From NCBI RefSeq assembly GCF_042453785.1, contig NC_091673.1, forward strand, positions 503,501 through 567,500: a DNA stretch of 64,000 bases, in the 5' to 3' direction. This document shows, in pieces, positions 1 through 64,000 of the stretch (positions are counted from its first letter, which is position 1; each line of letters starts with the position of its first letter). The position numbers and the translations under genes were made by a program. This DNA is from Malus domestica (Eukaryota; Streptophyta; Magnoliopsida; Rosales; Rosaceae). A model generated the notes under the pieces. It ran no database searches and was not told where the DNA came from. It saw only the letters and a program-made list of their open reading frames with translations.

Positions 1-23
1 TCAAAACACTCTTATCTCTGACC

Positions 24-1073
24 ATGTACCTAACGGAAATCTCCAACTTCCCGTCACTCCTTCCCTTCCGGGGTGCTAAGAAACATTCCGTTCCGTCCAA
101 TTTGGATCTCATCTCTAGCTCCTTCGATGACGCTGTGCTCCGCCACTTGAAATCTCTCGGTCCGCCGTCCATCAGCTTGTCCTGGCTCTCCAAGGCCGTT
201 GATTTTCTCGCCTTGACTCACTCCGAAGCGAGAAACCTCATCTCCGATCTCAAGGTCGCGCCGCCTCTAGATGATTCGCTCGCTTGGTATTTGGACCATA
301 GCGTCAAGCTCTTGGACCTCTGCAACTCCATCTCTGCCGAGATCGAACGCCTTCGCCAGCTCCGCCTTCATCTCACCTTCGTTCTTCACCTTCTCGGCGA
401 CCGAAAGGGTGAAGAGCTCCCGTCGCCGGAGAATCTCCGCCGATCTCGCATGTCTCTATCCGATTTCGATCGCGGTGCTTCTTCTGGCTTTGGAAAGCGG
501 AGCAAGGCCGAAGTCTTGGTCAGAGATCTGAACTTGGGCCTGACTCGCCTGAGCAACGCGCCACGTGGCAAGATCTCCAGCGTAGCAAAGCTCGTGCGTC
601 GAACAGTGCGCGCGGTGGGACTGGTGACTGTGTTCATCGCCGGAATCGCGGTGTCGACAATCCACGGATCTCCGGATATGGTTAGGGTCCGAGCCTCGGC
701 GGAGTTTACATGGGCCGAGTCGTTCAACGAGCTTGAATCGGCAGTCTGGGCCGAGTTGAAACGGCGATTCGGGCGCGGCAATGACGAGCAACTGGAAGGG
801 ATGTTGGAAGAGTTGGATGACGTGGGAACACGTGTTAAGGAGGCGTGTGGGGTCGTGGATGACCTGGCAGGAGTTGCGGAAGTGAACAAGGAGGAGAAGG
901 AGAGGTTGAACGAGGTCGTAAAAGAGCTGGAGAAGGCAACGGCGTCGTTTTCGGATGGGTTGGATAGGTTGAGTAACGGAGTGAACGAGATGTTTGATGG
1001 TGTTTTGCGCAACAGAAACCATATGACGGAGAATGTTAGAGTTAGCGGAGTGGGGAAAAAGCCAAGAAATTGA
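24..1073 (+). CDS. BYPASS1-like (DUF793/UPF0496-type) protein, single exon
   Basis: Single-exon frame of 349 aa. The N-terminal half reads like the plant BYPASS1 (BPS1)/DUF793 family, with SLSWLSKAVDFLALTH, then YLDHSVKLLDLCNSISAEI, then a basic linker. A hydrophobic stretch (LVTVFIAGIAVSTI, about residues 200-213) could be a membrane segment, and the C-terminal third is a charged, probably coiled helix (about residues 235-335). BPS1 proteins restrain production of a root-derived mobile growth-arrest signal; whether this paralog does so is inference. The reading frame is open from the ATG back to the window edge, so a start further upstream cannot be excluded. Codons are GC-rich compared with the flanking AT-rich DNA, as expected for a real intronless gene. 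The following ~960 bp to the Mutator-like element hold no gene. Confidence 0.85.
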   Translation: MYLTEISNFPSLLPFRGAKKHSVPSNLDLISSSFDDAVLRHLKSLGPPSISLSWLSKAVDFLALTHSEARNLISDLKVAPPLDDSLAWYLDHSVKLLDLCNSISAEIERLRQLRLHLTFVLHLLGDRKGEELPSPENLRRSRMSLSDFDRGASSGFGKRSKAEVLVRDLNLGLTRLSNAPRGKISSVAKLVRRTVRAVGLVTVFIAGIAVSTIHGSPDMVRVRASAEFTWAESFNELESAVWAELKRRFGRGNDEQLEGMLEELDDVGTRVKEACGVVDDLAGVAEVNKEEKERLNEVVKELEKATASFSDGLDRLSNGVNEMFDGVLRNRNHMTENVRVSGVGKKPRN

Positions 1074-2035
1074 AATCTTAAAGCAAGAAACAACCTCCAA
1101 AAGTACAAGCACAAATTGCAAAAAGATTGGTAGAACGACATGTCGTTTGCCTTGTAAATTGTAATCGTTCTCTTGGCTTTACTTTTACCGATGAAGCAAA
1201 TTATAATCGGTGTTCTAAGTTCTAACCTCTTAATACAAATGTCAATTACAATTTAAGCCATTTTAATCATGTCAAATGTGAAAAGTAAAGCTCATTTTCA
1301 AAAGTTTTATGTTTGATTATAAGAAATAATTCACGGTTCATTTGATCTGTTGTCGATACATGAAAAATTCTTATTAAAAACGTCTTGGAAAGTGGGAAGA
1401 TATGATTGACTTCTCACTCATTTTGATGTGATGATTAGAAGATTTCTTACACGAGGAGGTTTGTTTTTCCTCTTTCGAAGTCAGCATTTTTTAGTTTTAT
1501 GAAATGAAGGAGGTTGAGCAAATTAGGGTTTAGGATGGTGTATGTGCATGGAGTTAGGTATATTGAACAGTTTCACTTTATTTGCAACAACATAAGAAAA
1601 GTCGACATGTTTGCATTTAGCTTTCTTTCTTTGAGATTTAGGATAGTTTAGAACTTTATATTAGTTTTTTTTTGTCAACTGAAATATGCCACTGAAAGAC
1701 TACTGAGACAAAGATGGGTTGTCAAGAATGTAGAGGAGGTATGATGAATAGTTGGTCAGATCTAATATGGATCGTACAGTAGTTGGAGTCGGTAGTTTTC
1801 CTAGGGTTCCCTCATCTAGGATCCCTAGAGAAGAGGATTAAGTTAGCTCTTGCAAACAGCTTGATGCATTGTCTCCATTCAACCCTTTAAACGAAATGCT
1901 AACTAATACATTATACAACGAGCGTATTGCTAATTATTTATAATAAACTAATTATTTATTTATCTTGGTGGTATTTCTCTTCTCAGTATTGAAATATATC
2001 TTAAATTCGAATTCTCCGTCCTTTGGATACAAAAA
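1074..2035. other. Intergenic, nothing recognised
   Basis: AT-rich spacer downstream of the BYPASS1-like gene. No coherent reading frame, RNA gene or repeat was seen before the Mutator-like element begins. Confidence 0.5.
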
Positions 2036-3747
2036 GAGCAAAAGACTGTTTACTACTCTCATGTTTCGTGGTTTTCAACATTTAGTACATCAATTTTTTT
2101 TCATCCCAGAGTCATACCTAAAGTGTAAATTTTGGGACAGTCTCATACATCCGTTAGTCAAACTGTTAAGTTTCCAGTTAAGTGATGATGTGGCGCCCAT
2201 GTGGACAATGACTGGGCGCCACGTGGGTCCACGTGGATTTTTTCTTTTAGGGGTTCAAAAAAACATTTTCCCGCCCAAAATTTTTTCCCACACCCATGTA
2301 CCTACATTTTTTCACGACAAAAGTTTTTGAAAAAAAAATCATCTGCTTTTTTTTTTTTTTTTTTCTTCTTCTTCCTCGGGGGGACGAATTGGGTATCAGG
2401 GAAAGGAAGGGTGTCGATGGGTAGGGGTGGAGGGGATGGAGGAGTGGAGCCGTGGAGGGGGTGGAGGGTGGGGAAGACGAAGGGGAATTGGGAGGGTGGG
2501 ATTTGGGAAAAACGTTGAATAGCACTAGCCTTATCGTTGTTCTTAGCATCTAGTTTCCATATCCAAAATCCAGAATTCCAAATTAGAAGACAGAGGGTAG
2601 TAACAGTCTTTTGCCCTTAAAAAAAATTAAAAATTACAAAAAAAAAAAAAAAAACCCCTTCATCTTCCCCAAAAAGCAACATTCTCAGAAGAATTAGGCC
2701 CCCTCTTCTTCCCGAATCCAACAACTTCAAATCCAATCAAAATTACAATCATAGCCATCCAAATTATCAACCCTTTTGTTCCCAAATCCAAAGAACCCTA
2801 ATTCACAAAACCCAATTCCATATTCAAATCAAACACGCAAAACTCACAAAATCCAAAAAAATGAAGCAGAAACAACCCACTAAGAACGGGATCGTGTTCA
2901 CCAGCTTCTCCATCAACGACGTCTCTGTGGTCTTGTCCAGAGTCTCTACCACGGCGACCCAGACAAGCCGGTTCGCACTGAGTCGGCGGTGTGAGAGGCG
3001 AGAAGTGGATGGCGATGACGACGAAGATGTAGATTTCAGGCCGACGAAAGAGGGGAGCGTGAGGGTGGCGGAGAGGGAGACCTAGTCGAAGGTGGAGTTG
3101 GAGCCATAGGGGGAAATGGCTCGGGCTAGGAGGGCCTAGGACAGAGCCACGGAAGTAGACGAAGTCATGGATTCTGCTGCTGCTCTGTGGTAGGAGGAAG
3201 TGTTAATCCAAACCTTATAACCTCTTCTCTCTCTGTGTGGCTTCAATTCCCATAAATTCCATTCCTTAAAAATCAAAGGGAAATGAAATCGAAAGCCCAG
3301 AAAATGCAAGAAAACCAGTGGGACGTCGAGAGGTAAAATTGAATTTCTCCTTAATCAAAATTGAAAATCTTCAAATCCGAAACGATTGATAAGTTTTTGG
3401 GAAAAAATTGGGTTTTTAAATTGACTCTGACTCGGAGCCGTTGGAGAAACAAATTTGGAAGGTTGGAGAGAGAAAGAAGAAGAAGGAGGATGAACTTACA
3501 CGGCGAGACGAAGATGGATCGGTTGAAAGAGGTCGGGCGGTCGAATGAGAATCGTATGGACTGGGCAAAGAGGGTCGCGGCCGTGACGTTAAAGTGCGGG
3601 GGGGGGGAAGCGAGCGGAGAAGCTGGAAGTGGGGGAGGCGAGGGCGCGTGGGATCTGGGTTGGGTGGTTCTGCTTTTATTTTAGATGTTGGGTCAACTGG
3701 GATTTAGAGAATAGAGGGAGAAGAATAAGATGTTCGAAAGAGAAGAA

Positions 3748-3794
<47 letters not shown>

Positions 3795-4004
3795 CTACGT
3801 GGAACCTTTATTGACACGTGGCGCCTACTCATTATCCACGTAGGCACCACATCATCATTTAACGGAAGACTTAACAGTTTGACTAACGGATGTATGAGAC
3901 TGTCCCAAAATTTACACTTTAGGTATGACTCTGGGACGAAAAAAACTTGATGTACTAAATGTTGAAAACCACGAAACATGAGGGTTGTAAACAGTTTTTT
4001 GCCC
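2036..4004. mobile_element. Mutator-like non-autonomous DNA transposon (Pack-MULE-like)
   Basis: The two ends are long inverted repeats of about 205 bp. The left arm (2036-2245) and the reverse complement of the right arm (3795-4004) share the same order of motifs, including TTTCGTGGTTTTCAACATTT and TTTTGGGACAGTCTCATACA. Flanks are near-identical 9-mers, ATACAAAAA (2027-2035) and ATAAAAAAA (4005-4013), 8 of 9 matching. A 9-bp target duplication with long terminal repeats is the Mutator signature. No transposase frame is visible. The interior is unusually GC-rich at 2380-2510, 2860-3190 and 3430-3670, which suggests captured host sequence, but I do not recognise the source. It also holds homopolymer runs, including about 38 Ts at 3751-3789. 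A second terminus-like sequence, inverted relative to the left end, lies at about 2590-2614 and suggests nesting or internal rearrangement. Confidence 0.75.
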
Positions 4005-4344
4005 ATAAAAAAAATATTCATAATGAAGTTTAAGGGTGGGTACAGTTTGATGTTAGGCATGAGGAAGATGAGAGGGAGATGAGGTTTGCCCAACTTTCCT
4101 AATTCTCAAGTTTGTGACTCGTGAGAGAGATGGGAGAAGTGGGAAAGCCAGTCTCCCACAAGCTACGCCTACTGTGCAATTCCAAACTCCGCACATTGCG
4201 CACATGGTAAACGTGCATTGAGAAGAAATATAAGATTAGATTGTCCGCTGACATTGTAAAAGTGCAAATCTCTCCCCTCATCTCAGAAGTATAAGATTGA
4301 TTAGGGACAATCTTATGCCTTAAATAATTCCACTATTTTATTTA

Positions 4345-4489
4345 GGGGTGTGTTATCCACACACCTCATTTTACTTCTCACACACCCCTGGATAATTTAT
4401 GTCCTTAATCTTCTTCAATTCATCCGATTTGACGGCTGAAAATTAAAAAGGTGTGAGAAATAAAATAGAATGTGTAGATATGACACCCT
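4345..4489. mobile_element. MITE, 145 bp, perfect 9-bp target duplication
   Basis: Inverted ends of about 40 bp (GGGGTGTGTTATCCACACA at the left; its diverged complement ending ATATGACACCCT at the right). Both sides are flanked by TTTTATTTA (4336-4344 and 4490-4498). The 9-bp duplication points to a Mutator-type MITE. It has no coding capacity. It sits in the ~900-bp spacer downstream of the U-box gene, which otherwise shows nothing. Confidence 0.8.
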
Positions 4490-4911
4490 TTTTATTTAAG
4501 GTTTCACCTCCTCCACATTCGCGCTTTTTTTTTTCGAACACCAGTTTTTCCTTGTACACACGTCCATTTATTTCTAGCCTTTGAATTAATTAAGTCAAAC
4601 AAAATCAAAGATCAGTAATAAACAAGAGTACATAAGAAGAAAAGTCGTTCTTCTCATTTACAAGCGCTCAACAGAAACTCTGGAATTCTAATACACGCTA
4701 CTTCTCTTTCGGTTACATAAACAACATTCCAAAATAATCAGTTACAAGTTACAACAAAGCTGTATTAAATTTTCTTCAACAAGACGCGGGCGGAGGAGCA
4801 ACTTCTAGTTATGCGCTTTCGAGGTTTTAGTGTTGACAACAAATTTAATGATTCCATGAGATGCTGCTTGAATGCGTTGTGAGGAACAATGCTCTCAATG
4901 GCAGGTGTGTT

Positions 4912-7900
4912 CTACATCTTCCGCAGGGAACGGTATTGCAAGCGAACATTCTCTCCAGTTGCAATAATCTTGAGCAAGTACCTGCAACAATACACCCACA
5001 CACACACTCACTCAATCAAACAAGCATGCTCACACCACATATATATAGGTATAACTTGTAGACTCGTGGGTAATAAGGCAACGTGAAAAAAATAAGCACA
5101 TTACGTGACAAAAGCACAGAGGTTAGTCATGCTAACTCACCAGCCATTCAGACACTGGGATGTGATGACCGCTTCCTTGCCAACAAATTTTTCTGGAGTC
5201 CTCCTGTTCCCCTGCATAATTAAGTATTCACTTTACAAGTCCCACCTATTTGAACCAGAAGAACCATCATTGCCAGATAAGCAATGAAACAAACTCACCT
5301 TAATTACCACTTTTTCATTCACAGAAAACGGGTACTGCACCCCACGAATCCCATCATCACCAATATCTCCATTTTCCTGCATAGCACAAAATATTATTCA
5401 GTAAAAATGCTTGAAACATGGATGTTGGTGTACAATAATCTGTTAAACCTTTCCCATAAAGTTCCCGTGAACAAGATATTAAGGTAGTGATGTTCTGATG
5501 ACGGCTTGCATGACTTCAATAGTGTAAATGGGCTAGGTAGCATTTTTATTACACACCTTGTTTGGTCTTCTTGAAGCCATTTGGTCAACCAATTCTTTCC
5601 GACGCTTTCGGACAGTCGCATTATGAAATAGCCTTCGATCATCCTCATGCTTCACTGCTGCAGCTGCAGCTCTAAGCGCTGTTGAGGAAATGATTTTATG
5701 TCAATATACAAATAGAAATATATTGCTCATAAAAGTAAATGGGAATGTAGGTGTAGCTTGATGATCCACAGCTGAAAAATATAATGTGTGCATTTGTACG
5801 CTTTTAATTTTTCAGAAAGAACATGAAATAGAATGGAATAAGAATTTATTTAGGAAGCAATAAAAAGAAAAATGGAATGTACCAAGATTAGGAACCAAAG
5901 ACCCGGTCTCAATTTCTGCACAGCAGAGGGTGCATCTTGACTGTGACAGGAAAAAAAGAAGTTATGATTCTAGTCCCTTCCCATCTGCAGGTTATAAATA
6001 TACATGCGCAAATCCCTGAGCCCACTACAGAGCAATTATAGCAGCATTTCTAATATTTCTTCTAATACCAGGAGGATAGCCTACTTACTGTTTCAATGAC
6101 TCTTCTCAACATGAGACCACCGAATGAATGCCCACAAGAAACTAACATAGCATCTTCGAGGAATGACCCACTAAAGCATTTACAGATCATACAGAAAAAG
6201 GTGAAAAAAGAAGAAACTTTAGCACATAATCGAACAGAACATTATACGAACAAAACATGTAAACATGATGAACAAGTGGAAGGACGAATTTCCAAAGAAA
6301 AGACTTCTTTCAGAAATATGAAAACAGTGAGACTCAATTTAAAAGTTTGCTACGCAGGTAAGGAATTAAGTTCAGGGACAAATAACAACTTACGATACGG
6401 GATCTGAGAGAACACTTCTTAAAGATGGTTCCTTGTTTAAACTGTTTCGAGCTACCTGAAAATTCAAATTTCAAAATACAAAAGCTGTCAGCCTGGGGCA
6501 TGCATGGGTTTAAAGACTAACAATTGCCTTTTTGGTTAATCCTGTCAACAATTTTTTTGAAAGACTCCATCTATGGCCTTGCTGTGCATCAGCTACTTGA
6601 AGATAAAACTTACATAAGTGTTATCTGAACGACTGCCCAATACATCTTCCTCAGCAGAAAGATCATCCATAAACTGGCTTACAGATATTGGGACATAGCT
6701 GTGGGGAATGACATGACCAGCCGCTGCAATTGGAGAACAATCTAATATAGCATTACCTTGCGGCATGAGCCTAAATGCAAGCGATGCCCTACAAACACGA
6801 AATGCAATTATGTTAACTCCAAATGAATTTCCTATAAATTTGATTGAAATGGTGGAAAAATAAAGCACTGCATGAGAACAGCCAAGGCAACCAGATAACT
6901 TGTACCTCCCACCACTACTAATGCCAGAGGAGTAATCAGGTGCAGCTTTATATGGTGCAGCAGGGCGAAGGCCAGCAGTAGCATGGCTGAGTGCCTTGCC
7001 TGTAAGCAGTAAAAGATCCCCAGGAGCTGACCCACCATCTGCTATGTACCAACGACCATTGGGGTCACATACCTAAACAAAAAATAGTTTTCACAAGTAA
7101 TTTTCAGAAATCATGAAGTGAATGATCCTCTGTCAGAAGGGTTTAGAAAACAATTGAAACAAATGATAATAAGATGTAAAGCTCATATATGCAAACGACA
7201 ACCAAGTAAAAGAAGGGCACCTGTATACCAGGACTGTCTGAGGAAACCAATGTTAACAATCCCTTCTCAACTTCAGCATTCATTCCTGGCTTCCCTCCCC
7301 CAATAGCACCTTTTCCATTTTGCAAGGAAGCATTTGAGTAGGTTGCAACAAGAACTGATGAGGACACCTCATTCGCGGGCAATGGAGTATCGTCAAGTAA
7401 ATGGTTGAAAACACTGCAAAGTACAGGTGTTACTTAAGAGCAGATATACAATATTGGTTAACAGGAAATCTAAAAGAAAAAGTTAAGTGTAAGAAACGAT
7501 TAAAGAGACACCATCACCATCCTTACTTGCTTCGCAAACGAAGATGCCTAGCTATTGCACACAAAGCCACGTGGGCCGCCTTGCCCATGCACCTAAAAAT
7601 ATCCGCCATGCATGGCGGGGATGAGTCCCAATCTTCCAAAGCCCTGCAACAAGTGAAGCTCTTTAGACTCCCAAATCAATTCTCCAAGGACAACCATGTC
7701 AAGACGGTTATTGTAAAGCTCAATTCGACAAGAAACAGACAGATAAATAAGTACATAAACAAAGAATCACAGTTTTAAGCTCACAGCTGAATGCAATGTA
7801 ATTAGCAATCACAATGTGAAACTCGAAAAAGGCGAATGCTTTGGCCGAAAAAACACACATTGCAACCTGCACTAATCACCAACACTGCAACACAATCCTA

Positions 7901-8439
7901 GCCCTAATTCTAATTTACCAACTGATTCAAAATTAAGCAAAATACCTGCCAGCTCTGTACATGTGAACTCCACGGCTTCCTTTCCCAACACCGAGCTGAG
8001 CTCTACTCCTAAAATACAACCTGGAGGCTTCCAAGCCGCACCTAAGGAGCGCCGTGTCGTCGCTGCCCAATTCGATGACGGCCGCATTGTGCCTCGTCAG
8101 AGACCCCGAGAGCGCATCCACCGCCTTCACATACGACCCGCCAGGTGCCCCGTGGTACGGGGTAATATCGGAGAGCCGGACCCTCGCAAGCTGGCATTGG
8201 ATTGTCGGCGCAGGCTCGCCGGACGGGTGGGCGGCCGCAATCGGCAGGACGTGGTCGAGAGGCGGCGGAACAGGAAGAGCATGGCGGGGGAGAGGCGAGG
8301 GGTGCTGCTGGGAGTGTGTAGGGGTTGCCGTGGGTGATCTAATGGCGGTGGGGGTGGTGGCGGAGGAGGGGGGAGTAGTGATTGAGTGCGACGCGGGTGC
8401 TGCAGAGTTGTGCTGCTGCATCATGATCACGACCATCAA
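4912..8439 (-). CDS. PUB62: U-box E3 ubiquitin ligase, PUB62-like, with dioxygenase-like N-terminal region
   Basis: Twelve exons join in phase to 562 aa: 8439-7946, 7643-7527, 7413-7221, 7072-6906, 6788-6614, 6455-6394, 6170-6089, 5940-5883, 5678-5557, 5376-5299, 5211-5141, 4981-4912. Exon 1 is Pro/Ala/His-rich, then continues into a region resembling 2-oxoglutarate dioxygenases (RLYFRSRAQ; GDLLLLTGKALSHATAG; RASLAFRLMP), probably catalytically degenerate. Exons 7-9 give a U-box (SFLEDAMLVSCGHSFGG, then SRCTLC). The C-terminus (VNEKVVIKGNRRTPEKFVGK) looks like a small beta-rich domain. U-box proteins bind E2 enzymes and ubiquitinate substrates; the substrate is not readable here. The start is uncertain: four in-frame Met codons lie within the first seven residues (8439, 8436, 8424, 8421). 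It is divergent from the AGD gene across a 1,056-bp shared upstream region. Confidence 0.85.
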
Positions 8440-9495
8440 TCATTCTGAAGCAGCTTGATGCTTGCTTGCTATCAATGAAGTGGCTTCCAATTTCCTTCCT
8501 TTTTTTTGGGGTTAATTTCTGAGAATCATTTTCTACTTTCTGGGAAAGTTAAAATATCTGAATTGTGACTGGTTTTTTTAATTTATTTTTAATCTCTAAT
8601 CAACGAAAGAACCCCTTGGAAGAAAAGGGAAGTTTCCGTTTAGGTTTTAGGGTTTTTGCTGGAGAAAACGACTGTGAGAAGAAGCTGCGTGGGAGGAGGA
8701 AGTTCTCCTTCTCTCCCTCTCTCTATTTATTTATTTACTTAATATTTTTCTCTTTAGATATTTTATCTTGTATGGTTGACTGAGCGGTTTGTACTTTGAC
8801 TATTTTCAGCTGTGTAGGCGCATGGTTCTAACGGAAACTTCTTAATTATCACCAAAATTAAGGAGCATATGGACGGAAATGTTGGTTCTTTGTGGTCGAA
8901 AGGTTACGGGTTTGAGTTGTGAAAATTATATCTTTTCAAAGTAAGAGCATGACGACGTTCTTTTTGACTCTCACAAAATAAGAAATCTTGTTGGCTTAAA
9001 GTCGTCATTACCATCAAATTAAAACTACAAATATTGTAATAGATGGAAATATCAATTTTGATGGGTTTTGGGCGGGACAAGTACTACAGTGGGTGCGAGT
9101 AGTCGTCTTGCTTTTTTACGGACTCCAAAAACAAAGTAATGTACATATTTACCGACTTATTTTCCAACCAAACAATTTACCGACTTATATGAAATCCAAC
9201 GGTGAAAAATCATCGACATCACAATCGAAGGGCCCAAACAAGTTATGCGATTGCGCGCAAAAAGTCTTGCAATCTTAAATCGCAACTGTTGCTGTCGTCT
9301 CGTCGTGCTGACTTCTGTCCACGTTCAAGTGTCCGCGAATCGGTAATGGGAAAATGACCAAATAACCCCTACGCGGTATGGATTTTGCAAGCAGCGCCAT
9401 GGCACTCGAATTCGATCTGGAGTAGAAAACTCTGAGAGCTTCAAACTCAGATTGCGAATTTGCGATTGGATCTCCAAGTTTTCAGAGGGACAAAA
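8440..9495. promoter_or_regulatory. Shared upstream region between two divergent genes
   Basis: The U-box gene (-) and the AGD gene (+) start on either side of this 1,056-bp spacer, so both promoters must lie here. A pyrimidine-rich run near 8710-8740 and AT-rich stretches are visible. I could not single out a convincing TATA box or transcription start for either gene. Confidence 0.4.
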
Positions 9496-9585
9496 ATGGC
9501 GGCCTTCATCAAGCTCGAGGATTCCCCAATGTTTCAGAAGCAGGTAATCAATATCTATCGAATTCCAACTCTTTTTTCTGGTCAA

Positions 9586-9624
<39 letters not shown>

Positions 9625-12600
9625 ATTTCGGGTTCTTGTGAAAGCTTCAAGCTTGAAAATTATACGAATTGGGAACGAGACATCGCACTAGCTCACTGTA
9701 AATTGCAACATTCTCTCGAATTTTAGGTGCAATAATTGCACTCTTTCCAAAAAAATATTTTTCTGCGGACAATTTGTTTTGCTGGATTGCAGTTTTATTA
9801 ATTGTATGGAACTTGTAAGAAAGGAGATAGGCAAGGAAATCCAAATTTCACGAGAAAAATTAGACATTTTTTGGTGTAGTTCGTATTTTTCATTTTCTTT
9901 TTTTTTTTGAATTCAAAGACTAGCTGTAGTCAAATTGAACAGGATTTATAGATAGTATAGCTAATGTTGTATGTTGTTGGCATCTCTCGTGCTCTTGAGT
10001 GGTATCGGAATGATGAAATTTGGCTTCTTTGTCAGATATATTCTATGGAACAAACAGCTGATGAGTTGAAAGATCGCTGCCAAAAATTATACAAAGGGTC
10101 TAAGAAGTTTATGTAAGTGTCTGACAATATTCCCCAGCTGTTTTATTGGCTCTACTTATGAATTGATGAATCAAAGTCCGCAAGTTTTGATTTTTGGCTT
10201 TGTTTCTCTCACAGGGGAGCTCTCGAAGAAGCACGTAACGGAGACACCACTTTTTCGGAATCTTTGGAAGCATTTGGCGGTGGACTTGACGATCCTATTA
10301 GTGTATCCGTTGGAGGTTGTTAGGTTTCATATTTGTACCTTTTTTCTAGAAAATGTCTCGAAACTATAATGGTGCTTCTGAATAATGATAAGTAATGATT
10401 TTCGAAATTTCATTGTAGTGTTTTTATAATAGGAAATGATTTTAATTGTAGCTAGTGCTGTATTTAGTCTAGTAAACAAATTCTGTAAGAGAGAAAAGTA
10501 AGATTTTGTGTACTAAGCTGTAATTTTGGTACAACATTGAATGTGAAAGAGACATCATGTTATAAAAATAAAAAAGAAGTTCCATTCAAGCGGGTTATGT
10601 TTATCATCCTACTTTTTCTTTCTGCTGACTTTTTTCTGTAAATCGGATAGCATTCATTTTTGGTCTTTGATTTTGATTTCTTATTGTAACTTGCTATTAA
10701 TGTGATATTTTCTTACAGGTCCTGTATTATCCAAATTCGTTACTGCATTTCAAGAGCTTGCCACTTATAAAGAGCTTCTTCGTACCCAAGTGAGTCTTAG
10801 ATAGAAAACCACCGGCATAATTGTTCTAAATGTGTTAAATGGTGAAAGTGTGGCACGGTTGTCATTTGTATTAATGGTGAATCCACATGGTGCCATGGTG
10901 TGGTGGGTTGATGTATATATGAGGTTCAACAATCGATTCCAAATAAACTAAAAAAGGAATATATTTAAGTAACATTATGTAGAGTTCTTTTTTGCTGAAT
11001 TGTCTCTCTTTTTTACATCCTAAGTGGGTAAAATTATGGATTACAGGTAGAGCATGTTTTAGTTGATCGGTTGATGCACTTTATGACAGTTGATCTGCAA
11101 GAAGCAAAGGTAATTTCTTTGTTCCTTTATAGCTGCTACTGTAATTATACCAATGGAAGTTAGTGCAAGCACTGTGTATTCAAGCTTTTCGTTTTCCTGA
11201 AGCTTTATAATGGAAGGAACAAACTCATTCTTTTCTTGTGAATTGTTTTTCTTAGACAGAAGTTATGGCTATTGAGATGAAGTACCTAAATCTCTGCTTT
11301 CTTTTTCCTAACATACTTTTCCCTTAATTTGGTAGGAATCACGACGTCGCTTTGACAAAGTTATACATGGTTATGATCAGGTATTGCAGATCAGCGTGAG
11401 CATTTTGTACTTGTGTGAATATATGAAGCATGGACATGATATTAATTCGATTTATAACTGCTTTTATAATAGCTATGGTCTCTAAGAAAGGGGTAGCTTC
11501 TCGTTGCTTAGTCCTACCTAGAGGGCCATTTGGGTCTGGGTTTTAGGTTAGAATCAGTGTGGAACTCGTTAATATGTTGTGTTTTCGTATGAAGGAAGAG
11601 CCAGTGTCTTATACATAATAGGCTTTGAAACTGTTGGACCATGGAAGTTTTTCTTCCCTATCTTATATTTTCTATCTGTATCCTTTTGGTTGGTTTTCCC
11701 CTTAGATCTCCTTGAATTGATATCTAATGAAGTTGCATAAAGTTTTGTATTACTCATTTCAGGCACGGGAAAAGTTTGTGTCCTTAAAGAAGAATACACG
11801 GGAAGACATTGTTGCAGAACTAGAGGAGGTGTGTCCCTGTTAATTAATTTTTTACTAACTAAAGTAATTTCTTGCCTAGACAGTAGACTGAGTTAGAAAA
11901 ATTGAGGAGTTCACCATCCTTTATTCATGACAGGATCTACAAAATTCAAAATCAGCATTCGAGAAAAGCCGCTTCAACCTAGTATGTCTTCTATGTTTGC
12001 AGATCTCTTTGCATGTGTCGCGAGTTTTTCCTTAAATGTTTCTGCTTGTAATGATCTTTTTCTGTGATCTTAAGGACTGCAGGTAAACTCACTAATGAAT
12101 ATTGAAGCAAAAAAGAAGTATGCGTTTTTGGAATCTATCAGTGCAATCATGGATGCTCATCTGAGATACTTTAAGCTGGTCTGTTTGTGCAATTATTAGA
12201 TGTTATCTTCTTTACATGTGAATGTATGTCATTTCGACAACTGAGGAGAATAAATATTTATTTTCTATACTTTCTATTTGTGGTTTAGGGATACGATTTA
12301 TTCAGCCAAATGGAACCATATATTCACCAGGTATGAATGTAATTCACTTTTTTTATGGTTAAGAATAGATAAAGATGTGAGTTCTTAAGAATAAGAAGTG
12401 ATTTGTGAAGTTTATCCTATTCTCATTTGATGGTTTCGTGTCATCAAGCCCTGGGCAGAACCTTTTTATGGTTGTCATCTCTGACAAGTACTTTTATTTG
12501 TCAGTGTCATCAACTCTGTAATATTCAACTTTTGTTGCTTCAGGAAATATATCATTTTGATTAATAATGAACTTGTTTTCCTGAAAACAGGTGTTAACAT

Positions 12601-15600
12601 ACGCACAACAATCTAAAGAACAGGCCACTGTTGAACAAGATAAACTTCACAGAAGGATTCAGGAGTATAGAACACAAGCTGAGCTGGACAGTATACGAGC
12701 TTCCAATAATATTGAGCCTCCTGCAGCGGCTGATGGAAATCGCCCCTTTGGTTTAGCTTCATACAAAAACATAGAAGCAATAATGCAGTCCAGTGCAAAT
12801 GGGAAGGTACTATAATTGTAGTCTTTTTTTCACAGTTAAACTAGTAAGTTTTTTATTTTTTTATTTTTTATTTTTATATGGCCTGATTGCACTTTTTCAT
12901 AACATGATATGTAGAGAATGTTAAAATGTGTTTTTCCATTTTTGACTTATAAGAGTCGTATGTTTTATATTCTTGGAACTCAACTTTTAATAAGACTGAC
13001 ACATTATTGGTAATATTATTTTATTGCAAAGAAGGTTAATCACGAAAATCTTTATTTTGTTTCATATCTTAGGTCCAGACGATCAAGCAAGGATATCTAT
13101 TGAAACGATCTTCAAGTTTGAGGGGAGATTGGAAGAGGAGGTTTTTCGTACTGAACAGTCATGGGGCTTTATTTTATTACAGAATTAAGGGTACCAAACC
13201 CATGGTGTGTTAACATTTTCCCTTTTATGTTAACATTTTTTCTGCTAATTCTTATCTCTAACTTTTGGATTCAGTATCTTTGAATTATTTTAGGTAAACT
13301 ATACCAGGCATGTTATGTTACAAGGTGTTAGTTTTGTTGCATAGACTCCTGAATTTTCTTTTCTCTTGCCTCTGTCACCATCATAGGGCGGCTCTCAATC
13401 ACATCATTTCACGCGCTCACCGGAACATCACAGTGGTGTGTTTGGTAGATTTCGTTCAAGAAATAGGGCTGTAGCATCACTTAATGAAAATGTTCTGGGT
13501 TGCCGTACTGTTGATTTGCGTACTTCAACAATAAAGATGGATGCAGAGGATACAGATCTTCGACTTTGCTTCAGAATAATATCCCCATTGAAAACTTACA
13601 CATTGCAGGTAATTAGCTAATGGGCTATTGGTTATTGCGTTGTGCTGCCGTACTGTAGAACTTTAATTGCATGCATGGCTTAACTCATCTGAATTCTCAA
13701 GATAACCTTTATACCAACTACTTCAGGTCAACTGTTAAACCAATGATTTGAAGGCATAAGATTTGAAATCGGGAACCAAATTTTTAAGCCAAGAGGAATA
13801 GCACTCGTATTTTATTTTTGCTAGAAAGGCATTTGGATGAAAGGGGCTGTGTTTTTGTCAATTCGTGCTGTACATATAAGCAAACAGGAGAACCTCTTAT
13901 AAAAAAAGAAATCTCAGGAGGAGGATTTAGGCTAAATAAAATTGGAAACTAGTGAAATCTGAAAAACATGTTAGTCCTTTTTACCTTGTGCATTCTTTAT
14001 TTTGCTGAACGAATAGCTATATAATTGAAGTATTTGGAACAACACTCTGATGGGCCACATTTTCCATTCTGTTTGGTCAGGCTGAAAATGAAGCAGATAG
14101 GATTGATTGGACAAACAAAATAACAGGAGCTATTGCATCGCTTTTGAATTTTCAGCTTCTTGATCAGGTCCTTACCTCGAAAGTTTGTGATTTTTCCATA
14201 TATCTAAATATAAAGATATGTATGCAAGCTAATACTAACGAATTTCATTGCATCTGCAGCCATATCCTGGAAGTGTGGATATTGAGAGTTGTAACTCTTC
14301 TCTTGGCACTGATGATATGCGTCGAGTAAAAAGCACTGAAAGTTTAGGAAATACCATAAAACTCGACAGAGTAGATTCTGTGTCTAGTATTCTCAGGAGA
14401 ATTCCTGGAAATGATCTTTGTGTGGAGTGCAGTGCTCCTGAGCCTGACTGGGCATCTCTTAACCTTGGCATACTGTTATGCATCGAATGTTCTGGTGTTC
14501 ATCGGAATCTTGGTGTACACATTTCAAAGGTGCGCAAAGAAATGAAAAGTTGAGACTGATTGTATTTTTTCTCTAGTATGGATGTTAGCGTAGCTTCCAT
14601 TTTATTTGGTATTATTTTCCTTTTGGCCTACCCTTCTATGTGATGAATAATGTGGGTCGTGTTTGTTATTGTGGAAAGTTCTGCATGCCAAAAACTGTTG
14701 ATCAAATCGTATTATTTGTAATTATTTTTAGCAAGTATTATGCATTGAAACACTAGAAACTAAAGTGGCTAAGGAATGAGATATGATTATCATTGTTTCT
14801 CGTCTGACAATGAAAGAGTACTTTGTACTAATAACTGCAGGTGAGATCTCTAACATTAGATGTCAAGGTTTGGGAACCTACACTTGTGGACTATTTTCGC
14901 AACTTGGGTAATGCATATTGTAATTCTATATGGGAGGGAACGCTTCTACTTGAGAATGAAAAGTAAGAACTCCAACATTATTTACAATGTAATAATCTGA
15001 GTAATATGCTTTGGGGTATTTGAAGTTGTGTGTACTGCTGTGATTCTAGTTGGATTTGAATATGTTTTACAGACTGGATGGTTCGAAGGGCATGAGAGCT
15101 TCAATTTTAAAACCAGGCCCCAAGGATACAATTCAGCATAAGGAAATATACATTCAAGCAAAGGTAATTCATTAACTTCCATTACTCAGTTCTAATATAA
15201 GAAAATTCGTATAGCTTGAAGTTGTACTAAGTTTTCGTGAAATTATTGCATTTGAAACAACCAAAAAGAAAAGAATGGTGAATCTTAACTTTATGCAGAA
15301 GTGTAATATGATAGAAAACAGGGACTGGATGCCAACTTAATAGACAATGGACATGACATAGAACTTTGCCTTTGCATTTATTGTATGAACACGTCTTCCC
15401 ATTATCTTCCAGTTTCCGTTGCCTTCTGAATGTTTATCCTATTAGGCTATTACTTTTCTGTTTCCAGTGTGATGTACTGTAATAATCTTGACTTTTTTTT
15501 TCCATAGAACTTAGAAAAAGGCTGTTATTGTTAATGCGAAGAATAATAATTGTATTCCCACAAGCAGTATGTAGAGAAAGTGATGGTTATTAGAGATGTA

Positions 15601-16234
15601 GCTGTATCGGGCATGCCTGTTCATGCAGCAGATATATGGGAAGCAGTCAAGACTGGTAATTTACAAGAAGTCTACCGTATTATCATGATGTCAGATGTGA
15701 ATATTGTCGACACCACCTTTGAGAATGTGGTTACTCATGATTTATATCACCATGCTGATGCAAAACACTCGGAGTCGGATTTGAACACAATGGAGATGAA
15801 ACAGTACGATCCAGTAGCATGTGAGAGAATCAAGGAGTCCAATGAGCCAGGGAACTGTCTTCAAGGTTGTTCATTGTTGCATCTGGCTTGTCACTCTGGC
15901 AATCCTATGATGGTTGAATTGTTGCTGCAATTTGGTGCCAGCATGAATTTGCGTGATTTCCATGGAAGGACTCCTTTGCACCACTGTATCGCCAGCGGGA
16001 ACAACTCATTGGCAAAGTCTCTACTTAGGAGGTAATGTATTTACTTGGATTTAAAACTGTGCTTCACAGAAAGGAATTCATCTTGTTGTCTAATTGGTAG
16101 ACGAAAACTTGTGACGCAGGGGTGCACGCCCGTCAATTCAAGACGGAGGAGGGCATAGTGCATTAGAAAGAGCGATGGGGATGGGAGCAATTACAGATGA
16201 GGAGTTGTTCATACTACTTTCTGAACACGAGTGA
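9496..16234 (+). CDS. ARF GTPase-activating protein, BAR-PH-ArfGAP-ankyrin (AGD2/AGD4-like)
   Basis: Nineteen exons join in phase to 791 aa: 9496-9543, 10036-10112, 10215-10315, 10719-10789, 11047-11109, 11336-11380, 11763-11828, 11934-11981, 12083-12178, 12289-12330, 12591-12806, 13073-13204, 13387-13608, 14081-14167, 14260-14529, 14841-14962, 15073-15163, 15568-16031, 16120-16234. Order: BAR helices (about 1-270), PH domain (292-438, [20 protein letters not shown]), ArfGAP zinc finger with Cys 492, 495, 512, 515 in C-x2-C-x16-C-x2-C and the Arg finger in [12 protein letters not shown] (Arg 520), then ankyrin repeats at the C-terminus ([31 protein letters not shown]). The start [16 protein letters not shown] matches what I recall of AGD2/AGD4. 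Such proteins stimulate GTP hydrolysis by ARF GTPases on curved endomembranes. All zinc ligands are present, so it looks active. Intron 1 carries a TA microsatellite (9587-9622). Confidence 0.93.
9587..9622. repeat. (TA)n microsatellite in AGD intron 1
   Basis: About 18 uninterrupted TA units just downstream of the first splice donor of the AGD gene. Probably length-polymorphic. Confidence 0.9.
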
Positions 16235-17349
16235 AACAGCAATTTCGTCTGTTATGCAGGTTTCCTTCTCACTGTCTGCTAATGCCGGAAACCTGTTTTA
16301 CTTTTCTGACTTACATCATGAACAATAGTCTCTGTCAGAACAGGAGTTCCGTCGAGTTCTTGTCCGTTAATCCTTGTAGGTGTCACGAGTATTTTCTTCA
16401 TCAAAGTTCATTTCATAATGTAATGTAATTTGTCTATAGGGGAATTGTGAAGCTGAAATTCAGATTTACTGCGGTTTTTAAATTAAAATGTTCTTACTCT
16501 TGGTCAGATTGATTTATCTATGCGTATTTTGTTACGAGTTTTATTGAGATCCATTTAACATTGACATTACGTACACCACACACACACACACACACCCCCT
16601 CGTACATCCGTTGCCGATACTTGGTGGAGGAGGAAGGGTGGGAGAGGCGATTAAGCCTCGCAATGAGTTAACCATGATAGTTTAGTTCTTATTCGTCTTT
16701 GTCAAAACTGAAACCTAAAATATTTTATTTACAAGTGAAAATGACGATAGTACTAAGTGGCTATTTGTTTTAATTTTTTGGTAAAGGAATCTTTTTATTG
16801 GTGAACTCCTCGCTGATCAGTCCTCTCTTATTTAGGAAAGGAAGTGCGGGTACTTCCTTCCCACGAAAAATTCTTTCTTTAGGAAATAATAATTTATCAT
16901 GATGTATCGAGCTCACCTCCCAGGGAAAATTTTGAAAGTGCCGGCCACACGATTTGGTATACTAATTATTATAATACAAATGGTTAATAATTTTTCTTTT
17001 TAAATCTCCAACCAAATTGTATTATAATACTTTGTGTGATGAACCGTGTTCCCGTCACACTGGCCAAAGCCTCCTTGCAAATCAGTCAAAGATTGTGTTG
17101 GCAAAACCTGTGAATGCTATGAATATTATTGTTATTGTAAAGGAGGAGCAACGAAAACCATTTTCAAGCAAGTGCAAAAAGAAATCCTAAATTAAAAAGT
17201 CGTTAATTCTCGCACTAATGTTTTCGAAATATTGATGCTGCTATTAAATTCTGTAGATGCGAGAATCATACCACTACTCGCCTCTTATTTAAATAGTAGA
17301 GGAGGTTTAAAAAGAAAAATTATCAATCATTTATATTATAATACTTAGT
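16235..17349. other. Intergenic spacer with a CA repeat and diverged repeat pieces
   Basis: Holds the 3' flank of the AGD gene and a short (CA)n run near 16576-16595. A diverged block at about 16960-17045, including TTGTATTATAATACTTTGTG, resembles part of the foldback arm that follows at 17350-17975. No gene was seen. Confidence 0.5.
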
Positions 17350-17975
17350 ACCGAATTGTACTCGTTTAAAGCCAAATAGGAGGAAAATAGTTGTGCTGCT
17401 ACAAAGTATTATAGTGCAGTTTGATTGGCTAAATAGGAGAGAAGAGAGAATAGTTGATAATTTTTCGTTTCAAATACTCTTTCAAAGATTTACTCGAAGA
17501 CGCCATAGCTCATTCGACAGTCGTCACCTTCCTAAACCCTACAAAATTCTTGTACCGCAATTTGGTCGACGAAAAATTATCCACCTTCTCTCCTATTTAA
17601 ATTCGGAGTAGGATTCTTCCCTCCTCATCCCCCTCCCCTCCTATTTAAAGCCACGTACTCGTTTCGGCGGTTCGCACGACTACTCGCCGGCCACAACCCC
17701 AGACGACTGATCGCCAACCTTCACCGTGTCTATTTCTCTCTTCTCGCTGTCTTTGTCGACCAAATTGCGGTACAATAATTTTGTAGGGTTTAGGAAGGTG
17801 ATGACTGTCGAATGAGCTATGGCGTCTTCGAGTAAATCTTTGAAAGAGTATTTGAAACGAAAAATTATCAACTATTCTCTCTTCTCTCCTATTTAGCCAA
17901 TCAAACTGCATTATAATACTTTGTAGCAGCACAACTATTTCCCTCCTATTTGGCTTTAAACGAGTACGATTCGTA
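17350..17975. mobile_element. Large foldback element with ~200-bp inverted arms
   Basis: The left arm (about 17350-17572) is closely matched by the reverse complement of the right arm (about 17757-17975). Both include CTCGTTTAAAGCCAAATAGG, GTTGTGCTGCTACAAAGTAT and TTACTCGAAGACGCCATAGC. The loop (~185 bp) repeats fragments of the terminal motif (TATTTAAAGCCACGTACTCG near 17641-17660). Each arm carries a short frame that mirrors the other, an artefact of the inverted repeat. A clear target duplication was not found, so the superfamily is undecided. Confidence 0.7.
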
Positions 17976-18075
17976 ATATTACGGTCTGGTCATAATCTTC
18001 TTTACTTGTAAGTGAGAGGTCTTAGTTTTGATTCTCGCCAAAAGTAAATTTGAACCATATTATTGCTATATTCAG
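17976..18075 (+). mobile_element. tRNA-derived SINE, 5' portion
   Basis: Matches the head of the SINE at 41158-41332: GGTCTGGTCATAATC (box-A-like) followed by TTGTAAGTGAGAGGTCTTAG and TTTTGATTCTCGCCAAA (box-B-like), then TTGAACCATATTATTG. It breaks off into an A-rich run at about 18075 and abuts the foldback element. Confidence 0.6.
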
Positions 18076-18261
18076 AAAAAAAAAAAAAAAAAAAGGAGGG
18101 GGTGTGGATTTTAGGTAGGTGAGTAACTTTGTTGAGATATAGACTTTTTGGACTATTTCCTTGAATTGGGCCTGGGCCTTTTCTGGGTCGAATTAATATT
18201 TACTTTTCTTGTGTACTAACGGACCAATGCCTTGGGCCTTGATGGACTAAGCAATACTCGA

Positions 18262-18354
18262 AGACGAATTTGGACCACATATTACTAATTCATTGAGAGG
18301 CTAAGTCCACTTCCTTTCCCCTGAGTGTAAATAATAACTTTTGTTCAAAAAAAA
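18262..18354 (+). mobile_element. tRNA-derived SINE, 3' portion
   Basis: The block TTGGACCACATATTACTAAT through GAGAGGCTAAGTCCAC to AATAACTTTTGTTC plus an A-run corresponds to the 3' half of the SINE at 41158-41332. It begins with a short stretch that overlaps the end of the 5' fragment 190 bp upstream. The two are therefore either separate truncated copies or one copy broken by an insertion with a small duplication. Confidence 0.55.
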
Positions 18355-18588
18355 AAATCTCGTTTTATTTTTTTCAATTTACATTCTTTCTTTTTCAAGG
18401 CAACCAAACGGAATTTAGGACTTGATAATTTCGTTAATTTTTTTTTTCTGCGCAATTTGGAGCGCCTATAAAAGAAAGTTAAAATCCACATAAGCATCCA
18501 TGTCATTTAATGAATAAATAAGAACCATTGGATGTCATGTAATCAAAAGGGTTAAAAAAAGTGTAAAAGTATTTGTCCCTCTATCCTA

Positions 18589-18635
<47 letters not shown>

Positions 18636-18992
18636 CATGGCCGCATGTCCTATTCCATGGGACCAATAGGTTGCATCAATTTCTAGTTAACAACAGAAAA
18701 TTATTTATTTATTAAATTTAATCAATAAATTGGTTGTCAAATACGCATCAAATTTAAATTTTAAAAGACTAATTTTAGCTAACGAGTGAGAATTGATTTA
18801 AAAAATCGAATCAAAATTCTAAAATTAATATTTGATATAACTAGAACTGTTCCCAACAATAAAATAATTAAAATAAAAATATATTAAAATAAAAGACATC
18901 AATATAAAAAAGTTCTCCCAACCGAGCCTGCAGTGATCGGCACGCCCACAGCAGCATTCAAGCATAGAAGGACATAGGGGGCTCGATAAGTC
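18355..18992. other. AT-rich spacer with (AT)n microsatellite at 18593-18632
   Basis: Downstream flank of the RPW8-type gene. Contains about 20 AT units (18593-18632) and otherwise no recognisable feature. Confidence 0.6.
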
Positions 18993-19865
18993 CTAGGATG
19001 CGTTTAAACATCCTCGTCCTCTCCTTTGTTTGTTTAAACACCCTCGTCTACACCTCCGTTTGTAGAACCTTGACGCCGCTTCCGGCATACAACTGCCTCC
19101 AATTTGCTCATGCACCACTGTCTGTGCATTACTTCCTGAAGGCTCTTCCACACCCTTTGCTTCCTGCTGCGCTCTCCGTATCTCCCTTGCTATTTTCAGT
19201 GTTTCCGACTCCATTCTTGCCGATTCATCTTGTTTTTCGCACATCTTCCTAATCAAACGATTGTTCTCCCTAATCAAACGATTGTTCTCCCTATTCAAAC
19301 GATTGTTCTCCCTATTCAAAAGGAAGTTCTTCCTATTCAAAAGAAAGTTCTTCCTATTCAAACGAAAGTTCTTCCTATTGTTCTTCCTATTCAAAAGAAA
19401 GTTCTTCATAATCAAAAGAAAGTTCTTCTTACTCAAAACCAAGTTCTCCATACCCAAATGCATGTTCGTCTTCGTATCCATGGCTTCCTGCAACTTCACT
19501 GCTTCTAACAGTGCTTTAAGAGACGTATTCAATTCAGTAAGTTGATGGGCGTAGCTGGCTCGTCTGCAGCAAATGCACAAGATGTTCCAGTTCCACTTTC
19601 TACGCTTCGACAAACGCTTAAGGAGCTTTTTGCACTGCTTCATTTTTTGTTGGAGACATTCTATGTCATCGTTTGGGAGATCCAGTTCCACGTTTTGATC
19701 TTTTATCCCTTGGATGATCCACGGTCGTAAACCGTCTAGTGTAGTTTGAAGATCTGTAAGGACGCCTTCGTACTTAGCAACAGTCCCTATCGATGCCTTC
19801 ACGGCATCATACAGTCCGTCAAACAATTTTCCTATGAGAGCCCCTGTAATCATAGTCACCACCAT
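18993..19865 (-). CDS. RPW8-domain immune protein with leucine-heptad repeat tail
   Basis: Uninterrupted 290-aa frame. The start ATG follows closely after an in-frame stop, so the N-terminus is firm. Residues 1-125 read as an RPW8 domain: GALIGKLFDGLYDAVKASIG, TTLDGLRPWI, then CLQQKMKQCKKLLKRLSK. RPW8 is a membrane-associated four-helix-type domain of broad-spectrum mildew resistance proteins and helper NLRs; there is no NB-ARC or LRR here. Residues 140-206 are nine 7-residue repeats plus one 4-residue partial unit of the type KNFLLNR/ENNRLIR, with Leu at the fifth position of every full unit (144, 151, 158, 169, 176, 183, 190, 197, 204). This predicts an extended coiled coil, and the DNA shows a 21-bp period (19248-19448). 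A charged helix and a Cys/Arg-rich tail with a repeated GCLN motif follow. Role in immunity is inferred from the domain. Confidence 0.82.
   Translation of the reverse strand: MVVTMITGALIGKLFDGLYDAVKASIGTVAKYEGVLTDLQTTLDGLRPWIIQGIKDQNVELDLPNDDIECLQQKMKQCKKLLKRLSKRRKWNWNILCICCRRASYAHQLTELNTSLKALLEAVKLQEAMDTKTNMHLGMENLVLSKKNFLLIMKNFLLNRKNNRKNFRLNRKNFLLNRKNFLLNRENNRLNRENNRLIRENNRLIRKMCEKQDESARMESETLKIAREIRRAQQEAKGVEEPSGSNAQTVVHEQIGGSCMPEAASRFYKRRCRRGCLNKQRRGRGCLNAS
19248..19451 (-). repeat. 21-bp coding tandem repeat inside the RPW8-type gene
   Basis: On the + strand the unit reads like TATTCAAACGATTGTTCTCCC with drift to TATTCAAAAGAAAGTTCTTCC. One 12-bp partial unit (protein KNNR, residues 161-164) interrupts the phase by four residues. 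The + strand frames here (MFSLIKRLFSL and similar) are shadows. Confidence 0.9.
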
Positions 19866-21448
19866 GATTTACGAGCTTCCAAAAACTCCCTGCACGCAAA
19901 AAACAGAAAAAAAACTTGTGTTCGATTCGATCTAAAACGACCACCCTTATTACTGCTCAGTCGGATTCAGACCAGTTTTACTCTAGCGGACAATGAATCG
20001 GATATGAATGGAAAGAGTTACGTTGAATACTTCGTTAGTTTATTCATCCTTTAAGGGTTACAATATATAGACACACGTGCCTTGTTTTACAAGGAAACTA
20101 ACTACAAGATAAGGAAACTAACTTGTAAAGAAAAAGAAAGTAAATACAAAAGGCTAAGTAGGTTAAAGTTTCCAATTGCCGTTGGGAAAGAAGAAAAGGA
20201 ATGTGGACGTGTTATTTCCCATACAAATTGGGAAATAGGTTTTTCTTTCGGACGTTAGATTAGGAAATAAACCATGCACATTTAATATCATGATAAAAAC
20301 ATATGGGCCTTACCGTTCATCATTTGGGTCGGGCCCAAAAGAGATCCAGAAATTTGTTTTATTTTATTTTTCAAATAAAGGTCACGTGACGTGCACAAAC
20401 AGAGAGTGAGATAGAGAAAGCCGGCGAGAAATCCACAAGTTGGTGGCCGCGCGGTGGCGGCGGCGTCTTCTCGTGATCCAAACGGAGATCCAACGGTTGA
20501 AAGCTTGTCTGGATCCATCCCTGGCCTGTTTCTTCTTGCAGGCGTCGTCGACTTGGTAACGTACCTTTCACGCTCTCAAAATTGTGGTTTTATTTTTTTT
20601 CAATTTACTTTCTTTGTTTGTTTCTTGTTGCCTGCTATTTTCTCGGCAACCAAACGGAATTTCGGACTGCACAATTTCGTTAATTTTATTCTCTGCTAAG
20701 TTAGGATTTTTCAGTAGAGTAGAATTGTCGTAAAAACAGATGAAAGTTCGAGAAGAAAAATTCCACGATTGGAACGCCTGGTAAAAGTTGGATAATTTCG
20801 TCTGGAACTTTGCTTTTACTCAATCGAAGATACTAAAAATCCCTAAATTCTGCAGAATCTTACATATGTGTGTTTAAAGTCTGAAACTTTTCTAAATTTG
20901 TCATCTGTCTGAAACAATGGCTGAGTTGTTGTTGTATCGATCAGGTGCCGCCTAACCGATACAACAACAACAACAACAATGATAAAGCCCTATATCACTA
21001 AGTGGGGTTGACTGTATGAATCCTAGAACGCTACGTAAGTTATGTAGTGGTGTTTATCCCACTTGGTTCATCCCGAATTGCTGATTTATCCATGAATGTT
21101 TGACCATGGCTCCGTGTTCTCTATAAGTACAAGGATTGTGAGGGAAAGGTGAAAAGAACACTATTTAGGGAGTGCAATAGAGGACCTGAGATCCCTTGCG
21201 AATAATCAATTGGAGGAGTGGTGGTTGCTAAGACCAGTGTCCATAAGAGACCTTGATGATGTTTCGCTACAAGTTGTGAAGGAACTAGAGATGTTGATTT
21301 TTGAAATTTTCAATCTTTGATAGTTAATGAATTTCCACTCAGTTTTAGGTATCCGCCCTAACTTTTTTAGTTATAAGATAAGTAAGCTTAATTTGGTTCC
21401 ATCTTATGTTAAACCATGTGTGTTGTAGGTTAGGTGGAAAGACAGAAA
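19866..21448. other. Spacer with probable 5' UTR exon of the next gene
   Basis: The GC-richer block at about 20400-20560 ends in GACTTG|GTAACG, a good splice donor. A matching acceptor (TGTTGTAG) lies at 21421-21428, just before the ATG at 21449. I read this as a non-coding first exon of the 21449-22805 gene. The region also contains a LINE-like 3' fragment. Nothing else was identified. Confidence 0.45.
20960..21060 (-). mobile_element. Possible RTE-type LINE 3' end with (TTG)n tail
   Basis: On the minus strand the block reads AGTCAACCCCACTTAGTG, then AGGGCTTTATCA, then five TTG units. It resembles the 3' ends of plant RTE-clade LINEs, which finish with a conserved tract and (TTG)n. Only a ~100-bp tail is visible, with no reverse transcriptase remnant. 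Recognition is from memory of the family. Confidence 0.4.
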
Positions 21449-22805
21449 ATGGTAGGAGTTACTCCAGACGATGGAACTAGGAGACGTTTACCGCAATGGA
21501 TGCTGGGCATATCTTCTGGTGTCCAAGTAAGCAAGCCTAGTAATGTTAAGGAAAATGGAAAGGAGCTTCTGGAAGGGACCCAATCTCACGAAAATCCGCA
21601 TGTTCTCGTAAAATGTGCGACAAAGAGAAGAAAAAGAAAATCAACCGAACAGGATGCAGACTTTGAAGATGATGTCCCAGAAACTGTTCCAGAAAAGAAG
21701 CGTAATGGACGCGGGAGAAGAAAAGTTCAGGAGCCTGCAGCTCCAAAGAGACAAAAAGCAAAGGATCCTGGAGAAGAGATACAGCTTCATGAAAAGGAAA
21801 CTCTGGAGGAGAACTCACACTTTCTTACAAAATGTGAGACAAAAAGAAGAAAAAGAAAATCAGATGAACAAGATGCAGAATTTGATGGTATCTTCCCCGA
21901 AACCTTTGCAGAGAAGAAGTGTAAGGGACTTGGGAGAAGAAAAGTTCGGGAATCTGATGCTCCAAAGAGACAAAAATTAAAGGGTTCTAGCTGTGGAAGT
22001 TATGAGGAACAAGAAGTACGGACTTCAACTGTTGATGATGTTGAACTGACGGTGGAAGATTTAGTGATCATTGCTGAAGAGGTAATTTTCTCTTTAATAT
22101 TGAAAAGAACTGATTCTCATATTTTCTGCTCTTAAATCTGTACGATATATGGCTGTAGTTTCTATTTATAAACAAGATCTTATGATATATTCTATGATAT
22201 TTTACTGGAACACCAACTGGAGAAATTACATTTCTATCAATAGCTGTTGATTGTTTATCTTGGTCTCCAAGATTAGATAGAGATTGACTTAAGAAATATC
22301 ATGATGATAGTACACAAGATAGAAACCTAACGTCACTATCATTTTTCTGCAGTATATTGAAGCTGATAGAAATATGGAGCGAGAAGAATTACCAAACCAA
22401 GAACGTGAATCAGACAGGAGACTTGTAGAAAGAGTCTGTTCCGGTAATGTGTTCAAAGATTCTGTTGATGCCCAAAAGGGTAATCAAGGATCACTTATCC
22501 CAGATACAACTACTTCCAAGCCAAATGGGAGTTTGACAAGTACAGAAACAAAGAATTCCAGCGGGAGAGAAGATCCTGCTCAGGACATGCTGGATCTGTT
22601 TTTAGGGCCGTTGCTGAAGAAAACCGTCGAGAAGGAGACAAAGGAGAAGGACAGAAAGGCTCAAATGTTGACAGAGAATATGACATTTTCCCAAGAATTC
22701 AAAAGACAAAGTGAGAGTAATGTCATTAGAGAAGAAATTCCCCCCACCCCTGTAGTGAAGAAGAAGAGCAGTCTTAGAGACAAGGTGGCAATGTTTCTTG
22801 ACTGA
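21449..22805 (+). CDS. Plant protein of unknown function, basic, internally duplicated, two coding exons
   Basis: Exons 21449-22081 and 22353-22805 join in phase to 361 aa. I chose the ATG at 21449 (MVGVTPDDGTRRRLPQWMLG); the frame extends 15 bp upstream only from a GTG. Residues of about 30-190 hold two tandem copies of a ~75-residue unit containing TKRRKRKS, EQDA(D/E)F, PET, (R/K)GLGRRKVRE or RGRRKVQE, and APKRQK. The runs of Lys/Arg look like nuclear localisation or AT-hook-like signals. Exon 2 has acidic and polar sequence, then a conserved-looking end: DMLDLFLGPLLKK, QEFKRQSE and SSLRDKVAMFLD. I do not recognise a named family, and a nuclear role is inferred only from composition. Codon use and clean splice sites support a real gene. 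Confidence 0.78.
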
Positions 22806-23332
22806 ACCAGATACTGAAAACTGTTAACAGGGCGGATCTGTATGGTACAATGAAGGGTAAAGTTCAGACGATACATGATCCTGGAGACTGATCAGATGCA
22901 TCAATCAGTCTTTGCGGATTTATCATCTCGCCGCAGATGCTACTCCGGATAGAGATCTGCCACTCTTGGCCTTGGTTTGTGACCAAAACTCTACGATTTG
23001 GTTAAGTGTATTGCATAGATAGATACTACAATTCTATCATCTGTTTAGCAATTGGCATGTAAGGTGATATTTTTCTGTAAATTCTTTCAGTTAATAACAT
23101 ATCTCACTCGAAGAGTATAGAGCTGCCTACTTTTGATTTTTAAGATAACTACCCCATTCGTAATTGTACTTTCACCATCTCTGTTTCACTTGCCATACCT
23201 TGGTATCAATATCTCTCCTGCTTGTGTACAGATTTTTTTCCTTAATCTTCTTCAATGGAGTGGTATGTGTTTTTCGGGTTGAGCTTGGAGGTTAAAGGTT
23301 AGTGCAACTGCCGCATGGGATATTCGATAGCG
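22806..23332. other. Intergenic, nothing recognised
   Basis: 3' flank of the duplicated nuclear-type gene. AT-rich, with no frame or repeat of note. Confidence 0.5.
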
Positions 23333-23488
23333 ATAATGTTAGGAATATTAAATTTGTAGGTCAAATTTTTGTAAACTAAATGACATGAAAGTTGATGATT
23401 GGTTTATTATTTGAGTGTTGATTAACGTGATTTTTTCTTACTAGTGACATATCACTCAGTTTGCAAATTTAGTCTATTTAGCATTACT
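23333..23488. mobile_element. Palindromic MITE, copy 1 of 3
   Basis: Begins near TAATGTTAGGAATATTAAAT and ends in TTTAGTCTATTTAGCATTAC, which are imperfect inverted complements. Shares ATGACAT(G/A)(A)AAGTTGAT and TTTGCAAATTTAGTCTAT with the copies at 23519-23656 and 58914-59068. Confidence 0.65.
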
Positions 23489-23518
23489 CATCAGGACATT
23501 ACGTCAGGTGGGATATAG

Positions 23519-23656
23519 GTAATGCTAGAGCGACAAATTTATGTAAACTAAATGACATAGAAGTTGATAATTGAATTATTACTTAAATGTTGATGAACAT
23601 GCTTATTTTTTTTGTGACACATTATTAGTTTGCAAATTTAGTCTATCTAGCATTAC
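23519..23656. mobile_element. Palindromic MITE, copy 2 of 3
   Basis: The ends are an exact 10-bp inverted repeat, GTAATGCTAG and CTAGCATTAC. The body matches copies 1 and 3. It lies only 30 bp from copy 1, in the same orientation. Confidence 0.7.
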
Positions 23657-23725
23657 TTGGTGTGACATGTCGGGTTGAATTTATGAAACATAAATTAAAT
23701 AATTTAATTTTTGTGAAAGGTATTT

Positions 23726-23940
23726 AAAGATGATATGATTAGACATTCGTAATTTATTTTTGTAAAGTGAGGCAACGGTTAAAGATGACGTGATTGGACA
23801 CCCGTAATTTTTCTTGTCAAAAGAGGCTATAATTAGAGATAAGCTGATTAGACACCCGTAATTTATACTTGTCAAGTGAGGCAGCGGTTAAAGATGACGT
23901 GATTGGCCACCGGTAAGTCATTCTTGTCGAGTGAGGCAGC
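23726..23940. repeat. Tandem repeat, ~55-bp unit, about four copies
   Basis: Units begin at 23726, 23781, 23835 and 23890. The core is AAAGATGACGTGATTGG, then ACACCCGTAATTT, then CTTGTCAAGTGAGGCAGC. Units differ by several substitutions, so the array is not recent. Confidence 0.8.
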
Positions 23941-25385
23941 TACCGCCGTAGGGTGAATATTCTTTTCCTAACCGCCCAACTCAGTGCAGCTTTCTTGTCT
24001 TCCAAGTTTTGATTAGCTTCTTTTGCTTTTACTTTGTTACCCTGTCAATCGTTATTCTCCGTTGTTTGTGCCTTGTGCTTTCTTTTCTGTCCGGTTGACA
24101 GTTCGACAGTTTGACTGTGAGAGTGAGAGAGATAGAGAGAGAGAGAGATCCAACAAGTTAACGGCCGTCGTTTCTTCGGCGGGGTGATTTGAATATCATG
24201 GCTGACACTATACTTAACGGCCGTCAATTGGTTGGCGTCTTATTTCACACTTTCACTTTTGTCTGTATGTGTGTGTGAGTGAAATTCTTCTCCAGAAGCT
24301 GCGCTGGTCTTTTTCTGAGTTTGTGTGATTGAACGGACAAGCCTTATGTGGCCTTCCAAATCAACATCTTTTTACATCACCTTTAACTTTATCTCACTGT
24401 CACGTGTTACCATAAAAAAATTGACTAGATTCAAAGCATATTACCATACTTGGAGAGAAATTTCGGTAGGCATATCATATGGTCCGTCGATTATCTAATG
24501 TCGGCATCTCTACATATTTTATAATGTCGTAACAAAAATTATGCTTAAAATATAAAGTAACAGATAATTTCACTTATGAGACAACCTCTTAGAGAGAAGT
24601 CTCCTTGATATTTTTCATATAATTATTAATAATACCATATCTCTCTCCCTCCTCCCACCTCTGCTTGTTTGTTTTAGTGAAGATTACAAATGGTGAGAAT
24701 ATAATTTATCATTTAAAATATATTTGAGGAGGAGGACTGCTAAATGACTAATTAAGGAGGGATGTTTTCCTTCAAGACAAGATAGTAGGCGTTGACTTTT
24801 GACTATTGAATGGAATCAACTTCTTATAATCTTTTAATAAAAATCTAATATTTAAAACATGATCATTTCGGTTCCGGTCCCTAATCAACCTAATTCTTAG
24901 ATCGAAATCTTGTTTATTTAAATATTTTGATCGAGGTCCTTAGCCACATTTAAGAGATTTAACTCATGTATTTATGTATTTAATGTCCTACAAATTATGA
25001 AATTTAAACAAATTCAAATATAATTTTTAAAATATAATAAATACTTAAAAATCAATTTTGGAGTAATATTGTTCTTCACAAAAATTATAGCAAAAAAAAT
25101 AATGTACCCACATAATTATTAACATATTTTTAAAAAATAACTATTGATATATTTTTAAAACATAAAATTAGCATGGGTACATTTAGCAAAATTAAATATG
25201 GGTACAAATACAATAAAAGTTTTAAAAAAACATAGGCACAAAAAGGAATTAATATATGGGTACAAAATTGGTACAAATTAAAAAAAAGGGTTGCAAATTA
25301 AAAATGGGTACAAACTAAAAATAAAAATATATGATAAAAAATTTAGCCATAAATATAAATATACAAAATGTAACGTTTCTAACAT
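23941..25385. other. Gene-free spacer; GA repeat and iterated GGGTACAAA motif
   Basis: A short (GA)n stretch lies at about 24118-24148. Between about 25160 and 25320 the motif GGGTACA recurs at least five times at irregular spacing in AT-rich sequence. This is repeat-derived but the family was not identified. No coding frame. Confidence 0.45.
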
Positions 25386-25810
25386 TGTGTATTCAATTGA
25401 GAATTTGAGAGATTTTAATGGATTTATAAATCTATGGATTTTTATGGAGTTTAACTGATTTGTAGAGATTTCATGTAGAATTTTGAATCAATTCCCTCGA
25501 AATCTCAAGGAAAAATGTGAGATTTGTGAATGCTTAAAATACACTACAAAATCTCTTCAATTCCCTCTAATTCCTCAACTTTTCCAAATTCTTTAAATTC
25601 AAATTCTAATTGAATACACCTTGAATGTTATAAACTTCTTTAAAATTCTAATTGAATACACCCGGATTTCTAAGGATTTTAATAAACTATCTTAAAATCA
25701 TGATTGAATACACATTGAATTTCAGAGAATCACTTAAAATTCTGATTGAATACCCCTGGATTCATTAAAAGAATTAAAATCCTTCAAAATCCCAATTGAA
25801 TAAGCCCCCC
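25386..25810. mobile_element. MITE-derived palindrome with five iterated right ends
   Basis: The left end reads GTGTATTCAATTGAGAATTT. The inverted end motif ATTGAATACACC occurs at 25609, 25651 and, diverged, at 25703, 25745 and 25795, spaced 42, 52, 42 and 50 bp. Between them, AAAATTCT/AAAATC-type sequence repeats. I read it as a MITE whose right terminus was amplified or serially inserted into. Confidence 0.6.
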
Positions 25811-26152
25811 CCTAAATGAATATATTTAGAAATAACAAATATTTTATTATTGAAATAATTAATGACGTATATTAAAATCTAAGGACCTTGATCAAAACCT
25901 GAAAATGAAGTAGGAAAAATAGGGATGAGAGCCTAATTTTTCCTTTAAAATAATATACTTGTACTAAACTGATCATGTTGCATGATTTTCTATGCATATT
26001 TTTTAAATGCTGCAGGCTGCACCGGTTTTATAGTATGAATCGAATATAGTACGCATCGGAATCTTTGGGGGTTGGATGTTTAAGCGTACATTTCATTCAT
26101 TTTTCACTTGATACATACTATATGCCGGTCCATTCAAGAGCTTTCGTGGTTG

Positions 26153-27586
26153 CTATCGAAGAAGGAATCTCGAAAGGCCGACTTTGTGTCCAAGTTTCTG
26201 AACATCTTGCTGGACTTGGTTTCTGTAATCTTGAAAAGTGAAGTTTCTATAGATGGAAGATTGTGATCTGCAACTACCGATTAAAGAATCGTAGGAAGGG
26301 CACATGAAGTATGCTATTGAGTAGCGTTCCCTCTTCTCATTTGCCATCACCTTGTGCTCCACACTTTTGTACTCGTCATTGCTCCACGCCTGTATTAACA
26401 CAATTAGGGTTTATTAACTAATTAATCCAAAGTAATTAACCACAATTATTAATCAAATTAATGGGAGTTGAGTGTTGACGTTTTTGAAGAGCTAATAACA
26501 ATTCCTCACCTGAAAAAGATCTCCGATGTTTACGATAAGTGCATCTTGGTTGGGTTTTACAGCAACCCATTTGGAGTCTTTCAAGAGCTGAAGTCCTCCC
26601 ACTTCGTCTTGGCTTAGAATTGTCAGGAAATCGCTGTCAGTGTGAGGCACTAAGCCGAACATCTCCGGTGATATCGGACAAGCCGGGTAGCGGTTCAATC
26701 GGAGAAAGCAAGTGCTCGAGTCACAAATGTCTTGCAGTGCTTCCTTCCGGTGTCCCAGGTTGTTCACTAGGATCCCGGCTAGCAACTCCGCTAGGTTTGC
26801 CATTGCTCCTGCGAATTCCTCCATCACTTCCCTGTACAAAATTTCCAAAAAAGAAGGGTTGGTGAGTCATTAGTGACAAAAGGTACTGCCAATGCAGCAT
26901 TGGCCACTGTGATGGCTTACAGAAGCAAATTGAAAGTTCCAAGTTGCATTTAGAAGGACCACTCAGTCACAGGCCACAGTTTCTTCCAGAATATTACAGC
27001 ACACATGTTTATTTTTGTTTCTTAATTCTCATTTATTTTATTCGATGTAGAAGTTACAAATGAACAGGTACATGTGTATAAAAGGAAAAAAGAGCTTGCC
27101 AAACCACTTTTCTAAGTTTATTAGATAATTACACTACCTGAGAGAGCTAAAATCGTCCCCATAGCAACCTTGGTCCGAGATTTTTGTGACAGGAATGTGA
27201 AAAGCTTCGGACCAAGAGTACTGAGTCGGACCAGTCGCAGTCGGTGTCCCCCACCTGTACGAATTATTGAGCAGCCCGCAAGTAGCTTTCCGTTCGAAGG
27301 GCGCTCCAAAGAGTTTGAGCTGCTCCGTCGTCATATTCTGTAGTAGCTCGGAACTTATCCCGTGGTTCACCACTTGAAAAAAACCCCACTCCGACGACGC
27401 TCTGCAGATGGCTGCAGCACATTCTAGCCTCTCCCTCTCGTTGAGGCTATTCAGCCCGTTGAGGTCTATCAACGGGAGCTGGCATTCTTCCGTGACCGCT
27501 CCTTGTCCGCGGTCGATGCCTTGGCAATGATGGTTGCGCACGAGGGATATGTAATGGTGTTGGAGAGGAGGGGTTGAGTCTATCAT
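26153..27586 (-). CDS. Gibberellin 2-beta-dioxygenase, C20 type (GA2ox8-like)
   Basis: Three exons (27586-27138, 26831-26510, 26389-26153) join in phase to 335 aa, the usual length. The N-terminal DIOX_N part has CQLPLIDLNGL and EWGFFQVVNHGI. The catalytic core shows the iron and co-substrate residues: HTDSDFLTIL (His and Asp), VEHKVMANEKRERYSIAYFM (distal His and the Arg-x-Ser site). RLNRYPACP is typical of the class. Such enzymes hydroxylate gibberellins at C-2 and inactivate them, using Fe(II), 2-oxoglutarate and O2. The motif set fits the C20-GA2ox subgroup better than the C19 subgroup, by resemblance. All catalytic residues are present. Upstream lies a GA-rich leader (about 27710-27745) and a MITE (27787-27957). 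Confidence 0.9.
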
Positions 27587-27786
27587 ATTTGTGTGTTTTG
27601 GTGATGAGGGTTTTGAAGTTTGAGTGAGTTGATGAGGAGGAGGTTATGAAGTGCGGTACAAGGTAAAAAATGAGAAGCACCGAATATATGTATGGAAATA
27701 TATACACGGTTAGAGAGAGAAAGAGGAGAGAGAGGAGGAGGAGGAGGGCACAAGAGAACAAGAAGAAAAGAACAAACGTGCGAAAG

Positions 27787-27957
27787 GAGAAAATTTTAAT
27801 CGTGATAGGAACACGAGTGGTACATCACGTGTTTTTATATAAGTGATGGAAAATTTTACTTTTTAAGTTATTAACCTTTTAACACATAAATCTCACTATT
27901 TATATAATAACACGTAGTGTACTATTTCGTGTAACGATCAAACTGAAAAATCTTTTG
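27787..27957. mobile_element. Palindromic MITE, family with 9-bp duplications, copy A
   Basis: About 170 bp with inverted ends (AAAATTTTAATCGTG at the left; AACTGAAAAATCTTTT at the right). Closely related to copies at 31969-32137 and 51735-51904. Flanks CGAAAGGAG and TGAAAGGAG suggest an 8-of-9 target duplication, although the exact boundary is ambiguous by a few bases. It lies in the upstream region of the gibberellin 2-oxidase gene. Confidence 0.7.
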
Positions 27958-29225
27958 TGAAAGGAGAGAGGGGTCAAGAGGGGAGCTCTCAAAGGGTGAC
28001 AAGTGTCAGAAGGAGACCATTTCTTTTCTGTTATTGTTCTTGAGAGAGGCCTGAGAGCAGACCAAGTCAATCAGTCGACACAGACACAGATACTAATTAA
28101 ATGTTGAAAATAATTGAAAAAAAAAAGATGGGAAAATGATAAAGGGGATGAATCCAACCTAATTCCTCCTTTTCGATTTTGTGGACAATATGAAAAGCTT
28201 AAATCAATGGAATAGGACCCATTAATTTCCTCCTGATTGGCAATGGCAAGCTAGTTAAAGGATATTGCTTGGTTTCTTTTGAAAAATGTTATTTTTTATT
28301 TTTGCAAATTACAGTTCAAACACATAAGTTCATAAAACACAAGTGTTTTCTGCTTTGTCTACCACTACCAGTAATCGAGTTTTAACCTTCAATTAATCTG
28401 TTTAATATGTATTTGCAAAGAAACTTAGGAACCAACTAATTAACATCAGGAGGAATCATTATCATTTTACTATAAACTAAGCTATTTAAATATCACAGAA
28501 CATGCCATGGGATTGACTTCTCCTTTTTTTGCTGACTTCACAAACATGTATATTATATGTAAACATTAATAAAATACACTGTTTTTCTTTTAACATTGTT
28601 ATCTTATATGTAATCCTTTGTATTCCCAGCCCTAATTTTAATAATTTATGATTAATTAATTGGTGAGGCAGCAGGCAGGGACAGGCAGAATTGAGAAATG
28701 AAATTCCATATGGGCAAAAGACAAGTGCCATGTGATGTGATTTTACAACACCAACACTCTGTTTTATGTTTTTCATCCCTAATTATATATGTGATTATAT
28801 AATCCTTATAATTAAGCTTTAATCACAATCATTAGATGCCTTAAAGTGGCATTATCACCTTTAAACGCTCCTTAAATTTAGCCAAAAATAAGCATCTAAT
28901 CTTCTAGTACATCCATGATATCCATGAGAGACTTTTAACTTTCACATTTACTTTCGAGGTCGTAGGAGACTCAGATTTATTTTTACTGCTGCAATGCTGC
29001 ATATGCATGTGCCGCTTTCGAAGTTTGAAACTTTGAATAATCATTTTATAAAAATAAAGATTAAGAAAAAAGAAAACCACATGTTAAGGTGGGGCCCCAA
29101 AATCATGAGCAAATTAAGCAATTAGGTCAAGGGAAGGGAGGGAGACACGGTGCCGCCCAGATGACTCGATCCCTCCCTGAAGGCTCGACAATATGATGTA
29201 ACAATCTATCGATGTGTAATGTGTT

Positions 29226-29264
29226 GCTGGTGCTTGTGCTGGTGCTGGTGCTGGTGCTGGTGCC
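29226..29264. repeat. GCTGGT hexanucleotide repeat
   Basis: Six to seven units with small variations. On the minus strand it would encode an Ala-Pro run within a 62-codon frame (29114-29302), which starts with a hydrophobic segment. That is superficially like an arabinogalactan peptide, but the rest does not fit, so I do not call a gene. Confidence 0.8.
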
Positions 29265-30539
29265 GCCCAAAAGGCAGAGAGGCATACACAAAACAGCAAC
29301 ATGTCTTATTCAGTCAACAACTCTCTGGTCACAACAAACACAATGACTCGATTAAAAAACGAATCAAAGCTTGAGCATTGGTATATTTGGTTCACAAAAG
29401 GTCGTGGGAAGAGCTTGTATTGTTTTACAAAGAAGCCTCAAGATAGGTTTGAGTTCTGCTTAAATAGTTGGATTTAGTTCGTGAAAGTAACAAGTTAAGA
29501 CTAATTAAGCTTGATTTAGAACGAACGTACCAAACTAGAGTATTGATATGTTTGGTTTATAAAATTCGTGATAGGCTTATATTTATCACGACATAGCTCG
29601 AATTAGGTTTGAACTTGGAGTTTTAATTAGTACGGGAAATGGGTTCTTCATATTGTCATACAACTGACTCATAAACTAAATTATAATAACGCCGGGGACC
29701 AATTAGGAGGCCAAGTTTCTAGGGTCTACTCTTATACATCAGATGCTCAAACAAAGAGATTTATGGATTTTTAAACAGTTAAATAAATAAATTCTTTGAC
29801 TAAAACCCAAAAGACCTTGAAGCAAATATGAATATACAATCCACGTGCAGGCTTTGGTCGCATTCGTATGTTGTTTACGATAACCTCACAAAACGTCTTG
29901 GTTTTTGGAAGAATATGTTTTTGGCATTTTTTCCAAGAGATTTGGTTGTTACTTGTTAGTCAAGGCAAAAGAGACATAACAATTTATAAACATTCATCTC
30001 ATATATTATTCTCCTTAAATATACACGGAAAAAATAAGCCATTCAAATTTAAAAGTTGATCTTCTATCTATTTGGACAAAAAAAACATTACTTTCTTGGT
30101 ACGGAAAGTGCTTTGTCCGAGATTTGAGCACTTGATTCCAAAAGCAACAATACATATAGAAATTACCAAAATTACATTTGTGGAATTTGGTTGGATGCGT
30201 ATAATTTTCTTTGTCACTTTGATTCGGAACTTAATGCTCAACAAATTGTGATTAGACGATTTCATTTTCTTATCAAAGAGCGGTTTGAAAGTGTTTTTAT
30301 AACGCTCCATTAGTACAAATTATAAAACTGTTTTCAAATACTTTATAATGTTTTGGACCTCGCTGTTATATTTTTTACTTATTTTTTCAGTTTTTTGCTT
30401 AAATATTCTACTAAATATACATTTGTTGCTTAATAAATCGTAAATCCGGCTACCAAATGCCATATAAAGTTTTATTTGTACATAAATCATCATTTAATCT
30501 GTTTATTTTATAAATCAACTGGGACCCTTTATTAATTTA

Positions 30540-31165
30540 TATTTTTTTTCAACTTTAAAAATAAATAAATAAATAAGTTTCGAAACCTAATTAATGTTAG
30601 GATCACATCTACAAGTCTTGCAACATTTTCCTTTAATCCCAAGCAAAATATTCCCAAAAACTATTGTTTTTTTCCACAAAAACCGTGACTTATAACCCAC
30701 GTTTTCTAATTGATTTTGAGAATTTTTACATGATTCATTGTAAGCCAAATTTTGAGTCCTTCTCATTGCACCACATGTTACCTAAAATTAATTTTAGGAC
30801 ATTGTAAATATTTTCGACACCTCCAATCTCTTTGGGCGCTCCGCTATTAGTTTATATTATTTTTTCTATTCTTCAACTTTGAAAATCAATAAAACATAGT
30901 TTCAGAATTTAATAAATGGTTGGATCACATCCAAAGGTCTTGCAACATTTTCCTTAACTCCAACACAAAAGATTTCCTAAACTAAAAATTTCAATTTTTC
31001 CACAAAAACTGTGACCAACTCACGTTTTCAAATCGATTTTTGAGAATTACTTTATGTTTTTCAACTTAAAAAATTACTAAAAATAGAACCGGAACCTAAG
31101 AAATCGTAGGATCTCATTCAAAGGTTTTGCAAATTTTTCTCAACCCCAGCGCAAAATAGCAAATT
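30540..31165. repeat. Three diverged direct repeats of an AT-rich unit
   Basis: Units starting near 30544, 30866 and 31053 share TTCAACTTT(G)AAAA, GTAGGATC(A/T)CAT, GGTCTTGCAACATTTTCCTT and CCACAAAAACYGTGAC in the same order, with much divergence. Probably a decayed transposon; family unknown. Confidence 0.5.
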
Positions 31166-31968
31166 ATTTCCTAAAACAAAATTTTTTTGATTTAAAGTAA
31201 AAATTAAAAAAAAAAAATTATTAATACTTCAGAAAACTAATTATACACTCCTCATAAAAATTAATTTTCTTCTAAATTTAAATGAGCCAATAACAATTCC
31301 AAAATTTTTATGAGCATACTCTTGGTTGAGAATAATTCTCAAATAGGGCCCAAACAAAATTTTGATGGAGTAGTTCGGGCTTCAAGTTTAGGCCTAATAA
31401 CACCGGACCTGTTGTGCTTCGATTTTTGCAAGCCCCAACTTCTTTTACCATTTTACCTCGGATGCTCGTTTGGCTTGGTTTTAGGATGTTCGTGGTCACT
31501 GGTAGGGTACAATTCTTGACTAGCTTTATTCGGGCATCGAAGGGTAGGTTAGTCACCAGTTGGCCACTTAAAAAAAAAAAAAAAAATTAACGGCCGTCTC
31601 TTTCTATTCTAAATCTATATTTGTATTCTTACTACCCTAAAATTTATTTGATTATGTTGATCGTACGCTATCACATGTTGAAAGTGGCTTTAAATTTTTG
31701 GGCAACAACGACATTACCGAAGAACCATTAAATTGTAGTGCTAGTACAACATTGAAGATGGATGTTGACGAATGCCTTCATATCAACATTGTACAACTTC
31801 ATACATGTCCTTTCAAACAAAAGAAGGGCAGCTTACTGTTAACCCAAAAAACAAGTTCAATTGGACCTCAGTTCTTAATTTTATTTAAGCCGCTAATCCA
31901 GCTCTTAAACCAAATTTACAAAAAATAAAATAAAAAAATTTGTGTCTAAAATTTGATCAGAAATAAAG

Positions 31969-32137
31969 GAGAAATTTTTAATTGTGACGAGAACATGGAT
32001 GGTACACCATGTATTTTTATGCAAGTGGTGGAAAATTTAATTTTTAAATTATTAATCTTTTAACACATATAACCCACCATTTATATAGGAACACGTGGTG
32101 TATCACCTTGTGTAACGATCACATTGAAAAATCTCTC
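31969..32137. mobile_element. Palindromic MITE, copy B, perfect 9-bp target duplication
   Basis: 169 bp, starting GAGAAATTTTTAATTG and ending CATTGAAAAATCTCTC. Flanked on both sides by GAAATAAAG (31960-31968 and 32138-32146). Same family as copies A and C. It lies ~330 bp upstream of the PsbQ-like gene's first exon. Confidence 0.85.
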
Positions 32138-32465
32138 GAAATAAAGAGCGATGCACCACTTTCAGAGCAACGGAACTTGACGGGTTACCATTGATTTTAA
32201 TTTTCCACTATTTTTTTGTTAATTTTTATTTTAATTTCTAATCCCAAACTCTAATTTAAAAAAATATATATATTTAATACAAAACCCACCACCATCGCAG
32301 TCCCCACCTTAATTTCTCTTACTTAAAATATTTTTAGATGAATAATTTTGCACGATTAAAACAAACTTTTTAGTTGAAATTTCTTGCCTCAAAAAGTAGT
32401 TATTTAATTAATTTTATTTATGCTTCTCTCTCTGTTGAAGCAGTAGTGACTACAGGAGGCAACGG

Positions 32466-33752
32466 ATGACATATCCTCGTTTTCCAGAACACCGTTCAGG
32501 TAACTCCGTCTAACTCCTCTCTCTCCTCTCCTTCTTCTTGCTTTCTTTTTTTTCCCCTAATTTAATTTGTTCCATTTTTTATTTTAATTTTCCTTTATTA
32601 TTAATTCTCTTTTGCTTTGAATTTTGTACGTTTAATTCGTTATTTTTTTCTGGGTTTTGTGGTTCTAATTATGTGATGATATATGCTCCTCTGGGATGAG
32701 GGGTTGATTTTTATTTTACATATCCATATTATTGTTTCCCAACATTTTTTTTTCCTTTGAAATTTTCCAAATTGCATGACGGAATTGTATGAGGGCTTCC
32801 GAGTTCAAACTTAACGAATTTCCAGCAGCTGGTTTAGCTCAAAAGTGCTTTTAATAAAAGGAATTAGAACGTTTATTATTCGATTAATAATAGTACTTCT
32901 AGTATCTGATGGTGCTGAATATGGTTTTAGAATGGTAGTAAAAGAATCACATTCTGTATCAGAAAACTTTATGCCTTGACAAAAGTGCTTTTAGTACAAA
33001 TGATCTTTTTTGTCACAGTCGCTCCATTTGGTTTGGGGAGTAATTTTCACAACCTCGTTTTCTCCTTATGCACTCCCACTCCCGCCTATTGTTTTTGTCC
33101 TTCGATTCTCTTCTGGTTTATTCAATCTAAAGTTGGGCGAACAAAATGTGGGATCACTCCCCCTTTTGCTTTTCTTAAGCACAAAGGCTTCAACTTCCAG
33201 TTGAGGCTTATGCTTTTCTCATGAGGAAAACTTGCTCTTATTTATTCTACTTGGTTTTTTTGTTTCATGTCAAAATTTGTATGCTGTAGGGCATGGTAAA
33301 ATGGTGGACATGCAATTAAAGGGAAGTGCTTGCAGGATTAAGAAGTGTGCTTTCGATTTACTGTCAATCGGGAACGATCTGACGAACGACGATCACTCGT
33401 GGGAGTTGATGGGAAGGGATCTCCGCCTCAAATCCACGTTCTTGTACTGTGATCTTAATCAGATGATCTCTCGTTCACCAAGGGACCAGAAGAGAGCTCT
33501 CACTGAACTTGCCAACAAACTGTTTTGCTCCATTGAAGAGGTAATTAACTTAACCACCCGTTTGCAACTGCGTTTAGACCTCCCTAAGCGCATGCGAGGA
33601 TTTTACTTTGCGATTTAACTTTCTCACACGACAATATGCTATTTGTTTTCCAGTTGGACCATGCAGTGAAAATTCAAAGCCTGCCGTTGACCCAGGATCG
33701 ATACAATGAGGCTGCTGTCATTTTACAGGAGGTGATGGCTCTCGCGCCTTAA
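32466..33752 (+). CDS. PsbQ-like protein (PnsL2/PnsL3 group), short form without plastid presequence
   Basis: Model: exons 32466-32499, 33290-33540, 33654-33752, in phase, 127 aa. Exons 2 and 3 clearly match the PsbQ-like proteins of the thylakoid-lumen part of the chloroplast NDH complex: SACRIKKCAFDLLSIGNDL, SWELMGRDLRLKSTFLYCDL, then ALTELANKLFCSIEELDHAV and ILQEVMALAP. Family members normally have about 190-230 aa, with a bipartite thylakoid-targeting sequence before this domain. Here the only in-phase upstream exon I could find encodes MTYPRFPEHRSG, which is not a transit peptide. Either the real 5' exons were missed, or this is a 5'-truncated paralog that acquired a new first exon. Domain identity is firm (about 0.85); the first exon is uncertain. 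It converges with the DUF3755 gene. Confidence 0.62.
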
Positions 33753-34630
33753 AAATAATCCGGTCGATGGTTATAAACACTGATCTGTACATTATTGTGC
33801 ACACAAATTTCATGTCATCTGTAAATAAATAGCTCTATCCTCGAGTCAGATCTAGTTTTTTTCGGTTTTAAATCCGTTGCTCGCCATAAAATTCCAGCAT
33901 AGAAATTCAGCAGGGTTCCTCATGAGCAAACCAACAAACCAAAGCAGGGCACCAAACAAAAGTAATGTGGTACAATTAGCAATTATAAATCGAAATTTAC
34001 AAGAGTGAAAAATAAGTGTTGGAAGCTCGAACTGTATCTACCTCGCTTATTTCCTGCACAAATGGAAGTAAGGGTACATAATTTTAGACACAACAAATGA
34101 AGCTAGCCATGGATGGAGCACTAAGATCAAATGCCAAATTGGGGCGGCTCTGAGTAGGCCTCGTCGGATATGTGCTACTCTGCTTCCCAACTTGTACGCT
34201 TTGCGCTCGAACAATGAGGCAGTCCATCATGATTCAGGACCTTGATTTGTCTGCTTGAATTGGTCATTACAAATAGAAGTCAACTACATATGTCAAAAAA
34301 ATTCGGGCTATTTATTCGTATTCAGTTCATAAGGCATGCAGCGATTAGACTAAAGAACGCCGCACAGAAAATCAAACTCTTGAAAAAAAGAGAGGACAAT
34401 TCTTAGTAAAGAAATGCAGAACTGACAGCTAGTACTTTCATCAAATGCACATTAGATTACAGGCTGAAATAGTCAAGAATTAATAGTTACGAAAGGCATA
34501 AACAAAGAGTACACAATCATCCAGCTATACAACAATTTGGAAAACACTTTCCACCCTCTCCCGCCTTCACAAGTGCCCGGGTCATGCACACCAACTCACC
34601 AAGAATATGAGTCATTTCACATGAACATAC
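33753..34630. other. Spacer between convergent genes
   Basis: Contains the 3' UTRs of the PsbQ-like gene (+) and the DUF3755 gene (-). No further gene or repeat was seen. Confidence 0.5.
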
Positions 34631-37297
34631 CTAAGTTGCGTTACGCAAGAGACTATTAGCAAGATCCTCGTCAATGGGTGGCAGGGGAGGCATTCGGCTC
34701 ATTATGCCAGGCATACCTCTCATGCTGCAAAAATGAAATAGCATTGTCAAAGTTGACCAAATCTCATTATTTGTAATATACATTGAAACTATGCACGTAC
34801 TCGTTAAGGATGGCAGTTAAATTGTTCCTCGTGCGGTAGAAGAGGTCAATGTTTTCCTGCAACTGTTTATGAAAGAAACAAACTTTTAAGCAAGCGATAA
34901 AAAGAACATGCTTCTAATGTTAAATGATATTATATGTTCATCCGAAATGCACATAAAACTTATGCCAGTAAATTCAAACTCAGAAAAGAGAGATGCTTGG
35001 GGTAGGCAGTGCTGTCGTTTAGCGATAATATATAGTGGATTTGGATTATACCATGTCTACAACAAACAAGGTCAAGCTTATCATAAATGAGTAAATCATA
35101 AGGATTCGACGTGATCATGGAGTGCCGGCTGTCGACTACCTGACGCCCTCCCCCTCCTCCTTTATCCGGGCTTGGGACCGGCAATGTAAGATACATAGGC
35201 GGAGTTATCATAAATGAGTAAATAAATGTAGAAAATTATTTCATTCATCAATATATGCTGATCAATTGGAAAAATAAAATTCCAGAAGAAGAACATCAAG
35301 CAGTAATGCTGCTGCCACAACGCATCAGTTGCATAAAGTAACATAACAAGAACAGGCATCCCTTTTTTAATTTTGACAGATGACTTCAACTGTTAGCGTG
35401 TGGAACAATATGGCATGCAAATTAGCTGTGTAATAATCAACATAACTATGATGGCAGGAGGCACTGACCTTGTATGATGAAAGATTAGATGTAATTTGAC
35501 TGAAAGCTTGAGCATTTTGCTCCAATAGATGCTTGAATGTGCCACTTAATCCTGATAGTAACCAAAGAACAAATACGTCAATGAAACTACCAAATGAAAT
35601 ATATTAAGTAGTATATATTTAGATGAAAAACAATAATGAGAGAAGACACAAGGTAGTATCTCGAACCTTCATACTGCAAACGCTCACTCTGGTCCATATG
35701 GTACACCGAATGAGAACATGCAGCCATGTCCAGTGGTGCAGCTGTATGTATGTTTGTCGTTGTAGACGACTCCACCAGTTTATCCTGAAGAAGCATGATC
35801 TTTAGAATACTGGTTCTTCAATCAACATTAGATCCTAAAGACATTCATTGGTTCAATTAATTAAAACAAAAATTCCATTAATTGTGTTACATCTTAGGAC
35901 ACCAAAAGTCACCGATACATCATGGGATCTCAAATTTTCATGTCCAACAATGATTACAGTGGGAATACATAGTAATGTTTAAACTCAGGGGAAGGAGTCA
36001 ACCCATTATTATTATTTCCAATAAGTCTTGAAATGAAAAAATCTTCATGATAAAAAATGAGAAGTTCGAACAAAAACCAATGTCAGACAGTTCACACAAA
36101 TTTCACAAACAACCTTCCTAATGTTCCCCTTCTTTCCCATACTATGTTCTTCAGGTTTCCTACGCTTTCTCTGCAAAACATTTCAAAATTAGTTCTAACT
36201 CAACCGAAAAATCTAAGGAACAAATCTAAAGTAATGAACAAAACTAAAAATACATCATTAGGAAAAGTAAAGAGCTTACAGTCATCCACCTACACCTCAA
36301 AGCAACATCACGCACAGTTTTATCATGTAACATTGCCGCGATCTTTATGTATTTCATAATACTTGGTTCATCAGCATATCTACAACCGGAAAATAAATGG
36401 CACAAATATGATAAACTTCCAAACACAAAGTAAATGAAATTCACCATAGTAGGACAGCAACTAGGCAACATAAAGTAAATTGAAAGAAAATCAATTCACA
36501 TCATAGCGAGAATATATGTGAAACAAGAAGGCTATTTAGAACATAACCATACCAATTCAAGTTTTCTACTGCAGGGATGCGAAAAGCTGATAACAATGGC
36601 AATGCGTGATGGACCCCAAAATATTTAAAGCACGACAGGAGGCCATAGACATAAAGTAATGGCTTAAGAAGCTAATGGTTTAAGAAGTTGATGGCTTAAG
36701 TCCAAGGAAACATATGTTATGCTTATATTAGAAGGACCAAAAGATTTGCAGTTTGTTACAGTTAGACAGAGTGCAAACATCCGAAGCTTCGTCAACAACA
36801 AAACTTAATCACATCAGAAGCTTCATCACAACATTCGGTGAATCGTAACTAGAGGTAGTTTAGCAACATGAATATCAAATTAATAGGCAAGCAAAGTATA
36901 CATAACTGTGGCACTTAAACGCAGACATACACGAACGAAAACGAATTTATCAAGAGATAAGGTTCCGAATGACCTACTTGACAAGGCCCTCCGTCAATTT
37001 GTACTGTTCCTCCACAGACCACTCAACAGCCAAGCCTGTGTCATGCTTGAGCCCGGGGACCGAATCGAGAAGCAGAGAACCTGATGAATTCCCAGCCTGA
37101 CTAATTACAGGATTGTTGTTAACTATGCCCGAATTCGACGAAAACATCATGCCCCCGTCCGTAGCAAAATAATTCCCCATCGGAATCATCTCCGAGCTGC
37201 TGTGTATGGCCCCGGACTGAAACGATATAGCGTGTCGGTTCAAACCGTAGCCAAAAGCTTCGTCGCGGAGATATCCTGTGTTCGACTCCATCGCCAT
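34631..37297 (-). CDS. DUF3755-type protein with SANT/Myb-like region
   Basis: Seven exons join in phase to 277 aa: 37297-36978, 36379-36280, 36170-36114, 35784-35667, 35551-35469, 34862-34801, 34724-34631. After a Gly/Asn/Ser-rich N-terminus, residues of about 93-145 look like a SANT/Myb-like helix bundle (LAVEWSVEEQYKLTEGLVKY, then DVALRCRWM). A basic segment (RKRRKPEEH) follows, and the second half is helical (GTFKHLLEQNAQAFSQITSN; RTRNNLTAILND) with a Pro-rich end (MPPLPPIDED). The pattern matches plant proteins annotated DUF3755. DNA or chromatin binding is inferred from the SANT-like fold. The exon 6 acceptor has an alternative six bases downstream, which would drop Leu-Gln. A long 5' leader with GA repeats extends to about 37800. 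Confidence 0.85.
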
Positions 37298-39811
37298 TTC
37301 CTCACAACTTCAGTCCTAGTCGGGGAGCACACAAATCAGCTACGCAATCCAAATCAACGCACTATATTTCTGAAGGAATTGAAATTCCATATCGCGTAAA
37401 GCCAACGCTTTCCTTCTTGTTACCACAAACACTGATTTGGGGCTGCTCAATTATCAAAACCCTAGATTCCACGGCTCAACGACGATTGCAGCAAGCCCAA
37501 TCAAGCAGCAACAAGCCGCCATAACTGGTGACAAAAAACCTCAAATTTCAGCAAAAAATAGCAACTTTAACCTGCAAACGCAAATACCCAAATCCCCAAA
37601 AATACGAACAAAATCCCCAAAAAAGCAAAACCCCTCAAATTTTGACAACCTCGAAAGCTCGAGAAGCAAGAGAAATACCCACAAGAAGAAGAAGAAGCTG
37701 AGCAGTCAAGCGTAACAGAAACCCAGAAAAATTTGTTGAAAGCACTTGCATCCGTCGTGTAGCTCACAAATGGCAGATAATGGAAAGCAGTGAGAGAGAG
37801 AGCACCAAGTGGGTACGTGTGGTGCTTAGAGAGAGAAAAGCTTGACAGGGGCGTTACCTTTTTGGGGTTCAACTTTCCGACGGAGCCCTAATTGGCCCTC
37901 CCTTCCTTTCCATCCATTTTTTATTTATTTTCCTTTTTTTTAGATTTCTTTTCTGGGCAGTAGTAGCACCATTAGCAGTGATCTCTCTCTCTCTCTGCTG
38001 CTCTGCTACTTTCCCTTTTTTATTTTCTTTTTTCGAAAAGCTTTTTTGGGATTATTTAATTTAATTTTCTGGTTCGTTCGTTTGTTTTCTCTTTATCTAA
38101 GGCAGACGCACAAAGAGATAGCTCAGCGGCCTGGCGCTCGGCCAATTTGGAAGCTAAGAACGGGGGCAACAAAAAGTTGAAGGCTTTAATTTTAGTGTTT
38201 TTTTTTTATATATTTTTTTTATTGTAATGTTGAATAAATTAATTTCTAGTTGCAGATCTTGGAATTCAGCAACAGTGCGAATCCCCATAAGCATTTGATG
38301 CCAATTATTGTGGACTCTCCACCTTTCCTTTCCACTTTTTTCTCATCAACTTTTTTCTTTTAATTGGTTTTTAATTCTCTTGCCACAATACGGTTCGAAC
38401 TCGAGATTAATCTAACTCACAACTATGCAGAGTTTGAGTTCGTATCTCTCTCATGTGGTTTAGTTTAGTTTAGTTTAGATAAGAATACCATTCTCAAAAA
38501 CATAATCAAACTATTTTCTCTTCTCGAGAGACCAAGAAAACTCAACAAGTTGTTTATTTAATTGATGGAATGAAAACTTCGGAAATCCAACACGCTTAAT
38601 CCTCACAACTTTATGCACGATCTCAATTTAATTAATTGTAGTTGTGTGTTTTTTTTTTTTGTGAAAAATAGAATTTAATTCATTGTAGTTGTTAATTCAT
38701 CAATCTATTTTTTAATTCCCTAATAATTCAACCATTGAATGCAAATAATAAACAGTATGTTTTCACTTACTATCCCTAAAGCAACTTGCATAGAACTAGT
38801 TTATTGTCAACATAACATCCCGTCCAATAATATTATATATTAAAACTTATATATTGCAATACCGAAAATCACATAACAATAAACTCGTTCTATAAAGTCA
38901 TTCTCCACAAATCCAACCAAAACACCCATAATGTTTATAAAACGGGCCTAAGACCATTTTCATAATAATTTTTTTTTAAAAAAACCAAGATCCAAAGCTC
39001 TTATTAAGGAATCTGGACCGGTCCACTAAATGTAAAAGGCCAATGGACTGTCAACTAATAATTTTGCCGGAACACGTGGTGAAAAGTGAACAAAAAATTT
39101 GAGCTTCACGCTCAATGAAAATTGAACACAAAACGTAACGTGCATAAGCAAATATTTAGTAGTTACGTTCCGAATTCAAATTCCTCATCCCCTCAAATTT
39201 GTGCAGCCCATTCCAATAACTATGATGCACGTCAACATGCAACGATAACGATCTATATTTCTCAAGACATAACTAAGCATTCGATACAAAACTGAATGTC
39301 GATAGTACAACGATTATATCAGAGAGGTGCCTAAAAGCCTAGTGTTTGATGCTTAATTCGAAGTGGTTTAAAAACACCCTAATCAACAACATGCACGTTA
39401 ACCTTGAGTAAAAAAATAAATAAATAAATAAACCACGGGGGTAAGTCCCTGGTAGATTTTTGATGCATAAAACAGGGTTGCTTTGGAAGCAAGAAGCAGC
39501 ACAAAAATTAACCGGATGAGATGGTAACTCAATCAAGTAGCTGCGCTGACACAAACTGACAGAGTTGGTGCAGCTGAAAAAGCTGGATCATTTAACAAGT
39601 ATATGTATTTGATCTCAACTTGCAGAGTGAGAAGAGAAGAGAGATCAACCGTTAGACAAAGACTGAGACTGCAGCATGGAGGATTCATGAATGGAGTAGT
39701 TATCCCCAGCAGCACAGCTACCAAAAAAATTAAAATCGGAGAGAGTGAATACGCTTTGATTCGATCATGTGCCCGTCTACGCTATGCTAGCTCCATTCCA
39801 TCCATGGTCTG
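37298..39811. other. 5' leader/promoter of the DUF3755 gene, then spacer
   Basis: The first ~550 bp look like leader and promoter of the DUF3755 gene; a CT/GA-rich run lies near 37790-37805 and another at 37980-37997. The rest is AT-rich, with no recognisable gene or mobile element. Confidence 0.5.
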
Positions 39812-42800
39812 TCAAACTGTTCTATTGATAGCCAGTGTGAAATATATGAGGATTAATGTACCCATACTGGACCTGATCAAGAAGAAGAAGCCAACAATCA
39901 CTTCACGTAAATCTCATCTCTCGTATTTGTTACCAGAGTAGTACATATAAAAAGACATGGTAGAGGATTCATATTTATTGAGGAAAGAAATAGAGGGCTT
40001 ACACTGTTGCAAATATAAAAAGTATCTTCCGAGGGTTGATGGCCATAAACCGATTAGTGCCTGTAAGCGCAGTTGAGCTTGACCCAATAGATTTTGCAGT
40101 GATCAATGACTGCTTCAAAGGCTCCGACTGAGAATTCACTATCAAGGGTAACATAGATAAAGTTCAAATTGCAATCTATGCCAAGGTGATCGATGATTTT
40201 GAATGTTGACACCAACCCATTAGAGTAAAGGATGACATTAACTTTTCAATAAGATTGCAAATTATCTTTTGAAACTTCATAGAAAGCTAGCTAGATGGCT
40301 ATATTATACCTTTCACTAGAAGTTTCTTTGGTGGCTCATCCGTGTCCTCCTCGTCATTACTAATCAATCTCTCTGCTCGATAAGACCATTTTCTTGAGAG
40401 TGCTCTCTACAGAAAAAAAAAAATAGTGTAAAAGAAGAGCATGAGAAAGTTTGCTGATCAATTAGTGTGCATGCCATGTGAGGAGTACTTTCAAGATTGA
40501 CAACAACGACACTGCTACTTACTGTCATTTTGGGGCTTCCGGAGCTTCTATCTGAGAGTTGTGTAAGGCTCTCAATATCCAACACGACGGTATGAGTTCT
40601 ATCTGAAGCAGTTGTATCAGTCTGTCGTTGAATTAAATAAATAATATCAGTACATTAATGGATGCATAAATAATCTGCCGATGAGATATAATCAGTGACC
40701 TACGTACAATGCATCAATCCAAATTTTATAGACAACCGTGTTTAACAACAGACATTCACAATCCCATACAAGGTCCAATAGTCTACGGACACTGCTCGAA
40801 TTTGGGCAGGAATAACCGGATGCAGATCAATAACATGGAGCTCGAAAATTTATTTACTTCGAGCATGATTGATAATGCAGTTGCAGATAAGTTACTAATT
40901 GCTTAAAAGATTTTTATCATTTATATATCTAGACGGTAATTTCATATTTTCTTTTGTTGTTGACTGACAGTTGCTAGAAAGATGTAGCATTTGGCCTCCA
41001 AGGAAGGACTACAAGTACCTGAGAAACAACAGACAGCTCTAAAGCAGTGAGCTAGCTAATGTCAGAAGAGTAACATTATTGGGGTACTATTTATATTTTC
41101 TTTATTAAATATGACACCTATGTAGAACGTAGCCAATTCCAAATAAACTTGCCCTAATTTTTATTTTATTTTTTGAACAAAAGATATTATCTACACTAAA
41201 GATGAGAGGGTGGAGCTTAGCCTCATTATGAGCTATCAATAATGTGGTTCAAACTCATATTTGACGATAATCGAACCTAAGACCTTTCACTTACAAATGA
41301 AGAGGAATACCACTAGACCATAATACTAAGTGACAAACTTAAACAAATTGATAAAAAGAAAACTAATTATTAGGACTAAATACAAAGCCAAATGAAATTG
41401 GATGAATACAAATTTCATACTCCTAATTTTTATCTAATTCTTGGACCACTCCCATGGTCTCCCATGTGATGTGAAGAACACGAGGCAAGAAAAACTACAC
41501 AAAAATTACTCATGCTAATTAAGCTTAATTAATAATCTTTTGAATTAATAAAACTAATACGCAATCATGGAACCACATGCACCTAAAATATCCCAAAAAT
41601 TACTTATAATAATGGGATATATTTTTACGATGGCAGACAATCTACTGCGTTTCTGATATGCTTGTTTAGTTGTTTGCTCGAATTAAGCGAAAATGTATAT
41701 GATACTCCAAGGCAAAAGCATAATTAAATAGCTTATAGATTAATGGCTCGTTTAGAAGTGTATTTAAAATGATTGAAAGTATTTTTAAAGAAAATATTTT
41801 TAGGTTTCCAAAGCACTTGAAGTGCTTTTTCATGATTAACTTGTATTTTTATTAAAAATTGGTTCCCAAAACATTTTCACTAAAAATAATTTCAGTTATT
41901 TTAAAGTCACTTTCACATGAGTCCTAATTAAAAAGCATAGATGTTCATGCATATATACCAAGAACTATTGAGTCCGTGAGTTGAATGATGCTTGGCAGTT
42001 AGCATGGTGGAAGTGGATGACTTATGGCTTCAATAATTGCTATCAACCTCTATATATATGTGTGTGTGTGTGTGTGGGTGTGTGTATATTTACAATTTGT
42101 TTTTATATTTGGACTTTGGCCTTAACCAGGCATTTGTTATATAGCTGTACTTACCGGTATTCTGCAGAGTCCTTCATTGCATGAATAGGAAGGTGATTAA
42201 TTACAGATTAGATGCTAATAACAAATTTTAATTACAAACATTTGAGATACTCTTTGCTAGTCAGCGCAGTTTGGTCTTTTAAGTTTTAATCCAAATTCAA
42301 ATTTCCAAATAACGTAGACATCCAAAAGCTACAGAGTTGATGTACAGCAGCAAATGCACAAAAAGACAACATATAACGTGTCACTTCAGTACCACTAATG
42401 TCATGATGCAATATGGTTTTTTTTTTTTCTGATATATCATGCTAATACTGTTGCTTGATTTCGATGTCAAGTATTCATTTATAAGTTAAAAGAAATACGA
42501 CTTGATCGCATCTGAAAATGCATTCAGAAGTGAAATTGAAACTGAAATTTATGGATGGTTAAACCGTTTTTAAATCGAATTAGTAATTAGTAATTAGAAT
42601 GAACAAGTTCGATTACGACAAATATTGGAGTCCAACAAGAAGAGAGAACATAAAAACTAGAAAATTACAAAAAGAATTAAAACATGGAGATTATCAGTTC
42701 ATCTTAATTGTATCTGTAATTTGAATAAAATCGATATATAAATGAAAACAATTTGGAAATTAAGGCAGAGGAAAAATTCAACGATATATCTGTAAACCGA

Positions 42801-42955
42801 GATTTAAGTCGTAGAACAATAAGCTCCACGTACTAACGTAAACACCGAGTCATTACAAATTTCCAGTTTTATATGAATTTTTTTAAAGGAAAGTGTATCA
42901 TTGCAAAGAGTAGAAGAATCGAGAAGAAAAGTACCTGTGCGGTCTGCTCCTCCAT
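39812..42955 (-). CDS. Small C-terminally membrane-anchored plant protein, function unknown
   Basis: Five exons join in phase to 137 aa: 42955-42935, 40621-40523, 40406-40310, 40138-40003, 39872-39812. The short first exon gives MEEQTAQ; it is the only in-frame ATG after an upstream stop. The middle is hydrophilic (HTVVLDIESLTQLSDR; RALSRKWSYRAERL; acidic NDEEDTDEPPKKLL). The end (PRKILFIFATVSSMGTLILI, then YFTLAI) is one hydrophobic helix close to the C-terminus, as in tail-anchored proteins. I recall homologous unnamed proteins in other plants, but no function. Intron 1 is 2.3 kb and carries a reverse-oriented SINE (41158-41332) and a TG repeat (42051-42088). A 31-bp CT repeat (43211-43241) lies just upstream in the leader or promoter. 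Confidence 0.78.
41158..41332 (-). mobile_element. tRNA-derived SINE, near full length
   Basis: On the minus strand the head has TGGTCTAGTGGTATTCC (RNA polymerase III box A-like) and AGGTTCGATTATCG (box B-like) about 35 bp downstream, then a body with TTTGAACCACATTATTG. It ends in TATCTTTTGTTC and an A-rich tail. It lies inside intron 1 of the small membrane protein gene, antisense to the window's + strand and therefore sense to that gene. Two fragments of the same family are at 17976-18075 and 18262-18354. Confidence 0.75.
42051..42088. repeat. TA/TG microsatellite
   Basis: A short TA run followed by about 16 TG units with one interruption, in intron 1 of the small membrane protein gene. 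Confidence 0.85.
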
Positions 42956-43208
42956 CTCAAAATCTCTCTCGATTGAATTCTCAGAGAAATTAATCAGAGC
43001 GGCCCAGAGAGATCGTCCTCCTCCTCCTCCTTGATCAATATTCCTCAATGTATCAATGTTTGTCTCTAACTTAGAACAACTTATCAACAGAGCAGCTCAT
43101 CGCCGATCGCCGTCGGAAAGCGCTCTCTCTCTCCTCCTCCCGTTTCTCTGTGTTTCTCTTCTGAGACTGAAATTTGAAGACGGTAGCGTCAGAAGAGAAG
43201 AGAAGACT

Positions 43209-43210
<2 letters not shown>

Positions 43211-43241
<31 letters not shown>
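43211..43241. repeat. (CT)n microsatellite in probable 5' leader
   Basis: About 15 uninterrupted CT units (GA on the coding strand) ~260 bp upstream of the start codon of the small membrane protein gene. GA tracts are common in plant leaders and promoters. Confidence 0.85.
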
Positions 43242-43243
<2 letters not shown>

Positions 43244-43426
43244 AAACATCAACTCATATATATTGGCATTTTTAATGATGCGATGATATATATGCTATTG
43301 GACTTTGTTTAATCTTTTTCTCTCATAATTTTGATACGTCCATACTTTTATGCCTACCGTTCCGGTGGAAATTTAGGTTAAGCCGCTCAATAAATACAAA
43401 AATATTGTATAGAATACATTAATTAA

Positions 43427-43580
43427 GGAAAATTAATAAAAAGGGTTTGAAAACTTTGAGTTTTAATGATAAGGATAAAATAAATGATAGAGTGAATAGT
43501 ACCAAGATTGACTTTTTAGTGTAAAAATGTGGTTTTTCGTTAAAGTGAACAGTACCGGGTGCTTTTCGTTAAAGTTCCCT
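43427..43580. mobile_element. MITE, TTTTCGTTAAAG family, copy 1
   Basis: Contains AAAACTTTGAGTTTTAATGA, GAATAGTACCAAGATTGACT and TTTTCGTTAAAGTTCCC. Shares order and sequence with copies at 51009-51161 (opposite strand) and 51271-51411. The remaining ~750 bp on either side, up to 44350, hold no gene. Confidence 0.6.
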
Positions 43581-44352
43581 ACATTTAAATCGTAATATTA
43601 ATGTCTCCTCTCTTTGATTTATTTATTGTCCGAGTCATATTTGTTTTATATTTTGCCGCTCTAAAACATAAGAAGCCTATCGATCCAAGTGCTGGTTCAG
43701 TCAATTAATCTAAGGAAAATGTTAAGAGGAGCCTCTTTAATGTCAATTCTCGTACTAATATTATAAAAATGTATGTTGAGAATGACTCTCACATTAATGA
43801 GAGGAAAGACCATTCATGTGCTTATAAATAGTTGGATTACTCCCTATATTGCTAATTGATTTTATAATGAAATCTTAACTTTTTTCAGTGTCAAAGAGTT
43901 CATAAATAGTCATATTTTAAAAGAGTCTTCTTCGTATTTCTCTTAATCAAATGTATAATGTATTTTCGATTATTGTATATAATTATGATTTGGTAGTACT
44001 TCCCAATTCATCGCGCACATATTATATTCATTATTTTATGTGAAATTGGGAATCACCTCATACATTGTTGAATTTTTTAATATTAAATGGGACCGGTTTG
44101 TAGTTTTGTTATGATAGGCATTTCAGTCTCTTTTTAATCACCATCGTGTGACTCACTAGTGCCAGAAAAACATTGCTTATATTTTATGTCTATTTCTAGC
44201 AAGTGGACTACTGCATAACATAATTTAGTTACATAATGTAGCATATATGTAGTGGAACATGAATGTACGTGCGCCATTCCTATTAAGTTTGAATGCTTTC
44301 ACCGATTTCTGCTCAGTTTGGTAAACAATCGTTATTTGAAGAAATGACCTAA

Positions 44353-45187
44353 GAGCAAGTCCACCCCTGTGGACTTTGCGCCAGCACCCAGCGCATTTAT
44401 CCACTCAAGTGAACAGTAACAGACTCCAATAAACAGTAATAGGCCAAGGCATCTCCACCCCTAAAACTAAATAGCCTAGTCAATTTTATTAAAATTTTAT
44501 TAATTTTTATTATAAAATAATAATTTTTATGAAAGTACTCTCTGGACTCCATTCTTCTTTTTCTTCCCTGATTTTCCAACTGTGCTGTCAAGCACAGTTT
44601 CACCACTTTTTCTTCCCTTCTTCTTTTTCTTCTCTTCAAACCACCAAAACCCATGTGAGATTAACCAAGTTCGGCCTTACCCCACGAGCCGCAACCACCA
44701 AACGAACCCGACGACCCGCAATCCCACCCAACCCTCCTCCTCGATCCCCTCACCCACTGGTGCGCCAACCAAAACTGCAAACCCTTCGCCGTCGATCCTC
44801 TCGATCCCCGGAGCTCCTCCGATTGCGACTGGTTCTCCGACGCCGCCTCCGATTCAGACCATGACGTCAGCTACTTTGTCACCGATCTATTCAATCGCTG
44901 CAGCTCCGAGCAACAACCCAAGACCGAGAGGGAGGGTTTTGGATATGGAAGCTCGAGTTGGGGTGGTGGTGGAAGGAAAGCAGAGAGCTTCGAATTCAGC
45001 TCAAGGAGACGTGGCGGTATCGCCTGGCATCATGTAGGCCGGGCAAGGGCTCAGCACATTCTGAGTCGGCCTAGAGACCAGCTTGGGCTGGGTGCCAGCC
45101 TATTTGCTCGGCTGGAATGGATTGGCTGGGTGCTGGGCCAATAATTTGGTTGGGTGCTGGCCTAAAGGTTCCCCGGTGGAACTGCTC
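44353..45187 (+). mobile_element. PIF/Harbinger-like non-autonomous element with internal open frame
   Basis: The ends are inverted repeats, GAGCAAGTCCACCCC and, complemented, GAGCAGTTCCACCGG. Both are flanked by TAA (44350-44352 and 45188-45190), the 3-bp target duplication of PIF/Harbinger elements. The interior has no transposase. It contains a GC-rich 159-codon frame without Met (44665-45144, +) that includes HWCANQNCKPFAVDPLDPR and SDSDHDVSYFVTDLFNR. This is protein-like in composition and looks like a captured host exon, possibly from a RING-finger-type gene, though I am not sure of the source. Confidence 0.62.
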
Positions 45188-45190
45188 TAA

Positions 45191-46575
45191 TCGAAACCGA
45201 TGGGATTTTTGGCACGAATTATAATTGATAACTCAGTATGATAAATCTGAAGTCTTATGTTTCTCCAATTAAATTATCAAAATATAATTTTTTTTATTAA
45301 CTTAGAACTTTGAATAGTTGTATTATTAAATAATTTCTTGAAACAAAATTTTTATTTACTAAAATACTAGTAAAATAAGGGAGTTACTATTAAACTAATC
45401 AAAAGTAAATTTGACTTCTAACCACAAAGACTTCAAGTTCAGTCAACACATAACACTTTGATTGAAAAGGTATTTATTATGTCAAATATGACAGTAACAT
45501 CCTCATCTAAAATTTAACATATGCTTTAGAGATGCACTGAACATTTTGATTAAAACTTTCAATTAAAATAGATAAATTCAGTTGTTTATAGTGACTATTT
45601 TGGAAAAGAAACCTGAAAAGTTTGTAATTTTTCTTCAACCATTTGTGGCTGTTAAATAGTTTGGAAAAATAGACTGGTTACAAAAATAATGTGAACTCCT
45701 CGGAACAAAATTTGGGGAAGAATGCATTGGTAAGCAAACCGAGGGGCGATTGGTTTAACTGTCAACAGCAGTCAATGTAATGGCTTTTGCCATGCACACG
45801 CGGCACACATGCAAACCAAAACATCCTCCCCCACTAATTTATACGCCTTTTTTTTTTTCTCATCATCCTATTTATATCGTTAGATGAATTTGAATTTCAA
45901 GATTCGTGTTATAAATAAGCATAAATTTCAAAATTCAAATTTATTTAACGATGATTAATAGAAGAATAAGCATACAACATATTAAATAATGGTGAGTAAA
46001 AATGCAATTTTTTTCCCCCTCTTTTTCCCCTTTTGCTTTTTTGTTGTTGCTTCAATTAATTTGTCTCCTCTTTAATTTTGTGCTACGCTTAGTGGTGCAC
46101 CAATTAATGTGGGGACCTAGGGGGCCGAGCCCATGGCCCAAACAGAGGGCCCATTTTCACAGCCTATCTCATTTGGCCCACCTACTTTATAGGCCCACAT
46201 GGGAAAACAATAAAGATTCCAGATGTATATGTCAGTTGGAGGTAATTTGGTAGGGACTGTCAATATTACCATGCATTAAATAACGCAATTTCACAAACAG
46301 GTCAATCTTAATTTTTCAATAAATAAATGTTTCAACTCTCAATCTCATCAACCAATAACAAAACTCTGCTGACCTCACTGTGGCGATAAACGCGTTTCAT
46401 GTAAATCTTTCTTCAATATGCTAAAACAAGAAACAAGAATTAAATCACAGAACCTTTACACCAAGAGCTGCACTCTACAATGCGTAGTACAAGAATCACG
46501 GTTCAACCCCGAAAGAATCAGAATACATGATTAAGTTTAATCCGCCACGTTAATTACTTTACCAATCACTCGTGA
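45191..46575. other. Intergenic, nothing recognised
   Basis: AT-rich spacer ending in the 3' UTR of the LRR pseudokinase gene (about 46380-46575). Short frames only. Confidence 0.5.
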
Positions 46576-49500
46576 TCAAATGCTCAAGTGTTCTTCCCTT
46601 GGCAGGCTCTGAACGGTACCCGACCATCTCCCCGGCGAGTGATCACTGCTGTTGGAAGACACGTGACCCTCCGCCCTAGCATCCCTTATCATCCTTAGAA
46701 CATCTCTCATCGCTGGTCGGTTCTCCGGTGAAAGCGCAACACAAGCCATTGCTATGTTAAGAAGTGCCTGCAGCTTCTCCTCTGATGCGTCATTCCCCGA
46801 GGCAGGGTCATCCCCTGACTCTATCTCTTCTTCGCGCACTGAGCGGACCCATCTAGGGATGTCCGAACCATGTTCCTGAACAAGGTCTTGGAAGGGAGTC
46901 TTTCCGGTTAGGAGCTCCAGGAGGAGGACGCCAAAGCTGTACACATCGGCTGGTTGGGTGGACGGTCTTCTGATGTCGCGGCATTCTGGTGCTCTATAAA
47001 AGAGAGTGGTTGCGCTAGGTTCTTCGAGTGAATTCGGATCTCGGAATAACGTGAGACCATAATCCGTCAAGCAGGATTCAAAATCGGAACCTAACAAGAC
47101 GTTTGAGGATTTCAAGTTTCCATGAGTTAAGCCGGGGTTCTGGTGGATATAAACAACACCACTCGCCAAGTCCTCAGCTATTTTAAGACATGACGTCCAG
47201 TGAAGCGGCTTCCCGCCTCCTGAAGTTCTTGAACCTGTAAAACAGTTGGAGTATTTCACCACTACAACTAGTCTAAAGAAACATTCAAGAAAACTTGTTG
47301 AACAAGCGACAAAAGCCAACTAAAAGCCAAGTATTTAATGAAATGAACTAGATTAGCGAAGGTACAATGCACACAGTTATGTGACGACGCGACGAGAGAG
47401 ATAGACAGAAAGCGATATATCTCCAGCTACACGGTTGAATCTCTCCAAATAATATGATCAAATGTGCAACGTGCAGACACGATAACCAGAGAATTTGAGC
47501 CAGTGAGACGTCACTAACATGCTGAGGTCACTCATACTCAAAATTGAAAGGTTGATTAGCAGGCCATCTCCTTTCCAAAGATTGAAATTTATTATTGTAT
47601 AATTGAGTTCAATTATTAATTACCCTCTGAAATCTTGTCTTTATTTACCTAAATCTCTTGGAGAATGATGAACTGTGCAGAAAGACTGACAATGACTCAT
47701 GCCACACTAAATCAACATTTTTTTCCTCAGAATATTGGCCTCATGAAAAAGAGATAAATTCAAACTTAAATGCAGGAAAGTAGTCGACGAGCAATAACAT
47801 GCATTAAGAAAATATATATAGAGCTTACATGAAATTTAGTCATTGATGATCGCATAAAAAGGCGACCTCAAACCAACAAGGCTTTCTGCTTTGTAAGGGC
47901 TAAATGGAACGTATATCGTATGCAACCTTATTAGTTTACAAAGAAGTTTTTTTTCACAACTCTCAAACCCATAATTTTTTTGTCACAAAAGAGTAATCTT
48001 TCTGTTAATCATTCAGTGATGATCACAGGAATGATGAAATCCTAGCTATGAGATCTAAGAGGACATTCCCAAATCAGGCTGTAGACTTGTGTGTGGGGTC
48101 CAACCCCAATTCAAGGAGTTGAATTTGTTTTAAAAACCCAGCCAGCCTCCTCACGTTTCATAGAAATGGAAAGGGATGAAATTTCCTCCATCAGAAAGAA
48201 CACACAAGCACCAAATTTATTAGGTTCATGAATACGTCATGTTTATAGGATGGCCAACATGGCTTCCAGCCCAGAAACCTGCATGGGGTGGACCCTACAG
48301 GCGCCTACAGATGTAGGTGACCCCACACCACTAATTCATCATGCTTTCACTGGATCAACATGGCAAATCCAACATGACCCACCGTTAAATCAATAATCAA
48401 TGACCTCTAAAAATCATTAGTTAGAAAGTTTACATCACTAAATATGTCTAGTTAGAAAGCTTGTATGATAATGATAAAGATGCTTACGTAGGGTTTTCCG
48501 ACTAAGGCAACTTTACATGGAATAAGTCTTATATTTTATGAAAAATGTTGTACAAATAAAGTGGTTAGACAATTCTAATTTTTCTTGTAATTTAGTCACA
48601 CCCGACCCCACATGAAACACAAGCTACTTGGAAAATTTATGATGTTAACCAGAAGTTAATCTCAAACTTTGGTACGGAAAACTTTACAAGCTAAACACAA
48701 CCATAGTGATTATTAAACGAAAAAAATAAATAAAAAAGCAGGTGAATAAGGGGAGTAGATGAGATGAGAGGACCGACAAGACATACCATGAATAAGTGAA
48801 AAGAGGCTGCCATTGGGGAAATAATCGTATACGAGCAGGCGTTCCTCCTTGGCCTGGAAGTAGGCCCTCAGTGGGACCAAGTGTGGGTGCCTCAGCTTCC
48901 CTAGCAAGTCCACGTGTCTCCTAAACTCGTCCATCCTCGGGTACCTCGAGTCCTTCAGCCGCTTCACCGTCACGATAAACCCGGACTCCATCACCGCCTT
49001 GTACGTACTTCCCATTGTGCCCCTCCCCAGCGTCTCCGCCGACGCCTTGAGCAAATCCTCCAGACGGTAACCCATCTGCTGATCCCCTGCTCCGCAGAAC
49101 ACCAAACTCCCCAACCCCTCACCTTCCCACGAAAACCCACCATTATTACCTCCCTTGCCACTGGGCCCCTCCCCTGATCCTCCTCTCTCTGTTGCCAGCT
49201 CAGCACCCCCAACAACCCCGCCTTTGCTCCTCCTCGCCTCCCCGCCACCGCCGCGACTCCTCCGGCACACCATCCACAGCAGAACCGAGCAGATTACGAC
49301 CACCACGAACCCGCCCACGCTCCCTGCGATTATCTTAATCAGTTTCCCGCGCTTTGACTTTGACTTTGGACCCGGTTGACTGGTGGGACTGATCGACGGC
49401 GGAAACCCGATAATGCCCGCGCACGGTTTGTCAATTTGTTCCCCGCAGACATCGACGTTCCCCGAAAAAGACGAGGCATTGAACAGAATCAGAGTTGGGG

Positions 49501-50104
49501 TCACCGGAATTTCTCCGGATAGCTGGTTATTCGACACGTTGAAGAACCGGAGGGAGGTCTGGTTGAGCGGTGGAATGGGACCGGTGAACCTGTTGTCCTG
49601 CAAGTACAGGACGTAGAGGCGGCGGAGCCTGAGCAGCGACATTGGGATTTCGCCGGAGATTTTGTTTCCAGCGAGGACGACGACTTTGAGGCGGTGGAGG
49701 TCAGAAATGGAAGAGGGGAAAACGCCGGAGAAGTTGTTGTCGTTTAGGAAGAGGGATTTGAGGTTGAGGAGGCCGGAGAGGTCGGGGATTTGGCCGGAGA
49801 GGGAGTTGCCTTTGAAGCTGAGGACTCGGAGCTGGTCGAGCCGGTTCAAGATCTTGTGATCCAGAACCCCCGTCAGGTTCGAATATTCCAGCACAAGCTT
49901 CGTGACTCTGCCTCTCAGGCAGTCCTTCACGCCTTCCCACTCGCACACATTGCTTCCCTGCCGCCATGGCAGCACGTTTTGAGGGTCGATTGTAGATTTC
50001 AGAGATAACAGAGTCTCCGCGTCTCCTGCTTCTGCCGAACCCAGAAAACCCCAGAACAGCAATGGCAGCAATAAGAAAAAGATTCGACCTTTTTGAGAAA
50101 CCAT
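46576..50104 (-). CDS. LRR receptor-like pseudokinase (LRR-III type, At1g60630-like)
   Basis: Two exons (50104-48787, 47234-46576) join in phase to 658 aa; the intron is 1.55 kb. A signal peptide (about 1-26), an LRR N-terminal cap, and about five leucine-rich repeats ([32 protein letters not shown]) come first, then a Ser/Pro/Lys-rich stalk. A transmembrane helix ([20 protein letters not shown]) and a kinase-like domain follow. Lys of VAVK-type position is kept (IVTVKRLK), but the catalytic loop reads THGNLKSSN instead of HRDLKxxN and the metal-binding motif is DYG, so phosphotransfer is doubtful. This is normal for the LRR-III subfamily, which acts through partner kinases at the plasma membrane. 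The domain order and length fit inactive receptor kinases such as At1g60630; the ligand is unknown. Antisense frames across exon 1 are shadows of its GC-rich code. Confidence 0.9.
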
Positions 50105-51008
50105 TTTTAAAAATCTGCGGATTGGATCGATTTTTCAGACCGCCAACATCTCAAAAATGCAATCTTTGAACTTGGATTTTGCTGATTGAGAAAACCCAAC
50201 TGGGAAATCAGAATCTGAAATGTGTGTATATATATGGAACCTTTTGAGTTTTGAATCTCGAAAGCGAAAAGGTTTTGAACTTTTTTTGGTTCACTTTCCT
50301 TTCTCAGTCTCTGCCCAATCGCTTTCCATATCTTCAAGATCTAGCACCACCTCCCCAAATTTGAGTGAGCCATTTTTACTATGCATGCAGCGATAGCATT
50401 AGAAGCAGAAGCTTCGTTCTTTGACTCGATCGATCACTGTGCTGATGCTGCAACTGTACCATTGATTGATTCGACAGCTTGAAACAAAAAACAACGGCTT
50501 TTGCTTTTCTGCTTCTAAAAAAAAAGCACTTCTAATTTACTCTACTCCCAGCTGCGGAGGAGGGGAGCATTTAAGGTGCAAAAAGCCCATTGGCGAGCTC
50601 TATGTACTGAGCAATGGGGAGACACCAAAACAGTGGGGCTTGGCAACACGACATCGTTTCCCGGACATTTACTTGTAATTGTAATTTTATTACAGCGTAA
50701 GCTTCACGTGAAGGAAGCTCAGAACTCCGCTTCTCTCTATGATTTGTATATTCTTAATCTGCAGGCACTATTAAACCCAATAATTATAACTAAATAAATA
50801 ATATTTTCTAAATTTATGTTTGTTTTTTACTTTCTCTTGGGCGGCTCAAAGGCTCAGACTTTTTTTACCGGAGAGTGGTGAAACCTCAAAAGGGAAAGGG
50901 ATCCAAAATTTACTCACCCCCGAGTTTTCGATTTCATCAATTTTCAACAGCTAGCTACCCTCTCTGAAATTAACAAGCGTCCGAAAAACTTAGATAAAAA
51001 AAGAGAAA

Positions 51009-51161
51009 ATGGAGTTTTAACGAAAAGTTCGTGATACTGTTCATTTTAATGAAAAATTATATTTTTATACGAAAAAATCAATCATAGTACTATTCATTTT
51101 AACCTTTATTTTGTCTTTATCGTTAAAACTCAAAGTTTTAAAACCATTTTTATCAGTTTTT
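51009..51161. mobile_element. MITE, TTTTCGTTAAAG family, copy 2 (reverse)
   Basis: Reverse-complement relative to the copy at 43427-43580: AGTTTTAACGAAAAGTTC at its start and GTTAAAACTCAAAGTTTTAA near its end. Confidence 0.6.
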
Positions 51162-51270
51162 AAAAAAAAAAAGAATATTGAAGTTGTGAAGGGTTTGAGT
51201 GAGTCGACCCAGATAAATGCTAAAACTTGAAAAGGAAAATTATACATAAAAAAAATCTGGAAAAAAAAGA

Positions 51271-51411
51271 AAAATAATGAAAAATGTTTGAAAACTTTGA
51301 GTTTTAACACAAAATAAATGGTAAAGTAAATAATACTAAGATTAACTTTTTAAAATAAAAATATGATTTTTTGTTAAAATCAACAATCCTAAAAGTTTTC
51401 ATTAAAGTTCT
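51271..51411. mobile_element. MITE, TTTTCGTTAAAG family, copy 3 (forward)
   Basis: Reads TTTGAAAACTTTGAGTTTTA through TTTTCATTAAAGTTCTC. More diverged than copy 1. It lies 110 bp from copy 2 in the opposite orientation, so the pair forms a large interrupted hairpin. Confidence 0.55.
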
Positions 51412-51734
51412 CATAAAAAAAAAATTGCACATTAAATTAGCGCTTGAAAACTCGATACTTGAAAAAGAAAACTCTTGAGAACAATATTTTAACTGGGCAA
51501 CCAGGTGAAATAATTGAAACCTCGAGACATTCTTTTGTCGCCGATTAATCACATAGTAAGTATTAATGGGCGAATGATTTATTTTTTAAACGCCTAATAA
51601 GTATTTATTAAGCTAGGGATGCTATTAAAACAAGGTCTTAATTGCCTCCTCGTAGTCCATGCTAGGCCACAAGGGGTTGAACTTATTGGACTACCAGACA
51701 CCTTACTCCATCATTGCGAACTTATCCATAAAAA

Positions 51735-51904
51735 GAGAAATTTTTCCTTGTAACCGAAACATAAAAGATACACTACGTGCTTTTATATGAATAGTGAGAA
51801 ATTGTATTTTTTAAGTTATTAATTTTTTAACACACATATCTTACAATTTGTATAGTAACACATGATGTACTATCTCGTATTCCGATCACACTGAAAAATC
51901 TCTT
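51735..51904. mobile_element. Palindromic MITE, family with 9-bp duplications, copy C
   Basis: 170 bp starting GAGAAATTTTTCCTTG and ending CACTGAAAAATCTCTT. Flanks CCATAAAAA (51726-51734) and CCCTAAAAA (51905-51913) match at 8 of 9 positions. Same family as 27787-27957 and 31969-32137. Confidence 0.75.
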
Positions 51905-52772
51905 CCCTAAAAAAGCTTACAAGGTGTTTCAAACCAATAGATACATAAATTTTCTAAATTATTTGTCTAATATGTCACGGTAACAGAGAGGTAAGTCTCT
52001 TTCCTCATTACTCGTGTACAATCATTGGTATATTACACGTGACAAAAAGCTGGAACAAGTAATTGAGCTCACGTTATATATCCGGCCCAACAAGAAATGA
52101 GGAGAGAGGGTTGAGCTGATCACGTTATTTCACCGCCACTTGGTATTCGGCTCCAACAACTCATGCCAACTGGCTTTGAATCGATCAATACGGTGGTTGA
52201 CGGTGGTCGTGGCCTGACGACACACCCGCGTACGTTGCCGGAGATCTAGGAGGGCCCAAAAGATATCAAATCTCATGCACACAAGCAATCAGCAACTAGT
52301 ATCCAGCTTTTATTTGGGACAAGTATAATAATACATTGGTTTGAAAATACTTATATAAACAAATGGTTAGAAAATCAAAATCAAAGTCATATCAGGAGAA
52401 AGATTTATAAGAAACGAGCTCCCCATCATTGTGACGTCTTGATTCAATATCATGTGGCTGGCAATGAATTCGTTTCAGATATGTCTCAGATACGTCGCTA
52501 TTATAAGAAAAAAGATAAAACCTGAAATGGATTTTGAATGGATGCACATTGGGACCAAGGTACCAAACAAGCCTTTATATCCCCTTACTACGATGTTACA
52601 AACAAAATGCACATAACCATGCGTAAATATATGAAGAAAACTTCGCCATACAAAGAATTATGAAGACAGAAAGTTCTGCCTTGATGCCTTAAACCATGCG
52701 TGCCTGCAATTCCCATCTGTGTCATAACCCCATGAAACAGAATTTAGAGCAAGAGAGAAGAGAAACGGAAGC

Positions 52773-55184
52773 TCAAGCAGCCTGCAATTGGCGGCGCCGA
52801 GCTGCAGCTTTATCAAGTGCCTTCAATCTATTAGCTTCCATTCGCGTTTTCTGTTCATCTGTCATCTGATTTTCACTGGATTCCCTAGCTTCATTATTTT
52901 GAACTTGATTGGTTATTTCTTTCTGGAAACTATCTGCTGCAGATATACTAGCACTAGCAGCAACCATCTCACCATGGAACGTCTCAGACGGTTCCTACAA
53001 TTAGCAAAGCAAAGGACATCAAGCTCTACTAATTAACAAACGGAGCTTTAATCCGAACACCAAGAAATAAACTAGATTGAACAAAATTGCACATACTTGA
53101 GTAGCTTTCTCATAGATTTCATGAAGCATCTCTTCCTGCATATCATCCACATCATGGTTCCCTGAAGACGAACCCCCCTGGTGATCACTTGGTCCCTCAG
53201 GGTTCAAAGTTTCTGCAGGAATATAACAAGATCAGAATTCAAAATGGAAACATAAAAGACGATGGTTTTTCCAAATCAACTATTTCAAATGCCACGATGA
53301 ATAAGATTATATTGTCTTATCCTACATTTTATAGACACTTCAAGCACAAGCATGGTACAATGCGAAAAACCACAACAAATCATTCATCAAATGAGAATGT
53401 TGGAATGTTGTCAAAGATTGTCCCACAAACTTATGTCAACTGGTCCAGACGTTGTCATGCACGGCATCCCTCTACACAGTTCGTCAGAAGCAGACCCGGC
53501 CGAATAGGAAGGCAACACATTTGAAGAGCAGGAAGGGACGCCTGAAGCAGTACCGGAGCCGACTCATTGGTCCCTAAGGCCTCAAGGTAAAAAGGTGGTA
53601 AAGAAAAAAGGAAGTTCTTCCAAGAATGACTATACAAAATATATGGACGAACTTGCTCGCCAAGGTGAACTGAGCATGGCACGGGAAGCAGCTAGAGATG
53701 AGGCAAAAGCTATGACTATACAAGCAATCTTAGCAGCTACTAAGAGACGTGATGTGGCTAATGAGAGACAAAGAGAAATACTTAATTGAGAATGGAGATG
53801 CTTAGAGAAGAAAGGAAGAACTCCCTACTTGATTATTAAAACTAAGTAACATAAAATCAATGCAAGTAGATTTCCACTTATCAATATTATTCTCACCCAC
53901 TAATCTCTGGTAGTCCGGTGCAGTGATGTTTCTCTCCTCAACATTGCTCATATTCCACTCAGCAGCCAATCCTTTATCCTAACATCATATCCCTAATCGA
54001 GTTATTACCTAAACGTCTGAGGATCCCATTTTCAATCTTCTTACAGGTCTTCTGTTAATTACTTACAGTAATTGCAGCACTCAGTCCTTCCAATTAATAC
54101 CAAACAACTCTGGCAATAGGCACTCAAGATATTGTACAAATGATAATATGCCAGCAACTCTAAAAATGTATCTCATCACATGATAAATTAGAACAATTAT
54201 ACAAAAATGACGGAGCATAATACCCTGTTGATCATTTGGAATGCCTTCCTCGACTGGTGGTTCGCGCAACTTTGTTGGGTCTCCTCCACTTGCAACTCTT
54301 TCTCTCAATTCCCTCAGCGTCATCTGCTCAAAAGTGCAGATTAAGAATTAAGCTTTGAGGGAGACTCCAAAGACATTCAAAATAAAAAAGTGAGATATCA
54401 TCAGTACCTTTACTCGTCTGGTAGCGGCAACTTGTTCGACCTTATGAACAAACTGATCAAATGAGTAATACGGGAGCAAACGCGAATGCCATTGTGTGTA
54501 CAACCCAATTAGATTTCCCAAATCTCTAACCTGCAAAAATCGCCCAAAGAAAAATGGCACTTTCACATTTTTCCTCAGTAGTATCACACTTTCGAGAAAA
54601 TCGCTTCAAACCCAATAATTTAGAAAAGAACCGATACAGACTTTGTAAGGGAAGAAGTACACCATAGAAATTTCACAATTAAGAATCAATTAAAGCAACA
54701 CGTCTGGATAACTGAAGGGTTTTCTTCTCTAATCGAGCTCTAATTTATAATTATCGAGTTACTTTTTACTAATTTACTGAAAAAATTAACAACTATTATG
54801 AATGTTCTTGCACAAAGGAAAAGAAACAAGAGCAGAAGTGAGATATCGGACCTCGTGTCCGCGGCCGCGGTACTTGAAGGCGCGAGGGAAGTGGCGGAGG
54901 ACGTAGCCGAGGCCGTCATCTGAGAGAAGCAGCTCCGGAGTCAGCTTCGGCCGAGTCTTCGGAACCGACACCTTCTTAACCTTCCCTCCGATCCCAGTAC
55001 CAGCACCGCTTTTGAAAGGATATGAAGAGGAATTGGGATTGGTAGGATTAGGGTTAGGATTGGGATTGGGATCGGGATCGGCGTTAGAATTGGGTGTAGG
55101 GGTGGAGGAGGAGGGGCAGTCACGTGACCAGTGGCCTGGTCGGCCGCACTTGTAGCAGCCGGTTGCTGCTGGTGCCTTGTCCAT
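52773..55184 (-). CDS. TIPIN: TIPIN/Swi3/Csm3-type replication-fork protein with CCHC zinc knuckle
   Basis: Five exons (55184-54852, 54530-54408, 54323-54224, 53212-53097, 52994-52773) join in phase to 297 aa. Residues 10-23 form a zinc knuckle, C-x2-C-x4-H-x4-C (Cys10, Cys13, His18, Cys23). A low-complexity Pro-Asn run (about 36-50) follows, then the Swi3 domain (about 75-165): RPKLTPELLLSDDGLGYVLR, LGNLIGLYTQWHSRLLPYYS, TLRELRERVASG. The C-terminus is charged and helical (TRMEANRLKALDKAAARRRQ). In other eukaryotes TIPIN pairs with TIMELESS at replication forks and supports checkpoint signalling and cohesion; plant homologs typically add the zinc knuckle. Intron 3 (1 kb) hosts a fragment of a transposon-related gene (53380-53830). 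Confidence 0.9.
53380..53830 (+). pseudogene. Fragment of a NAM-associated-domain gene of DNA-transposon type, in an intron
   Basis: On the strand opposite the TIPIN gene, within its intron 3, the frame 53595-53786 reads KNDYTKYMDELARQGELSMA and REAARDEAKAMTIQAILAAT, ending at a stop after QREILN. This resembles the C-terminal part of plant NAM-associated-domain proteins, which are often encoded as the second gene of PIF/Harbinger-type elements. The preceding sequence (about 53520-53594) continues the similarity (THWSLRPQGKKVVKKK) in the same frame, with stops further upstream. No terminal repeats were identified, so the element itself is not delimited. The similarity is recalled, not computed. 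Confidence 0.5.
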
Positions 55185-55906
55185 TTTCTTGTTCGGATTT
55201 TGCTTTCTGAATCCGACGAGTGGATCGTGATCTTTTGGTATTTTATTTCATTTTCTGGATTTATTTTTTATTTTTAGATTTCTTGGCGGGAAGAATTGGA
55301 GGGAATTAAAAAAGGCCATTTAATATATTTTAAATGGGCTCTGACTGTGGAAGCTAAGGCCCAAAATTCCCAAGGGGGTATGTCACACATCTCAAATTAC
55401 TTATGTTATACTCTTTTAATGTTTTAATATTTTTTTTTATCAAGTGTTACTTCTCTTCTCCAATGCCATCAAACGAACCCAGAACATCCTTGTAAAATGC
55501 AGGCCTGAAATTCGTCTCCAATCATTGAGTCACCATATCGTGGTTGTTGTGTGACATGTTTGAAGGCATTATTTCATAATCATTCACCATTTGGCATTGC
55601 TAATTATATAAAAAAAAAAACTAGATTTTCATTGCATCCCAAAAAACTCAACTCATAACACAGGAAGAAATTTACAAGGGAAATCTCGTCACATACTTCA
55701 ATTCCTTTCTCCCTCTCCTCCCTCTCTCTCTCTCTTTCAATTTCTTCACAACGAATTCAAATCAACAAATCCTCTAATTCTTTTCTCAAAAATGAGGTAT
55801 TATATACAATAATACTTCCCTTGCCAATGCAAGTATCTATATGTGTATGCGTCACCTGTGATAAGTTTCAGTTTTCAAACAACGGCACCTAACGGGTTTT
55901 CGAGGT
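55185..55906. other. Spacer: TIPIN promoter and 3' flank of the glutaredoxin-DUF547 gene
   Basis: Short upstream region of the TIPIN gene followed by the downstream region of the next gene; both genes are on the minus strand. A CT-rich run lies at about 55710-55740. Nothing else was seen. Confidence 0.5.
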
Positions 55907-58900
55907 TCAAGAGTTCATGGACCAATCGTAGTTCTGGTAAACGATACTTACATGCCCTCCGTCACCCAAAAGATGTGTCAAAAGACCGGCTCTGGTTGCA
56001 TCCAAGTATATCAGGATCCACTTTAGAATTTCCTTTTCTTGTCCAAAGTCACCATTGAACCTGCACAAACGCGCGCGCACACACAATATTTGTTTCTCTT
56101 CAGCATTGTCTAACCATGACGGTTGCTTTTAGAACAGCTAATGAAGGTTTAATAGTGACTTAATCACTCACCATTTAATAATTTGGGTGAGGTGCACGGT
56201 CCTCTTCTCCAAGTTCACTTCCATTCCACCGCTCTTAAAGAACTCTCTAGCTGCAAATCTCAATTCAGCTTCAACTCCTTGGGGTGAGAAAAATCTTACC
56301 GTTGGGCTTGACCTTGTCCCGTTGCAGAGTCCGAAGTGAATTAATGGATTCACACTAGCACAGGCAAGCTGTATTATATTGGACGAAATGAAACTCAGTA
56401 ATCTTTTCAGACAATGAGAAAGTTACTCAAACAAAATAACAAGTATGTATGACTAAAATGCAAGTGGAGGAAACTTTTATCCAGAACTGTTCTATCGTCC
56501 AATGATTAGGGAAGGGAGAAGGCAGAAGAATCAGAGATTAATAAAAATGTTCACCTCTGTACGCTTGTCTCCAGCTCCAAGGGGCTTGACCAAGGAATAA
56601 GGAGGTCTGCGGTTGTTTCTGAGGATCCCATTTTCGATGGTGCTGAGGGAATAAGGATGGCCACCGACCAAATATTGGAAGTCGGAAAAGAAGGATCTCC
56701 TTTCGATTACTCCTTGTGGACGTCCTATCCTGATAACCGCATGGATGACCATGGCATTGTAGAGGTTCAAAAAGAAGGCTAGCCTCTCATCCTTTGAGAG
56801 TTCAAAAAGGTTTACTCGGTGTAGTTCTTGAACCAAATTTATGTACCTGCATTGAAGAGAAGAAGGGATTTACTTAAAACAAAGTTCCATAACTTGCAAT
56901 GCAGATTAAGATCGGCATCAATGTATCACTAATTTGATACAATTTTCTGTAAAGTAAACTAGTAAATTGGTGAAATTGATGCCAATCAAAGTATTTCGTT
57001 CAAAGAGGAAGCCACTTCATCATATTTCAATTCTCAGGAATATGCAATGTAAAGCAAGAAACAGCAAATTGGTGAAACTTTCGGCATATAAATGCTTATC
57101 TAATTGAGTGAAAGTGCTAACTGCAATGTTGACTGATCCTACCTTCTGAACTCCTCACTGTTGCTAATGCCGATGTAATCAAGATGGCGCCGGTCATCTG
57201 AGGCATAGGACTCGAGTATGGCAGACATGATCTTGGTGAGCCTTTGGCCAACTTTCGCTGCAGGCTTTGGTTCACAATCATTTATGGATCCCCGGAAATT
57301 AAAGCATTTGGGAATTAATGGTTCGTGCTCAAGGAAACGATAAAAATGGTTTCCATCCTCGAAATCATTTTCCCTACACAAACACAAAAGGGTTATTATG
57401 GATGAAACTATGCCAGTTTCTTTAGTTTTCAGTTGGTTCGACAGGTATTTTCTTACCCAAAGACATGATGAATGAAGTGCTTCCTGGCAAGCTGCCTTCC
57501 AATCTCAACTGCCTGTGTATGTTGTTATATACAAATAATTAACATCCACACTCGACAGACAAACTTTTGTTTTGTTGTTTTAAAACATCTGTGTAATGCT
57601 CACGTGTAATCTAAAATTTGGACCGAAAGGGCTCTGGTTCATTAGTTAAATTTGACCAACCAAAATGCAAAATTAACAGAATTTCAACAAAATACAGTTA
57701 GAAAATGGGACTAATTAATAATTATTATACGTCATAATTGAAACAAGAGTGCTGAGAACTCGGTCCAATTCCTATCAATTTATGAAACAAGGTCGGCAGA
57801 CGCAACGTTTGAAATTCCTCCATACCCAAAATGTGGAAAAAGGACTTGGGGGCCATGTCAAAAACGTTACGCGTTTACTCTTTTCATAAATCATGGCATG
57901 AGTTATGCATTCCCTGGGGGTGGGAAGGAGCCAAATATCTGACTGAAGTTTGTAATGCGTGATTTGACATCTAATGGGACCCCTTCAAAGTTCAAACATA
58001 TCTTGATGGCTAAACCAGGTCCAACACAACCTTTCTTGTTTTCTAAGGAATCATTTCAAGGAGGACTTGTACGGGTCGTTACACATTATGTGCTAATAAT
58101 ACAAAAATGTGTATTGATTTTTCTTCATGTATTCTTGTATTATAGACGCATAATGCTATCGTAACTGTGTACCCTTATACAAGTAGCTCTCTAGCCGTTG
58201 GTTACAAAACCAGTCACACAAAAAGGCATATAGAACTTCATCAAAAACATGGTCCACCAGCACTCAACTACTTGTCCTTCCACAATTTATGACCTAATTT
58301 TCCACTACTATCTCACTCAAAAAAATTCTAAGCTGCAACTGAAATTTATTCTCACATTAATATATTTTTTATCACGTGAATTTGAAACACAAAAATTGCT
58401 CTTACATAGGTAAAATTGAATGCAAAGGAAAGAGCGTCAGAAAAATAAACTCAAAGAGAGTGGACCTAGTGAAAAGCTCCTTATAATAATGATATTGTGG
58501 ATGCCATAATTGTCTTCAATGAATCTAACATGTGATGCAAGCTTTTCATTCAAATTAGTCTAAAAATTACTAAATTCAATGATAAATGTAGCTACAAACT
58601 AAGCATTAAAATGTACGAAGTAGGTTTGTATCGGTAACCCATATTATTCTTGTGCAAATAGAATAATAATTGGTTTTAAATTTAATTAATTAATGATTTT
58701 TATAGTAATTTTGTATTTATTAAGTTTAATGTAATCATACTCCACCGCCATGGTCGTCATTATTAATGTTAGCTATGGAAGTGAGAAAGACGCCAAAGCA
58801 AAGTAGGAGAAGATGACAAAATTATTACTAGTTAAACTATTACATTAATTAATGTGTTTATTTTTTATTAGCAACACATTGCAAAATTTAAAGATCTAAA

Positions 58901-61483
58901 CTAAAAAATTCAAGATAATGTTAAGCAGATTAAATTTATAAGCTAAATTTTGTAAACTAATGACATGAAAGTTGATAATTAAATAATTACTTAAATATTA
59001 ATTAATACTCTTATTTTTTATTGATGACATATCATTTAGAGTTTACAAATTTAATCTACTTGTATTACTAAAAAATGTATCCACTTAATACTAATATTTT
59101 ATTAATATTTCGTACTTAACAACGGCCAAAACCTCACTTAATATTGAAACCGGATCCTCTCTTGAGCTTAAGAGGTTGAGCCTCCTGAGCAAATCACATT
59201 GGCCGTTGAAATTTGATCAAACGACTGCAATTATTATAACTTTTAGAGAGAACCCATGTTTATAGTCATTGGATCAAATTTCAACAGCCCATATAATTTG
59301 TTTAGGAGGCTCAACATCCTAAGCTCAGGAGGGGATCCAGTTCCCTTAAGGTACCGTTTGGTACGTGGGACGGGACGGAACGGAGTGGGACGAGATGTTC
59401 CGTCCCACGTTTGGTGCGCCTAAAACGGGTGGAACGCGTTGTTCCACGAGACACGTTTTGAGTGAATTTTTGTTCCACCTCACCCCCTGGAACGACTCGT
59501 TCCACATTCGTGGAACACAAAATTATAACATCTCCGTCTCTTTCTTCTTCCTTCTTGTTTCCATCCGAGGACATCTTTGCTCCCTCTCCATCCCGTCCTA
59601 TCTCGTCCTGTCCCGTCTCATTCAATTCCGTTCTGTCTCATCTGCATACCAAACGATACCTTAATACCTAGCGGTTACTCATATCTTATTAGCGCTTGAG
59701 CCTCCTAAGCTCTGGAGGGGATCTGGTTCCCTTAGGGTGCGTTTGGTACGCAGACGGGACGGAACGGGACGGGACAGGACGGGACGGAACAGGACGGGAC
59801 GGAACGAAGGTGTAATTTTTGAAAAAGACATGGGGTATATTTGTCTTAAAATGGTAAAACATTGTGTTCCACAGACGTGGAACAAACCCGTTCCAGAGGG
59901 GGTAGGTGGGACGCAAAAACACCCAAAATCTGTCCCGTGGAACAGCCCGTTCCACCCATTTTTGGCGCACCAAACGCGGGACGGAACGCCTCGTCCCGTT
60001 CCGTCCCGTCCCGTCCCACGTACCAAACGCACCCTTAATACCTAGCGGTTACTCATATCTTATTAGCGCGTAATCAGTAAACTGCGGCTAAGTTAGCGGT
60101 TCGATCCGCAGCAGCCGAGCAACTAAATTTAAATGCTGCGCGGCACACTGTAACCAAATGATCCCGCGGAGTTTAATTCAAACAAGAGGACAAGAATCCG
60201 CGAGTCAAGCGGTTACGGTGGTCCGAGACACAGAGAATAACAGTAAAAAAAACAGGTGTGGAAATTTGGGAGGGGGGAAGAGGGGTCCGTACCTTTCGAC
60301 GCCCACAGTCCAAGTGCTGAATGATGACCTCCACCATCTCGCTCCCGGCGAAGCAGTTCTTGACGATCTTCATCTTCATCAGACGGTCCTGAATCGGCAA
60401 CTTCTGCCGCAACACCCTAACTATCCCGATCATCTGGTCCGTGCACTCCTCCTCATCCAAATCGTCGAATCCGTAAACCGGCGGCGCAGGCGCGTCGTCG
60501 GGACATTTCGAACTGAGCATCTCTTCCAACCGCTGGTCAAATCCGCCGCTGTTCCTCAGCGAGTTGAGCGCCACTAGTCCTCCGAACAGCTTCTCGTTGA
60601 AGAAAATCTGAGGTACAGACGAGCTACCCGTCCTCTCCACCAGCTCCTTCTGGCGATTGGGATACACGTCAATGTTGATCTCCACGAATTTCAGCCCCTT
60701 CTCTCTCAGAAACCTCCGCACCGCCGTGCAGTCCCTGCAATTCGACCGGGAGAAGAAGCAGATTCGACCTTTCAGCGCCTCTTGTCCCTGTGGCTGCTGG
60801 TAATCGTCAGACTCGCTCTTGAGCTTGACGGTCACTTTGAGGCCGGAGAGATTGAACTCCGTCACGTCTTTCGATTTCAGATATTCTTCTCCGTTGCTAT
60901 TGAGGCGCTGGTCCTTCAGCGACGACAGCCGCCTCACGAACGCCGCCGAGAAATTGCTGCTTCGCTCCCGGATGAGCTTCCCGATCGCCGGCACGTCGAC
61001 GCCGAATTTCTGGTTATTCGAAGGGTCGTCGTTTGGAGAATCCGGAGGCGATGAGTAAATCCCAGGCGGCGCCTTCGGCTTCGGGAGGTGCGCGTGAGGA
61101 CGGAAGATCCCTTCCCCTGCTGTATCGGGCATCTCAACGGCTAATTGCACGTGCTCGGATTTTTTCGGAGAAACCGTTTGAAACTCGTCCGACTTTTCGG
61201 TTATCGAGGTGGGCGAAACGTCGTCGTCCCGTTCTTCCAGGTCACCATTTCCATTTGCATTTGGAATCTCAATTTCCGAAAAGCCATCTGCCTCTTCCTC
61301 CTCGTAATCTTTTTGCTTCGGTATACCGTTGGGGGCAGAATTTGAACGATTTAATATTTTCTCGGGCTTTCTGGGACTTTCCGGGAAAACCCCATTCGCC
61401 GGCACGCTGTTTAATTTTCCGGCGGCTTTACAAACTCTGACCTCAACGACATTGTTCCTGATTCCATCGGTGGAAAAATCCAT
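55907..61483 (-). CDS. Glutaredoxin-DEP-DUF547 fusion protein
   Basis: Six exons (61483-60293, 57512-57457, 57373-57143, 56846-56555, 56368-56172, 56060-55907) join in phase to 706 aa. After a long polar N-terminus, a glutaredoxin domain (about residues 235-310) shows a two-cysteine CRDC centre (FFSRSNCRDCTAVRRFL) and the cis-Pro loop SSSVPQIFF. A DEP domain follows across the exon 1/2 boundary (QKLPIQDRLMKMKIVKNCF; RKHFIHHVFG). The DUF547 domain occupies much of the C-terminal half (LAFFLNLYNAMVIHAVIRIG; NPLIHFGLCNGTRSSPTVRF). This three-part architecture is found in land plants; its substrate is unknown. Thiol redox activity is plausible because both cysteines and the Pro are present. Intron 1 is 2.8 kb and packed with MITEs. 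The GC-rich exon 1 produces several antisense shadow frames. Confidence 0.92.
58914..59068. mobile_element. Palindromic MITE, copy 3 of 3, in intron 1
   Basis: Same family as 23333-23488 and 23519-23656: AATGTTAAGCAGATTAAATT at the left, TTTAATCTACTTGTATTAC at the right, with ATGACATGAAAGTTGATAAT inside. Confidence 0.6.
59146..59345. mobile_element. MITE with ~85-bp inverted ends, in intron 1
   Basis: The left end, GAAACCGGATCCTCTCTTGA through GTTGAGCCTCCTGAGCAAAT, mirrors the right end, AGGAGGCTCAACATCC through GGGGATCCAGTTCCC. Its right end is included in the tandem duplication that follows (59312-60068). Confidence 0.65.
59349..59660 (+). mobile_element. PIF/Harbinger-like MITE, forward copy
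   Basis: Ends GGTACCGTTTGGTACG and CATACCAAACGATACC are inverted repeats. TTA follows at 59661-59663 and precedes at 59346-59348, with one extra base at the left end. Internal GGTGGAACGCGTTGTTCCAC and CCCCCTGGAACGACTCGTTC match the other copy in reverse complement. Confidence 0.65.
59735..60034 (-). mobile_element. PIF/Harbinger-like MITE, reverse copy
   Basis: 300 bp with near-perfect ends GGGTGCGTTTGGTACG and CGTACCAAACGCACCC. Flanked by TTA on both sides (59732-59734 and 60035-60037), as for PIF/Harbinger elements. Its GGGAC/GGAAC-rich subterminal sequence matches the copy at 59349-59660 only after reverse complementation. Confidence 0.75.
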
Positions 61484-62065
61484 TGATTTCCTTCTTCTCG
61501 AGGAAATGCAAGATTTTTCTGTTTTAGGAAAAGGAAAACTGGGAACCCTAAGACTAAGAGGAGGAGGGGAGAGAGAGAGAGAGACAGAAACGAGGAGGAG
61601 GGAGAAGGAGAGTGGACAAAAAGGGAAGCGAAGAAAGCAAAGGGAAAATGGGTTAGAGAGAGTTTTGTTTGTTGGAGAGGTAACGATGAATTCGGAGAGG
61701 TTTTATGGAGGAAATGGGCAGAGGTTTATGGAATCCCATTTATTTCATTTATTTATTTTCTAAATACAAGTAGAGGTCAAATACGTTGAGACATTTGGAC
61801 TCTTCTGAGCCATATCCAATGGGTCGCCGGCCCAACCTAAAAAATATCAGCGGCCCTACTTAAACCGTAATCTATGGGTTTCAATTACTATAATACCCCT
61901 AGAACCTAGGAATTGCAGAAATTTTCAGAGACGGATAACCGTAGGAATCAGGGCGGTTGTTGTGTTAGCGGTGATTAAAATATCTACGAATTTATCAATA
62001 CTCTTGTCGAAATATCCAAAAAATCAAGGATTGATATGAAAAGAGAGTCTAAATGCATACTTCAG
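61484..62065. promoter_or_regulatory. Leader and promoter region of the glutaredoxin-DUF547 gene
   Basis: GA-rich leader-like sequence (about 61555-61670; CT-rich on the coding strand) directly upstream of the start codon, then AT-rich DNA. A GGGCC/GGCCC-type motif (TATCCAATGGGTCGCCGGCC) lies at 61812-61831. The exact start of transcription is not visible. Confidence 0.4.
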
Positions 62066-62274
62066 GCTGATTTGGTATTGTTGTGCTTTGAAAAAAAACT
62101 TATTCTGCTGTGCTATGAGAGAGAATAAGCTCATTTTTGTTGTTTCACGTTTTCAGCTTTTTTCACCCAAAATTGTGAAAATAAGCTGTTTTTAAGTGTT
62201 TACCAAATACATTTTTGAGCTTAACTTTTTTTTATACCCACTTTTTATAAAAGCACCTCAGTACCAAGTCAGTC
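62066..62274. mobile_element. MITE with CTGATTTGGTATTG-type ends
   Basis: The left end, GGCTGATTTGGTATTGTTGT, and the complement of the right end, GACTTGGTACTGAGGTGCTT, are imperfect inverted repeats. The interior has AAGCTCATTTTTGTTG and AATAAGCTGTTTTTAAGTG, again mirrored. The family resembles one I recall as widespread in dicots. No target duplication was identified. Confidence 0.55.
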
Positions 62275-62809
62275 TTTCACCTTATATTAGCTAGATGCAG
62301 AAAAATAATGAATACTTATGATATTTACTGATTCACTACAAAAAGTTTGCCGAACCCCTTGCATATTTCGAACTTCTGAACTTTTTTTAGAATTCTTTCA
62401 CTAATTTCAACTAAATTTGAATGAGTTGATATACCTAATTACCCATCCCATTGTAAATTTTTATAATTTCTATCGAAGACAACTGATATCAATATATCTA
62501 TTAATATTTTTATTAATTTTGTACATCGATATTTTCACCTGTATCGATATTTTAAACACTAATATTAGCAACATCTAATCTAAAACTGTATCGTACCGTA
62601 CGGAGGGATCCCTATACATGAAGCGGGGTTAGTTATTGGCACCCCCGACCCAAAACTGAACCGTGGACATTCCCTACCTGAGCCGTGATCCAGTAGGGGC
62701 TTTTTAGGTAAATGAAAGGATTCGTTAGGAGGAATGCCGTTAGTTTACATTTGGGTGACTAGTCTAGAAAGAAAGCAATTAGAATTTAGGAAGGTTGTTC
62801 CATTGACAG

Positions 62810-63029
62810 AAGTGAGGATCCTCGCCGGATCCTTTTTGTAAGGATCCGAAGATCCTCAAATTACATGTATTTGTCGTATATTGTGCGGTCAGTTTCGTCA
62901 GGTACTGTTTATATTCAATTTTAACTAAAAAACTTTGCAATGATTTTTGACCACATAATGTACGATGAACGAATATGATTTGAGGATTTCAGGAATCCTG
63001 ACAAAGAGGATCCGGTGAGAATTCTCTCA
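62810..63029. mobile_element. MITE, 220 bp, perfect 10-bp target duplication
   Basis: The inverted ends carry GGATCC-rich sequence: CCTCGCCGGATCCTTTTTG at the left, and at the right the complement CTCACCGGATCCTCTTTG. Direct flanks are CCATTGACAG at 62800-62809 and 63030-63039. The 9-10 bp duplication points to a Mutator-type MITE. Confidence 0.8.
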
Positions 63030-63593
63030 CCATTGACAGGGCAAGAGCAAGAGTCCAAGTGGCAGTATTAGGCCAGGCCAAATTCAGTCCTTAGATAGGA
63101 CTTTGAATTTCTTCAAAACATAGTCTACATAATAACAGAAAATTCTTGTTTTGTTAGGAGGGTAAACACATTTCTTCTTTTGTTACAACACAATTATTAC
63201 TTTCATTTTTTTACAGCATCCAACAGAAAAAGCAAACTGTGGAAACCCTATCAAATCTTGTATATGTATAGAAATCATTGACCAACAAACAAAATTTACT
63301 GCAGCTATGTCACATAATTCACTTACCAAAGGAGTTGAAAAAATTAAAAGAACAACCTATTTAGCTTAAACATACCTTGTTTGAGGAATCATAATTGTCG
63401 TAGATACGGTGTCCTTACCTTTTGCTTTGCTAATTTTTCTTTATTTATCGTCCTTTCTCGAAAATATATTATGTCTGTATCCACCATTGCCCTTCCCCCT
63501 TTATTTTGTAGCATTCATACCGGTCCTCAATTTTGTTTTCATGATAGAAATAACGACGTAGTATAATGTAAAGAAGTGACATTGATAAATTAG

Positions 63594-64000
63594 GGCCAAG
63601 TCTTCTCTAATTTCCGTGGAGCAAGGTTTGTACACGGCGATGAACAACAATGGAGTTGACCTTTAGTGTCTGTTTGAAAGTGATTATGAGAGGACCAGCT
63701 AAGTTTTCTCCGATTTCCAAGCAAGGTTTGTACACGGCAAATAGATAGACAATAACTATTAAGGTTATTTTTAGTGTTCATTTTGAAGTGCTTCTGAGAG
63801 GGACATAATCACTTATAGATTGAAGCATATAAGAGGTGTTTCTCTTTAAAATTAGTTCAAAAATCATTTTAAGTGATTTTTCGAAAGACATAGAAGGAGT
63901 TTCTCCATCAATCACCTTTGGTGTGTTTTTTCCTATAAGTGATTATGATCCTTCGAATCACTTCCAAACAAAGTCCTTTGGTTTGGTGAAGAATCCGTAA
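63594..64000. repeat. Short tandem duplication followed by a MITE-like palindrome
   Basis: AGCAAGGTTTGTACACGGC occurs at about 63621 and again at 63719, within two related ~100-bp units. From about 63770 to 63980 the sequence TTTTGAAGTGCTTCTGAGAG is mirrored by AATCACTTCCAAACAAAGTC, which suggests a decayed inverted-repeat element. The stretch 63040-63593 shows nothing else. Confidence 0.5.

Follow-up and report, generated by a model that had tools for sequence, protein, structure and literature searches.

In Arabidopsis, the RPW8 domain of RPW8.1 and of HR4 is followed by repeats of 21 and 14 amino acids, respectively (PMC6684095, partial text). Swap and deletion constructs show that repeat number and tail determine the severity of necrosis with RPP7 partners, in either direction depending on the allele (PMC6684095, partial text). 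The autoimmunity is explained by an allele-specific physical interaction between RPP7 and HR4, according to a later paper as cited in PMC8116057 (partial text). Profile searches place the RPW8-type helper NLRs NRG1 and ADR1 in the same RPW8 (CC-R) domain family as the protein described here.

The locus analysed here lies in a 64,000-nucleotide stretch of contig C13 (C13:503501-567500), hereafter the window, of a Malus domestica genome of 651 Mb and 19 contigs. Its 290-aa protein resembles RPW8.1 and HR4 in overall order: an RPW8 domain, then tandem repeats of a segment predicted to be helical whose length is a multiple of 7, and finally a short C-terminal tail. Like these two proteins, and unlike NRG1 and ADR1, it has no NB-ARC or LRR. 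It differs from RPW8.1 and HR4 in its unit, which has 7 residues of the form [KE]N[FN][LR]L[NI]R in place of the published 21- and 14-aa units, in its ten copies compared with a few in Arabidopsis, in being the one RPW8 match listed for its contig rather than a member of a cluster, and in its derivation from an NLR-type gene with tandem RPW8 domains in the same genome. The initial annotation had supposed that the unit is unlike the Arabidopsis ones, and comparison by eye agrees, with no evident sequence similarity to the published units (PMC6684095, partial text). Among the matches listed, no paper title or abstract beginning reports a Rosaceae RPW8 protein with a heptad tail. The features of the locus are collected in Table 1.

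Table 1. Features of the window gene and its flanks (positions in the window)
Feature	Position	Strand	Remark
Open frame of 290 aa, RPW8 protein with heptad tail	18993..19865	-	ORF, stop included
RPW8 domain, residues 5-136	19458..19853	-	PF05659, E 2.8e-14, 53.4 bits, cut-off 30.4
Heptad array, residues 133-206	19248..19469	-	Ten full units and one 4-residue unit; by homology alignment
KNNR, a 4-residue unit derived from a heptad by in-frame loss of 9 bp	19374..19385	-	One Leu-Leu step of 11 instead of 7
Post-array segment, residues 207-265	19071..19247	-	In frame with the C6 paralogue
Residues 266-290, former start of second RPW8 module	18996..19070	-	Shifted frame after 16-bp gap; charge +10 in 25 residues
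Segment homologous at DNA level to the C6 gene L041	18979..19983	-	Two blocks, both 77%, with the array between; MAFFT extends to ~20010
Acceptor-like CAG after a T-rich run, 24 bp before ATG	19890..19892	-	TAG in the C6 gene
Match to last two thirds of a ~187-bp LTR-like repeat	20013..20131	-	Same sense as the gene; by eye, TATATA at 20063-20069

The RPW8 protein and its heptad array

A Pfam search bears out the RPW8 assignment of the initial annotation. The match exceeds the gathering score and spans most of the domain, covering profile positions 3-128 of 139, and no Pfam match to NB-ARC or LRR is found in the 290-aa product up to E 1. The protein is of the RPW8-only (RPW8/HR) type and not of the RPW8-NB-ARC-LRR (RNL) type. 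A profile built from 13 RPW8 sequences of the same genome matches the solved chains At5g66900 and At5g04720 (four chains, E <=4e-10), which we take to be products of the genes named NRG1/ADR1. The window protein alone, searched against solved structures with phmmer, reaches a best E of 0.029, with chain At5g04720. At least 55 RPW8 matches, at least 54 of them over the cut-off, were obtained by the family search on contigs C2, C6, C8, C11, C12, C13, C14 and C15, and the window gene is the sole match on C13 among those listed. Scans of the window for Rfam families (at gathering threshold) and tRNAs return nothing.

The repeats begin directly after the RPW8 domain, as in RPW8.1 and HR4, and read in order TNMHLGM, ENLVLSK, KNFLLIM, KNFLLNR, KNNR, KNFRLNR, KNFLLNR, KNFLLNR, ENNRLNR, ENNRLIR and ENNRLIR. 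Nine exact heptads and a 4-residue partial unit had been reported; this many units of these lengths are present at 19248-19448, although the nine comprise six different sequences and are thus not exact copies. That count also misses a tenth, older unit, TNMHLGM at 19449-19469, which is recognised only by homology, in the alignment with the C6 and C14 paralogues, and which agrees with a single ancestral heptad. The reported leucine at the fifth position ('d') holds in 9/9 of those units and in 10/10 once the tenth is included; asparagine occupies the second position ('a') in 10/10 full units. The reported 21-bp period is detected at the array by TRF, where the best score for this period is 174. 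Helices can absorb a Leu-Leu step of 11 as a stutter, and KNNR gives one such step, the stutter that the initial annotation had named.

Self-identity was scanned over lags of 5-30 residues. The best 35-residue stretch of the array is identical to itself at 30/35 positions at lag 7, compared with a best of 10/35 among 23 other RPW8-motif frames, some of which are the same gene at different trims and which are a subset of the at least 55 PF05659 matches. The array is not explained by chance, and among the 24 RPW8-motif frames scanned it is found in the window gene only. A donor-like GTAAG motif at 19432, inside the second unit and absent from the C6 unit, was considered as a sign of cryptic splicing of the array. 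This was rejected: it is the single GTRAG motif in the gene, a convincing downstream acceptor is missing, and no acceptor with >=10/14 pyrimidines is found at 70-600 bases from it.

Descent from a tandem-RPW8 gene

Within the same genome, the window gene is closest to the first RPW8 module of a tandem RPW8-RPW8-SBP-NB-ARC gene on contig C6. By score, its top relatives are the first modules of three C6 genes, and by DNA a broken copy on C14 (L042) ranks second to the C6 gene L041. The first RPW8 module, post-helix segment and 5' flank of L041 align with the window, and the C14 copy aligns in three blocks of 73-79% DNA identity; outside the homologous segment, blastn finds nothing that matches the 9.9 kb surrounding the C6 gene. 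The C6 genes L040 and L041 are direct relatives that differ from the window gene in carrying one heptad followed by second RPW8, SBP and NB-ARC regions. At the site of the array, L041 has the single heptad ENLLLNR and L042 the single heptad AILLLNR. Since both relatives have one unit, the tail would most simply have grown from one to ten on the window branch. The independent origin that had been proposed for this repeat tail is supported by these single heptads and by the lack of evident similarity to the Arabidopsis units.

The post-array segment has a net charge of -3 in both the window and C6. After it, at 19070, the start of the second RPW8 module has a 16-bp gap relative to C6, and the protein terminates at a TAG that the frameshift brings into frame; 14 bases past this TAG, blastn homology to C6 ends. 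The shifted frame and its stop indicate that the stand-alone state is a product of truncation. On these alignments the window gene is a relocated fragment that became stand-alone through truncation and frameshift. 'Stand-alone', the term used at first, accordingly describes the product correctly but names a secondary state, cut from a tandem-RPW8 gene and with its last 25 residues frameshifted. In a tree of 8 RPW8 rows, the window protein groups with C6a and C14 on a long branch, with support of 93/92 (below the starred level). Pairwise Ks values are similar (0.234 for window and C6a, 0.219 for C6a and C14), which indicates that the three copies separated at about one time. The C14 copy also carries its own duplication of the post-heptad segment (L042:5247-5972), absent in C6 and the window, and the tail region is thus length-unstable in the clade of these copies.

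In L041, two RPW8 domains and the beginning of SBP share one open frame, and the next contains the remainder of SBP and NB-ARC; L040 is alike. In both (L040:4432-7408 and L041:4527-7689) the SBP domain is divided over the two frames as if by an intron. In L039 (6534-8798, C6), a WRKY domain frame (PF03106, 91.1 bits) comes after an RPW8-RPW8 frame; another exon beyond it looks WRKY-like by eye, and L039 is a possible RPW8-WRKY fusion. Paper titles and abstract beginnings among the matches listed describe no RPW8-SBP fusion, and 'SBP' is absent from the main text of the survey PMC12787737.

C6-like sequence is not found beyond ~145 bp upstream of the window gene, and the native promoter was therefore probably lost. 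The LTR-like match adjoins the end of the C6-homologous segment as extended by MAFFT; it derives from a ~187-bp direct repeat that is paired and LTR-like on C10 and C7, and this piece could serve as a new promoter. The acceptor-like CAG is a possible end of a 5'UTR intron. Capture of the gene inside an LTR element was considered and is not claimed: other LTR matches within 16000-23000 are weak, with E no better than 0.004, and 17000-22000 shows no match at E 0.001 to the internal portions of two elements. Nearby, the window also contains a dispersed repeat at 18687-18904 and, downstream of the gene, an inverted repeat at 17352-17573 and 17752-17973 with 222-bp arms that are 97% alike, a foldback or MITE-like element. 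A divergent neighbouring frame at 21434-22132 on the plus strand (233 aa) contains an internal 155-bp duplication, 81% alike; it has no other genome match at E 0.001, and its only Pfam match is sub-threshold.

Selection, tail structure and competing readings

Changes on each branch were polarised by C14, C6b and C6c, with ambiguous changes left out of the counts (11 in the count given here, between 6 and 24 overall). On the window branch, 74 changes are nonsynonymous and 11 synonymous, compared with 14 and 11 on the C6a branch (Fisher p 0.0015); the window branch departs from the neutral ratio, with kappa 2 assumed, at a binomial p of 0.002. A custom codon model was fitted to five sequences and 195 codons, excluding the array and the columns gapped in the window or C6a. 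The maximum-likelihood omega is 2.6 on the window branch and 0.36-0.46 on the rest; the C14 pseudogene, at 1.06, is a built-in neutral control. Compared with a window omega of 1, doubling the log-likelihood difference gives 8.39 (p 0.0038), or 8.59 with C14 free (p 0.0034). Nine robustness runs were made with the C14 omega fixed at 1. Three topologies give p values of 0.0034, 0.0035 and 0.0023, uniform codon frequencies 0.0022 and omission of C14 0.0078. Without codons near gaps (159 codons) the window omega is 3.26 (p 0.0024), and for the RPW8 domain alone (135 codons) it is 2.2 (p 0.026). By alignment half, omega is 1.9 in the first (p 0.11, not significant) and 6.3 in the second (p 0.0036).

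Divergence of the 5' noncoding sequence is 0.134 over 130 bp, lower than the Ka of 0.244. Indels relative to C6 up to residue 265 are of 3, 6 and 201 bp, all multiples of 3, and those in the 5' noncoding sequence are of 18, 13 and 4 bp. No stop is present among the 85 inferred window-branch changes, whereas neutral simulation gives stop-free runs at 3.7% for 80 changes and 1.9% for 100, an argument that is weak alone because the locus was picked for its open frame. By frame and codon test the gene does not class as a pseudogene, being open through residue 290 with an omega of 2.6 (p about 0.0035), while the first half stands at p 0.11 and the stub of the second module is frameshifted. By the codon test, the window gene is not simply decaying, and protein change faster than chance decay suggests a working, fast-evolving immune gene.

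The single-sequence AF2 model predicts one helix over residues 132-236, with pLDDT of 72-96 over residues 141-240 in blocks of ten; the mean pLDDT of the model is 58.6, its RPW8 part is unreliable and it is silent on oligomers. A Foldseek search with this model was set aside, its three matches (best E 7.3) being meaningless. The predicted helix has Leu at each d and Asn at each a; Asn throughout the a positions makes a poor hydrophobic core, which counts against a coiled-coil tail. Joined in a minimum spanning tree, the units and the single C6 heptad imply 19 changes, with 0 in an a or d codon. The chance that any two codons escape 19 changes is 0.033, and 0.011 for a pair with a/d spacing; without the oldest unit these values become 0.22 and 0.08 and significance is gone, so recency may account for much of the invariance. 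The hydrophobic moment of the whole array at heptad pitch is reached by 19/5000 shuffles, compared with 994/5000 at 100 degrees. It resides in the ENN block (1/5000) and not in the KNF block (1259/5000), where amphipathicity at heptad pitch is no better than in shuffles.

These results bear on three readings other than a coiled-coil tail. The locus could be a silent fragment, that is, a duplicated RPW8 piece without selection, with a frame open by chance and repeats that are functionless slippage. We consider this unlikely but give it real weight: a window-branch omega above 1 beside a C14 pseudogene near 1, a lack of stops expected in 2-4% of cases and coding indels confined to multiples of 3 up to residue 265 all speak against it, but the frameshift truncation, the end of C6-like upstream sequence at ~145 bp, dispersed-repeat matches on both sides, an overall pairwise Ka/Ks with C6a of 1.04 (0.66 between C6a and C14), a first half of the codon alignment that does not reject an omega of 1, and array units that are young and little different are what such a fragment would have.

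The tail may instead be a basic, amphipathic helix and bind to membrane or to acidic lipid, with more repeats attaching the RPW8 bundle more strongly. The array carries +15 over 74 residues, the single C6 heptad 0 and the last 25 residues +10, and the KNFLLNR units, by eye, place three adjacent hydrophobics to one side of the basic residues. Low array hydrophobicity (mean -0.41) and ENN units with one or two hydrophobics, expected to bind poorly, leave this reading quite improbable. Still further down in probability, and very doubtful, are amyloid- or prion-like signalling repeats that drive oligomerisation as in fungal HET-S. RPW8 and HeLo domains have been likened, and HET-S is regulated by repeats (PMC6684095, partial text). 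The Asn-rich units would suit such repeats, but a continuous helix is predicted by AF2, and the units are highly charged and of 7 residues, not of 21 residues with a spacer.

A proposed origin and role for the tail

The explanation favoured here, a coiled-coil-type regulatory tail grown independently on an RPW8 protein and analogous to the Arabidopsis RPW8.1/HR4 repeats, has in our judgement about an even chance of being correct. In this explanation a piece of about 1 kb from a tandem RPW8 immune gene reached C13 at roughly the point when the C6 and C14 copies diverged; it comprised the first RPW8 module, a 5' stretch of about 120-145 bp and the opening codons of the second module. Through frameshift and truncation it became a one-domain RPW8 protein. 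The single heptad in the helix after the RPW8 bundle then multiplied, 21 bp at a time, until there were ten units, and the predicted result is one helix of ~105 residues in which all d positions are Leu and all a positions Asn. The protein would be made, and its tail would form a coiled coil with itself or with a partner. The length of the tail may then tune oligomerisation and, through it, either what the RPW8 bundle does at the membrane or in cell death or how it contacts an NLR, as repeat number does in RPW8.1/HR4, and the replacements may reflect an arms race whose other side is a pathogen or an NLR partner. Descent, one-to-ten growth, the open frame and an omega above 1 on this branch are established by the analysis, and a function of the window gene is plausible. 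A bolder form of the proposal is offered tentatively, as somewhat improbable in full: a second, independent origin of a repeat-counted RPW8 regulatory tail, in which one heptad of an NLR-type gene, freed by truncation, would have become an Asn-a/Leu-d helix longer by ~100 angstroms, with the whole protein under positive selection and heptad number, perhaps allelic, setting the trigger level of immune cell death.

The expansion is real and, among the scanned frames, found in this gene only, a truncated RPW8 gene whose codons carry a signal of positive selection. Repeat number in Arabidopsis RPW8/HR proteins sets autoimmune hybrid necrosis (PMC6684095, partial text), and the window gene offers an instance with a different unit sequence. 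The same genome still contains a relative with one heptad, and the ten-unit gene bears a codon signature of positive selection. To our knowledge, whether repeat length, helix register or sequence is what counts in the Arabidopsis proteins is open; if the tail works, this gene would allow the effect of helix length to be told apart from that of sequence. Should unit counts differ between accessions, it would provide a testable locus for immune incompatibility.
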